A stretch of DNA of 47,006 nt from Nocardia ninae NBRC 108245 (GTDB lineage Bacteria; Actinomycetota; Actinomycetes; Mycobacteriales; Mycobacteriaceae). The position numbers were made by a program, and so were the translations under genes. Positions 1-47,006 of this stretch are shown piece by piece (the first letter of the stretch is position 1; each line of letters opens with the position of its first letter). Below the pieces are notes generated by a model. The model was given only the letters and a program-made list of their open reading frames with translations, did no database searches and had not been told where the DNA came from. The stretch spans positions 1-47,006 of the forward strand of contig NZ_BJXA01000072.1 of assembly GCF_007990755.1 (NCBI RefSeq), read 5' to 3'.

Positions 1-208
1 GCCACGGCTGCGGCGGCCCCGACGGCCTGCTGATCTTCGGGACGCGCGGCGGGGGCGGATCGTAGGGCCCGGCGTTCATGTCCGGGTCCTCGGCCTCCGC
101 CTGTGGCGGTAGCCGTTCCCACGGGGCAACGGGCGCCCGACGGGCCGGTGGGCCGTCGCGCCGATCGGAGCCGGGCCGATGCGCCGATGAGTCATCGTCG
201 CTCATCAT
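1..208 (-). CDS. murJ: MurJ/MviN lipid II flippase, N-terminal fragment
   Basis: Only the first 69 codons lie in the window; the gene continues beyond its left edge. The start is a tandem ATG-ATG (208 and 205) preceded by a good AGGAGG ribosome site. The visible part is a hydrophilic, proline- and charge-rich cytoplasmic leader (MMSDDDSSAHRPGSD..., later PPPPRVPK) with no membrane helix yet. The identity rests on position: in mycobacteria the gene following DUF6049 and a Nudix gene in the same direction is mviN/murJ (Rv3910 next to Rv3909 and Rv3908), whose product flips lipid II for peptidoglycan synthesis and often has such a tail. The 257 bp between this start and the upstream gene hold no other ORF I trust, and presumably its promoter or leader. 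The membrane domain itself cannot be seen. Confidence 0.6.
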   Translation of the reverse strand, partial: MMSDDDSSAHRPGSDRRDGPPARRAPVAPWERLPPQAEAEDPDMNAGPYDPPPPRVPKISRPSGPPQPW

Positions 209-465
209 GCCTCCTGCGCCCGGCGCGACGGTGCATCCCGGTCGGCTCGGCGAGCGGCGTCCACGCTGAATCGCTCACCGTTCCTCCTGGTAATGCCCAT
301 CACTCGCACCACCCCTGCGCCGGTGCGAGCTTTCCGCGATTGTCCTCCACTCTGCCACTGTGGTTTGGCGGACGTCCAAATCCGGTAGCAGCGGGCGCTG
401 TTCGCCGGGCCGGACCGGGTCGAGCGATCGAACGGGACACAACGGGGGCGCTAGCTCACCGTCCC

Positions 466-3147
466 TCACTGTGCCTCCTGATGCTCCTGCTGTATGACTC
501 GTTGCTTGGCGCGCCGGTACCGATTGACTCGACGCCGGGTGCTCGGGTCGAAACCTTCGTCGGCCGGATCCGGCTGACCGCGGAACCGGCGCCACAAGCG
601 GCGTCCGGCCAACAGGAACAGCAGTATTCCGGCACATGCGGTAATTATTGCCAGGGCCTGACCATAGGCGTTCGAACGAACCGAAACAGAGGTGGCATTC
701 CCCAGCGGAATGCCGTCGGGTGTGGTAAGGGATATCGGAATCACCAGGTTACGGCTGTCGCTCACCTCGGTCGGGATTTGGAACGAGCGTGTCCCCTTCG
801 GCGGCAGCTGTTGCTCGTCGATATCGGTGATCTTCGTCTCGGCGGGGGCCTCGATGCGGAATTTGATCCGGACCGACACGGGCAAATCGTTACGCGCGAC
901 CAGCAGCAACGGGCTCTGTTCCGAGGCGAGGGTGTACACGCCGCCTGGCGGCAGCACGGTAACCGAGTTATAGATCTTGTCCATTGCCCGCGTCGTCTGA
1001 TCGATCCGCCGCTGCGCGAAGGTGTCCGCCTGAGTGGCGTCGCCGGTCCGCCGATCGGACAGGCTCAGCACCCGGATCAGGTCGTCGCGCAGGGGATCGA
1101 GGAACTGGCGTGGCGTCGGTTCGGAGTCCGGCACCTCGACCAGTGCGCGCATCAGCTCACTGATCCGGCGTCCCTGGTCGCGCACCGGCGCCAGGAACCG
1201 GTCCGGTACCGCGTCTTCGGCAGCCTGCGGCAGATAGTCCAGCTCGTAGGGGCGCGGGTCGGCGGGTTGCTCGACCAGCGCCTGGAACGGACGTGGCGTC
1301 GCGAGGTTGCCGCGCACCAGCAACTCGAGCTGGCGCAGCAACGCGGTGCCCTCGTCCTTGCTCGCGCTCCACTGCTGCGGCGGGACGAGCAGCAGCGAAC
1401 GCGGCTGATCCGGTTGTGGATTGAGCGCGCTCCAGGAGATCGCGCCCAATGCGTCCTGCAACCGGGCGACACGGGAGTCGTTGGTGACCTCGTAGCGGAC
1501 CTTGGCAGGGGTGAACGACGGGGTCGGCGGATTCGAGCCGACCGCGGCGAGCGCAGTCGCGGACCAGATGTCGAAGGTCGCCACATGCAGCGACGGATCG
1601 ACGGCCGGGGCGGGCGGATTCCCATTCGGCGGCGGGTCGGCGGCGGGCGGGGTGGCCGCGGCAAGCGGTGCCGGTGGCACGGCCGCGGTCACCTGAGGCA
1701 GTCGCACGACGTCCGGGCCCGCGGGTGGCGTGGTCAGGCTCCCGGTGCTTTGCAGCGCGGTGGACCTGCTCTTGCTGTCGCCGCGGCTGATGGTCGACCG
1801 GGTCAGCTCGGACGTGCCCGCCGTGCCCTCCGCCGCGACGGCGGTGTCGGCGAGTACCGCGGTGCTGAATCCGTGACCGCGCAACAGGACTCCCGCGCCG
1901 CCATCGATGGTGCCCGCGTCCGGCAGGCTCACCCCGCGCACCGACTTCGTCACCAGGATCGAGTCGACGATCTCAGCGGGCGCGTTCATCGCCCGCGCCG
2001 AGAGGTCCGGATCGTTCACCGCCGCCAGCGCGGCGAGATCCACCTGCGCGAACGGCAGCGCCACGGTGCACATCGAGCCCGCGAGCGCGCGCAACCGGTC
2101 CAACCACGTCTGGGCCTGCGCCGAGCCGGTACCCGGCCGGGTCGCGCCGTCCGGATCGGACGGGCTGGCCAGCACCCGGTAGCCCTTGGTCATCGCCTGC
2201 ACGGTGACCAGCAGATCGGGGTCGACCGCCAGGCACACCGAGGCGGCGAGCGCGCGATCACGCAGGGGCGAGGTGTCGAACACCGTCTCCAACGCGCCGA
2301 GCAACTGGTCCAGGCGACCGCCCTTGGCGAGCGACGCGGCCAGCTCGTCGTCGGTGAGTTCGACCTTGCGGTCCGGCGATCCGGGGATGCCCGCCACCAT
2401 GCGCGGCCGGTCGGCCAGCGGCCACAGCAGCGTCGTCGCGACCGGCGCGTCGGTCGGCGCGGTGACCGCCTCCGCCGCATCGGCGTCTTTCGAGGCGGGT
2501 GGCACGCCGAGCACCGGCAGCAGGAACCTGGCGTCGTCGAGCCGGGCCGGATTGCCGTAGTCCGGTTTGCCGTTCACGTTCAGCAGCAGCGGGTACACGC
2601 CCGGTTCGCTGATGCGCAGCGACGGTGCGCCGGTCCCATCCGGGCGCAGCGGGATGGTCACGGTGAATTTGGTGCGCTCGCCCTTGTCGAGCTGCGTGGC
2701 GACCTCTTCGAACTCACCGAACACGTCGTAGTTGATCTGATCCTGCTGCAAGGTGGCGCGCAGATCGCCCGGCGTCGCGACCGCGGCCGCCCGCTGCACC
2801 CGGACGGTGACGCCGGAGACCATGCGATCGCCGATGTTGGTGACCGTGCCCGAGACCGTGAGGGTCCGATCGCTGGTGGTGGTCACCGCGGTCGGCGTCA
2901 CCGAATCCAGCGACAGCTTCAGGAAGGATTTGGCCGCCGAGCCGGAGCCGGTGGGCTGTGCCTGCGCGGCGGCAGGCGCCAGGATCGGCAGCGTCGATGC
3001 CGAACCCAGGATGGTCAGGGCCGCCACGATGATCCGGAACAGTGCCGACTGTGCGCCACGGGTCCGTCGCTCGGGGCGCGGCGCATCTGCCGCCCGGCCA
3101 CCGCCCCCCACGGAATCGCTGTGCGATGCCGAAAAGTCTGGGGTCAT
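466..3147 (-). CDS. DUF6049 family secreted/membrane protein (Rv3909-like)
   Basis: An 893-residue protein with an N-terminal export signal (hydrophobic stretch around residues 37-60 ending in alanines) and a single C-terminal membrane helix followed by a basic tail (RRLWRRFRG). Most of the chain is therefore outside the cell, anchored at its C-terminus. The extracellular part contains beta-rich segments such as [18 protein letters not shown], typical of Ig/NEAT-like adhesive modules, and a proline-rich linker ([15 protein letters not shown]). The ATG start at 3147 overlaps the stop of the upstream Nudix gene by an ATGA junction. An in-frame extension to 3252 would lie inside that gene and was rejected. 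Gene order matches Rv3909 between mviN and the Nudix gene in mycobacteria. The function is unknown; a cell-envelope role linked to MurJ is inference. Confidence 0.8.
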
Positions 3148-3680
3148 CGCTTGCGGGTCTCCATCCGGTCGATCAGCTTGTTCGCCACTTCGGCCAGGCG
3201 GCGTTCGTCCGCGTAGGCCAGTCGAGAATTCAACTCGCTCAACGGCACCCACGCCACCTGGGTGACTTCCACATCGGCGTCGGACAATTCGCCGCCGGTG
3301 GAACGCAGTAGATAATGATGCACCGTTTTGTGTACCCGCCGACCATCGGTGACGAACCAGTAATCGATGCTGCCCAGCTCCGCCACCACCACGCCGTTGA
3401 TGCCGGTCTCCTCGGCCACTTCACGGATCGCGGTTTGCTCGGAGGTCTCCCCCTCTTCGATGTGCCCCTTCGGCAGCGACCACAGCAACCGTCCGCGCCG
3501 GTCCGTTCGTCCGATCAGCGCCGCGCTGCGCTTCTCCCGCGGACCGTCCAACCCGTCCACGACAAGCCCGCCAGCTGAGGTTTCCCGCACCGTACGCATG
3601 CGTGGTTTCGCCGCGTTGGCGGCCGAACCGCGGCGCCGAGGCTGGCGGCGTCGACTGTTCGCACGATCGGCCGGAGACAC
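3144..3680 (-). CDS. Nudix hydrolase (MutT4-like)
   Basis: About 178 residues with a complete Nudix box at roughly residues 72-94: G-x5-E-x7-REVAEETGI, matching the catalytic consensus that binds the divalent metal. Family members cleave nucleoside diphosphates linked to other groups; the substrate cannot be read from sequence. The basic N-terminal arm (RRRQPRRRG) before the domain is characteristic of the Rv3908 (mutT4) group, and the position between DUF6049 and a divergent pcnA is the same as in mycobacteria. I chose the GTG at 3680, with a GTAGGA-like ribosome site upstream; a TTG one codon earlier is possible. Its 3' end overlaps the DUF6049 start by four bases, so the two are probably co-translated. 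Confidence 0.85.
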
Positions 3681-3838
3681 CAAAACATCCTACTGTGCGC
3701 ATTTGCCAAACCTTCGTCACGGCGCTGAACTCGCCCACCCGTCGCTCGACCACCACCCCGCAGCGAATCGCTCCCCGATGCTGCTATATCCAGCAGCGCC
3801 GCAGGCGCCGCAAATGACACTCGGTAAGCTGCTGATTC

Positions 3839-5299
3839 GTGGTTTCGACCGAGTCCGAGGACGCAGAGCTGGATAGACGTACCCGATTGCTGGCTGCGGC
3901 GGCGGTGACGTTGGGCAGGCTGTCCGATGTGCTGGAACCGCTCGGCGCGATGTTCGCGGCGCGGGGGCACGAGTTGTATCTGGTCGGCGGCAGTGTCCGC
4001 GACGCGGTGCTCGGGCGACTCGGCACGGATCTGGACTTCACCACCGACGCGCGCCCGGAGCAGGTGCAGGAGATGCTGCGCGGCTGGGCCGATCATCTGT
4101 GGGACACCGGTGGTTTGGCGTTCGGCACGGTGAGCGGGTCGAAGGGCGGCCAGCAGCTGGAGATCACCACCTTCCGCAGCGACAACTACGACCGGGTTTC
4201 GCGCAATCCCGAGGTCACCTTCGGTGACAATCTCGAGGACGACCTGGTGCGCCGCGATTTCACCGTCAACGCGATGGCGGTGCGGATCGGCGCGGACGGT
4301 GCGCTCGACTTCGTCGACCCGCTGGGCGGGATGGACGCGCTGCTCGCGGGCGTGCTGGATACGCCTGCGGCGCCCGAGGATTCGTTCAACGACGACCCGC
4401 TGCGCATGTTGCGCGCGGCCAGGTTCGTCGCCCAGCTCGGCTTCGAGCTGCAGCCGCGGGTGCACACGGCGATCACCGCGATGGCCGAGCAGATCGACCG
4501 GATCACCGCGGAACGGGTCCGGGTGGAGCTGGACAAGCTGATCGGCGGCCTGCACCCGATCGACGGCATCAACATCATGTGCGAGACCGGCCTGGCCCAG
4601 CGGGTGCTGCCGGAGGTGCCCGCGATGAAGCTGGAGATCGACGAGCACCACCAGCACAAGGACGTCTACTGGCACTCGCTCACTGTGCTCCAGCAGGCCA
4701 TCGATCTGGAGGACGGCGACCCGGACCTGGTGTTGCGCTGGGCGGCGCTGCTGCACGACATCGGCAAGCCGGACACCAAGCGCAACGAGCCGGGCGGCGG
4801 CGTCAGCTTCCATCACCACGAGGTGGTCGGCGCGAAGATGGTGCGCAAGCGGATGCGGGCGTTGAAGTATCCGAAGCAGTTCACCGAGGACGTGGCCCGG
4901 CTGGTGTTCCTGCACTTGCGTTTCCACGGTTACGGGAAGGGGCAGTGGACCGATTCCGCGGTGCGCCGCTACGTGACCGACGCCGACGACCTGCTCCCTC
5001 GCCTGCACAAACTGGTCCGCGCCGACTGCACCACCCGTAACAAGCGCAGGGCCGCGGCGTTGCGCAGTACTTATGACGAGCTGGAGTCACGGATCGCGAA
5101 GTTGCGCGAGCAGGAGGATCTGGCGAAGGTCCGCCCCGATCTGGACGGCAACGCGATCATGGAATTGCTCGGCCTGCCACCGGGTCCCGAGGTCGGTAAG
5201 GCGTGGCGATTCCTGAAGGAGCTGCGGCTCGATCGCGGCCCGATGACCCGCGACGAGGCGGAGGCGGCCTTGAAAGAGTGGTGGAAAGCCCAGGCCTAG
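3839..5299 (+). CDS. pcnA: CCA-adding tRNA nucleotidyltransferase / poly(A) polymerase family
   Basis: A 486-residue class II nucleotidyltransferase. The active-site signature is at residues 48-70: LVGGSVRDAVLGR followed by DLDFTTD, whose aspartates bind the two metals. RRDFTVNAM at about 138-146 and DDPLRMLRAARF at 185-196 are the conserved neck and body motifs. A C-terminal HD domain follows (LLHDIGKP, H306-D307), as in actinobacterial PcnA/CCA enzymes. The protein adds or repairs the 3'-CCA end of tRNA. It starts at a GTG with no strong ribosome site and is divergent from the Nudix gene across a 158-bp gap. Its stop codon TAG is physically shared with the stop of the convergent gene (CTAG, 5296-5299). 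CCA addition versus polyadenylation is not decidable by eye, but an organism like this needs a CCA enzyme. Confidence 0.9.
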   Translation: MVSTESEDAELDRRTRLLAAAAVTLGRLSDVLEPLGAMFAARGHELYLVGGSVRDAVLGRLGTDLDFTTDARPEQVQEMLRGWADHLWDTGGLAFGTVSGSKGGQQLEITTFRSDNYDRVSRNPEVTFGDNLEDDLVRRDFTVNAMAVRIGADGALDFVDPLGGMDALLAGVLDTPAAPEDSFNDDPLRMLRAARFVAQLGFELQPRVHTAITAMAEQIDRITAERVRVELDKLIGGLHPIDGINIMCETGLAQRVLPEVPAMKLEIDEHHQHKDVYWHSLTVLQQAIDLEDGDPDLVLRWAALLHDIGKPDTKRNEPGGGVSFHHHEVVGAKMVRKRMRALKYPKQFTEDVARLVFLHLRFHGYGKGQWTDSAVRRYVTDADDLLPRLHKLVRADCTTRNKRRAAALRSTYDELESRIAKLREQEDLAKVRPDLDGNAIMELLGLPPGPEVGKAWRFLKELRLDRGPMTRDEAEAALKEWWKAQA

Positions 5300-6111
5300 A
5301 AAATGATCAGCGTGGTTCCGGCGACGATCGCGGACCGGATCTGCGCCAGATCGAAGGACCCGGTGATCTCGGGCAACTCGATCCGGAAACGCACCAGGTC
5401 ACCGTCGCGAGTGGCGTGCACGATGCGCGCTTGATTCGGTAGTTGTTCCAGCAGCAGCGCGGGCGTGCCGATCATGCGGCGCGGTATCCGCAGGCCCAGC
5501 CAGCTGGCTCGATGGAGTTCCACGGTGACCCGGTTGTCGGTCACCGAGGCGTCCACCAGCGCGGTCAGCCGCCGATGCCGGTGTTTGGCGCGGATCAGGC
5601 CGCCGGGGTCGACGTCGAGGACCCAGTCCAGCGGCTGGCTGTTGATCCAGCCGACCAGCGCGGCCGTGGTGACCGTGCCGTCGAGGTCGAGTTGCGCGGC
5701 CCGCACCCTGGTCGGCACGCCGGGAACCAGGCGGACGCCGTGCGCGATCACCGTCACGGCCTCGATCGGATGGTCGTCCCAGCGCAGCCGGGACAGCACC
5801 GTCTTGGTCTGGAAGTGCGCGCCGCGCCTGCGGACCTTCAGCACCTGCAGGGTGGCGTGCAGATCGTGCCCGAGCAGGGTCGCGCTGACCTCCTGCCCAC
5901 CGAATCGGCTGAGGATGCCCTCGCTGAGCACGGTCATCAGGGCGTCCGGCATCAGCGCCGTCACGGTGCCCGCGCCGAGGTCGGCGCCCGCGTCCACCCA
6001 GGAGGTGGTGACGGCGATCCATTGCTCCAGCCAGGACTGCTCGAACAGGCGCTTGCCGAGATCGACGGCCCGCAGCGGCGACCAGGACTTCGGATCGAAA
6101 TACGTGGCCAT
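5296..6111 (-). CDS. conserved hypothetical protein, DUF2993/LmeA-like
   Basis: A 271-residue protein starting at ATG 6111 (MATYFDPKSW). I rejected an upstream extension to 6222 because it would run into the divergent promoter of pxpA and has no family-like sequence. The chain alternates short beta-type segments (VTVIAHGVRLVPG, RAAQLDLDGTVT) with amphipathic regions, reminiscent of DUF2993/LmeA proteins. In mycobacteria that family contains envelope proteins tied to lipoglycan maturation and lipid binding. I see no signal peptide or lipobox, so if it belongs to that family it is an atypical cytoplasmic or peripheral form. It is convergent with pcnA, sharing the CTAG palindrome as both stop codons, so no intergenic terminator exists between them. 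Assignment is tentative. Confidence 0.5.
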   Translation of the reverse strand: MATYFDPKSWSPLRAVDLGKRLFEQSWLEQWIAVTTSWVDAGADLGAGTVTALMPDALMTVLSEGILSRFGGQEVSATLLGHDLHATLQVLKVRRRGAHFQTKTVLSRLRWDDHPIEAVTVIAHGVRLVPGVPTRVRAAQLDLDGTVTTAALVGWINSQPLDWVLDVDPGGLIRAKHRHRRLTALVDASVTDNRVTVELHRASWLGLRIPRRMIGTPALLLEQLPNQARIVHATRDGDLVRFRIELPEITGSFDLAQIRSAIVAGTTLIIF

Positions 6112-6278
6112 GATTGATCCGAGCGTACTGGCCGACGCCGGACTCGACCATCGTGCTGTGACCCAGGTCGCGGCGGTCCGGGAGCAGAACCCGCTGAGCA
6201 GGCGTTCTTGCTTGTGGAACACCGTGCCGACGAGAATCGAAGTGCTGTCTACAACACACCGCCACGGAAAGGGTGCAT

Positions 6279-7034
6279 ATGCCGCTGGATCTGAACAGTG
6301 ATCTCGGCGAGGGCTTCGGTCCGTGGCAGATGGGCGACGACGCGGCGATGCTGGACATCGTCACCAGTGCCAACATCGCCTGCGGATTCCACGCGGGTGA
6401 CCCCTCGATCATGCGCCGGACCTGCGCGCTGGCCGTCGAGAAGGGGGTCCGGATCGGCGCCCACGTCGGCTACCGCGACCTGGCCGGATTCGGCCGCCGG
6501 GAGATCACCATGGACCCCGCCGAGCTGCGCGACGAGGTGCTGTATCAGATCGGCAGTCTCGGCGCGTTCGCCAAGGCCGCGGGCGATCGGGTGCGGTACG
6601 TGAAACCCCATGGTGCGCTCTACCATTCGGCCGCGCGCGAGCGGCGGTTCGCGGACGCGGTGCTGGCCGCGATGCTCGACTACGACCCGGAGCTCGCACT
6701 GCTCGGCCCGGCCGACAGCGAGTTGGCGCACGCGGCCGCGGCGGCGAAGGTGCGCTTCGTCGGCGAGGGATTCGCCGATCGCGCGTACACGCCGGCCGGT
6801 ACGCTCGCCAAGCGTGGCCTGCCCGGGGCCGTGCTGGACACCGATGCCGCGGTCGCGCAGGCGGTTTCGATCGCCATGTCGGGCTCCGCGCGCACGGTCG
6901 ACGGGTCCGGTGAGGTCGCGGTGCAGGCGGCGAGCCTCTGCGTGCACGGCGATACGCCCGCCGCGGTCGAGATGGCCCGGCTCATCCGCACCGCCCTGGA
7001 CGAGGTCGGGGTGCCGGTCGAACCGTTCGTCTGA
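6279..7034 (+). CDS. pxpA: 5-oxoprolinase subunit PxpA (LamB/YcsF family)
   Basis: 251 residues with the hallmarks of the LamB/YcsF family: DLNSDLGEGFG at the N-terminus, ANIACGFHAGDP, and IGAHVGYRDLAGFGRR, then the conserved YVKPHGALYH. PxpA with PxpB and PxpC forms the prokaryotic ATP-dependent 5-oxoprolinase, which opens the damaged-glutamine product 5-oxoproline to glutamate. The start at ATG 6279 is supported by a GGAAAGG ribosome site; an in-frame GTG two codons earlier is less well placed. It is followed after 31 bp by pxpB in the same direction, so the two form an operon. The 167-bp gap upstream separates it from the divergent DUF2993-like gene. Confidence 0.93.
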   Translation: MPLDLNSDLGEGFGPWQMGDDAAMLDIVTSANIACGFHAGDPSIMRRTCALAVEKGVRIGAHVGYRDLAGFGRREITMDPAELRDEVLYQIGSLGAFAKAAGDRVRYVKPHGALYHSAARERRFADAVLAAMLDYDPELALLGPADSELAHAAAAAKVRFVGEGFADRAYTPAGTLAKRGLPGAVLDTDAAVAQAVSIAMSGSARTVDGSGEVAVQAASLCVHGDTPAAVEMARLIRTALDEVGVPVEPFV

Positions 7035-7065
7035 GCATGATCTTCCGGACGCGGGGCGCGGGGCG

Positions 7066-7755
7066 ATGACGGACCCTGGTGAGGTCGACCCGGATCGGCT
7101 GATCCGGGCGGCCGGTGATTGTGCGCTGCTCATCACCCCGTCCCGGCACGACGACGTGGTGAAACTCGCTGCGGCACTCCGCGCGCGCCCCCTGGACGGT
7201 GTCTGCGACATTCTGCCCGCCGCGGAAACCGTTCTGGTGACACTGCTTTCACCGGAGCACGCCGACTCCGTCCGCCAGCGGCTCGCCGCGTCGTTGCGCG
7301 CGCTTCGACAGCCTGCGGCAGAGCAGGATTCGGACATTGTTTCCCGTGGAACACTGTCGGACAACGATTCTCCGGACGATCCGCTGGTCATTCCGGTGCA
7401 CTATGACGGCGCCGATCTCGCCGAGGTCGCGCGGCTGCTCGGGATCAGCGAAGCGGAGGTGGTCGCCGCGCACACTGGGACGGTCTGGCAGTGCGCGTTC
7501 GTCGGATTCGCCCCGGGCTTCGGCTATCTGGAGTCACCGGACGGCCGGTTGACCGTGCCGCGGCGCCCGCAGGCCCGCACCACCATCCCGGCCGGCGCGG
7601 TCGCGCTGGCCGGTGGGTACACGGCGGTGTATCCACGCAGCACGCCTGGCGGCTGGCATCTCATCGGAACCACCGACCTGCGGATGTGGGACGTGGACCG
7701 CGATCCGCCCTCGTTGACCCGCGCGGGCGGTTTCGTCCGGTTCGTCGAACAGTAG
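7066..7755 (+). CDS. pxpB: 5-oxoprolinase subunit PxpB (KipI-like)
   Basis: 229 residues. The C-terminal half has the KipI/allophanate-hydrolase subunit 1 pattern: IPVHYDGADLAEVA, then CAFVGFAPGFGYL, VPRRPQARTTIPAGAVALA, and YPRSTPGGWHLIG. It partners PxpA and PxpC in 5-oxoproline opening. The N-terminal about 100 residues are the usual KipI N-domain. I set the start at ATG 7066, just after the pxpA stop at 7034; the longer open frame overlaps pxpA out of frame and is an artefact. The expected third subunit PxpC (KipA) is not next to it: the next gene is a convergent, unrelated secreted protein ending at 7769. Either pxpC lies elsewhere or the complex works differently here. Confidence 0.9.
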   Translation: MTDPGEVDPDRLIRAAGDCALLITPSRHDDVVKLAAALRARPLDGVCDILPAAETVLVTLLSPEHADSVRQRLAASLRALRQPAAEQDSDIVSRGTLSDNDSPDDPLVIPVHYDGADLAEVARLLGISEAEVVAAHTGTVWQCAFVGFAPGFGYLESPDGRLTVPRRPQARTTIPAGAVALAGGYTAVYPRSTPGGWHLIGTTDLRMWDVDRDPPSLTRAGGFVRFVEQ

Positions 7756-7768
7756 GGCTCGGCCGAGC

Positions 7769-9376
7769 TCAGTTCGGCGAATCCAGCTGGGCGTGCATGA
7801 GATACACGTTGTAGCTGTCCCAGGACGAGAGGGTGAAGTACACGTCCGTGCCGGTCGACCAGGGATGGATGAAGCCGCCGTAGGACTTCGGATAGTCAGC
7901 GGTGGAGACGAGCTGCACCGGCTCGGTCCAACTACCCTGCGGTTCGGCGGCATTGCGCAGCACGATGGCATTGCGGCCGGAGTCGAGATATACCATCTGC
8001 CACTGCGCGTTGTCCCGGTCGTAGCGCACCGACAACTCACTGGCCAGGCCGAGGAACAATGGAGTGGCCTGATTCTCCGCCGCGGGCGCCCAGCTGCCGT
8101 TCACCCAGTACTGGTAGGCCGACTTGTTGAGCACCTCGGCTTTCGGCACCCGGGCCAGCCCGACCACCCCCATGCGGCCATTGGGCGTGCCGAACATATA
8201 GACATGCTCACCGTGCGGCACCATCGCCGCGACCTGGAAGCGACCGACCCCGAAGACGTTGTCCCACTTGGCGTGCTGATCCTTGATCCAGGTGCGGCCG
8301 TTGTCGTCGGAGTAGGCGAGGCCGCCGTAATTGTTCGCCCACATGCCGGGGATGCGACTCCACCGATTCACCGACATATAACTCAGATACTGCCGGCCGT
8401 CGAGGGCGAATCCGGAGGTCGGAATGGTGGTGGTCTCCCAGTTCTTGAGTTTGCGGCTGCTCAGGATCTCGGCGGCGTGGCAGTGGCTGTCCTGCACCAT
8501 GCTGTCCAGCGAAAGGCCGTCGGACAGTTCGCGATCGGTGCTGTAACCCAGGACGTTGCTGCGCCAGTCCTGGTGGTCCTCCCCCGCGCCACCGACCTGC
8601 CAGCCTTCGCCGAAGGTGTCGCCGAACGCGACGGCGACCTCGCCCGGCTTGGTCTCCCACATCACGCCGAGGTCGGTGCCGTCCACCTGCCAGCGCAGAT
8701 CGGTGCGGTTCGGCGAGCCGTGCCCGGTGATCTGACCGGTCAGCTCCACCGATGTGACGCGCGGCTCGGCCACCGCCGGGGCGAGCGGGCCTGGCTCGGC
8801 CGGGTGCACCACCGGCGGTGGCGCGGGCTGCGGTGCGTCGCCGGTGCCGCCGGGCACCGGTATCGGGATGGGTTCGATCTCGGGTTCGATCTCGATGCGC
8901 GGCACCCTGATCGGCTCGCCGGCCGCGTTCGGGCGGGCACCGGTGTCCGGAACCGGGCTCGGATCAGGTTCCACCTCAGGCGGTTTCGAGATGTCGCGTA
9001 TTTCGGGGCACGGGTTCTGGCATGGATCGGCGGGCAGTGGACCGGCGTCGATCCTGGTGTTGTCCTGGGCCGGCCCGGGCACTGTGACCGGGGTGAGTTG
9101 CGGGATCGGCACCGGAATGACAATCCGGTCCGGCAGGGCGGGCTCGAGATCGAGTTTGCGTGGATCGAAACCGACCTCACCGCAACTGTTCACTGGTGGC
9201 GGCTCCCACGGCAACGGAGTCGCGTGAGCGATCGGTCCGGGCATGGTCAACAACCCGCCGAGGACAATGCCGAAGAGGGCGGGCGCACTCGGGGATTTGC
9301 CGCCGAATTGATTCGTCACGGTAGCCGGGCCTGCTATTCGGCGACCAGGGTACGCGGAGACAGCCGGGTTCCCCAC
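7769..9376 (-). CDS. secreted DUF4185 protein, candidate endo-D-arabinanase (GH183-like)
   Basis: 535 residues from the GTG at 9376, or 516 from the GTG at 9319, which would give a more compact signal peptide. Neither has a clear ribosome site. After the signal (hydrophobic ALFGIVLGGLLTMPGPIAHA) comes a proline-rich spacer of about 150 residues (PIPVPGGTGDAPQPAPPP). The C-terminal DUF4185 domain spans roughly residues 210-535 and is rich in beta-propeller-type motifs: VAVAFGDTFGEGW, YSDDNGRTW, WQMVYLDSG. From established work as I recall it, DUF4185 enzymes were shown to be endo-acting D-arabinofuranases (family GH183) acting on arabinogalactan and lipoarabinomannan; mycobacterial Rv1754c has a similar proline-rich plus DUF4185 layout. 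An arabinan-remodelling role in the Nocardia envelope is inference. The gene is convergent with pxpB with only 13 bp between them. Confidence 0.8.
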   Translation of the reverse strand: MGNPAVSAYPGRRIAGPATVTNQFGGKSPSAPALFGIVLGGLLTMPGPIAHATPLPWEPPPVNSCGEVGFDPRKLDLEPALPDRIVIPVPIPQLTPVTVPGPAQDNTRIDAGPLPADPCQNPCPEIRDISKPPEVEPDPSPVPDTGARPNAAGEPIRVPRIEIEPEIEPIPIPVPGGTGDAPQPAPPPVVHPAEPGPLAPAVAEPRVTSVELTGQITGHGSPNRTDLRWQVDGTDLGVMWETKPGEVAVAFGDTFGEGWQVGGAGEDHQDWRSNVLGYSTDRELSDGLSLDSMVQDSHCHAAEILSSRKLKNWETTTIPTSGFALDGRQYLSYMSVNRWSRIPGMWANNYGGLAYSDDNGRTWIKDQHAKWDNVFGVGRFQVAAMVPHGEHVYMFGTPNGRMGVVGLARVPKAEVLNKSAYQYWVNGSWAPAAENQATPLFLGLASELSVRYDRDNAQWQMVYLDSGRNAIVLRNAAEPQGSWTEPVQLVSTADYPKSYGGFIHPWSTGTDVYFTLSSWDSYNVYLMHAQLDSPN

Positions 9377-9503
9377 CCGTCTAGCAGGTTTCGCGGATCC
9401 TCGAGATTCTGCGCCGGAAATCCCATGGCTGACTGACTCCTGTCGAATCGGGCCGAAGCGAAAGAAAACCTACCGGAATCATCTGTGCGAAATAGGGAAC
9501 CGA

Positions 9504-10160
9504 ATGTCGGTCGCGCGCGTCCAAACAGATATGAACGAGATCGAGTACGTGTTCGGCACGGGCGACGGCCCGGTACACGTCTGGTCCAGCGAAGCCGATC
9601 TGGAACTGGCCCGTTCCGGCACGGCCGACGCGGTGCAACTGGACTTCGACGGCGACGGTCTCGCCGACGACGCCATGTGGGATACCGCCGGATCCGGCAT
9701 CGCCGACGTGGCGGCCCTCGATCTGGACGACGACGGCGTCCTCGACCACTTCTATACCGATCCGACCGGGCTCGGCACCTGGAATCACCACATCACCGGT
9801 AGTACGGCCGACGCGGTCAGCGAACCGCTGGACTGGATCGTGCGCACCGATCACGTCGACGCCGAGCAGCATGCCGTCCCGGCCGATGCCGGTGCCACAC
9901 AGCCGGAGCGGCTATCCGAGCCGCCGGGCTGCGACGACGAACCGCTACCGCGAACCGATCATCCCGCTACGACGATGGACGAGCTACCGGGAACCGATCA
10001 CCCAGCCGCAACGACGGATGACCTACCGGGAACCGATCAGCCCGCCGCGACGGCAGACGAGCTACTGCCGCAAGACAATCCGGTCGACCTACCCGACTAC
10101 CTCGTCCAGCGAATGAATCCCACCAGCCGCCACCTGGACGACGATCCGACCATTACTTGA
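9504..10160 (+). CDS. acidic protein with Ca-binding-like DxDxDG loops and tandem repeats
   Basis: 218 residues, very acidic, with no signal peptide or membrane helix. Residues about 45-85 hold two loops resembling calcium-binding repeats: DFDGDGLADD and DLDDDGVLDHF, followed by aromatic residues (FYTDPTGLGTW). This layout resembles short actinobacterial proteins annotated as DUF6802-like, but I am not certain of the family. The C-terminal third is a low-complexity region built of three 13-residue units of the type LPGTDHPAATTDD, encoded by the 39-bp repeats at 9945-10061. The start at ATG 9504 has an AGGGAA ribosome site at 9494-9499. It is divergent from the DUF4185 gene, and its last eight bases overlap the 3' end of the convergent MFS gene. 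The function is unknown. Confidence 0.72.
   Translation: MSVARVQTDMNEIEYVFGTGDGPVHVWSSEADLELARSGTADAVQLDFDGDGLADDAMWDTAGSGIADVAALDLDDDGVLDHFYTDPTGLGTWNHHITGSTADAVSEPLDWIVRTDHVDAEQHAVPADAGATQPERLSEPPGCDDEPLPRTDHPATTMDELPGTDHPAATTDDLPGTDQPAATADELLPQDNPVDLPDYLVQRMNPTSRHLDDDPTIT
9945..10061 (+). repeat. three in-frame 39-bp tandem repeats inside the acidic protein gene
   Basis: Units at 9945-9983, 9984-10022 and 10023-10061. Each begins CTACCG and encodes a 13-residue unit (LPRTDHPATTMDE, LPGTDHPAATTDD, LPGTDQPAATADE). The period is a multiple of three, so copy-number change would keep the frame. The copies differ by several substitutions, so the array is not freshly amplified. A fainter related segment follows (LLPQDNPVDLPDY). 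Confidence 0.85.
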
Positions 10161-11520
10161 CTTCACCGATATTCTTCGGCCGCCGCTGCGCATTGACCGC
10201 GATGGCGGCAATACCAGCACAATAGATTCCGGCACCCGTCAGAATCACCGGCAACGACCGCCCATCGTCCGGAACAACCAGTGCCGCAGCGGCAATCGCC
10301 ACGATGAACGCGATATTGAAGACCGTGTCCTGCAACGCGAATACCTGCCCACGGCGCGCATCATCGATATCGATCTGCATCACTGCGTCGCCGGTCAGCT
10401 TGATCGTTTGTCCCGCCAGCCCGAGCAGGAACGCCCCGACCAGCAACAGCTGATGTGCGCGTGGCACCGCCGAGCCGGCCTCGGCGAGGGCGATCGGCGT
10501 GACCAGCGTCAGCTGCACCATCGTCGCCGTCACCAGCCCGGCCACCACCGTCTTCGACCGTCCGAGCCGCGGAATCAACAGCGGCGCAACGACGGCCGCC
10601 ACCAGCATGCCCGCCGCGATGGCGGCGATGGCCACGCCGAAACCGAGCAGCCCGCTGTCCAACGCCGAACCTTCGGCAGGCGCCTGACGCAGCACCAGCA
10701 CCATGATCAAGGTATTGATGCCGAACACGATGCGGTGCGTGCCGATACCCAGCATCGCGGTGGTCACCTGCACCGACTCCCACACCGCCGTCGCGCCGGT
10801 GCGCAGTCCGGTGGCGATGGCGTGGACTGTGCTCTCGCTCTCCGCCGTGTCCGCGTCCGGCCCGAGCACCCGAGGCGCGAACCCGGCCGCCAGCAGGGCG
10901 CTGACCACCGGCCCGACGCAGCTCACCGCGACCGCGACCGCCGAGGCGAAGTCGCCCGCGCCGATCAGCCCGATCACCGCCACCGAGGTGGCCGCGCCGA
11001 CCCCGGCACAGCCCGAGGCCACCGTGGCGAGCACCGAATTCATCGGCACCAGCCAGTGCTGGTCGAGCACTCGCGGCAGCGCCGCCGACACCCCCGACAA
11101 CACGAACCGGCTGATCCCCACCACCGCCAGCGCCAGCAACAGCAGCGGCGTCTCCCCGACGCCCGCCAGCAATCCCGCGCACACCAGCGCGATCAACGCC
11201 GCCCGCGTCACGTTCGCCACCAGCAGCACGGCGCGCCGATCCCACCGATCCAGCAGCGCCCCCGCATACGGCCCGATCAGCGAGTACGGCAACAACAGCA
11301 CCGCGAAACCCGCCGCGATGGCCAGCGGATCGGTCTGTCGCTCGGGATTGAACAGAATCGCCCCCGACAGCGCCGCCTGGAACATGCCGTCGCCGAACTG
11401 ACCCGTGAATCGCACGAGGGCCAGGCGCAACACCCCGGGACTTTCCCGCAGCGCGGTCCACAGCGGCTGCGGCCGCTCGTCCGAATTAATGGAGCTCTCC
11501 GAGCGACCAGTGGTGGACAC
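10153..11520 (-). CDS. MFS transporter
   Basis: 455 residues with about twelve hydrophobic segments. The motif LLDRWDRRAVLL between helices 2 and 3 is the major-facilitator motif A region (D-x-x-x-R-R), and a longer polar loop in the middle (PDADTAESESTVHA) separates the two six-helix halves. The N-terminal 35 residues are polar and cytoplasmic. The substrate is unknown; this type is often called a drug or metabolite exporter. The start is GTG 11520. The upstream Nudix gene on the same strand ends 37 bp before it, so they may be co-transcribed. Its 3' end overlaps the convergent acidic-protein gene by eight bases (10153-10160), leaving no room for a separate terminator. Confidence 0.85.
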   Translation of the reverse strand: MSTTGRSESSINSDERPQPLWTALRESPGVLRLALVRFTGQFGDGMFQAALSGAILFNPERQTDPLAIAAGFAVLLLPYSLIGPYAGALLDRWDRRAVLLVANVTRAALIALVCAGLLAGVGETPLLLLALAVVGISRFVLSGVSAALPRVLDQHWLVPMNSVLATVASGCAGVGAATSVAVIGLIGAGDFASAVAVAVSCVGPVVSALLAAGFAPRVLGPDADTAESESTVHAIATGLRTGATAVWESVQVTTAMLGIGTHRIVFGINTLIMVLVLRQAPAEGSALDSGLLGFGVAIAAIAAGMLVAAVVAPLLIPRLGRSKTVVAGLVTATMVQLTLVTPIALAEAGSAVPRAHQLLLVGAFLLGLAGQTIKLTGDAVMQIDIDDARRGQVFALQDTVFNIAFIVAIAAAALVVPDDGRSLPVILTGAGIYCAGIAAIAVNAQRRPKNIGEVK

Positions 11521-11557
11521 GCGGTGAGGCTACTGGTTTCGGGGTGATCACGCCGAA

Positions 11558-12022
11558 TCAGTGCGAGTCGGCGACCAGCGCGCTGACCGCTTCGCGCATG
11601 TCCGGTGCCATCGGCAGCCGTTCGAGGGCGTCGGCGTCGATCCAGGCGAACGCGTCGTGTTCACCGGGTTCCAGGGCCACCTCGCCCGGTTCGACATCCA
11701 CCACGAAGCTGTACTTGCGCACCCTGGCCTTGGTTCGGGTGGCGTAGTCGATGCCGCCGAGGAAGTCGGTGATGCGGCGCACCCGCAGGCCGGTTTCCTC
11801 GAACAGCTCACGCGCGACGCATTCGGCGAACGTTTCGCCGGATTCGACTCCGCCGCCGGGTAGTTCGTACATGCCGCCGTGATAGTCGTCCGGGACCCGG
11901 CGCACCACCAGAAGTTTGCGGTCGCGGAACACCGCGACGCCGACGACGAAATGGGCGATGCCGTCGCGGTGGGCCTCGCTGCGAAGTTGTCGCTCGATGC
12001 GCGTGAGCGTCTCGGGTCGCAT
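11558..12022 (-). CDS. Nudix hydrolase (8-oxo-dGTPase-like fold)
   Basis: 154 residues from ATG 12022, which has a strong GGAGGTGA ribosome site; the frame stays open to 12085 but that extension has no such site. The Nudix box is complete at residues 57-79: G-x5-E-x7-RELFEETGL. The region before it (GVAVFRDRKLLVVRR, YELPGGG) is typical of small MutT/ADP-ribose-type enzymes, which hydrolyse modified nucleotides or dinucleotides. The substrate is not predictable. It lies 37 bp upstream of the MFS gene on the same strand, a likely two-gene transcript. Confidence 0.85.
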   Translation of the reverse strand: MRPETLTRIERQLRSEAHRDGIAHFVVGVAVFRDRKLLVVRRVPDDYHGGMYELPGGGVESGETFAECVARELFEETGLRVRRITDFLGGIDYATRTKARVRKYSFVVDVEPGEVALEPGEHDAFAWIDADALERLPMAPDMREAVSALVADSH

Positions 12023-12279
12023 CTCGTCGTCACCTCCGGTTGCGTTGCGGCGCATCATGTTACGAATCACGCATGAGTGTGGCACCGGCCGATGTCCGGC
12101 CCGCCGGCGAGGTCACCTATCGGTTCGGCGGACCGGTAGGTTCTGCTCGCCCGACGTTCACCCGCTGGTCGCTCGCGTAAAATGCCGAGTGCAGGACAAT
12201 TTACTAGGAATGTGGAGTACCGCCACGGATGTGCTCCTACCCTGAAAGGTGATCGGTGCACGGTCCCGAGAGGAGGACC

Positions 12280-12351
12280 ATGATGTCCACACTCACGCCT
12301 GCGCCTCGCCGGCGCTCGGCTTCGGCGTGCGCGCCGCACACGGCGACATGA
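12280..12351 (+). CDS. 23-residue leader ORF before the pirin gene
   Basis: A short frame starting ATG-ATG at 12280/12283 with an excellent GAGGAGG ribosome site just upstream (12270-12276). It encodes an Arg/Ala/Pro-rich peptide with one cysteine (MMSTLTPAPRRRSASACAP...). Its TGA stop (12349-12351) overlaps an ATG at 12348 that is in frame with the pirin gene, forming an ATGA junction. Pirin itself has no ribosome site at either of its candidate starts, so ribosomes finishing this leader could reinitiate on pirin. The coupling is inference. The alternative is that it is spurious and the ribosome site serves nothing. A possible -10 (TAAAAT, about 12178) lies upstream. Confidence 0.45.
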   Translation: MMSTLTPAPRRRSASACAPHTAT

Positions 12352-12371
12352 TTCCCTCACTTCGTTCGCTC

Positions 12372-13133
12372 ATGACACCACACATCGACGTCCATCGAGC
12401 AGGCGATCGCATGAAGACGCGGGTTTCCTGGCTGGATTCGAAGCATTCGTTCTCGTTCGGGGAGCACTACGATCCCGAGAACACCCACCACGGCCTGCTG
12501 CTCGTCAACAACGAGGATGTGGTGTCCCCCGGTCAGGGCTTCGACACGCATCCGCACCGGGACATGGAGATCGTCACCTGGGTGCTCGGCGGCAGCCTGG
12601 TGCATCAGGACTCGCTCGGCCACAGCGGCATCATCTATCCGGGGTTGGCCCAGCGGATGAGCGCGGGCACCGGCATCCTGCACTCGGAGAAGAACGACGC
12701 GTGGCGCATCGACGGCGCCGAGCACGACGAGCCGGTGCATTTCGTGCAGATGTGGGTGGTTCCCGACGAGCCCGGCCTGACGCCCGGCTATCAGCAGCTC
12801 GAGATCGATGACGCACTGGCGGGGGGCGGTCTGGTCACCGTGGCCGCGGGCCTGCCGCGCTACCGCGATCGCACCGCCATCGCCGTCAACAGCAGCCACG
12901 CGGCGTTCCACGTGGCCAGGATGACCGGCGATCCGGACGTCGCCATCGATCTGCCGGACGCTCCCTACCTGCACGTCTTCGTCGCGCGTGGTGAGGTGGA
13001 GATGGAGGGTGTCGGCACCCTGGACGAGGGCGATGCGGTCCGGCTGACCAGAAGCGGCGGCCAACGGGTGATCGCGCACCGGCCGTCGGAGATCCTGGTG
13101 TGGGAGATGCACGCGCGGTTGGGCGCCCAATAG
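12372..13133 (+). CDS. pirin family protein
   Basis: 253 residues from ATG 12372, or 261 if the ATG at 12348 is used. It carries the pirin N-cupin signature (TRVSWLDSKHSFSFGEHYDP, then THPHRDMEIVTW and YPGLAQRMSAGTGILHSE). By analogy with human pirin the metal ligands would be H60, H62, H104 and E106, all present, so a bicupin metal-binding enzyme is expected. Some bacterial pirins oxidise flavonoids such as quercetin; others act as redox-sensing regulators. The family start usually lies about ten residues before the R-x-S-W-L-D motif, which fits 12372. A short inverted repeat (13171-13186, arms ACGGAG/CTCCGT) 38 bp after the stop may be a weak terminator. Confidence 0.9.
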   Translation: MTPHIDVHRAGDRMKTRVSWLDSKHSFSFGEHYDPENTHHGLLLVNNEDVVSPGQGFDTHPHRDMEIVTWVLGGSLVHQDSLGHSGIIYPGLAQRMSAGTGILHSEKNDAWRIDGAEHDEPVHFVQMWVVPDEPGLTPGYQQLEIDDALAGGGLVTVAAGLPRYRDRTAIAVNSSHAAFHVARMTGDPDVAIDLPDAPYLHVFVARGEVEMEGVGTLDEGDAVRLTRSGGQRVIAHRPSEILVWEMHARLGAQ

Positions 13134-13320
13134 GCCGGTCGCGGAATTCGGGGTGGCCACCCGCGCGCCTACGGAGCGGACTCCGTCGGGCTGCGACAAA
13201 ATGGGCATACCTCGCATTAACATCCGCTCGTAGCGCATGCGATCAGTAGGCGATCCTCGCGTACCCACCGGACACCTGGTCCGGACCGAGCGACGCGAGG
13301 CACCGACGGAGAGGAAATCC

Positions 13321-13815
13321 ATGTCGCAATACCCGCCTCCCGGCCAGTACCCCCCGCCGCCCGGGTACCCGCCGCCGCCCGGCCAGCAACCCGGGCAGCC
13401 GGCGTACTGGCAGGAGTCGCCGAAGGGTAAGGGCCTGGCGATCACCACGCTGGTGCTCGGCATCCTCGCGTTGCTCAGCTTCTGGACGCTGGTGGGCGGC
13501 TATCTGTTCGGCGCCTTCGCCGTCATCTTCGGTGTGGTCGCGCTGGTAAAGACCCGGTCGGGTCGCGCGGGCGGCACGGGGATGGCGATCACCGGTCTGG
13601 TCCTGGGTGCGCTCGGCTTGATCGGCGCCATCGTGGTCACCGTCGTCGGCTACAGCTTCTTCGTCAACAGCGGCGGCAAGGACTTCGTCGACTGCGTGAA
13701 CAAGGCGGGCGGCGATCAGTCCAAGATCGACGCGTGCGAGAGCGAATGGAACCAGCGGCTCGAGGACAAGTTCAGCGTCACGCTGACCCCGCCGCCCGTC
13801 CCCACGCCGCGCTGA
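13321..13815 (+). CDS. DUF4190-type membrane protein with proline-rich N-terminus
   Basis: 164 residues starting at ATG 13321 after a GAGAGGAAA ribosome site. The first 35 residues are repeats of proline, tyrosine and glycine (YPPPPGYPPPPGQ), followed by two hydrophobic helical pairs at about 38-75 and 83-112 with a short basic loop (VKTRSGRAGG) between them, the DUF4190 pattern. A small C-terminal domain with two cysteines follows outside the membrane (FVDCVNKAGG, IDACESEW), possibly a disulfide pair. The function of the family is unknown; many actinobacteria carry several copies. It ends three bases before the stop of the convergent next gene. Confidence 0.85.
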   Translation: MSQYPPPGQYPPPPGYPPPPGQQPGQPAYWQESPKGKGLAITTLVLGILALLSFWTLVGGYLFGAFAVIFGVVALVKTRSGRAGGTGMAITGLVLGALGLIGAIVVTVVGYSFFVNSGGKDFVDCVNKAGGDQSKIDACESEWNQRLEDKFSVTLTPPPVPTPR

Positions 13816-13818
13816 CGC

Positions 13819-14328
13819 TTACCCTCCGCTGATCGCCGCGCAGGCTCGGGTGGCGGCCAGCACGTCGCCGAGCTCGCGGCGAAAGTCGCGCTCCGGCGCG
13901 GCGATCCACTTGCGGTAGCCGGTGCCCTCGTCGGTGGGCGAGGGCAGCACGATGTGGCTGCCGGGCAGCGCGACCGCGGCGCAGACCCGGAACAGGTCGG
14001 CGAACAGTTCGGTGTCCAGATACGAGTTGTCGGTCGGGCCGGTCAGGAAGGTCCACCGGTCCGAGCGCGGATGCGCGATGATCGGGCCCGGCCGATCCTC
14101 GGGAGTGGTCTCGATCAGGCGGGCACGCACCCGGCGGCCCAGTGCGGCGGGCATGACGACCGCGCCAACCGCGCCTACTTCCAACATGATTCGGCCGAGC
14201 GCGGGGTCGACGACGCCGTAGAGGCCGTGGTCCTTGCGGTAGCTGCGACAGCGGGCGATGGCGTCCTGCATCGTCGCGTAGTCGGAGGACGCCGGATAAC
14301 TGCCTGCTTCAGTGCGGGACAAACTCAT
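13819..14328 (-). CDS. conserved hypothetical protein divergent from a WhiJ-like regulator
   Basis: 169 residues from ATG 14328 (MSLSRTEAGSYPASSDYA), preceded by a GCGAGG ribosome site. There is no signal peptide or membrane helix. The middle shows GPIIAHPRSDRWTFLTGP and HIVLPSPTDEGTGYRKW, resembling small actinobacterial proteins that sit next to helix-turn-helix/DUF397 pairs and are sometimes annotated as related to bifunctional primase-polymerase N-domains. I cannot verify that link and see no clear catalytic triad. The gene is divergent from the regulator at 14469, and a good sigma-A-like promoter (14393-14421) reads toward it. It is therefore a plausible target or third component of the regulator cassette. 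Confidence 0.6.
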   Translation of the reverse strand: MSLSRTEAGSYPASSDYATMQDAIARCRSYRKDHGLYGVVDPALGRIMLEVGAVGAVVMPAALGRRVRARLIETTPEDRPGPIIAHPRSDRWTFLTGPTDNSYLDTELFADLFRVCAAVALPGSHIVLPSPTDEGTGYRKWIAAPERDFRRELGDVLAATRACAAISGG

Positions 14329-14392
14329 GACGAACCTCGCCTCGATGCGGGTGGATCGCGTGAACTGGGTGAGAATCGACCGCTGAGCCCAG

Positions 14393-14421
14393 ACCCTAAT
14401 GCTGTGCAAGTGGGTTGACAA
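14393..14421 (-). promoter_or_regulatory. sigma-A-like promoter for the gene at 13819-14328
   Basis: Read on the minus strand: TTGTCA (14421-14416), a 17-bp spacer, then TAGGGT (14398-14393). The start codon is 65 bp beyond the -10 box. The -35 overlaps TTGACA on the plus strand (14415-14420), so the site is partly palindromic and may also serve the divergent regulator gene. Spacing and boxes fit the consensus; activity is inferred. Confidence 0.42.
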
Positions 14422-14468
14422 TAGTCACACGCCGTCGCCCTGGTCGCGCGGCGGTACGATCGCCAGTC

Positions 14469-15320
14469 ATGGCACCCGTCTCGCCCGCCGTTGCCCGCTG
14501 GGAACTGGTGCTGCGGCTGCGGGAGCTGCGCGAACAGCGTGGCTTCGACTCCGCGGGCTTCGCCAAACTGGTCGGCTTCACCCCGGCCAACTGGTCGCAC
14601 GTGGAGAAGGGCCGACGCGTGCTCACCACCAACACCATCGGCCCGGTGCTCGAGCTGCTCGAGGTGGAGGCCGAGGAACGCGCGGAACTGCTCGCCCTGC
14701 TGGACGCCAGTAAGCAGCGCGGCTGGTGGACCAAGTCGTCCGCACTGATCGGCCCCGAGCTACAGCGGTTGTACGGCATGGAATACGGCGCGCAGAGCAT
14801 CCGCAGCTACGACAGCCTGGTGGTGCCGGGACTGTTGCAGACCGAGGCCTACGCCAGGGCGCTGATCAGTGCCGATGTGATGATCCGGCCGGTCCAGGTG
14901 GAGCAGCTGGTCGCCATCCGGCTGCGCAGACAGGAGCGGCTGCGCGGCAGCGAGCCGGTCGAGCTGACCGCGGTGATCGGCGAGGGCACGCTGCTGCAAC
15001 AGACCGGCGGACCGGATGTGCTGCGCGGGCAACTGATTCACCTGGCCGAGCTGATCGACGAACTCGACACCGTCGAGGTGCGGGTTATCCCGTTCGCGGC
15101 CACCGCGGGTGCGGTGCTCGGCGGGTCGAGCTTCCATCTGATCGACTTCGCCGGCGAGCAGCTGCCGACCTTCGGCTGGGCGGAGAGCGCCGTCTTCGGC
15201 GGGGCGGTGGACGACCCGGAACTGGTCCGCGATCTGAGCTTCGCGTACGTGCGCGCACAGGAACAATCGCTGCCGCATGACGAGTCATCGACCCTGATCA
15301 GGACGTATGCCCAGATGTAA
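14469..15320 (+). CDS. XRE-type helix-turn-helix regulator with DUF5753 (WhiJ-like)
   Basis: 283 residues. An N-terminal helix-turn-helix covers about residues 14-67 (LRELREQRGFDSAGFAKLVG, then NWSHVEKGRR), followed by the DUF5753 domain from about residue 98 (YDSLVVPGLLQTEAYARALI, RRQERL, and VIPFAATAG). This combination is the WhiJ-like repressor family of Streptomyces and Nocardia, usually encoded beside a DUF397 protein, as here (10 bp downstream). The start at ATG 14469 leaves a 140-bp divergent gap to the neighbour. The known model is that the DUF397 partner relieves repression by the HTH protein; the signal is unknown. Confidence 0.88.
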   Translation: MAPVSPAVARWELVLRLRELREQRGFDSAGFAKLVGFTPANWSHVEKGRRVLTTNTIGPVLELLEVEAEERAELLALLDASKQRGWWTKSSALIGPELQRLYGMEYGAQSIRSYDSLVVPGLLQTEAYARALISADVMIRPVQVEQLVAIRLRRQERLRGSEPVELTAVIGEGTLLQQTGGPDVLRGQLIHLAELIDELDTVEVRVIPFAATAGAVLGGSSFHLIDFAGEQLPTFGWAESAVFGGAVDDPELVRDLSFAYVRAQEQSLPHDESSTLIRTYAQM

Positions 15321-15329
15321 AATCCTGCC

Positions 15330-15710
15330 ATGGCCCCCACCGCTACTCCCCGGTCGGTTTTCACTGACTGGTTCCGGTCGACTCGATCGAACAACGGCAA
15401 TCAATGTGTCGAGGTCCGCTTCGACGGTGACGCGGTGCTCATCCGTGACAGCAAGTACCGCCGTGATCCGGCCCACCGCCCCGCCGACGAGCCCATCATC
15501 ACCGTCACCGCGCGCGAATGGTCCGCGTTCCTCGATGCCCTCCGCACGGCGCACCGATCGCCCGGCGCGCTGACCGCGTCCACCGCCGCCGACGGGCACA
15601 CCACGCTCCGGCACGGCACGACCGTCCTGCGCTACACCCCGCCAGAGTGGGACGCCTTCCTGCTCGGCGTGCACGACGGCGAGTTCGACCGCACCGCACT
15701 CACCGTCTGA
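15330..15710 (+). CDS. DUF397 protein, partner of the WhiJ-like regulator
   Basis: 126 residues. The first half carries the DUF397 pattern (NGNQCVEVRFDGDAVLIRDSK followed by REWSAFLDAL); the second half looks like a degenerate copy (TTVLRYTPPEWDAFLLGV), so the protein is longer than the usual 60-75 residue family members and may be a two-unit form. It lies 10 bp after the HTH/DUF5753 gene and is surely co-transcribed. In Streptomyces whiJ-type clusters, DUF397 proteins act together with the HTH protein in developmental or antibiotic control. The substrate or ligand is unknown. Confidence 0.85.
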   Translation: MAPTATPRSVFTDWFRSTRSNNGNQCVEVRFDGDAVLIRDSKYRRDPAHRPADEPIITVTAREWSAFLDALRTAHRSPGALTASTAADGHTTLRHGTTVLRYTPPEWDAFLLGVHDGEFDRTALTV

Positions 15711-15801
15711 ACGGGCGCCGACCTCCCTGAACAATTGACCGTCACCCCCGGCCGTTCGCGGCAGGCGGCCGACATCGCGCATGGTCGGCATACTGGAGAT
15801 C

Positions 15802-17820
15802 GTGACTTCCGAGCTGACCAGTCCTTCCGGTATCGATCTGTCCTATCTCGACCAGGGCGTGCGGGCGCAGGACGACCTGTTCGCGCATGTCAACGGCAAA
15901 TGGCTGGCCGACCACGAGATACCGGCCGATCGCGCGGTGGACGGCGCTCTGCGCACCCTGTACGACCAGGCCGAGCGTGACGTTCAGGTGATCATCCAGA
16001 ACGCGGCCGCCGAGCAGGCGGAGCCGGGCAGCGATGCCCGCAAGATCGGCGACCTGTTCACCAGCTTCATGGACACCGAGACGGTGGCCGCGGCCGGCCT
16101 CGCGCCGATCTCGGCGGAGCTCGCCGCCATCCACGAGGTCGCCGACCGGAGCGCGTTCGCGGCGCTGCTCGGCACGTTGCAGCGGACCGGCGTCGGCGGG
16201 GCGATCGGCTGCTACGTCGACACCGACGACAAGAACTCCACCCGCTATATCGTGCACGCCACCCAGTCCGGCATCGGCCTGCCCGACGAGTCGTACTACC
16301 GTCAGGACGAATCCGCCGAGATCCGCACGGAGTACATCGCGCATATCGGCCGCATGTTCGCGCTGGCCGCCGCCGATCCACGCACCGCCGCGCTGCTGCC
16401 GCAGGAGCTGGACACGGTCGGGCAGCGGGTGTTCGAGCTGGAGCGCAAGCTCGCCGCCGGGCACTGGGACGTGGTCCGCCGCCGCGACGCCGAACTCAGC
16501 TACAACCTGACCACCTTCGACGCGCTGGTCGCCGACTACCCCGCATTCGATTGGGCGGCATGGACTTCGGCGCTCGCCGCGGGCGTCGACCGACCCGGTC
16601 CCGAGTTGTTCGCCGAAGTCGTTGTCCGCCAGCCGGATTACCTGCGTACCTTCGCCGAGGTGTGGTCCGAGGAGTCGCTGGCCGACTGGCAGGCCTGGGC
16701 CGCCTGGCGGCTGCTCCGTTCGCGCGCACCGTATCTCACCGATGCCGTGATCGAGGAGAACTTCGGCTTCTACGGCCGCACGCTGACCGGCGCCCAGGAG
16801 AATCGGGAACGCTGGAAGCGCGGGGTCTCCCTGGTGCAGGACCTGCTCGGCGAGGCGGTCGGCAAACTGTATGTGGCCGAGCGTTTCCCGCCCGAGGCCA
16901 AGGCCAAGATGATCGAACTGGTCGGCAACCTGCAGGAGGCCTACCGCCGCAATATCGCCCAGCTGGACTGGATGGGACCCGATACCAGGGCGGCGGCGCT
17001 GGCCAAGCTGGAGAAGTTCACCCCGAAGATCGGCTACCCGGACAAGTGGCGCGACTATTCGGACGTGCTGATTGATCCTGCCGACCTGGTCGGCAATTAC
17101 CGCAACGGCAATGCCGCCGATCACGACCGCGACCTGCGCAAGCTCGGCGGCCCGGTCGATCACGACGAATGGTTCATGACCCCGCAGACCGTGAATGCCT
17201 ACTACAACCCGGGCATGAACGAAATCGTCTTCCCCGCCGCCATTCTGCAGCCGCCGATGTTCGATATGAACGCCGACGACGCCGCCAATTACGGCGGCAT
17301 CGGCGCAGTGATCGGCCACGAGATCGGGCACGGTTTCGACGATCAGGGCGCCAAGTACGACGGCGACGGCAACATGGTCGACTGGTGGACCGATGACGAC
17401 CGCACCGAATTCGGCAAGCGCACCAAGGCCTTGATCGACCAGTACAACGTGCTCTCGCCGAAGGACCTGCCCGACGAGCACACCGTCAACGGTGAATTCA
17501 CCATCGGTGAGAACATCGGCGACCTCGGCGGCCTGTCCATTGCCCTGCAGGCCTACCGGATCTCCCTCGACGGCGGCGAGGCCCCGGAGATCGACGGTCT
17601 CACCGGTCTGCAGCGCGTCTTCTTCGGCTGGGCGCAGGTCTGGCGCACCAAGGCTCGTCCCGAGGAGGCCATCCGCAGGCTCACCGTCGACCCGCACTCG
17701 CCGCCGGAATTCCGCTGCAACGCGGTCGTCCGCAATATCGACAGCTTCCACGAAGCCTTCGAGGTGCAGCCCGGCGACGCCCTTTATCTGGATCCGGCGC
17801 AGCGCGTCAAGATCTGGTAG
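15802..17820 (+). CDS. M13 family zinc metallopeptidase (Zmp1-like)
   Basis: 672 residues from GTG 15802. I prefer this to the in-frame ATG at 15781 because the mycobacterial relative begins with a short leader followed by SGIDLS. The N-terminal PepM13 region has RAQDDLFAHVNGKWL. The zinc site is HEIGH (506-510), with the third ligand in E570-N-I-G-D574, as in neprilysin-type enzymes. The late motif FFGWAQVW and the C-terminal RVKIW are also conserved. No signal peptide is visible, as in mycobacterial Zmp1 (Rv0198c), which is nevertheless found outside the cell and interferes with inflammasome processing. A similar role in a pathogenic Nocardia is inference. A GGAG lies four bases before the GTG. 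Confidence 0.92.
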   Translation: MTSELTSPSGIDLSYLDQGVRAQDDLFAHVNGKWLADHEIPADRAVDGALRTLYDQAERDVQVIIQNAAAEQAEPGSDARKIGDLFTSFMDTETVAAAGLAPISAELAAIHEVADRSAFAALLGTLQRTGVGGAIGCYVDTDDKNSTRYIVHATQSGIGLPDESYYRQDESAEIRTEYIAHIGRMFALAAADPRTAALLPQELDTVGQRVFELERKLAAGHWDVVRRRDAELSYNLTTFDALVADYPAFDWAAWTSALAAGVDRPGPELFAEVVVRQPDYLRTFAEVWSEESLADWQAWAAWRLLRSRAPYLTDAVIEENFGFYGRTLTGAQENRERWKRGVSLVQDLLGEAVGKLYVAERFPPEAKAKMIELVGNLQEAYRRNIAQLDWMGPDTRAAALAKLEKFTPKIGYPDKWRDYSDVLIDPADLVGNYRNGNAADHDRDLRKLGGPVDHDEWFMTPQTVNAYYNPGMNEIVFPAAILQPPMFDMNADDAANYGGIGAVIGHEIGHGFDDQGAKYDGDGNMVDWWTDDDRTEFGKRTKALIDQYNVLSPKDLPDEHTVNGEFTIGENIGDLGGLSIALQAYRISLDGGEAPEIDGLTGLQRVFFGWAQVWRTKARPEEAIRRLTVDPHSPPEFRCNAVVRNIDSFHEAFEVQPGDALYLDPAQRVKIW

Positions 17821-17977
17821 CCGCGGTAGGCGCGAGCATTACCGAGCAGGTAGTGTTCGCGCCATTCTGCGTCTAATTGCCGCCAGAGCAGCGACTTTTC
17901 GGATATCGATCCGTACTGTCGGCCGTGCACCGGAGGACGGCGGGCTCCCGCTTATACGGTCGACAAAGGGAGAGCTC

Positions 17978-18472
17978 ATGGCGAGCGATATGTTCTACAG
18001 CGGGCCGGATCTGGCGACGCTGCACCGCGAGTACGCAGCCGAGGGCCGCATCGATGACGCCGCGCCGATCCGTAGTTCGCACGAGATCGTGATCGAGGCG
18101 CCCGCGGCGCGGGTGTGGGCCGTCGTTTCCGATGTACGGAACTGGCCGAGTTGGTATCCGGGCTTCGAACTGAAATCGCTCAGCGAGGTGAGCCCGGGTG
18201 GGACGTTTCAGTGGAAGCTCGGCAGCGGCGCGGTGAGCTCCACGTTCGCCGTCGTCGCCGCGGACCGCGAACTGACCTGGTCCGGAAAGTCGTTGTGGAT
18301 CAAGGCGATCGACCGGCATGTGCTCGAACCGCTGGACGACACCCGGACCAAGGTGACCGTGTCCGAGTCGATGGGTGGGCTGCTGCTGCCGCTGTTCTAC
18401 AGCAACGACAAGGTGCGCAAAGTGCAGGAGGTGCGGCTGAGCGCGCTGAAGGCCGCGGCCGAAAAGGCCTGA
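17978..18472 (+). CDS. SRPBCC (START-like) family protein
   Basis: 164 residues starting at ATG 17978 after an AAAGGGAGAG ribosome site. From about residue 34 it shows the SRPBCC/polyketide-cyclase-like pattern: SSHEIVIEAPAARVWAVVSD, NWPSWYPGFE, then LTWSGKSLWIKAIDRHVLEP. Such proteins form a deep hydrophobic pocket for a lipid or aromatic ligand; the ligand is unknown. A 157-bp gap after the Zmp1-like gene suggests its own promoter. It is convergent with ugpC, 43 bp apart. Confidence 0.82.
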   Translation: MASDMFYSGPDLATLHREYAAEGRIDDAAPIRSSHEIVIEAPAARVWAVVSDVRNWPSWYPGFELKSLSEVSPGGTFQWKLGSGAVSSTFAVVAADRELTWSGKSLWIKAIDRHVLEPLDDTRTKVTVSESMGGLLLPLFYSNDKVRKVQEVRLSALKAAAEKA

Positions 18473-18515
18473 GGTTCAACGGGACCGGCCGCACCCGGCG
18501 AGCCGGGGTACGCCG

Positions 18516-19595
18516 TCAGCGCAGGCGTTCCTCTGTTTCGGCGTCGAAGAAGAACACATCGTCCAGCTTGGGTCGCAACCGCAGCTGATCGCCGAGCGCC
18601 ACCTGGAAGCGGCGGTCCACCCGGGCAACCACCTTGCCGGAGCGGCTGTTCCAGTCCTCGGCGATACCGTGGCTGTAGACGAACGACTCCGCGCCGAGTT
18701 CCTCGAGCAGTTCGGCGGCGACCGTGAGGCCGTCCTCGTCGGTGGTCACCTCCCACGACTCCGGGCGGATGCCGACCACCACCCGGTCGCCGGTTTTCGC
18801 GGTGCGCGGCAACGGGATACGCAGCTCGTCGAGGATCGCCGCGCCGTCGCGCACCGGTGCTTCCAGCAGGTTCATGCCCGGTGAACCGATGAACCCCGCG
18901 ACGAAGGTGTTCACCGGGTTGTCGTACAGCTCGCGCGGTGCGGCGATCTGCTGCAGTTTGCCGTCGAGCAACACCGCGACCCGGTCGCCCATGGTCATCG
19001 CCTCGACCTGATCGTGGGTGACGTACACCGTGGTGGTGCCGAGCCGCTTCTGCAGCGCGGCGATCTGCGACCGGGTGCTGACACGCAGCTTCGCATCCAG
19101 GTTGGACAGCGGCTCATCCATGCAGAACACCTGCGGCCTGCGCACGATCGCTCGGCCCATCGCGACCCGTTGCCGTTGTCCGCCGGACAGTTTCGCCGGT
19201 TTGCGGTCGAGCAGGTGCTCGAGTTCCAGCATCTTCGCCGCCTCCTGCACCCGGACCAGGGTGTCGGCCTTGTTCATGCCCGCGTTGCGCAGGGCGAAGC
19301 CCATGTTCTGCGCGACGGTCATGTTCGGGTACAGCGCGTAGCTCTGGAACACCATCGCCACATCCCGGGCGCGCGGCGGCAGCCCGGTGACGTCCTTGCC
19401 GCCGATCAGGATGCGTCCTGCCTCCACCGACTCCAGCCCGGCCAGCATGCGCAGGCTGGTCGACTTGCCGCAGCCCGAGGGGCCGACGAGCACGATGAAT
19501 TCCCCATCGGCGATGTCGATCTCCAGGCTGTCGACGGCGGGTGTCGGCGCACCGGGATACAGGTGCGTCACACCGTCGAACTGCACTGTGGCCAT
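18516..19595 (-). CDS. ugpC: UgpC-type ABC transporter ATP-binding protein
   Basis: 359 residues. Walker A GPSGCGKST (38-46), Q-loop VFQSYALYP, signature LSGGQ (136-140), Walker B VFCMDEP (157-162) and the switch region THDQVEAMT are all present. A C-terminal TOBE-like regulatory region from about residue 240 marks the MalK/UgpC subfamily. It powers import through the UgpA/UgpE permease below. It is the last gene of the ugpAEBC set, starting 70 bp after ugpB ends, the order I recall for Mycobacterium tuberculosis Rv2835c-Rv2832c. Confidence 0.93.
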   Translation of the reverse strand: MATVQFDGVTHLYPGAPTPAVDSLEIDIADGEFIVLVGPSGCGKSTSLRMLAGLESVEAGRILIGGKDVTGLPPRARDVAMVFQSYALYPNMTVAQNMGFALRNAGMNKADTLVRVQEAAKMLELEHLLDRKPAKLSGGQRQRVAMGRAIVRRPQVFCMDEPLSNLDAKLRVSTRSQIAALQKRLGTTTVYVTHDQVEAMTMGDRVAVLLDGKLQQIAAPRELYDNPVNTFVAGFIGSPGMNLLEAPVRDGAAILDELRIPLPRTAKTGDRVVVGIRPESWEVTTDEDGLTVAAELLEELGAESFVYSHGIAEDWNSRSGKVVARVDRRFQVALGDQLRLRPKLDDVFFFDAETEERLR

Positions 19596-19665
19596 GGGCG
19601 TCGATCTCCTCGTGTGAACTCACGGTGGCGGCCACCCGGGGGTGACCGCCACCGAGGTGCGGGTA

Positions 19666-20994
19666 TTACTTGGGCAGCTTCGGCGTGATCTGCCGGTCGA
19701 TGATGGCCTGCAGCTCGCGGGTGACATTGGCGAAAACCGTGGCCGGATCGGCGTTCTGCAAACCGATCTGCTCCAGTCCGGTGCCGATGATCTTGTCGCC
19801 ACCCGGCACGAACACCCGGGCGTAGTCCTGCGACTTGGTCAGCGGCAGCTGATCGATGGCGACCTTGGCGTTCGGGTTCTTCGCGAGGAAGTCCTGCTCG
19901 CTCGGGTCGGTGATCGCCGACTTGCGCACCGGCATGTATCCGGTGGTCTGCGAGAAGTACGCGGTGTTCGCCGGGTTGGTGATGAACTCGATGAACTTGA
20001 GCGCGTTCACCTTCCGGTCATCGGAGATGCGCGCCGGAATCGCCAGACCGGCGCCGCCGGTGGTGACGCCGGGCCCGTTCGGGTGCGGCAGGAACGCGGT
20101 GCCGAACTGCAGCTTGCCTTCCGCGTTCTGCTTGATGCCCTTGAGGTCACCGGTGGAGGCGATGGTGGAGGCGATGACGCCGGTGCCGAAATCGACCGCG
20201 ATCTGCGGCTTGATGCCCGCGTACTTTTTGGTGTGGATCATGTCGCGCAAGAACTGGCCCGCCGCGATAGTGCCGGGGTCGGTGAACTTCAGCTGCCATT
20301 CATCGGAGTAGGCGCCGCCGAAGGTCCAGTTCGGCCCCTGGAAGGTCCAGGCCAGGTAATTTTCGGCGTTGCCCCAGCCGTGCGCGAGTTTGCCGTCGCC
20401 GACGACCGCCTGAATCTTCGGGCCCCACTCGTCGAACTCCGGCCAGCTGTTCGGACCACGGTCCGGCAGACCGGCTTTCGCCCAGACGTCCTTGTTGTAA
20501 TAGAACAGCGGCGTCGAGCGGGAGTACGGCAGCGCGTAGTGCTTGCCGTTGAACAGGTAGTCCGCGGCCAGCGAGTCCACATAGTCGCCCAGCTTGACGC
20601 CCGCGTGCGCGAAGTGTCCGTCCAGCGGCTCGATGGAGCCGTTGAGAGCGTAGTTGAACCACCAGACATCGGACAGCACAACGACATCGGGCAGCTCGCC
20701 GCCGGAGAGGGCCGCGTTGAACTTCTGCGACACCTCCTCGTAGTTCTTGCCCGCGTCGATCAGGTTGACCTTCAGGTCGGGGAACTTCTCGTGGAAGCGC
20801 TTGATCAGCTCGGTTTCCTGATCCTTTGAGCTGCCGGGGTGGTTGGACCAGAAGTTGATGGTGTTCGCGTTGCCGGACTGCTTGGCGCCACCGCCGGTGC
20901 CCGCGCAGGCGGTGAGCGCGGCGCCCGCGGCGACGGCGCCGGCCAGCCCGATGAATCCGCGCCGGGACAGCGCGGGGAACTGAGAAGTGGACAC
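19666..20994 (-). CDS. ugpB: UgpB-like substrate-binding lipoprotein
   Basis: 442 residues from GTG 20994 with an AGGAG ribosome site; the open frame extends eleven codons further, but that lies over the ribosome site. The N-terminus is a Tat-type lipoprotein signal: SRRGFIGLAG followed by lipobox LTAC with C30. The mature part closely follows what I recall of mycobacterial UgpB (INFWSNHPGSSKD, then LIDAGKNYEEVSQKFNAAL, YARVFVPGGDKII), which binds glycerophosphodiesters such as glycerophosphocholine. The likely job is salvage of phospholipid head groups at the outer face of the membrane. It sits between ugpE and ugpC. Confidence 0.92.
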   Translation of the reverse strand: MSTSQFPALSRRGFIGLAGAVAAGAALTACAGTGGGAKQSGNANTINFWSNHPGSSKDQETELIKRFHEKFPDLKVNLIDAGKNYEEVSQKFNAALSGGELPDVVVLSDVWWFNYALNGSIEPLDGHFAHAGVKLGDYVDSLAADYLFNGKHYALPYSRSTPLFYYNKDVWAKAGLPDRGPNSWPEFDEWGPKIQAVVGDGKLAHGWGNAENYLAWTFQGPNWTFGGAYSDEWQLKFTDPGTIAAGQFLRDMIHTKKYAGIKPQIAVDFGTGVIASTIASTGDLKGIKQNAEGKLQFGTAFLPHPNGPGVTTGGAGLAIPARISDDRKVNALKFIEFITNPANTAYFSQTTGYMPVRKSAITDPSEQDFLAKNPNAKVAIDQLPLTKSQDYARVFVPGGDKIIGTGLEQIGLQNADPATVFANVTRELQAIIDRQITPKLPK

Positions 20995-21010
20995 GTGATT
21001 TCTCCTGTAT

Positions 21011-21877
21011 CTAACCCTTGACCGCACCCGAGGTGAGGCCTTTGATCATGTGGCGCTGCAGCAGCAGGAACACGATGAGAATCGGCAGCATGGTCAGCAG
21101 CGTGCCCGACATCACCGGACCCCAGTTGGTGACGCTCGGGTTCTCGGTGTTCTGCAAGAGGGTCAGGCCGACCGGCAAGGTGGCCACCTCCGGACCGTCG
21201 GCCATCAGGAACGGCCAGAGGTATTCGTTCCACTCGTTGACCAGCGTGACCACCGCGAAGGCGACCATGGTCGGCCCGGACATCGGCAGTACCACCCTGG
21301 TCAGCAGCCGCCACCAGTTGGCGCCGTCCATCCGGGCCGCCTCGATCACCTCCGACGGCAGCGACAGGAAATGGTTGCGCATCAGGAAGGTTCCGAACGC
21401 GACGCCGCAGAGCGGAACGATGATGCCCACCAGGGTATTTCGCCAGCCGAGCTGCGAGACCAGCGCGTAGTTGGAGATCACGGTGATCTGGTTGGGCACC
21501 ATCAGCGCCGAGATGATCACCAGGAACACCACCGACTTACCGGGGAACCGCAGGAACACCAGCCCGTACGCGCTGAACACGCCGAGCACGAACTTCACCG
21601 CGGAGACGACCGCCGTGACGATCAGCGAGTTGCCGAAGAAGGTCCAGAACGGCAGTTTGGTGGTGGCGTCCCGATAGTTCTCCGGGTGAAAGCTGTTCGG
21701 CCAGTACACCGCGGGCTGCACGTAGATGTCCGGGCGCGCCTTGAACGAGGTGATCACGATCCAGAACAGCGGCACGCCGACGATGATCAGCACGCACACC
21801 ATGGCGGCGTAGCCGAGCAGCAGCACCCCGCGCTGGCGGCGTCGGTAGGAATCTGTCTCGGCGCCTGCGCTTTTCAC
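21011..21877 (-). CDS. ugpE: UgpE-type ABC permease
   Basis: 288 residues with about six membrane helices and the MalG/UgpE EAA loop (EVIEAARMDGANWWRLLTRVVLPM, shortened here in meaning to EAARMDGA...P), the coupling helix that docks on UgpC. The C-terminus is short and basic (GLTSGAVKG). Start ATG 21877 overlaps the stop of ugpA by four bases (ATGA), so the two permeases are translationally coupled. ugpB follows 16 bp after its stop. Confidence 0.9.
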   Translation of the reverse strand: MKSAGAETDSYRRRQRGVLLLGYAAMVCVLIIVGVPLFWIVITSFKARPDIYVQPAVYWPNSFHPENYRDATTKLPFWTFFGNSLIVTAVVSAVKFVLGVFSAYGLVFLRFPGKSVVFLVIISALMVPNQITVISNYALVSQLGWRNTLVGIIVPLCGVAFGTFLMRNHFLSLPSEVIEAARMDGANWWRLLTRVVLPMSGPTMVAFAVVTLVNEWNEYLWPFLMADGPEVATLPVGLTLLQNTENPSVTNWGPVMSGTLLTMLPILIVFLLLQRHMIKGLTSGAVKG

Positions 21878-22875
21878 TGCTCATTCCGATCCATGACGCG
21901 AACCTGCACCAGCGTGACGACCAACAGCACCAGGAACATGATGGTGGCCACGGTCGCGCCGTAGCCGGCGCGGAAGTTACGGAAGGACTCTTCGTACACC
22001 TGGTAGACCATGGTGGTGGTGCCGGTACCCAGCGGTCCGCCGCGGGTCATCACGTTGATGATGTCGAAGACCTGCAACGAATTCAGCAGCACCGTGATCG
22101 ACAGGAAGAACGTGGTCGGGCGCAGCTGGGGCAGCAGCACCTTGGTGAAGGTGGTCCACCGGCCGGCTCCATCCATCTCGGCGGCCTCCATCAGCTCGGC
22201 CCGAACCCCTTGCAGCGCGGCCAGATAGATGACGAAGCTGTAGCCGAGGTTCTTCCAGATGTAGGTCACCGTCACCATGAACAGCGCCCAGTTCGGGTTC
22301 TGGTAGAAGTCCGGCACGGTGGCGACGCCGAAGCGGTGCAACACATCCTGGACCAGGCCGAAGCTCGGATCGAAGATGAACTGGAAGGCCACGCCGATGG
22401 CGGCGCCGGAGATCACGAACGGCGCGAAGATCGCCGAGCGGACCACATTGCGGCCGAACAGCTTCCGGTCCAGCAGCAGCGCGAGCGCGAGGCCGAGCAC
22501 CATGCTGCCGACAACTGCCGCCAGCGTGAAAACCACCGTGTTGCTGACGATCTCCCAGGAGTCCGAGCGACCCCACCACTCCCGGTAGTTCGCTACCCCG
22601 ATGAAGGTGGCCACCGGGTCGGAGATGTTCCAGTCGTAGAACGAGAGCCGGATGTTGTCGATCAACGGCCGATAGACGAACAGCGTGAGCAGCGCGAGAT
22701 TCGGCACCACGAGGATCAGGAACAGGACGTAGTCCTGCCAGGGCCGGTTCCGCAAACCGCGTCCGCGCGGTTGGGGGAGTACACGTTCCGGCTTCGCTCG
22801 CACGCCGCGCACTCTACGGACAGGAGCAAACAGTCGGTTAACGCTGTCCGGCGGGGCACTGAACTTCTCGAGCAC
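21874..22875 (-). CDS. ugpA: UgpA-type ABC permease
   Basis: 333 residues, six predicted helices preceded by a polar 45-residue N-terminus, with the EAA motif (ELMEAAEMDGAGRWTTFTKV). It pairs with UgpE to form the channel. The start is uncertain: GTG 22875 gives the full frame, while GTGs at 22812 and 22803 would remove part of the polar leader, and none has a convincing ribosome site. It is the first gene of the ugpAEBC transcript. A strong hairpin at 22892-22945 separates it from ldt, so the operon promoter probably lies in or just after that hairpin. Confidence 0.88.
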   Translation of the reverse strand: MLEKFSAPPDSVNRLFAPVRRVRGVRAKPERVLPQPRGRGLRNRPWQDYVLFLILVVPNLALLTLFVYRPLIDNIRLSFYDWNISDPVATFIGVANYREWWGRSDSWEIVSNTVVFTLAAVVGSMVLGLALALLLDRKLFGRNVVRSAIFAPFVISGAAIGVAFQFIFDPSFGLVQDVLHRFGVATVPDFYQNPNWALFMVTVTYIWKNLGYSFVIYLAALQGVRAELMEAAEMDGAGRWTTFTKVLLPQLRPTTFFLSITVLLNSLQVFDIINVMTRGGPLGTGTTTMVYQVYEESFRNFRAGYGATVATIMFLVLLVVTLVQVRVMDRNEQ

Positions 22876-22891
22876 GCGCCCAGTGAATCAA

Positions 22892-22945
22892 GAAGCCGAA
22901 CATCACGATCAGCAAATTGCTCAATTGATCGTAATGTTCGGCTTC
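22892..22945 (-). terminator. long hairpin terminator after the ldt gene
   Basis: Two 20-nt arms (22892-22911 and 22926-22945) around a 14-nt loop. Arm and arm complement differ at one base. On the minus strand this becomes a G-U pair, so the stem is unbroken only in RNA read in the ldt direction, which points to a minus-strand terminator. The stop of ldt is 30 bp upstream on that strand. The downstream tail is TTGATTC rather than a pure U run. Confidence 0.65.
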
Positions 22946-22975
22946 GTGACGTGTCTTCAGTTGTGCGGGAAGGGC

Positions 22976-23893
22976 TTAGTTCCAGTCGCCGGCGAGGCCG
23001 TCGCTGGTGCCGATCGAGCCACCCTTGGTGTTCTCGATGATGACCGGGTCACCCTTGCGCGAGTTCTCCATGAACCACTTGGCGTTCTCGGTGCTCACGT
23101 TGAGGCAGCCGTGGCTGACGTTGGAGTTGCCCTGCTGGCCGACCGACCACGGGGCCGCGTGCACGAAGATGCCGCTGTTGGAGATGCGGGTCGCGTACTC
23201 GACCTCGAGCTTGTAGCCCTCGGGGTCGGTGGTCGGCACGCCGTAGGTGGACGAATCCATGATCATCTTGCGCAGTTGCTCGCCGACGATGTAGGTGCCG
23301 TTCGGGGTCTCGTGCTTGGTCTTGCCCATCGAGGTCGGCATCGTCTTCACCACCTCACCGTTGCGGGTGATGGTGATGGTCTTGGTGTTGTCGTCGGCCG
23401 TGCTGACGAACGCGTCGCCGATCTTGAAGGAGCTGCGCGTTCCGCCCGCCTCGACCTGCACGTCGGTGTTGTCCGGCCAGAAGTCGTTCGGCCGCCAGCG
23501 CACCTGCTTGTCACCGCGCCAGTAGAAGTGGCCCGGTGCGTCCTTCGAGGAGGTGACCTTGATGAACTTCTCGGCGGCGGCCTGATCGGCCACCGGCTCC
23601 TTGAAGTTGATGATGATCGGCTGGGCCACCCCGACCACCTCGCCGTCGGCGATGTTGATCGACGGCGGCGCGAAGTTCGGCTGCTGTGGCGCCGGGTCCT
23701 GCGCCGAACCGGCCGATCCGGAGCCGAGTCCGGGGAACGGTTCAGCGTCGGCGGGCGCGACGAGCAGAACGCCCGCCGCGATCGTCGCGGACAACAGGGC
23801 GCCCGCCCGCAGCCTGCGGGTCAGCTGTGCTCCCCGGCGGTGGGCAGGTAGCGACCCGGTGTGCGAAGCGGCATGCATAGGTTTCTCGTCCAT
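22976..23893 (-). CDS. L,D-transpeptidase with IgD-like domain (LdtMt1/2 type)
   Basis: 305 residues. An N-terminal signal (RRLRAGALLSATIAAGVLLV, ending ADAEP at about 51) exports it. An Ig-like beta domain covers about 75-150 (INIADGEVVGVAQPIIINF), then the YkuD catalytic domain (NGTYIVGEQLR, IFVHAAPW, SHGCLNVS with catalytic Cys 263 and the preceding His). These enzymes make 3-3 peptidoglycan crosslinks and are the target of carbapenems. The HGCLNVS form is that of mycobacterial LdtMt1/LdtMt2. The start ATG 23893 is the longest; an ATG five codons later is possible. A 285-bp gap upstream separates it from the P450 gene, where I see no gene I trust. Confidence 0.93.
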   Translation of the reverse strand: MDEKPMHAASHTGSLPAHRRGAQLTRRLRAGALLSATIAAGVLLVAPADAEPFPGLGSGSAGSAQDPAPQQPNFAPPSINIADGEVVGVAQPIIINFKEPVADQAAAEKFIKVTSSKDAPGHFYWRGDKQVRWRPNDFWPDNTDVQVEAGGTRSSFKIGDAFVSTADDNTKTITITRNGEVVKTMPTSMGKTKHETPNGTYIVGEQLRKMIMDSSTYGVPTTDPEGYKLEVEYATRISNSGIFVHAAPWSVGQQGNSNVSHGCLNVSTENAKWFMENSRKGDPVIIENTKGGSIGTSDGLAGDWN

Positions 23894-24178
23894 TCCATCT
23901 CTCGGCGCACGCGCACAGGCGCACGCGTGTCTCGAGATCTCTCATCGGCGTGAAGCAGGCAGGGCTGCCCCACGGGTATTGACGGCCCGACCCTGCATCC
24001 TTCCTACCGTCCCGGAGCGGCCCGAAGCCAGTTGCGGTTCACAGTGATTCGTTCCGACCGTTCGGTGTGGCAGCGGTCACACAGCCAGGTAGTCGTTGTC
24101 CAGTTCGGCGAAAGGTACCGGTCACGTCGGCGAGTCCGGGGTACGGATCGATGCCGCTGGTCGGTCGCTGTGCGGGGT

Positions 24179-25582
24179 CTACGAAACGTCTTCGTGACGT
24201 AAATCACTCACCACGTCGAACGGAATTGGGCGATGCGGACCGGTTGCTATGTTGTGCGGCACCGACATCGGCGTACGGCCGTTCGCATACCGTGGCGCGA
24301 GCCGCAGCCGCACGCGGCTCACGATGGTAGCCAACGCGATTCGCAGTTCGTAGTCCGCCAGCGCCGCCCCGACGCAGCGCCGATGCCCGCCACCGAACGG
24401 GGCGAATTCGAACGGCCGGTATCTGCGCTCGAGGAACCGCTCCGGCCGGAAGCGCCGCGGCTCGGACCACACCTGCGGGTCCGAGTGCAGCAACGGCACC
24501 GCGATTCCCATCGTGTCGCCCGCCGCCAGTGCCACCCCGCGCAGCGTGAACGGCGTGGTCAGCCTGCGCACCACGATGGGCACCGGTGGATGCAGCCGCA
24601 GCGTCTCCTGGCACACGGCGTCGAGATAGGGCAGCGCCGCCAGCTCGACCGGGGTCGCGTCCGGTCCGGCCGCGCGCAACTCCGCGCGCAGCCGGGCCAG
24701 GGTGTCCGGTGCGCGGTGCAGCTGGAACAGCGCCCAGACCAGCGTCGTCGCGGTGGTCTCGTGCCCGGCGACCAGCAGGGTGCGCAGTTGGTCGCACAGG
24801 TCGTCGTCGGTGATCGGGGTGCCGTCGTCGTAGTGGGTGCTCAGCAACATGCCCAGGATGTCGGTGGTCGGCGGCTCGGCCCTTCGGCGCTTGATGTCGT
24901 CGAGGATCAGCCGGTCCAGCCGAGCACGGGCCGCGACGAATCGGTCCCATGGCGCGTGGCCGAACAGCCCTTGCCGCAGCACCGGCATCAGCATGAGTGG
25001 CCCGGAAAAGGTGGCGAGGAATTCGCCGACCGCATCGGTGTATTCGGCCCGCCGCTCGGGGCTGTCCACCCCGAACACCGCGGTCAGGATCACCCGCAGC
25101 GTGATCGCCCGGGTGGCCGCCCGCGCGTCGATGCGGGCGCCGGGCCGCCACGTCCGTCCGGTGTCGCCCGCGAGTTCCTGGTGCACCGAATCCCGGATGA
25201 TTGCCCCGTATTCGCGGATCCGCGCGCCGTGGAAGGCGGGGGCCAGCAGCGCGCGGTCGCGGCGATGCCGCTCGCCCGCGGTGAGGATCAGCGAGGCGGT
25301 GCCGACCAGCGGCTCGATCGGATTCGGCCGCGGGGGTGCGGTCGCGTCGACCGGCGCGCGGAACAGCTCGCGCGCACCCTCTGCCGTGCCGGTGAACAGC
25401 GCCGATCCGAAGCCGGGGAAGCGCACGAAGAACGGATCACCCTCGCGCGTCCGGCGCCAGCGGAAGTACCTGTCGAAGTCCAGGCCCGCGGCGAGCGCGT
25501 GCAGCACGATCAGCCGAGGTGGCTTCGGCACGGCGACGGCGCGCGGATCGCCTGCGCCGGGCTCGGCTGTGCCCACGTCCAT
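24179..25582 (-). CDS. cytochrome P450
   Basis: 467 residues with all P450 landmarks: I-helix AGHETT (oxygen activation), K-helix ETLR (ExxR), and the heme loop FAPFGGGHRRCVGAALA with the thiolate ligand C403. No membrane anchor is visible, as expected for a soluble bacterial enzyme. The loop with FGGGHRRCVG resembles the CYP110-like and related groups; the substrate is unknown. No ferredoxin or reductase gene is adjacent, so redox partners must come from elsewhere. The start is ATG 25582. The serine hydrolase gene upstream ends 46 bp before it on the same strand, so the two may share a transcript. Confidence 0.92.
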   Translation of the reverse strand: MDVGTAEPGAGDPRAVAVPKPPRLIVLHALAAGLDFDRYFRWRRTREGDPFFVRFPGFGSALFTGTAEGARELFRAPVDATAPPRPNPIEPLVGTASLILTAGERHRRDRALLAPAFHGARIREYGAIIRDSVHQELAGDTGRTWRPGARIDARAATRAITLRVILTAVFGVDSPERRAEYTDAVGEFLATFSGPLMLMPVLRQGLFGHAPWDRFVAARARLDRLILDDIKRRRAEPPTTDILGMLLSTHYDDGTPITDDDLCDQLRTLLVAGHETTATTLVWALFQLHRAPDTLARLRAELRAAGPDATPVELAALPYLDAVCQETLRLHPPVPIVVRRLTTPFTLRGVALAAGDTMGIAVPLLHSDPQVWSEPRRFRPERFLERRYRPFEFAPFGGGHRRCVGAALADYELRIALATIVSRVRLRLAPRYANGRTPMSVPHNIATGPHRPIPFDVVSDLRHEDVS

Positions 25583-25628
25583 ATCTATAGGTACGAAGTC
25601 AACCGCGGTCGGGTTCGACGCGGCCGCA

Positions 25629-26915
25629 CTAGCCCGCTGTTTCGTCGACGACCACAGTGGGTTTGATCCTGCGGACGGTGTTGCGCGCCGTCGCCGCCAG
25701 CCGCGCCATCCTGGCGTCCCCGAGCGCGGTCACCGCGTTGCCGAGCCGGTTGGTGACGAACGCGACCGACATGCCCAACTCCGGATCGGCGTAGGCGCCC
25801 GATCCGCCGACACCGTAGTGGCCGAACGCTTTTCGCGGCTGCTGCTTGGACATCAGCACCGGCCGGTGGTAGCCGAGGGTGAACCGCAGCGGCAACCCGA
25901 GCACGTAGTCGCGGCTCTCGGCGGGCTGCGCCTGATTGATGGTCTCGATCGTCTCCGGCCGCAGCAGCTGCACGGTCGCCCCGCCACCCCGGTGCGTCGC
26001 GAAGACCTCGCCGTTGTTGGCCAGCGCCCCGTACATCCTGGCCAGGGCGCGGGCCGAGAAGACGCCGTTCCAGCCGGGCATCACCGCGTCGTGCACCCGA
26101 GGGTCGCGGACCAGTTCGTCGAAGCTCTCCGGCATGCCCGCCTCGGCGAGCCCGCGGATCGGGCGCACCCAGGACAGCACCGACGAGGCGGTGTTCCAGC
26201 GGATCCCCGGCGGGCTGAGGTGCGGAAAGATCTTGGCGATCCGGTAGCGCTCGGATTCCGGTACCCGGAACCAGAATTCGTCGAGGCCGAGCGGAACGGC
26301 GATTTCGCGACGCAGCACCTCGGTGAACGGGTCACCGGTGACGCGCTGCACGAGCTCGGCGACCAGCCAGCCGAAGGTGATCGCGTGGTAGCCGGAGGTG
26401 CGGATGCGGCGCGGGTCGGGCGGGCTGTCGGCCAGCGCCCGGATCACGGCGCCGTAGTCGAGGATGCCTTCCCGGCCGGGGACCAGGCCGCGCACCCGGT
26501 GCAGTCCCGCGCGGTGCGCGAGCACGTCGCGCACGGTGATGTCGCCCTTGCCGTGGGCGCCGAACTCGGGCCAGTACGTGGCGACCGGCGCGGCGTAGTC
26601 GACCAGGCCGCGTTCGGCCAGCCGGTGCAGCACGGTGGAGGCGACGCCCTTGCCGGTGGAGAAGGTCAGCGCGACGGTGCTGCCGTTCCAGCGCCGGTCC
26701 TTACCCGCCCAGCCCGCCCAGATGTCCACCACGGGTTTGCCGTCGAGATAGATGGCCAGCGCCCCGCCGCCGCGACTCGATTGGGTGAACATGCCGAAGA
26801 ATTGGTCGGCCAACCGGATGAAGCGCGGGTCGACCAGCATCTCCTTGGGCGCGGCGAGCTTGCCTGCCGCCGGGTCGGTGGCGCCGAAGTCGCCCGCTGC
26901 CGTTGCCGAAACCAT
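25629..26915 (-). CDS. class-C beta-lactamase-like serine hydrolase (EstB/LipE type)
   Basis: 428 residues. The catalytic S-x-x-K tetrad is STGK (S86-K89), followed by the tyrosine motif YHAITFGWL (Y176), and a C-terminal FGHYGVGGSGAYADPE region, the usual third-motif area. This is the beta-lactamase/esterase superfamily that in actinobacteria mostly contains esterases or peptidases rather than true beta-lactamases. No signal peptide is seen, so it is probably cytoplasmic, unlike a resistance enzyme. The start ATG 26915 overlaps no other gene; the P450 follows 46 bp downstream on the same strand. A link between the two in modifying a lipid or secondary metabolite is inference. Confidence 0.88.
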   Translation of the reverse strand: MVSATAAGDFGATDPAAGKLAAPKEMLVDPRFIRLADQFFGMFTQSSRGGGALAIYLDGKPVVDIWAGWAGKDRRWNGSTVALTFSTGKGVASTVLHRLAERGLVDYAAPVATYWPEFGAHGKGDITVRDVLAHRAGLHRVRGLVPGREGILDYGAVIRALADSPPDPRRIRTSGYHAITFGWLVAELVQRVTGDPFTEVLRREIAVPLGLDEFWFRVPESERYRIAKIFPHLSPPGIRWNTASSVLSWVRPIRGLAEAGMPESFDELVRDPRVHDAVMPGWNGVFSARALARMYGALANNGEVFATHRGGGATVQLLRPETIETINQAQPAESRDYVLGLPLRFTLGYHRPVLMSKQQPRKAFGHYGVGGSGAYADPELGMSVAFVTNRLGNAVTALGDARMARLAATARNTVRRIKPTVVVDETAG

Positions 26916-26952
26916 GGGGTCGCCTCCTGACCACCGATCATCGGACCGTTAC

Positions 26953-27510
26953 TCAGGGTAGCTGGTGCACCGGGGCCTGCCAGCGGCCGAAGGGCGTGCT
27001 GAGGCAGGTGTCGCCGGTGTGCGAATTCCAGGCGAAGGCACCGGTGCCCAGGCACACCACGGTGTTCTCGGCGGTCTGCACGGCCGCGCGCGAGCCGTCG
27101 AGGGCGACCGACGCGGCGATGAGCGGTACGCGTGTGGTTCGCGAATCCCCTGCGCTGTCGGAATTCACAGCGCTGTCGATGGAACTGCGCGCGATCGCGT
27201 CCTGGCCGATGCCGAGCGCGATCGGAATCCCGCCCGCCCCATCGCTGGCGCCGACCCCACCGGCCATGCCGATGCCGATCGCCTTGGCGCCCAGGGTCGC
27301 GTTCGCGTAGCCGACACCGTCGATGCCCAGAGATTTCGCCTGGCCGAGCAGGTCGCTGGCGGCGCGGCAGGCGGTGTGGCCGTCGATCACCGTGATGTCG
27401 GCGCCGTTTTCCGAGGTGCAATGCACATCGGTTGCTGAGGCCACCGCAGGCAACACCAGAGAGGTGAGCACCGCGGCGGCCGAGCAGACGATCATGCTGA
27501 TCAGCTTCAC
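26953..27510 (-). CDS. small secreted protein, DUF6764-like
   Basis: 185 residues from GTG 27510 after a GGAGAGGAG ribosome site. The frame continues upstream to 27627 but the signal peptide starts at KLISMIVCSAAAVLTSLVLP, which fixes the start. The mature part is rich in glycine and alanine (IGIGMAGGVGASDGAGG) and has two cysteine pairs (DVHCTSENG with TACRAAS; VVCLGTG with DTCLST), suggesting disulfides outside the cell. I think it belongs to the Nocardia/Mycobacterium family annotated DUF6764, but this is from memory. The function is unknown. It is divergent from the LppU-like gene. Confidence 0.75.
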   Translation of the reverse strand: MKLISMIVCSAAAVLTSLVLPAVASATDVHCTSENGADITVIDGHTACRAASDLLGQAKSLGIDGVGYANATLGAKAIGIGMAGGVGASDGAGGIPIALGIGQDAIARSSIDSAVNSDSAGDSRTTRVPLIAASVALDGSRAAVQTAENTVVCLGTGAFAWNSHTGDTCLSTPFGRWQAPVHQLP

Positions 27511-27704
27511 GGGTAACTCCTCTCCAACGCTGAAGACCACCATACCCAGATGGGTTGCTGGAACCCCGATTCCACGGTCGAGTCGACGTGTGCGCGCTCG
27601 ATGGTGTATGCATGGCGTGTATTTCAAGCTCAGCTATCTTTTGTTTACTTCGGATTCTTACGGGGGTTTGAGTTCGGAGCGTTACAGCTCGGGAGGACTG
27701 TTTC

Positions 27705-28322
27705 GTGTCTGGTCAACTGGCCTGGGGTCGTGTCGCGTTCGCGGCGTTCGTCGCGGTGGCCGCCCTATCCGTGGTGGGCTGTAGCTCTACCATCAGCGGC
27801 CGCGCGCAGCCCGCGGTGGACAACGGCACCATCAATGCCGTGTCGATCACCAGCACGCCGAAGCCCTCGGGCAAACCGACCACCGGCAAGCCGACGCCGA
27901 CCACCAAGGGCGGCAACACCGATTTCGAGGCCAGCGAGGGCGACTGTGTGACGCTCGGCGGCACCACCTCGAACGCCACCATCGCGAAGGCGTCCTGCGG
28001 CAGCCGCGCGGCCAATTACAAGGTGATCGGCAAGGCGCCCAAGAGCACCCAGTGCGTGAGCGACGCCGACAACTACTACGCCGAGACCCTCAACGGCATC
28101 GAGCAGGGCGCGTACTGCCTCGACATCGACTGGGTCGTCGGCGGTTGCATGGATGTCGGCGGTGACGACCCCAAGCGGATCGACTGCACCGGCACCGCCC
28201 CGACCAAGGGCGTCAAGGTGGTCAAGCGGGTGGACGGCGCCGACGATGTCAGCGTCTGCGGCAGCGGCACCGGCTATGTCTACGAGGAGCGCCGGTTCGT
28301 CGTCTGCGTACAGGAGCTCTGA
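27705..28322 (+). CDS. LppU-like lipoprotein
   Basis: 205 residues from GTG 27705 after GGGAGGAC. The signal ends in a lipobox VVGC (C26), so the protein is anchored to the outer face of the membrane. A Thr/Pro/Lys-rich linker (TPKPSGKPTTGKPTPTTKGG) leads to a globular domain of about 130 residues with eight cysteines (GDCVTLGG, KASCGSR, TQCVSDADNYYAE, AYCLDIDW, GGCMDVG, IDCTG, SVCGSG, VVCVQEL), the pattern of the LppU/SCO3897 group. The role is unknown. Its last codons and stop form the first unit of the 21-22 bp tandem repeats that follow. Confidence 0.82.
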   Translation: MSGQLAWGRVAFAAFVAVAALSVVGCSSTISGRAQPAVDNGTINAVSITSTPKPSGKPTTGKPTPTTKGGNTDFEASEGDCVTLGGTTSNATIAKASCGSRAANYKVIGKAPKSTQCVSDADNYYAETLNGIEQGAYCLDIDWVVGGCMDVGGDDPKRIDCTGTAPTKGVKVVKRVDGADDVSVCGSGTGYVYEERRFVVCVQEL

Positions 28323-28417
28323 CGCTGTTGCGCAGCAGCTCTGACTCTTTGCCCAGGAGCGCTGACACTTTCGGCAGGACCAGTGACACTTTCCCCAGCA
28401 GAGCTGACACTTTCGCC
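28311..28417. repeat. five tandem 21-22 bp repeats between lppU-like and MFS genes
   Basis: Units start at 28311, 28333, 28354, 28375 and 28396, ending at 28417, with the rough consensus CAGSAGNNCTGACACTTTCS. The first unit contains the last codons and TGA stop of the lipoprotein gene; all units keep a TGA at the same place. The period is close to two helical turns. It lies 50 bp before the MFS start at 28467, so it could be a multi-site operator or a duplicated gene end. Confidence 0.8.
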
Positions 28418-28466
28418 CAGCGGTGAACTCCCGAGCATTCGGACACCGGCCAGCTAAGTTGTCTCG

Positions 28467-29936
28467 GTGAGCACGATCGATCTTCCCCGGCTGAAGTCGT
28501 CCACCGGCCGCTGGATCCTGCTGGCTACCATCCTCGGTTCGTCGGTGGCCTCGCTCGATGCCACGGTGGTGAACATCGCGCTGCCCCGCATCGGGGAATC
28601 GCTGCACACCGATGTCGCGGGGCTGCAGTGGACCTTGAACGGGTACACGCTGACGCTGGCCTCGTTCATCCTGCTCGGCGGCTCGCTCGGCGACCGGCTG
28701 GGCCGGCGCAAGGTATTCGTCTGGGGCACCATCGGTTTCGCGATCGCGTCGGTGCTGTGCGGCGCCGCGATGAATATCGAGATGCTGGTGTTCGCTCGCA
28801 TCCTGCAGGGCGTGGCCGGTGCCATGCTGACGCCGGGCAGCCTCGCGCTGATCTCGTCCTCCATCGACCGGCGCGACCAGGGCGCGGCGATCGGGTTGTG
28901 GTCCGGCTTCGGCGGGGTCGCGGGTGCGCTCGGGCCGTTCCTCGGCGGCTGGCTGATCGAGCTGGCCGGCTGGCGCTCCATCTTCTTCATCAATGTGCCG
29001 CTCACCCTGGTGGTGGTGCTGGTCGCGCTGAAACATGTGCCGGAGAGCCATGATCCGAACGCCAAGTCGCAGTTGGACGTGCCGGGCGCCCTGGTGGTCG
29101 CGGTGGCACTGGGCGCGCTGACCTTCGGCCTGATCGAAACCATGCCGCTGCTGCTGGTGTCGGGGGTGCTGCTGCTCGCGGCGTTCGTGGTGATCGAGCT
29201 GCGCAGCGACCATCCGCTGGTGCCGCCGGTGCTGTTCGCGTCGCGGGTGTTCACCGCGGCGAACCTCGTCACCCTCGCGGTCTACGCGGCCCTCGGCGGC
29301 GTCTTCTTCCTGCTGGTGCTGGAATTGCAGCTGGTGGCGGGCTATTCACCGCTGATGTCAGGTGTGGCCACCGTCCCGATCACGCTGATCATGCTGGTGC
29401 TCTCCGCGCCGGCCGGGCGCTGGGCGCAGGTGCACGGCCCGCGCATCCCGATGACCATCGGGCCGCTGCTCGCCGCGGGTGGACTGGTGCTGCTGCTGCG
29501 CATCGGCCCGGACACTGTCTACCTCACCGACGTGCTGCCGGGCGTGGTCGTGTTCGGCTTCGGTCTCTCGGCCCTCGTGGCCCCACTCACCGGCGCCGTG
29601 CTCGGTGCGGTGCCGTCGAGCGAGGCGGGCATCGCCTCCGGTGTGAACAATGCCGTCGCACGGACCGCACAGCTGCTCGCCGTCGCCGCGCTGCCCGGCC
29701 TGGCCGGCATCTCGGGCGCCCTCGGCGATCCCGTCGCCTTCCATCACGGCTTCGGCACCGCCCTGTGGATCTGCGTCGGGCTGCTGGTGGCGGGTGCGGT
29801 GCTCGCGGCGCTGCTGCTGCGGCAACCGAAGCACCCCGCCACCCTGGACAGCGTCGACTGCCTGCCGCAGTGCGCGGTGTCCGGACCGGCGGTCGCGCCG
29901 CAAACCTCGGATACGCCTGCCACCAACGAGAAATGA
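28467..29936 (+). CDS. DHA2-family MFS drug exporter (EmrB/QacA type)
   Basis: 489 residues with about fourteen hydrophobic helices. The family motifs are visible: SLDATVVNIALPRIGESL (motif D1), GGSLGDRLGRRKVFVWG (motif A), LQGVAGAMLTPGSLALI, and GPFLGGWLI (motif C, antiporter signature). It probably exports cationic or other hydrophobic compounds using the proton gradient. The start is GTG 28467 with no ribosome site, hinting at a leaderless transcript or a start further in. The five 21-22 bp repeats end 49 bp upstream. A bidirectional hairpin overlaps its stop. Confidence 0.88.
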   Translation: MSTIDLPRLKSSTGRWILLATILGSSVASLDATVVNIALPRIGESLHTDVAGLQWTLNGYTLTLASFILLGGSLGDRLGRRKVFVWGTIGFAIASVLCGAAMNIEMLVFARILQGVAGAMLTPGSLALISSSIDRRDQGAAIGLWSGFGGVAGALGPFLGGWLIELAGWRSIFFINVPLTLVVVLVALKHVPESHDPNAKSQLDVPGALVVAVALGALTFGLIETMPLLLVSGVLLLAAFVVIELRSDHPLVPPVLFASRVFTAANLVTLAVYAALGGVFFLLVLELQLVAGYSPLMSGVATVPITLIMLVLSAPAGRWAQVHGPRIPMTIGPLLAAGGLVLLLRIGPDTVYLTDVLPGVVVFGFGLSALVAPLTGAVLGAVPSSEAGIASGVNNAVARTAQLLAVAALPGLAGISGALGDPVAFHHGFGTALWICVGLLVAGAVLAALLLRQPKHPATLDSVDCLPQCAVSGPAVAPQTSDTPATNEK

Positions 29937-29973
29937 GCGGGCGCAGACGGTTTTTCAACCGCGCACCCGCTCA
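29934..29973. terminator. bidirectional hairpin between the MFS and S1 protease genes
   Basis: An inverted repeat from the TGA stop of the MFS gene: outer arms TGAGCGGG/CCCGCTCA and inner arms GGTT/AACC with a short T-rich loop, interrupted by small mismatches. It lies between two convergent genes, 24 bp before the protease stop, and can end both transcripts. Confidence 0.6.
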
Positions 29974-29997
29974 TCTCTGTTGTCTGGTGGAGACTTC

Positions 29998-30672
29998 TTA
30001 GATAGGTGTAAACCCTGCGCCGACACCGCCGCGGGCGTTGATGTCGCCCATGATGGTGCTCATGTTGGTGCCGACCTCGGGGCCGAAGCAGGCCAGAGCG
30101 AGGTAGGCGTTCACCATGCCGACGAGGGTGGAGCCGATGACGACCGGCGCACCGGAGTCACCTTCCACCACGCACATCTGGCTCCAGGTCTCCATGTTCG
30201 ACGCGAACACGTCGCCATAGCTGATGCCGCAGGTGTTGCCGGTGGTGCGGCCTTCCTTGCACACGATCATCGGGAACTGCGGCGGTGCGCCGAGTCCGGT
30301 GATGGTGACGTTGCCGATCCGATTCACCGGGATGATCGCGCCCGGTTCGAACTCGATGACGGCGTAGTCGAGATCATGGTTGGAGTAGACGAACCGGCCG
30401 ATCACACCGGCGCCGCGGTTGACCTCCGCGTACACCTCGGCGCCGGGGTCGCCGCAGTGGCCCGCGGTCAGACCGACGAGCCGGCCCGCGTTGTCATGGC
30501 CGACGGTGGTGACGGTGCACTCGAATTGGTTGTCGATGATGATGCCGGAGCCGCCGCCCACAACCGGCGGGCCCGGCTCGGCCTGAGCGGCCCCCGCGCC
30601 CGTCCCGAGTAGCGCCGCACCGAGGGCTACGGCGAAGGCGGCGTTGGCCACCTTGGCGAGTTTGCTGAACAT
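29998..30672 (-). CDS. secreted S1-family serine protease (chymotrypsin-like)
   Basis: 224 residues from ATG 30672, with GGAGGGAC just upstream. A signal peptide (NAAFAVALGAALLGTGAGAA, cleaved around A31) exports it. The catalytic triad is complete: H72 in LTAGHCGD, D102 in NHDLDYAVIEF, S173 in VVEGDSGAPVV. Cysteine pairs C52-C73 and C138-C148 fit the conserved disulfides of bacterial trypsin-like proteases. There is almost no propeptide (about ten residues), unlike streptogrisins. Specificity is not clear. It is convergent with the MFS gene and divergent from the mce operon control region. Confidence 0.88.
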   Translation of the reverse strand: MFSKLAKVANAAFAVALGAALLGTGAGAAQAEPGPPVVGGGSGIIIDNQFECTVTTVGHDNAGRLVGLTAGHCGDPGAEVYAEVNRGAGVIGRFVYSNHDLDYAVIEFEPGAIIPVNRIGNVTITGLGAPPQFPMIVCKEGRTTGNTCGISYGDVFASNMETWSQMCVVEGDSGAPVVIGSTLVGMVNAYLALACFGPEVGTNMSTIMGDINARGGVGAGFTPI

Positions 30673-30785
30673 GTCCCTCCAGACGTCGGAAGCCCGCACG
30701 ATATCAATTTGTCGCACCCATCGTGTCAGTATTCGGGTCCGGGCGCGTCATCTACTTCGGGGTGTCCACGGCGGGCGAGCCTCAA

Positions 30786-30854
30786 CCCCTTTTTTCGACA
30801 TAAGCTTAATTATGTCTCTTATTATCCATAATAGCGACAAGCTATCAAAAGGGG
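30786..30854. repeat. nested inverted repeats resembling a three-way junction
   Basis: Outer arms CCCCTTTT (30786-30793) and AAAAGGGG (30847-30854) enclose two hairpins: GACATAA/TTATGTC (30797-30816, 6-nt loop) and TATTAT/ATAATA (30820-30833, 2-nt spacer). Another arm pair, TTCGAG/CTCGAA, follows at about 30863-30880. The outer pair and both inner pairs can form together, giving a branched structure in DNA or RNA. Whether it is transcribed is unknown. Confidence 0.6.
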
Positions 30855-30996
30855 CGATGTCCGTTTCGAGTTTGTCCTCGAACTGTAGTACAGCCCGTTC
30901 TGTTCGGTTCCGGAATCAAATGTCATTTTGCATGAATTCTATCCGAATAAATTGCCGCGATGATCTTGTCTGGGCGGTCGATTCGCCCGGTTGACC

Positions 30997-31010
30997 TGTA
31001 ACTTGTTCCA
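30997..31010. promoter_or_regulatory. KstR-type operator upstream of the mce operon
   Basis: TGTAACTTGTTCCA matches every fixed base of the KstR consensus TnnAACnnGTTnnA, the site of the TetR-family repressor of cholesterol catabolism and mce4 in mycobacteria and rhodococci. It follows directly on TTGACC (30991-30996), a plausible -35 box; the -10 partner is weak. Binding here would block the promoter. Confidence 0.55.
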
Positions 31011-31125
31011 GAGAAACCACCCTTCGTTTTGGGCTGTGACCCAATATCGGTGGCGGCCGCCATAGCGTTTCGACCACAGTGACGATCGTCTATGACTGCA
31101 ATCACAGGAGGGTGGTGTGTTCTGG

Positions 31126-31141
31126 CTTACTACGTAGTAAG
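31126..31141. promoter_or_regulatory. 16-bp perfect palindrome in the mce leader
   Basis: CTTACTACGTAGTAAG is an exact palindrome 57 bp before the first yrbE start. This length and symmetry fit an operator for a dimeric repressor of TetR or GntR type, or a small RNA hairpin in the mRNA leader. No regulator gene is adjacent. Confidence 0.5.
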
Positions 31142-31198
31142 GTGCGTCAAGCAAACAAGTCGTCGGGGCAGCCAACCGGCGTCGAGAGGGGTTAGCCA

Positions 31199-32053
31199 GT
31201 GCAGTCGACCGAGAGTCCGCCAACAGGATCACGGATGAGTGATGCGGTCGATTGGACCAAGGGTTACTGGGCAGACCATCCGAAGGCTTCGCTGGAGACC
31301 TTCGGTCGCCAGATCACCATGGGGATCGCCGCGGTCGCCGAACTGTTCGTCGCCATCTTCCGGCGGCGTTTTCCGTTCCGTGAGTTCATCCGCCAGTGCG
31401 CGTTCATGGCCAGTGTCTCCGCGGCGCCGACGCTGCTGGTCGCCATCCCGATCGGCGTTATCGTCTCCATCCAGGTCGGCTCGATCGCAGGCCAGGTGGG
31501 TGCCACCTCCTTCATCGGCGCGGCCAACGGCCTCGGCATCATCCAGCAGGGCGCTCCCCTCGTCACCTCGCTGATGATCGCAGGCGCCGTCGGCTCCGCG
31601 GTGTGCGCCGACCTCGGCTCGCGCACCATCCGGGAAGAGATCGACGCCATGAAGGTGATGGGCGTCGACCCGATGCGCAGGCTGGTCGCCCCCCGGCTCG
31701 GCGCGGCGATGCTGGTGAGTGTGCTGCTCTGTGGCTTCGTCGTCTTCGTCGGCTTCCTGACCGGTTACATCTTCAATATTTTCGCCCAGGGTGGTACGCC
31801 GGGTTCCTACATCGGCACCTTCTCCTCGTTCGCGGTAACACGCGATCTTCTTGTCGCACTGATCAAATCGCTGATTTTCGGTCTGCTCGCCGCGATCATC
31901 GCGTGCGATAACGGATTGAATGCGCGCGGTGGTCCCGGCGGCGTCGCCAACGCGGTGAATTCCGCGGTGGTGAGTTCCGCCATCATGTTGTTCGGGGTGA
32001 ACCTCATCATCACCCAGGTGTACAACGCACTGCTCCCGTCACAGGTGGTCTGA
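31199..32053 (+). CDS. YrbEA/MlaE-type permease of the mce operon
   Basis: 284 residues from GTG 31199 with an AGAGGGG ribosome site; an ATG at 31232 would give 273. About five membrane helices follow a polar N-terminus. The MlaE-family cytoplasmic loop ADLGSRTIREEIDAMKVMG (the EEIDAM motif that meets the ATPase) is perfect. It forms the inner-membrane permease with the next gene. The sequence between helices (PTLLVAIPIGVIVSIQVGS, FIGAANGLGIIQQGAPLV) differs from what I recall of YrbE1A, 3A and 4A of tuberculosis, so this is probably a distinct mce paralogue. The ATPase MceG is not encoded here. Confidence 0.88.
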   Translation: MQSTESPPTGSRMSDAVDWTKGYWADHPKASLETFGRQITMGIAAVAELFVAIFRRRFPFREFIRQCAFMASVSAAPTLLVAIPIGVIVSIQVGSIAGQVGATSFIGAANGLGIIQQGAPLVTSLMIAGAVGSAVCADLGSRTIREEIDAMKVMGVDPMRRLVAPRLGAAMLVSVLLCGFVVFVGFLTGYIFNIFAQGGTPGSYIGTFSSFAVTRDLLVALIKSLIFGLLAAIIACDNGLNARGGPGGVANAVNSAVVSSAIMLFGVNLIITQVYNALLPSQVV

Positions 32054-32917
32054 GTGTCGTCGACATATGTTCCGCCGCTACTGCGGCCGTTCCAGCAGTT
32101 TCGCAAGGGTGCGCAGGCACCGGTCGATCTGCTCGCCAAGCTGGGCCACCAGGTGTTCTTCCTGCTGCGCTCGATCGGTTCGATCCCGTTGGCGCTCAAG
32201 CACTATCCCAAGGAAGTGTGGCGGCTGCTCTCCGACGTCTCGTGGGGCAACGGCAACCTGGTCGTCGGCGGCGGCACCATCGGCGTTGTGGTCATCCTCA
32301 GTGCGTTCGGCGGGATGACCGTAGGCATCCAGGGGTACAACTCGCTGAACCTGCTCGGCCTGAGCCCGATCACCGGCGCGGTCTCCGCGTTCGCCACCAC
32401 CCGCGAACTCGGCCCGCTGCTCGCGACGATCGCCTTCGCCGCGCAGGCGGGCTGCCGGTTCACCGCACAGCTGGGCGCCATGCGCATCTCCGAGGAGATC
32501 GACGCGCTGGAGTCCATCGCGATCCGGCCGCTGCCCTACCTGATCAGCACCAGGATGTTCGCGGCGATGGTCGCCATCATCCCGCTGTACTGCCTCGGGC
32601 TGGCCATGGCCTACCTGTCCTGCTCGCTGACCGTGCAACTGATCGGCGGCACCCCGGGCGGTACCTACCAGCATTACTTCTACCAATTCCTGGTACCGAC
32701 GGACGTGATCTACTCCTTGCTCAAGGCGATCCTGTTCGTCGCGATCACCACGTTCATCCAGTGCTATTACGGCTTTTTCGCCTCCGGTGGACCGGAGGGG
32801 GTCGGCGTCGCGGCCGGCCGGGCGATCAAGGTGTGCATCATCGCGGTCGTCTTCGCGAACCTGTTCATGACTTTGGCGATCTGGGGAGTCAACCCCGGCA
32901 TCAGGATCTCGGGGTAG
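32054..32917 (+). CDS. YrbEB/MlaE-type permease of the mce operon
   Basis: 287 residues, GTG start directly after the stop of the first permease, so it is translationally coupled. It has five to six helices and the MlaE loop TAQLGAMRISEEIDALESIA. It pairs with YrbEA to form the channel that accepts lipid passed on by the MCE proteins. The polar N-terminus of about 60 residues (RPFQQFRKGAQAPVDLLAKL) is usual for this subunit. Six bp after its stop the first MCE gene begins. Confidence 0.88.
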   Translation: MSSTYVPPLLRPFQQFRKGAQAPVDLLAKLGHQVFFLLRSIGSIPLALKHYPKEVWRLLSDVSWGNGNLVVGGGTIGVVVILSAFGGMTVGIQGYNSLNLLGLSPITGAVSAFATTRELGPLLATIAFAAQAGCRFTAQLGAMRISEEIDALESIAIRPLPYLISTRMFAAMVAIIPLYCLGLAMAYLSCSLTVQLIGGTPGGTYQHYFYQFLVPTDVIYSLLKAILFVAITTFIQCYYGFFASGGPEGVGVAAGRAIKVCIIAVVFANLFMTLAIWGVNPGIRISG

Positions 32918-32923
32918 CACCAG

Positions 32924-34408
32924 ATGATCATCGATCCCAGTGGGCGTGGACCCACGATGCGTCAGCTACTGCTCGCGGGCGTCGGCGGCCTTGTCGTCCT
33001 CGCGCTGGTACTCGGCTTCCTGATGGCCCGATACCAGGGCTATTTCGTCGAGAAGGTGAACGTCACCGCGAACCTCACCACCACCGGTGACGGGCTGCCG
33101 TCCGACGCCGACGTCAAGTTCCGCGGCGTGCTCGTCGGCGCGGTCAAAGAGGTCGAGGTCGCGGCCAAGGGCGAACTGCAGAAGGTGAAGATCGAGGTGA
33201 AGCCGGAGTTCGCCTCCGGCGTGCCTGCCAACGTCACCGCCAGGGTGGTGCCGAGCAACCTGTTCGCGGTCACCTCGGTCGAGCTGGTCTTCAACGGCCC
33301 GGCCGATCAGTACCTGCGCGAGGGCTCGGTGATCGAGGAAGATCGCAGCAAAGGCACGCTCGCCCTGCAGGACACGCTCACCACGGTCCGCAACATCCTG
33401 GACCGGATCGATCCGATGCAGTTCGGTCGCGTGCTGGGCACGCTGTCCCAGGCGCTCGACGGCAGCGGCCGGATGCCCGGCTCGACGGTCGAGCGATTCG
33501 ACCGCTGGCTGCAGTCGGTGGACGACTCGATCCCCGATCTCGGCGTGATGCTCGGCGACTTCTCCAGCTCGTTCCATGCGCTGAACGAGTCCTCGCCGGA
33601 ACTGCTCGACGTGCTCGGCACCTCGGTGGAGACCGCACGCACCATCGCCGACCGGCGCAGTGAGCTGGTCGCCCTGATCACCGGGACGGGCAGCACGGTC
33701 GACACCGTCAACGGCCTGTTCGCCCGCAACGGCGACGTCGGCAAGCAGGTCACCGAGGGCATCAGCGACATGTTCGGCGCGGTGGCCGCGGACCCCAACG
33801 CGATCACCCAGACGATTCTGAATCTCAGCGAGACGGTCCGTAAGTTCGACTCCACGTTCACCTGGGGCCCGCAGAAGCAGCAGATGTGGAACGCGGGCGT
33901 CACGCTCACGCCGTACAAGCCTTACACCGTGGCCGACTGCCCGCGCTACGGCGAGCTGGCCGGACCGAGTTGCTTCACCGCGCCCGCGGTGAACGAATTG
34001 CCGCCGCTGCCGGACAAGTTGAAGCCGAGGGCGCTGGAGTCCGCGGCCGGACTGCCGCCGGTGGTGCCGATGCCCGGGCTGCCGCTGATTCCCGGTGTCA
34101 CCACGCCGGCTCCGCAGCCGGTCCAGGCCGGTGTGCCTGGTGCGCCGTTCGCGGGCACCCCGCTCGAGGGTCTGTTCCCGATGCTGCCCGGTCTGTTCGG
34201 CCAACCGGCCCCGGCTGCTCCGCAACCGGCGCCGCAACCGCAGGCAGCGCCCGGGCCCGTCCCCGCGGCGGGCGCGATCTCCTACCAGGGTGACGCGGCC
34301 ATCGCCAAGCTGCTCGGCCGCCAGCCGACCACCGCCGAATATCTGCTGCTGAGCTCGATTCTGAAGGGCGGGACCATGCATGTGGCCGAAAACGGGGTGG
34401 GCCGATGA
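32924..34408 (+). CDS. MceA-family lipid-transport protein
   Basis: 494 residues. A single N-terminal helix (LLLAGVGGLVVLALVLGFLM, about 15-34) anchors it, followed by the MCE/MlaD domain at about 43-115 (LTTTGDGLPSDADVKFRGVLVGAV) and a long helical region typical of the tunnel-forming needle. The C-terminal 120 residues are rich in proline and alanine (QPAPAAPQPAPQPQAAPGPV), longer than in Mce1A or Mce4A as I recall them. That tail may reach through the cell wall. The start is ATG 32924, with an in-frame ATG at 32957. It is the first of six MCE genes that, from here to mceF, overlap end to start. Confidence 0.88.
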   Translation: MIIDPSGRGPTMRQLLLAGVGGLVVLALVLGFLMARYQGYFVEKVNVTANLTTTGDGLPSDADVKFRGVLVGAVKEVEVAAKGELQKVKIEVKPEFASGVPANVTARVVPSNLFAVTSVELVFNGPADQYLREGSVIEEDRSKGTLALQDTLTTVRNILDRIDPMQFGRVLGTLSQALDGSGRMPGSTVERFDRWLQSVDDSIPDLGVMLGDFSSSFHALNESSPELLDVLGTSVETARTIADRRSELVALITGTGSTVDTVNGLFARNGDVGKQVTEGISDMFGAVAADPNAITQTILNLSETVRKFDSTFTWGPQKQQMWNAGVTLTPYKPYTVADCPRYGELAGPSCFTAPAVNELPPLPDKLKPRALESAAGLPPVVPMPGLPLIPGVTTPAPQPVQAGVPGAPFAGTPLEGLFPMLPGLFGQPAPAAPQPAPQPQAAPGPVPAAGAISYQGDAAIAKLLGRQPTTAEYLLLSSILKGGTMHVAENGVGR

Positions 34409-35454
34409 GTATTCGTAAACCACTGATCGGCTTCGGCATCTTCGCGCTGGTGTCGATCCTCGTCACGGTGGTCGTCTGGAATACGTTGGCGCGCATCGTC
34501 GATGGCGATACCCGCACCTATTCGGCGACCTTCACCGATGTGCTCGGCCTGCACGAGGGTGACGACGTGCGGATGGCGGGCGTGCGGGTCGGCAAGATCG
34601 AGAAGATCGAGCTGGTGCGGGATCAGAAGCTGCGCAAGCAGGTGGCGAAGGTGAGCTTCGTCGTGCAGCGTGATCAAACCCTCTATGACGACACCAAAGC
34701 CCTTGTCCGCTACCAGAACCTGATCGGCCAGCGGTATGTGGCCTTGGCGCCTGGCAAGGCGTCCGGTCCGGCCCCGCTGCAGGACAACGCGTCGATTCCG
34801 CTGGAGCGCACCGAGCCGTCGTTCGACGTCTCGGGTCTGCTCAACGGTTTTCAGCCGCTGTTCCAGGCGTTGCAGCCCGAGCAGGTGAACCGCCTCTCCG
34901 AGACCTTCATCCAGGCACTGCAGGGTGACGGAGTCTCGTTGAGCGCGTTCATCGTGCAGGCCGCGCAGCTGGCCACCGACTTCCAGCGGCGGGATGCGAT
35001 CCTGGCCGATGTGATCACCAACCTCTCCGGTGTGATGGCGGGGTTGGCCAAACGAGGTGATGAATTGGAGACCCTGGTGACCCAGACCCGGGCCTTGATC
35101 GGCGGGTTGTACGAGCAGGGCCAGTCGCTGCAGACCTCGACCGTGCAGATCGCCAACGCGACCAGCTCGCTGGTGGACATGGTCGGCCACATCCAGCCCA
35201 AGCTGCAGACCGCCCAGAATTCCACCAGCGCGGCGTTGACGCTGCTGCTGGACAACGGCGCCAAGCTCGATCAGATGGCGATCGACCTGCCCAACATCAT
35301 CTCGATCGCGGGCAAGCACACCGCCGAGGGTGGCTACGCCAACGCCTACCTCTGCGGCTTGGACATCTCGCTCTACGGGGTGCTGTTCCCGCGCGGGTTC
35401 ATCCACAACCTCGGCATCGGTGGCAAGGCCCAGTCGGCGGTGTGCCGCCCATGA
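34405..35454 (+). CDS. MceB-family lipid-transport protein
   Basis: 349 residues. An N-terminal helix (LIGFGIFALVSILVTVVVW) is followed by the MCE domain (ATFTDVLGLHEGDDVRMAGVRVGKIEKIEL) and coiled helical repeats (ALIGGLYEQGQSLQTSTVQI). It lacks the usual lipobox, so it is held by its helix. It is one of the six subunits expected to form a hetero-hexameric tube carrying lipid across the periplasm. Its ATG overlaps the mceA stop by four bases, and its TGA overlaps the mceC start. Confidence 0.88.
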   Translation: MSIRKPLIGFGIFALVSILVTVVVWNTLARIVDGDTRTYSATFTDVLGLHEGDDVRMAGVRVGKIEKIELVRDQKLRKQVAKVSFVVQRDQTLYDDTKALVRYQNLIGQRYVALAPGKASGPAPLQDNASIPLERTEPSFDVSGLLNGFQPLFQALQPEQVNRLSETFIQALQGDGVSLSAFIVQAAQLATDFQRRDAILADVITNLSGVMAGLAKRGDELETLVTQTRALIGGLYEQGQSLQTSTVQIANATSSLVDMVGHIQPKLQTAQNSTSAALTLLLDNGAKLDQMAIDLPNIISIAGKHTAEGGYANAYLCGLDISLYGVLFPRGFIHNLGIGGKAQSAVCRP

Positions 35455-36449
35455 TGTCGAAGATGAAGGCAAGGTTCGACAACAACCGCTACTTCTGGCT
35501 GGGCATCCTCGGCGGTGCGCTCATCGTGGTCCTGCTGCTCGCCTCCAGCGCGGTCAAGCTGATCGGTGTCGGCGAACAGACGGTGAAAGCCGAGTTCGTG
35601 CAGGCCGCGGGCATCAAGGTCGGCGATCGGGTCAACGTCGCGGGTGTGACGAGTGGCCGGGTGGACGGTGCGAAGCTCGAGGGCGACCACGTGCTGCTGA
35701 CGCTGAGCGTCAAGAACGGCGTGAAGCTCGGCCCCGACGCCCGCGCGTCGATCAAGATGGCCACGCTGCTCGGCGCCAGGTACGTGGATCTCGATCCCGG
35801 CGACGGTTCCGGTTTGAAGGGCGGCCGGATCCCGTTGTCCAACACAGCCGTTCCATACAACTTGGCCGATGTGGTGCAGGAGGGCACGCCGAAGTTCGAG
35901 GCGCTCGACACCAAGAAGCTGTCGGAGTCGCTGAACCTGATCAACCAGCAGATGGGCGATTCGCCGGAGCTGGTGGCGCAGGCACTCGACAGTGTCGGCG
36001 CGCTGGCCAAGGTGATGGATGCGCGCAAGGACGAGGTCAACAGCCTGCTCAAGGATCTGAACCGGGTCACCCAGATCCTCGGCGACAACCGCAACAGCGT
36101 GTTGCTGGTGATCACCCAGGGTGAGGCCATCGCGAACCGGGTGATGGAGCGCCAGGGTCTGCTGCGCCAGCTGCTCGACAATATCGCCGAGCTCACCAGG
36201 CAGCTGCAGGAAATCGGCGCGCAGAACGACAATCAGCTCGGCCCGACCATCGTGCAGCTCAACACCATGTCCGAGGGCCTGCAGAAGAACAAGGAAAATC
36301 TGGACCGGCTGTTGTCGCTGATGCCGCCGACCGTGCGCTACCTCGCGAACTCCTGGGGTGGCAACGGGCCGTACGGCTCGGTCGGCCTGCCCTGGATTTT
36401 CCCGGACAACTGGTTGTGCCGCGCCAACGTGATCGAGGGGTGCCAGTGA
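35451..36449 (+). CDS. MceC-family lipid-transport protein
   Basis: 332 residues from ATG 35451, which overlaps the mceB TGA (a second ATG follows at 35454; an in-frame GTG nine bases earlier is less likely). N-terminal helix FWLGILGGALIVVLLLASS, then the MCE domain (AEFVQAAGIKVGDRVNVAGV) and the helical tube region (DNIAELTRQLQEIGAQNDNQ). It ends with PDNWLCRANVIEGCQ, a short tail with two cysteines that could form a disulfide. It is one subunit of the heteromeric complex. Confidence 0.88.
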   Translation: MMSKMKARFDNNRYFWLGILGGALIVVLLLASSAVKLIGVGEQTVKAEFVQAAGIKVGDRVNVAGVTSGRVDGAKLEGDHVLLTLSVKNGVKLGPDARASIKMATLLGARYVDLDPGDGSGLKGGRIPLSNTAVPYNLADVVQEGTPKFEALDTKKLSESLNLINQQMGDSPELVAQALDSVGALAKVMDARKDEVNSLLKDLNRVTQILGDNRNSVLLVITQGEAIANRVMERQGLLRQLLDNIAELTRQLQEIGAQNDNQLGPTIVQLNTMSEGLQKNKENLDRLLSLMPPTVRYLANSWGGNGPYGSVGLPWIFPDNWLCRANVIEGCQ

Positions 36450-37555
36450 TGACCTGGACGACGCAGAACCTGCGCAGAGTGGCCAAGACGCTCGTCGTCG
36501 GTGCCGCCGCGCTGACCGTCGGCAGCTGCTCGCTGGTGCCGAGTTCGGTGAACGACGCACTCGGCCGGACCATTCGGGTCACCGCCGACTTCGAGAACAT
36601 CGCGGGCATCTACGAGGGCAACCCGATCACCGTGCTCGGGCTCGACGTCGGCAAGGTCGACAAGATCGTGCCGAAGGGCACGCTGGTCGAGGTGCACATG
36701 TCGATCAACAACGACGTGAAGATTCCGAAAGACGCGATGGCCGCGATCATTTCGCCGTCCATCGTCACCGACCGGCACGTCGAGCTCACCCCGGTCTACA
36801 CCAAGGGCGACACCCTCACCGACGGCGCGCATCTGCCGCTGGCCAAGACCAAGACGCCGGTCGAACTCGACACGATGATCAAGACCATCGATCAGTTCGC
36901 CGCCGCGCTCAAGCCGGAGCCGGGCACCGAGGGCATCGGCCCGCTCTCCGGCCGGGTGTTGTACCCGATGGTGAACGGCAACGGCGAGAAGATGCGGGAC
37001 ACGCTCAACGCGTTGTCCGGTGCGCTGAAAGTCGGTGTGGACAACAAGGATGCGGTGTCCAACATCATCATCAAGCTGAACGAGCTCACCACGATGCTGG
37101 CCGACAACGACCAGTCGGTGCGCGACTTCAGCAACCGGATGACCCAGATGACCGGGCTGCTCGCCGAGCAGGCCCCCGGCCTGCAGGCGACGCTCGATCA
37201 GATCAACGACTTCCTGGCCAACACCAGCGGCACGCTCGGCCAGTACCAGGATCAGCTGGCGAGCGCCCTGGCCGGATTGACCAACGTCACCGCCCAGTTG
37301 CGCGAGAACGCTTACGGCATCACCGAAGTCGTCGACGTGGCGCCGATGGTCTTCCAGAACATCGACCGGATCGTGAACCGGGAAGGGCGCTACGTTCGGC
37401 TGCACGCGATCATCGGCACGGCACTGTCCGGTGAGATGGTGAGCGTGTTCTGCGAGCGGATCCAGATGAAGGCGGACGGTTGCCGCACCGGAAACATGCA
37501 GGACTTCGGGCCCGACTACGGCCTGACCGCAGCGCTGCTCGGACTGACGAAATGA
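36446..37555 (+). CDS. MceD-family protein with a possible lipobox
   Basis: 369 residues from GTG 36446 (an ATG one codon later also fits). The GTG overlaps the mceC stop. The N-terminus is a short basic-hydrophobic signal (RRVAKTLVVGAAALTVGSCS) that ends in a possible lipobox (T-V-G-S-C), C28 from the GTG. That is unusual: in tuberculosis it is MceE that is the lipoprotein. The MCE domain (ADFENIAGIYEGNPITVLGLDVGKV shortened: IAGIYEGNPITVLGLDVG) and the helical region follow. If lipidated, this complex has two lipid-anchored subunits, D and E. Confidence 0.85.
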   Translation: MMTWTTQNLRRVAKTLVVGAAALTVGSCSLVPSSVNDALGRTIRVTADFENIAGIYEGNPITVLGLDVGKVDKIVPKGTLVEVHMSINNDVKIPKDAMAAIISPSIVTDRHVELTPVYTKGDTLTDGAHLPLAKTKTPVELDTMIKTIDQFAAALKPEPGTEGIGPLSGRVLYPMVNGNGEKMRDTLNALSGALKVGVDNKDAVSNIIIKLNELTTMLADNDQSVRDFSNRMTQMTGLLAEQAPGLQATLDQINDFLANTSGTLGQYQDQLASALAGLTNVTAQLRENAYGITEVVDVAPMVFQNIDRIVNREGRYVRLHAIIGTALSGEMVSVFCERIQMKADGCRTGNMQDFGPDYGLTAALLGLTK

Positions 37556-38655
37556 CGTACCGAATGACGATCAAGGCACGCCGCGCACTGATCGCGGTCG
37601 CGGCGGTGGCTGGTGTGGGCATCACCTCCGGGTGTGGTCTCACGGTGGAGAAGCTGCCGCTGCCCAAGCCCGGCGTATCCGGCGAAACCTACACCGTGCA
37701 CGCCGTTTTCGAGAACGCGCTGAACCTGCCGGACCAGGCGAAGGTGAAGATCGGCGGCTCGGATGTCGGCGTGGTCTCCAACATCAAGACCAAGAACTTC
37801 CAGGCCGTCGTCGACCTGACGATCAGCAAAGACATCGAGCTGCCCAAGAACAGCACCGCCGAACTGCGCCAGGCCACGCCACTGGGTGACGTGTTCATCG
37901 CGGTGTCCAAGCCGAAGACCGAGCCGGGCACCGAAATGCTGCGCAGCGGAGACACGCTCGGCCTCGACAAGACCTCGGCGGGTGCCACCGTCGAGCAGCT
38001 GCTGATCTCGATCTCCATGCTGTTCAACGGTGGTGGCGTCGCCAGCCTCAGCAAGCTCACCTCGGAGCTGGACTCCATCGTGGGTGGACGCGGCGGCCAA
38101 CTCTCGCACCTGATCACCGAAATGACCGGCGTGGTCGGCAGTTTGAACGCCAACTCGGCGAAGGTCGACAGCGTGCTGAACGAATTCAGCGCGCTGGCCA
38201 ACACCATCGAGTCCCGGCGCGCCGAGCTCGGCCAGGTGGCCGACACGCTGCCCCAGATGATCGGCGCCATCGCCGAGAACAACAGGGCCATCGGCGATCT
38301 GCTGACCAAGGTGTCGACCACCAGTGCGGCGCTCGGCGATTACGCGGACACCTCCGGCCAGCAGCTGGGTAGCCTGCTCGACAACACCCGCGCGCTGATG
38401 GACGCGCTGGCCGCGACCGGCGACAACCTCGGCATCCTGCTCGATCGGGCGCGCGAGATCCGGCCGAAGGTCGACGCGACCTTCAAGGGCAAGAGCTTCG
38501 CCGTCTACGCCACGCTGACCAACCTCGACCTCAGCGCGGTGACCGACCCGCAGCACGGCGGCCTGCATGATCTGCGCGACGTGCAGGATCTGGCGGGCAG
38601 CCTGATCCAGGTGCTGCAGATAGTGCAGAACCGGGTGGAGGGTGGTCACCGATGA
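37552..38655 (+). CDS. MceE-family lipoprotein
   Basis: 367 residues from ATG 37552, which overlaps the mceD stop. The signal (ALIAVAAVAGVGITSGCGL) ends in a good lipobox with C28, as in the LprK group of MceE proteins. The MCE domain (ENALNLPDQAKVKIGGSDVG) and the long helical region (KVDSVLNEFSALANTIESRR) follow. It probably lines the lipid tunnel like the other subunits while anchored by its lipid. The next gene overlaps its stop by four bases. Confidence 0.88.
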   Translation: MTYRMTIKARRALIAVAAVAGVGITSGCGLTVEKLPLPKPGVSGETYTVHAVFENALNLPDQAKVKIGGSDVGVVSNIKTKNFQAVVDLTISKDIELPKNSTAELRQATPLGDVFIAVSKPKTEPGTEMLRSGDTLGLDKTSAGATVEQLLISISMLFNGGGVASLSKLTSELDSIVGGRGGQLSHLITEMTGVVGSLNANSAKVDSVLNEFSALANTIESRRAELGQVADTLPQMIGAIAENNRAIGDLLTKVSTTSAALGDYADTSGQQLGSLLDNTRALMDALAATGDNLGILLDRAREIRPKVDATFKGKSFAVYATLTNLDLSAVTDPQHGGLHDLRDVQDLAGSLIQVLQIVQNRVEGGHR

Positions 38656-39824
38656 TCGCGAAACTGATGCAGCACAAGCTGGTGTTGTCGACCATCGGCC
38701 TGGTGCTGGTATTCGTGATCGGCGCCAGCTATCTGATGATCAGCATCATGCGGGTGAACCCGTTGAAGTCCAGTTACACCGTCACGGTGAATCTGGACCG
38801 TTCGGGTGGTCTGCAACCGGGCAACGATGTGACCCTGCGCGGCTATCGGGTCGGCAAGGTCAACTCGATCAAGCTGACCGACCGCGGCCAGGCCATCGCC
38901 GCGGTGGCGGAGATCGAGAGCAAGTACAAGATTCCGGTGGACACCGCGATCTCGGTGCAGGCGCTCTCCGGCGCGGGCGAGCAGTACATCGACTTCCGCC
39001 CGGCCAGCGAGCAGGCGCCGTACCTCGGCGACGGCGCGGTGATCAAATACGATGCGGCCAAGATCAAGACGCCGACCCCGGTCTGGTCGGTCCTCGACAA
39101 CGCCAGCGCACTGATCGCGCAGGTCGATCCGGACAAGTTCGGCGTCATCCTGCACGAGCTCGACATCGCGCTCAGCGGCGGCCCGGATCAGTTGCGCGGC
39201 ATGGTCAACGGCATCAGCCTGGCCATGGCCGGCTTCGACAATCTGCTGCCGCAGACCACGAACCTGATCGCCAACCTGCGCACCATCGCGAACACCACCT
39301 CCAACGCTCAGCCCGACCTCGGCACGCTGACCCGCAACTCCGGCGCGCTGTTCACCCAGTTCAACAACGCCAACGCCGAACTGCAGGGCATTCTCGAGCG
39401 CGCACCGGGGCAGTTGGCCAGCCTCGGCGCGGTGCTGGACAAGACCAGTGATCCGATCACCAGCCTGGCCACCAATTTCGCGGCGATGACCAAGGCCGCG
39501 CAGTTGCGCCTGCCCGCCCTGCGCGCGCTGTTCCCCTCGCTCGCGCTGGGTGCGGACGCGCTGGGTGTGCCTGCCCACGACGGCGAGTTCCACGCGATCC
39601 TCGACATCTGGCCGCGGCCGTTCTGCACCTACAACACGCCGCAGCTGCGCAACGAGGTCATCCAGGACGGCTCGATTCCCAAGTGGAACTACTGTGAGAA
39701 TCCGCCGCCCGGCCAGGAGATCCGTGGTGCCGCCAACGCACCGCGCCCGAATGTGCCGAACAACGGCGCGCACATGCCGCCGGGTGTGGATCCGAACGAA
39801 CGGACCCTGCCCCCGATCAAGTGA
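38652..39824 (+). CDS. MceF-family lipid-transport protein
   Basis: 390 residues. N-terminal helix VLSTIGLVLVFVIGASYLMI, then the MCE domain (LDRSGGLQPGNDVTLRGYRV, with ALSGAGEQYIDF at its end), helical repeats and a proline-rich tail (PPPGQEIRGAANAPRPNVPN). It is the sixth and last MCE subunit. Its ATG overlaps the mceE stop. It is followed after 132 bp by the Mce-associated gene, whose gap is the only sizeable one in the operon. Confidence 0.88.
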   Translation: MIAKLMQHKLVLSTIGLVLVFVIGASYLMISIMRVNPLKSSYTVTVNLDRSGGLQPGNDVTLRGYRVGKVNSIKLTDRGQAIAAVAEIESKYKIPVDTAISVQALSGAGEQYIDFRPASEQAPYLGDGAVIKYDAAKIKTPTPVWSVLDNASALIAQVDPDKFGVILHELDIALSGGPDQLRGMVNGISLAMAGFDNLLPQTTNLIANLRTIANTTSNAQPDLGTLTRNSGALFTQFNNANAELQGILERAPGQLASLGAVLDKTSDPITSLATNFAAMTKAAQLRLPALRALFPSLALGADALGVPAHDGEFHAILDIWPRPFCTYNTPQLRNEVIQDGSIPKWNYCENPPPGQEIRGAANAPRPNVPNNGAHMPPGVDPNERTLPPIK

Positions 39825-39956
39825 GTTGCACCCGGTCCCGCGGTGAAACCGTGGGTCCGGGCATACTCGCCGAGAGAACGCGTACGGTACGCCCGAGATG
39901 CGGGCCCGTCAGTCGATCGGTGCGCCCGCGCGCCGGGAAAGTGCAGGTTTGTATCG

Positions 39957-40781
39957 ATGTCCACCGATGACGCTGACACCAACAAGGACGCCGAGGACGC
40001 GGTGACCGAGGACGCTGCGACCGAGAAGTCCGCCGCAACGGCGAAGCCTGAGCTGTCGAAGACAGAAACGGCAACGACCGAGAAGAAGGTGGCGACCGAA
40101 AAGCAGCCCGCGGCCGAAAAGAAGGCAGCGTCGGAGGCCGGTGCGACGGCGAGTGGTCCGGCCGGCGCGAAGCGGTCCGCCTCGTTGCCGCTGATCGCCG
40201 CGTTCGCGGCGGGTGTACTGGCGGTGGCCGCGATCACCGCGGTGGTGGTGTTCTTCCTGCAGGGCAAGGACCGCGGCGAGAAGCTGGACGCGATCCGCGA
40301 TTCGACGCAGGCCGCCTGCACCTTCGGCAAGGACGTCTCGGTCTACGACTACACCAAGAACCTCGACGACTACTTCACCAAGGTGAAGTCCGGGGCGAGC
40401 GGCGAATTCCTCAAGGAGTTCGACGACGCGACCAAGGCGCTCAAGGACGCGATGGTGCAGGCGCAGGTCAAGTCCTGGGTCGACGACGTGCAGTGCGGCT
40501 ACCAGTCCGGTGACAAGACCGAGGCCAAGGTGCTCGTCACGCTCACCCAGTACCGGACCAACTTCACCCAGTCGACGCCGGAGCGGCAGTTCGTCGTGGT
40601 GATCGCGCAGCTGACCAAGTCCGGGGACAAGTGGCTGGTCGAGAAGCTCGATTCGCCGATGCTGAAGGGCGCGGGCACCGGTCTGCCCGGCGCTCCGGGT
40701 GCGCCCGTGCCGGGCGAAGCCCCCGCACCTGCGCCTGCCCCCGCGCCGAGTGGGCAGCCTGCCCCGCAGCCGGGTAACTAG
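39957..40781 (+). CDS. Mce-associated membrane protein
   Basis: 274 residues from ATG 39957. The first 70 residues are a highly charged, low-complexity cytoplasmic tail (repeats of Ala, Glu, Lys and Thr). One helix (SLPLIAAFAAGVLAVAAITA, about 75-98) follows, then a small extracytoplasmic domain of about 140 residues with a cysteine pair (AACTFGKDV, DDVQCGYQS) and a proline/alanine-rich end (PAPAPAPAPSGQPAPQPGN). This is the Mas/Omam layout; such proteins stabilise Mce complexes (OmamA, for example). Mycobacterial operons often have two to four such genes; here only one is seen. The ribosome site is poor (GCAGG). A strong terminator hairpin follows at 40806-40842. Confidence 0.82.
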   Translation: MSTDDADTNKDAEDAVTEDAATEKSAATAKPELSKTETATTEKKVATEKQPAAEKKAASEAGATASGPAGAKRSASLPLIAAFAAGVLAVAAITAVVVFFLQGKDRGEKLDAIRDSTQAACTFGKDVSVYDYTKNLDDYFTKVKSGASGEFLKEFDDATKALKDAMVQAQVKSWVDDVQCGYQSGDKTEAKVLVTLTQYRTNFTQSTPERQFVVVIAQLTKSGDKWLVEKLDSPMLKGAGTGLPGAPGAPVPGEAPAPAPAPAPSGQPAPQPGN

Positions 40782-40805
40782 CCTGCGGTCGTAAGTCCGA
40801 CGAGC

Positions 40806-40842
40806 GCCTCCGGCGGTGGGGCGAACCACCACCGCCGGAGGC
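40806..40842. terminator. strong bidirectional hairpin between mce operon and RNase HI gene
   Basis: A perfect 14-bp inverted repeat, arms GCCTCCGGCGGTGG (40806-40819) and its complement (40829-40842), with a 9-nt loop. It lies between convergent genes, 24 bp after the Mce-associated stop and 23 bp before the RNase HI stop. It has no U tract, as is common in high-GC bacteria. Confidence 0.78.
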
Positions 40843-40865
40843 TATTCGATCTGGTCGCGCACCGA

Positions 40866-41438
40866 TCAGAACAGCGTCAGTGTCTGCGGCGCCGACGGCG
40901 CGGCCGCCTTCCCCGCGGCCTGCTCTCGTGGCGCTTCCGGCGCCGCCGGCGTTTCTTCCACAAGCACCGCGGGGATCTCCGCGGTGTTCGCCTCGGCGAC
41001 GGCCGCTGTCGCGGCGGCCTTCCGAGCCGCTTCTCCGGCAAGCGCGTCGGCCTGCTCGTTGAAGTAGTTGCCGACATGTCCACGGACCCAACGGAACCGG
41101 ACGGGCCCGGGCCTGCTGGCGATCGCTTTGTCGATCTGCCGGATGAGTTCCACGTTCTTCACGGCGCCGCCGCTCGAGGTGCGCCAGCCGTTGAGCCGCC
41201 AACTGGAGATCCACTCCGACGCGCACTTGATCGCGTAGAGCGAATCGCTTTCGATCAGTAGGGGTTCGGAGCCGGGATGGGCGAGAATCGCCTCCAGCAC
41301 CGCGCGTAGCTCCGCGACCTGGTTGGTGCCGGAGGCGGCACCGCCGCTCAGCGAGGAGCCCTGATGATTGACCCAAGCCCAGCCGATGGCGCCGCCGGGG
41401 TTGCGGAGGCAGGATCCGTCGGTGCTCACGATGATCAT
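40866..41438 (-). CDS. rnhA: ribonuclease HI with C-terminal tail ending in a clamp-like peptide
   Basis: 190 residues from ATG 41438. The catalytic residues of RNase HI are all in place: D7 (STDGS), E43 (VAELRAVLEA), D65 (ESDSLYAI), H121 (RGHVGNYFNEQ) and D131 (ADALAG). The enzyme degrades RNA of RNA-DNA hybrids, such as R-loops and primers. The core ends near residue 137. A tail of about 50 residues, rich in Ala, Glu and Pro, follows and ends in QTLTLF. That last peptide resembles the beta-sliding-clamp-binding motif (Q-x-hydrophobic-x-L-F, compare QAMSLF of the E. coli delta subunit). Attachment to the replication clamp is inference. Longer starts run into the neighbour's 3' end and look wrong. 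Confidence 0.88.
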   Translation of the reverse strand: MIIVSTDGSCLRNPGGAIGWAWVNHQGSSLSGGAASGTNQVAELRAVLEAILAHPGSEPLLIESDSLYAIKCASEWISSWRLNGWRTSSGGAVKNVELIRQIDKAIASRPGPVRFRWVRGHVGNYFNEQADALAGEAARKAAATAAVAEANTAEIPAVLVEETPAAPEAPREQAAGKAAAPSAPQTLTLF

Positions 41439-41448
41439 GGCTGGCACC

Positions 41449-41919
41449 CTACGCAATCCGACCGACAAGATCGGTACCGTGGAATTCTTCTATCTCCCTT
41501 CGCAATTGGGACTCGGTGCGGCGGAGCGCCGATTTGACGGCGGAATCCACCAGACCGACACAGAGTCGCCCCGCCAAGCCACGCGGGGGGCTGTACTCCG
41601 CCTCGGACGTCAGCACCGACCGCCCGTATCCGAGCGGATCGAAGCGCAGCGTCAGGGTCCCGGACAAACGCCCACGCAGCGTATACCCGATCACCACGTT
41701 GCGACGATATTCGGTGACCTCGCATGTCATCCTCGGCCGCCACAGCATCAGCCGTGCGGTGGTCGCGTACATCGCGCCGAGGCCGGAGTCGAGCTCACCG
41801 GTCGGTTCGAAGTCGGCGACCGCGAACATCCAATCCGGTACGAACAGATGGTTGTCCGTATAGGTGAAGGCGACCTCGACAGGCGCCCCGACGTCACTCG
41901 CGTACTTGATGCGGCCCAT
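41449..41919 (-). CDS. SRPBCC (START-like) family protein
   Basis: 156 residues with GGGAGG before the ATG at 41919. The pattern MGRIKYASDVGAPVEVAFTY, then NHLFVPDWMFAV and a Y/R-rich middle (TCEVTEYRRNVVIGYTLRGR) is that of the polyketide cyclase/START-like fold, ligand unknown. The C-terminal helix (SAVKSALRRTESQLRREIEEF) closes the pocket. The RNase HI gene follows 10 bp downstream on the same strand, so they are probably co-transcribed. The second SRPBCC protein of the window (17978) is not closely similar. Confidence 0.8.
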   Translation of the reverse strand: MGRIKYASDVGAPVEVAFTYTDNHLFVPDWMFAVADFEPTGELDSGLGAMYATTARLMLWRPRMTCEVTEYRRNVVIGYTLRGRLSGTLTLRFDPLGYGRSVLTSEAEYSPPRGLAGRLCVGLVDSAVKSALRRTESQLRREIEEFHGTDLVGRIA

Positions 41920-42081
41920 GAGGCCCTCCCGGTTCCACGACTGGCGTTAAAAGTACTACAGAACTCCTCTTTATTGGAGGGTTGCGCCGGATTCGGTGCG
42001 GCGGTTTTTCACAGTGCGACCGGCCGGTTGCTCGGTTGCTCCGCGCTGGTCAGGTCCCATATTGGACCGGTCGGTCGTGTT

Positions 42082-43281
42082 CTAGCTGCTGCCCAGCTGA
42101 TCGACGATGTACTCGGCGATCGGCATCGCGGAGGTCGCTGCCGGGGACGGTGCGTTGAGCACGTGCACCGAGCGCGCGGTGCGCTCGATCATGAAGTCGT
42201 GCACCAGGGTGCCGTCGCGCAACACCGCCTGCGCGCGGATGCCCGCCTCGCGCGGCCGCAGATCCGCGAGGGTCAGCTCCGGGCAGTAGCGACGGCACTC
42301 GGCCAGATAGCCGCGCTTGAACAGCGAATTACGCAGTTCGCGCAGCCCGGTGCGCACGTTCGCCGCGGCCACCCGGTGCACACCGGGGAAACCGAGCACC
42401 GCTCGCGCGTCCCTGGCATCGAAACTGCCTTTGCGATAGCCCTCCCTGGCCAAGCCGAGCACCGCGTTCGGGCCGACGGTCAGCGCGCCGTCGATGGTCG
42501 GGCTCAGATGCACGCCGAGGAACGGCAGTGTGGGATCGGGAATCGGATAGATCAGCGTGCGCACCAGCCCCGCCCGCTCCGGCGGCAGCTGGTAGTACTC
42601 GCCGCGGAACGGCACGATCCGGAAATCGTTGCGCAGGCCCGCCATTCGAGCCATCCGATCGGCCTGCAGGCCCGCGCACACCACGAGGGTGCGTGCCGTC
42701 CATGAGCCGGTCGGCCCCGCCGCGGTGACCGTGGCGTCGGTCTCGGCGAGGGAGGTAACTTCGGCGCCGAGGACCAGCTGGCCGCCTGCCCGGCGGACCT
42801 CGTCGGCCAATGCGGTGGTGATCGCGGTGTAGTCGACGATGCCGGTGTCCGGCACGAACAGTGCGCCGACCCCGGTCACCCTCGGTTCGCGCCGATGCAG
42901 CTCGGCGGCGTCGAGCAACTCGACCGCCACGCCGTTGGTGACCGAACGCTCGTGCAATGCCAGCATCCGTTGCCGCTCGGCCGCATCGGTGGCGACCAGC
43001 AGCTTGCCGCAGACCTCGAAGGGAATCTTTTGTGCCGCAGCGAATTCCTTGGTCCAGCGGGCGCCGCGGCGGCACAGCCTGGCCTTCAGGCTGTCCGGCG
43101 GATAGTAGATGCCCGAATGGATGACGCCGCTGTTGTGCCCGGTCTGGTGGGTGGCCAGCGCGGCGGCCTTCTCCAGGAGCACCAGGGTCGCTCCCGGATG
43201 ACGCTGCAGTAGTCGATGCGCCGTGGCCACCCCGACGATGCCGCCGCCGATCACGCAGAAGTCGTAGGTGCTGTTCGGCAT
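42082..43281 (-). CDS. lhgO: L-2-hydroxyglutarate oxidase
   Basis: 399 residues. FAD-binding GxGxxG-like motif CVIGGGIVGVATAHRLL (8-24), then the LhgO family signature HQTGHNSGVIHSGIYYPPDS and KARLCRRGARWT. FRGEYYQLPP and FLGVHLSPTIDG are further conserved segments. The enzyme oxidises L-2-hydroxyglutarate, a side product of 2-oxoglutarate metabolism, back to 2-oxoglutarate and passes electrons to the membrane. The start is ATG 43281. A 162-bp gap follows on the minus strand before the SRPBCC gene. It contains the near-palindrome at 42017-42032 but no gene. Confidence 0.92.
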   Translation of the reverse strand: MPNSTYDFCVIGGGIVGVATAHRLLQRHPGATLVLLEKAAALATHQTGHNSGVIHSGIYYPPDSLKARLCRRGARWTKEFAAAQKIPFEVCGKLLVATDAAERQRMLALHERSVTNGVAVELLDAAELHRREPRVTGVGALFVPDTGIVDYTAITTALADEVRRAGGQLVLGAEVTSLAETDATVTAAGPTGSWTARTLVVCAGLQADRMARMAGLRNDFRIVPFRGEYYQLPPERAGLVRTLIYPIPDPTLPFLGVHLSPTIDGALTVGPNAVLGLAREGYRKGSFDARDARAVLGFPGVHRVAAANVRTGLRELRNSLFKRGYLAECRRYCPELTLADLRPREAGIRAQAVLRDGTLVHDFMIERTARSVHVLNAPSPAATSAMPIAEYIVDQLGSS

Positions 43282-43302
43282 ACGAGAACAGTAGGCCGAG
43301 AG

Positions 43303-43998
43303 TTATACCGAGACGGCGGGTTCCGGGCCGCGCCGGGTGCTCGCGCCGGGTGTCTGCTTCGTCGGCGCGGTGGTCGACTCGGTATCCGGCACGGGGACCG
43401 GAGCGGACTTCGGTGCCGGGTTTCGTTCGAAGCGCAGGTCGTGGTCGCCGAGTGACGGGTCGGTCAGCATCAGCACCACCGCACCACTGCGCGTGTCGAA
43501 TTCGGTGCGCAACTCGGTGCTGTCCGCGCGGTCGTCGAGCCGTTCCCGGTTCGGGTCGCCGGTCAGCACGGTGCGGGCGTTGGTGCCGAGGGTGATGGCG
43601 ATCGTGTCGGTGGGTGCGGCGGTGACCTGCGCGTCGAAATAGGCGTCGCCGAGCAGCAGGGTGCCGCCGACGGTGGCCGGACGCGGCGCGGGCGACGAAT
43701 AAGGGTGTGGGTCACCCGCTTTCGGCACTGGAACGACCACGTCGTGCGAAGGTCGGCGGTAGGTCGAGCGCAGTTCGAAGCTGCCGCCGGTCAGCACGGT
43801 GTCCACCCATTCGGGTTCGCTCGTCGAATCCTCGACGGGCTGTGCCGGTGGTGCGGCGAGGGCGCCGCCGGGCCGGTTGATGTCGGCCATCTGGTGGACG
43901 ATGTAGGTGCCCGCGACCACGGTGAGGCTGAGACTGGCGGCACCCGCGAGAACGATCGCGGCGTGCCGAGCGATCTGGGCATGCTTGTTTCTTGTCAC
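43303..43998 (-). CDS. membrane-anchored hypothetical protein
   Basis: 231 residues from GTG 43998 after an AAGGACCG ribosome site. After a basic N-terminus (TRNKHAQIARHA) there is one helix (AIVLAGAASLSLTVVAGTYI, about 13-32), then an extracytoplasmic region with proline-rich parts and beta-type segments (GGTLLLGDAYFDAQVTAAPT, AVVLMLTDPSLGDHDLRF). I do not recognise the family. No catalytic motif or lipobox is visible. It may be a secreted or anchored envelope protein specific to the group. LhgO follows 21 bp downstream on the same strand. Confidence 0.6.
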   Translation of the reverse strand: MTRNKHAQIARHAAIVLAGAASLSLTVVAGTYIVHQMADINRPGGALAAPPAQPVEDSTSEPEWVDTVLTGGSFELRSTYRRPSHDVVVPVPKAGDPHPYSSPAPRPATVGGTLLLGDAYFDAQVTAAPTDTIAITLGTNARTVLTGDPNRERLDDRADSTELRTEFDTRSGAVVLMLTDPSLGDHDLRFERNPAPKSAPVPVPDTESTTAPTKQTPGASTRRGPEPAVSV

Positions 43999-44373
43999 GA
44001 TGCGGTCCTTCCTGTGCCCCTGCTCCCCCTGGCAGCCGGCCCGCATCGTTGAAAGCCGTACGGTTGTCCAGGTTACGGCGCAGCCCGCGGGGGTACCGCC
44101 TCGGGGAGAGCAGAATCACAGTCCACATCGCGGACCGCCGGCAAACGGTCGGCCGATCCGCGGGGTGCTTTATGTTTCCAGCACCTCGAGTGGGGGTAAA
44201 TAAACTTTGCTGGCGAGCGTCATCCTCGACTGCCACATCGAGACACCCGGCCAATGGCGTCCGGCCGACACGAACGGCGCACCCAAGTGTGGCGCTCGCC
44301 CGCTCCCCAATCTCATGGATCGGGTCGGGTGTCGGCAACGGCCGGATGTTCGCATCCGGCCGTTGTCGCCTCT
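43999..44373. other. 375-bp intergenic region with a terminator hairpin
   Basis: Lies between the start of the membrane-anchored hypothetical gene and the stop of the TIGR03084 gene. It holds the hairpin at 44336-44365 at one end and an AT-richer spot at about 44165-44215 that may be the promoter for the downstream minus-strand gene. I see no gene in it. Confidence 0.6.
44336..44365 (-). terminator. perfect 13-bp hairpin terminator with tetraloop
   Basis: Arms CAACGGCCGGATG (44336-44348) and its complement (44353-44365) flank TTCG. Read on the minus strand it lies 8 bp after the stop of the TIGR03084 gene and has a CGAA loop. It is very stable and lacks a U tail. Confidence 0.75.
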
Positions 44374-45165
44374 TCAGGCGAACTGACCTGCGGTCCGTCC
44401 CGTTCCCGTCGGTCCGGCGAAGGCCTGGGCGAGGGTGAGCCACTCTGCCGCGTCCGCGCCGACCGCCTCGATCGCCAGATCGTCCGGATGGCGACGCTGG
44501 GTTACCAGCAGGCAGAAGTCGAGAGCGGATCCCGTCACACGTTGCGCGGCGTCCTCGGGACCCCACGACCAGATCGTGCCGTCGGGTGCGGTGAGTTCGA
44601 CCCGGAATTCTTCGGTGGGCGGCGTCTTTCCATGCACCGTGTAGGCGAAGTTCCTGGTCCGCACGCCGATGTGGGCCACGGTGCGCAGTCGTGCGGTCGG
44701 GGTGCGAACGACGCCGAGAGTGTCGGCCACGTCCTGGCCGTGCGCCCAGGTTTCCATGATGCGGGCGGTGATCATGGAGGCCGCGCTCATCGGCGGGCCG
44801 AACCAGGGCAGCTTGCTGCCTACGGGGACCGCGCGCAGAGCGTCGGTGAGTGACTTGCGGCCGCTATGCCACCGGTCCAGCAGCTCTGCGGGCGGCGCGG
44901 TAGCCGCTTCCCCGGCGGCCTCGTCGACGAAGGTCGTGGCCTTCGGCGCGGCCTCGACGACCAACTGCTGGAAGCGGTCGGCATCGGCGGCGGCGAGCGT
45001 CGCCACCTCGTCGGTCCAGGCCAGATGGCCGATCTGATGGGCGATGGTCCAGCCGGGGGCGGGGGTGGGGCGGGCCCAGTCGGCCGCCGCCAGCGGGGCG
45101 ACGATTCCCTCCAGCTCCGCGCACTCGTCGGCGAAGTCGTTGAGCAGCGCTTCCAGGTCAGCCAT
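44374..45165 (-). CDS. TIGR03084-type DinB-fold metal-binding protein
   Basis: 263 residues. The N-terminal half is the maleylpyruvate-isomerase/DinB four-helix domain: [17 protein letters not shown] with candidate metal ligands in H43 and H47, and [13 protein letters not shown] with a further histidine. The C-terminal half ([34 protein letters not shown]) is the usual SCP2-like end. Such proteins are thought to use thiols such as mycothiol as cofactors; the substrate is unknown. The start is ATG 45165. Upstream, palindromes at 45241-45258 and 45296-45311 may control it. Confidence 0.85.
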
Positions 45166-45240
45166 CTGTTCCCTGCCTCATCGCGGGGTGCCCGGGCTCG
45201 GGCGGGTTGTCGCCGCCGAGCGTCACGCACGCCTGTGCAC

Positions 45241-45258
45241 GCACACCACGTCGTGTGC
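45241..45258. promoter_or_regulatory. imperfect 18-bp palindrome upstream of the TIGR03084 gene
   Basis: GCACACCACGTCGTGTGC reads almost the same on both strands (two symmetric mismatches, arms GCACAC/GTGTGC). It lies 76 bp before the start at 45165. A dimeric-regulator site is possible; no regulator is adjacent. Confidence 0.35.
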
Positions 45259-45295
45259 TGTCGCGGTCCAGCATCGCAGCGGCCACAGAAAAATG

Positions 45296-45311
45296 CAAGC
45301 ACGCGTGCTTG
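45296..45311. promoter_or_regulatory. 16-bp perfect palindrome with extended arms
   Basis: CAAGCACGCGTGCTTG is an exact palindrome. Pairing continues outward through AAAT/ATTT with one mismatch and one bulged A, so the whole symmetric element is about 34 bp. It lies 29 bp after the DUF445 stop on the minus strand and about 130 bp before the TIGR03084 start. It could be an operator, a terminator (a T5 run follows on the minus strand), or both. Confidence 0.5.
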
Positions 45312-45340
45312 TATTTCTGCGGAGGTCCGAGAAGCGTTGT

Positions 45341-46696
45341 CTACCAGCCGAAAACGATCAGATGCGAGGCGCCGACGACCAGTCCGAGCACCGCGCCGTG
45401 CAGATAGAGCAGCCAGGCGTCCTGCTCGACCGAGGCATAGAACATTTCCATGAACTCCCCCGGCGTCAACTGCCGCAGCTTGCGCGCCGCGAACACGTCG
45501 ATGGTCTTGGCCTGCTCCCGGGTGAACTCCGCGTCCTCCACCAGGGTCGGCGCGAGCCCGACGGCGGCCCCGGCCGCACCTGCCTTGAGATTGTCGAACT
45601 GGCGGCGCCCGAGGGCGGCGCGGACGAACGAGGTGGTCGGGCCGAGTTGCCGGTGGATCTCGTCGGAGATCAGCCGTTCCAGCAGCTGACGGGTCTTGTC
45701 GCCGTTGGGTCCGTCGAGCAGTTCCTTCGACAGGTTCGGCAGGGTGAGTACCTGGTAAGCGAGGATGTGCGCGAGGTCGGTCGCCGCCTGCGGCTGCCGT
45801 TTGGCCAGCAGCGCCTGCCGCCACAGGTACTTGTACCAGGGCTGCGGGTCGCCCGGCTCGAACACCATCTTGACCGCGATGACGTTGACGATCACGCCGA
45901 TCGCCGCCGAGGCGAGCAGCACGATCACCCAGCCCGGCACCCAGCCGAACACCGGAATGCGGTGGTGCACATGCAGATACAGCGCGAGCAGCAGGCCGAA
46001 CGGCGCGCCGAGCAGCCCGATCCGGACCATGAAGCGCAGCTCCGGCGCCGCGATCGTGGTGGTCAGATCCTTGAGGATGCCGGGGTTGTCCTGCAGGTAT
46101 CGGATGACGAAGCTCTTGATGTCGATGAGCTGATCGACATTGTCGCCCAGTGATTCGAAGGCGCGCCGCGACAGCGCGGGCATTTCCCGATCCACCCGCT
46201 GATAGATGACCTGCTTCGCGGCGCGCGGCACCGAACGCCACAGGTCCGGGTTCTCCCGGTTCATCAACTCGTCGACCAGCGGCTGCACCTGTTTACGGGC
46301 CAGCACCGCGACGTAGTCGGCGATGCCGTCCAGGTCGAGTTCGTGGATGAAATCGCGCGGACTACCGATCCGCATCAGCGCCTTGTCGACGCAGATGCTG
46401 GCCATCTTCTCGGCCCGAGCCGGGATGAACCCCTGGAAGCCGAGTCGGCGTCCGTCGCCGGAGAACGTCGGCAGCACCTGCACCCGGCGCGGGAAGTACG
46501 GATACAGCAGGTGCAGTCCGGGAATGTGGACGCCGCGAAATCGTTCCGGCCAGAACAACATCAGCACGCCGGTCCAGTTGGTCAGCCAGCCCGCCAGCGC
46601 GCTGAAGATCGGGAACGTCACCAGATCGACCACGAACTTGGACTGGCCCGTCAGATCCTCCCAATCGATGAACACGCCGGCGGCGAGTGAACTCAT
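45341..46696 (-). CDS. DUF445 family membrane protein
   Basis: 451 residues. A hydrophobic N-terminus (FVVDLVTFPIFSALAGWLTN) carries the DUF445 GWLTNW motif, followed by FFPRR-like PYFPRRVQVLP and QGFIPARAEKMA, the repeated family motif. A central pair of helices (MVRIGLLGAPFGLLLALYL, VPGWVIVLLASAAIGVIVNV) and a final helix (YLHGAVLGLVVGASHLIVFG) place it in the membrane. The function is unknown; other family members have been tied to membrane stress. The start is ATG 46696 with AGGGAGATCC. An inverted repeat (46718-46735) sits in its leader. Confidence 0.85.
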   Translation of the reverse strand: MSSLAAGVFIDWEDLTGQSKFVVDLVTFPIFSALAGWLTNWTGVLMLFWPERFRGVHIPGLHLLYPYFPRRVQVLPTFSGDGRRLGFQGFIPARAEKMASICVDKALMRIGSPRDFIHELDLDGIADYVAVLARKQVQPLVDELMNRENPDLWRSVPRAAKQVIYQRVDREMPALSRRAFESLGDNVDQLIDIKSFVIRYLQDNPGILKDLTTTIAAPELRFMVRIGLLGAPFGLLLALYLHVHHRIPVFGWVPGWVIVLLASAAIGVIVNVIAVKMVFEPGDPQPWYKYLWRQALLAKRQPQAATDLAHILAYQVLTLPNLSKELLDGPNGDKTRQLLERLISDEIHRQLGPTTSFVRAALGRRQFDNLKAGAAGAAVGLAPTLVEDAEFTREQAKTIDVFAARKLRQLTPGEFMEMFYASVEQDAWLLYLHGAVLGLVVGASHLIVFGW

Positions 46697-46717
46697 CGAT
46701 GGATCTCCCTAGGCCGA

Positions 46718-46735
46718 ACCGGCGGAACCGCCGGT
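46718..46735. promoter_or_regulatory. inverted repeat in the leader of the DUF445 gene
   Basis: ACCGGCGG and CCGCCGGT with a 2-base spacer, 22 bp before the DUF445 start and 175 bp before the divergent Tat gene. An operator or a mRNA leader hairpin; no stronger evidence. Confidence 0.3.
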
Positions 46736-46909
46736 ATGAGGTATCAAGGCCCCAACATTGTCATTGCGCCGGAGCGAGTGTCAACGCGGCGCGGGATAGG
46801 GGTTGCGATCGCGTCGCGGGGCTACCATGAGCGCGCCCGAGCCGGCTCAGGGCGTGAGCATGACATCCCCTTCGCGCGGTCACCGACCGCCGACGTCGCA
46901 GGAGGTCGC

Positions 46910-47006
46910 GTGTCCGAAAAGTCAATCCCCGAAGACCTACCGGCCGAGGATGACGAGGCCGGGCTGAGCAGGCGCCGGGTGATCGGCACCGGCGCCGCCC
47001 TCGGTG
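46910..47006 (+). CDS. Tat-exported protein, N-terminal fragment
   Basis: The gene starts at GTG 46910 after GGAGG (46901-46905) and runs off the window after 32 codons. The visible part is acidic (PEDLPAEDDEAG) followed by a twin-arginine signal (LSRRRVIGTGAALG), so the folded product is exported by the Tat system, probably with a cofactor. The family cannot be told from this fragment. It is divergent from the DUF445 gene across 213 bp that contain the inverted repeat at 46718-46735. Confidence 0.7.
   Translation, partial: MSEKSIPEDLPAEDDEAGLSRRRVIGTGAALG

Follow-up and report, generated by a model that had tools for sequence, protein, structure and literature searches.

A 2024 review recognises two forms of clamp-binding motif, Q-phi-x-[LM]-[FL] and Q-phi-x-[LM]-x-[FL]. 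Its excerpts state that the L and F at positions 4 and 5 are the most important residues, that LF alone is able to bind the clamp, and that motifs without the Gln may escape Gln-based searches (PMC11139829). The delta subunit is the only natural Gln-less ligand known to the authors of that review, whose excerpted text describes the Gln before the delta AMSLF as staying out of the Gln pocket (PMC11139829). In actinobacteria, the tail of NucS follows the consensus [EK][LY][TR]LF, and the available sections of a review and of a Streptomyces paper present its binding to the clamp as experimental (PMC8228993, PMC11109965). According to the review, the NucS of C. glutamicum requires its C-terminal end to bind the clamp, to be activated and to keep the mutation rate low (PMC8228993).

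The route by which bacterial RNase HI reaches hybrids at the replication fork is established for E. coli, in which the enzyme is recruited by SSB (PMC11253446, in excerpt). The E. coli protein binds the SSB tail via K3, R29, R31, K33 and K60 (PMC6618814, in excerpt). RNase HI is reported to be essential for the survival of M. smegmatis (PMC4429107), so the way it is recruited is relevant to replication across the wider group. A search by title and start of abstract, lying mostly outside subscription journals, found no description of an actinobacterial RNase HI that binds the clamp. The term 'RNase H' is absent from the main text of the clamp reviews PMC11139829 and PMC9690074, and the available parts of PMC12926913 and PMC9719913 hold nothing on binding between RNase HI and the clamp.

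The window analysed here is the whole 47,006-nucleotide stretch of contig NZ_BJXA01000072.1 from Nocardia ninae NBRC 108245. Sequence comparison suggests, with a probability of roughly 0.8, that the RNase HI encoded in it is tethered to the sliding clamp DnaN via a Gln-less C-terminal motif of the NucS type.

The RNase HI gene and its surroundings

The RNase HI gene lies on the minus strand at 40866-41438 and, read from the ATG at 41438, encodes a 190-aa protein (200 aa in the open reading frame list, which takes a TTG further upstream as the start). Residues 1-139, starting at that ATG (41022..41438, minus strand), make up the catalytic core, which is assigned from Pfam PF00075 and the invariant catalytic residues. 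The Pfam RNase_H domain covers residues 3-138 (E 1.1e-29), and NCBIfam ribonuclease H/HI models match under their curated cut-offs, with 98.5 of 160 and 102.9 of 280 bits. The catalytic residues D7, E43, D65, H121 and D131 correspond to E. coli D10, E48, D70, H124 and D134, and this D-E-D-H-D set is invariant in 185/185 aligned orthologs, taken from the 186 first fetched after one with a disrupted start had been left out. The first-pass annotation had recorded a full set of catalytic residues, and the alignment agrees. The genome has no second match to the RNase HI protein (E 0.001). Its nearest named relatives are Nocardia, with N. suismassiliense reaching 99% identity over the matched segment (among the best 80 of 169 matches).

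The core ends at about residue 139 and is followed by a tail of 51 residues rich in Ala, Pro and Glu, close to the length of about 50 and the composition noted earlier. Most of the tail is an Ala/Pro/Glu-rich linker (residues 140-185; 40884..41021, minus strand), which varies in length and sequence among orthologs. It closes with Gln-185 (40884..40886, minus strand), a residue that is neither conserved nor in register with a clamp motif. The last five residues, 186-190, form the pentapeptide TLTLF-COOH (40869..40883, minus strand), regarded as clamp-binding-like on account of its conservation among orthologs and a shape shared with the NucS tail of the same genome. The stop codon TGA (40866-40868, minus strand) leaves the Phe carboxylate free on translation. 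Read on the minus strand, 40869-40886 is CAG ACA CTG ACG CTG TTC, or QTLTLF, with TGA next, and the C-terminus is thus exactly the one first described.

A Polyketide_cyc2 (SRPBCC-like) gene at 41449..41919 on the minus strand (Pfam PF10604, E 2.7e-11) ends 10 nt upstream of the RNase HI start. The pair is present in 80/80 named Nocardia loci (best 80 of 169) with a gap of 9-11 nt, and the two genes are likely co-transcribed. Two MlaD/Mce4_CUP1 (mce-type) proteins, recognised by Pfam, are encoded on the plus strand at 37480-39824; after them comes an open reading frame (39957-40781) whose N-terminus is rich in Lys and Glu and for which Pfam gave no match.

Conservation of the ending and variation of the linker

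Leu-Phe-COOH ends 206/216 distinct orthologs with a readable stop, drawn from 18 genera of one family: TLF in 198, HLF in 6, RLF in 1 and SLF in 1. The ending is present in 14/18 genera, that is, Nocardia and 13 others. This family-level count left out weak or partial matches (two contig fragments and matches of <=48% identity). Position -4 is L, M, F or V in 186/206 and Ala or Pro in 20/206, and position -2 is Leu in all 206 orthologs that end in Leu-Phe. An earlier expectation had been that the last six residues would be conserved in close relatives while the linker varied; Leu-Phe and the variable linker conform to it, and the Gln is not kept.

The counts come from two samples. The first (n=186) comprised 80 named Nocardia loci and 106 orthologs from 17 other genera, among the matches listed. 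A stop was found in 184/186, two sequences running off the contig, and x[TS]LF-COOH in 174 (173 TLF, 1 SLF). TLF ends 77/80 of the named Nocardia loci (best 80 of 169); two of the remaining three run off the contig and one shows it in a different frame. For the 106 genes from other genera, the query lacked the tail. For the 80 named loci, the best 80 of 169, the query contained it, and this sample could therefore favour the window's own ending. As a check on this bias, 60 genes were drawn from among the low scorers of the genus search, leaving out G134 (match near a contig end) and G084. They gave 51 TLF, 6 HLF and 1 RLF, plus one frame-shifted gene, with the same ending as L075, and one off the contig. 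Judged by sequence, 33 of these genes were additional to the named 80 (25 TLF, 6 HLF, 1 RLF and one without a stop). The HLF and RLF endings among these lower-scoring genes indicate that Thr is not invariant in Nocardia, whereas Leu-Phe is; the odds given to the clamp reading were left unchanged. One group within Nocardia (L386, L390, L393, L398, L410, L417, L418) ends in YATTAQAL[HR]LF, with His or Arg replacing Thr.

Ten orthologs lack the ending. Two of these (L075, L303) show LTLF at the end of an open stretch in a different frame and are, from their sequences, probably frame shifts. The other eight, from four genera, have an intact core and a short tail without the motif (g20 L126; g21 L129, L143, L319 and L323; g24 L130 and L144; g31 L111). 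As four of the 18 genera have a tail-less RNase HI, a tether would be dispensable in some lineages, and the motif-less enzymes of g20, g21, g24 and g31 offer a natural comparison for the function of the tail.

The linker behaves quite differently from the ending. Tail length ranges over 21-140 residues, with a median of 49 (174 sequences), and the entropy per position is high. Without its last six residues, the tail consists of 26% Ala and 15% Pro (first 174), a composition from which the linker is predicted to be disordered or flexible. The 30 residues preceding the last four are <20% identical in 11823/15051 pairs when right-aligned without gaps (first 174). The conserved Leu and Thr are each written with 4-5 synonymous codons, and the Phe is nearly always TTC. 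A scrambled linker beside synonymous Leu and Thr codons indicates that the peptide itself is under selection. A signal at the level of DNA or RNA was ruled out, since the Leu and Thr codons vary synonymously. The sequences are related, as they would be if the peptide had merely been inherited or had arisen by chance, without selection, but the retention of Leu-Phe-COOH next to such a linker and such codons refutes this explanation in the alignment and leaves it a negligible probability. The [LF]T[LF]F-stop DNA pattern (TGG allowed) is found a single time in the window, as against 0/100 dinucleotide shuffles, which is more than chance would give.

More distant homologs rarely carry the motif, and in its strict form it is mainly a feature of this one family. 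Among 26 order-level loci, FLF ends 2, and looser ends are found in 5 others (TLFD twice, TLW, LGF and an internal DLF); among 24 class-level loci, ALF ends 1 and ELDLFSLL is found in 1. The tails of the order-level relatives L234, L235, L237 and L238 end in QFLF, GFLF or PTLFD, which are loosely clamp-like, and PTLFD resembles the ending of Pol III alpha in Phe-Asp.

A second Leu-Phe motif, [EQ]PxLF or MALF, stands 8-12 residues before the end in 11/174 tails from three genera (g22 L112, L117, L131, L260, L264 and L269; g14 L147, L305 and L311; g2 L125 and L148). These are the only internal LF dipeptides across the first 174 tails.

Motif register, other C-termini and the DnaN pocket

The first-pass annotation had read the C-terminus as Q-x-hydrophobic-x-L-F with the Gln as a member. 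That part of the reading fails: Gln occurs at -5, position 1 of a clamp-binding motif, in 0/206, and the unconserved Gln of the window stands one residue further from the end, at -6, where 32/174 orthologs, all Nocardia, have it. Against the motif Q-phi-x-[LM]-[FL], the position-1 Gln is missing, and the ending agrees at position 4 (Leu/Met) and position 5 (Phe/Leu). The hexameric form Q-phi-x-[LM]-x-[FL] does not fit either, since it would place Thr at position 4. The likeness to delta QAMSLF that had been pointed out holds for the layout, which QTLTLF shares, although the Gln is not the reason for it. Position 3 is Thr, His, Arg or Ser, in keeping with the clamp rules, which leave this position unconstrained, and the claim of a strict Thr was lowered accordingly.

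NucS provides the closest comparison within the genome. Its C-terminus in Nocardia ninae is EFRLF. Leu-Phe ends NucS in 28/28 sequences, a set assembled without two weak NucS-like loci (L209, L210); all 17 from Nocardia (17/17) end in FRLF, and the endings elsewhere include EMTLF, PTLF and ARLF. The NucS consensus [EK][LY][TR]LF is matched exactly by 21/206 RNase HI proteins, all of them ELTLF. The window's TLTLF departs from it at position 1, and one Nocardia RNase HI ends in the NucS-like ALRLF. The ALTLF and AMTLF of other RNase HI orthologs are close equivalents of delta AMSLF. As controls, the RNase HII of this genome ends in ATGATHAR, with no such motif, and its four best SSB genes end in PPF. 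Two of the three DnaE-type polymerases of the genome carry QFDLF; they are located on G000:C56 and G000:C2 (L356, L357), and one may be a second copy of the replicative type. In all, six matches in this genome lie above the SSB family cut-off.

Across the 9.7-Mb genome, the pattern [LF]x[LF]F-stop has 55 matches, against 249 for the reversed pattern. A true stop with none earlier is found in 17 of the 55, and 6/17 close an open frame of at least 100 aa. NucS and RNase HI are two of these six frames, among which no other common theme was recognised by eye.

These comparisons also bear on whether TLF-COOH could be read by a different partner, one of the proteins that recognise a free C-terminus (a PDZ-type protein or a protease adaptor, for instance), which would make it a degron or a localisation tag. 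Conservation by itself shows only that some partner reads the peptide, and Thr at position 3 (198/206) is commoner than clamp rules require. On the other hand, NucS, a reported clamp binder, has a like ending, including MTLF and PTLF in relatives; RNase HI has His, Arg or Ser as well as Thr at position 3; and long frames with such an ending are few and share nothing else visible. A partner other than the clamp is accordingly considered unlikely.

The tail might also mimic the C-terminus of SSB, docking on SSB-binding proteins or on SSB-docking sites. Both tails end in Phe-COOH, and outside Nocardia the stretch preceding the motif is acidic, like that of SSB tails, with a mean of 2.34 Asp/Glu at -5 to -10. 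Nocardia, however, is poor in acidic residues there (mean 0.53), and the Pro-Phe of the SSB genes is replaced by Leu-Phe in every conserved RNase HI ending. SSB mimicry was rejected on this -2 residue, a Pro-Phe ending being found in none of the 216 orthologs (0/10 among those without Leu-Phe), and is held to be very improbable.

The residues with which the E. coli enzyme docks on SSB are mostly gone. The corresponding positions are basic in few or no orthologs: K3 in 9/185, R29 in 3/185, R31 in 0/185, K33 in 0/185 and K60 in 0/185. The E. coli-type basic pocket for the SSB tail (R29/R31/K33/K60) is not found in them. These residues have also gone in the tail-less genera shown, which indicates no one-to-one link between their loss and the presence of the tail; the SSB pocket may just belong to the E. 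coli side.

The DnaN of this genome aligns over nearly its full length with solved beta clamps (best E 1e-165). Its pocket was compared at 17 E. coli residues named in the excerpts of PMC11139829, with Asn320 left out. Nine of the 17 are kept (L155, T172, R176, L177, P242, Y323, M362, P363, R365) and eight are changed (R152, G174, H175, R246, V247, V344, V360, M364). The changes include R152 (L), H175 (F) and R246 (Q), and V247L, V360L and M364V are conservative. With a different charged rim, the contacts made by the terminal carboxylate in E. coli are not simply transferable to this clamp. It is a guess that the altered rim explains a preference for a Gln-less ligand.

The proposed tether beside known systems

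In the preferred reading, a catalytically complete RNase HI would be recruited to the beta sliding clamp (DnaN), the Leu-Phe pair of T-L-T-L-F-COOH docking in hydrophobic subsite I. A flexible linker would let the nuclease reach RNA/DNA hybrids near the clamp, with the clamp staying on the DNA. The substrates would be (i) Okazaki primers, (ii) R-loops met by the fork, and (iii) runs of ribonucleotides. We infer the binding to DnaN, the flexibility of the linker and the biological substrates. Several features were counted against a tether: Gln is never at position 1, position -4 is Ala or Pro in 20/206, 8/17 positions of the DnaN pocket differ, four of the 18 genera do without the tail, and the preference for Thr at position 3 exceeds what the clamp needs by E. 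coli rules.

A contact with the clamp could be real and yet serve another end, namely the clamp loader or polymerase exchange, by competition for the pocket, with no part in hybrid removal. Known clamp ligands share one pocket, according to the excerpts of PMC11139829, so that an abundant tail would compete for it. Catalytic residues that are invariant in 185/185 orthologs are a better fit for a tethered active nuclease, and pocket competition as the purpose of the tail is thought extremely unlikely.

Beyond the tether itself, a wider proposal from these sequences is judged plausible on balance. The RNase HI of Nocardia and at least 13 related genera would be a true clamp client, the clamp replacing the part that SSB plays in E. 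coli. The enzyme and NucS would then make up an actinobacterial class of clamp ligands whose C-terminus has the form hydrophobic-[T/R/H]-Leu-Phe, overlooked by QLxLF searches, and the upstream [EQ]PxLF-like or MALF motif of three genera would be a second, tandem clamp site. The motif would belong to a known class, on an enzyme where its carriage is new as far as the searchable literature goes. If the tether is real, the removal of primers or R-loops would be coupled directly to the clamp.

The nearest described system is NucS/EndoMS, which has the same hydrophobic-x-Leu-Phe at the extreme C-terminus, with a free carboxylate and no position-1 Gln. It is a different enzyme, in which the motif follows soon after the catalytic domain, whereas in RNase HI it is carried by a linker that is long and variable; at the third residue, Thr predominates in RNase HI and Arg in the NucS set. 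The canonical QL[S/D]LF motifs (Pol II, Pol IV and the QFDLF of DnaE) share Leu at position 4, Phe at position 5, a mostly hydrophobic position 2 and placement at an end or in a flexible part, but RNase HI carries the position-1 Gln in none of its 206 Leu-Phe endings. The AMSLF of delta is likewise a Gln-less A-[LM]-[ST]-L-F, and some Nocardia RNase HI proteins even keep a preceding, off-pocket Gln (QTLTLF and QALTLF, compared with QAMSLF). The delta motif differs in being part of a folded domain, as seen in a crystal complex, and in aiding ring opening (excerpts of PMC11139829), whereas that of RNase HI is a terminal tail.

E. coli RNase HI belongs to the same enzyme family and is also recruited to the replisome, in that case via SSB (PMC11253446, in excerpt). 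In the orthologs studied here the docking residues have mostly been lost, and the tether would sit on the enzyme's own tail. In eukaryotes, PCNA reportedly directs RNase H2, as Bubeck is said to have described in 2011, so that there too a sliding clamp directs an RNase H activity. That system pairs a type 2 enzyme with PCNA, not RNase HI with DnaN, and the likeness would be convergent. A clamp tether in this actinobacterial family, if true, would be a second solution beside SSB and a parallel to PCNA and RNase H2.
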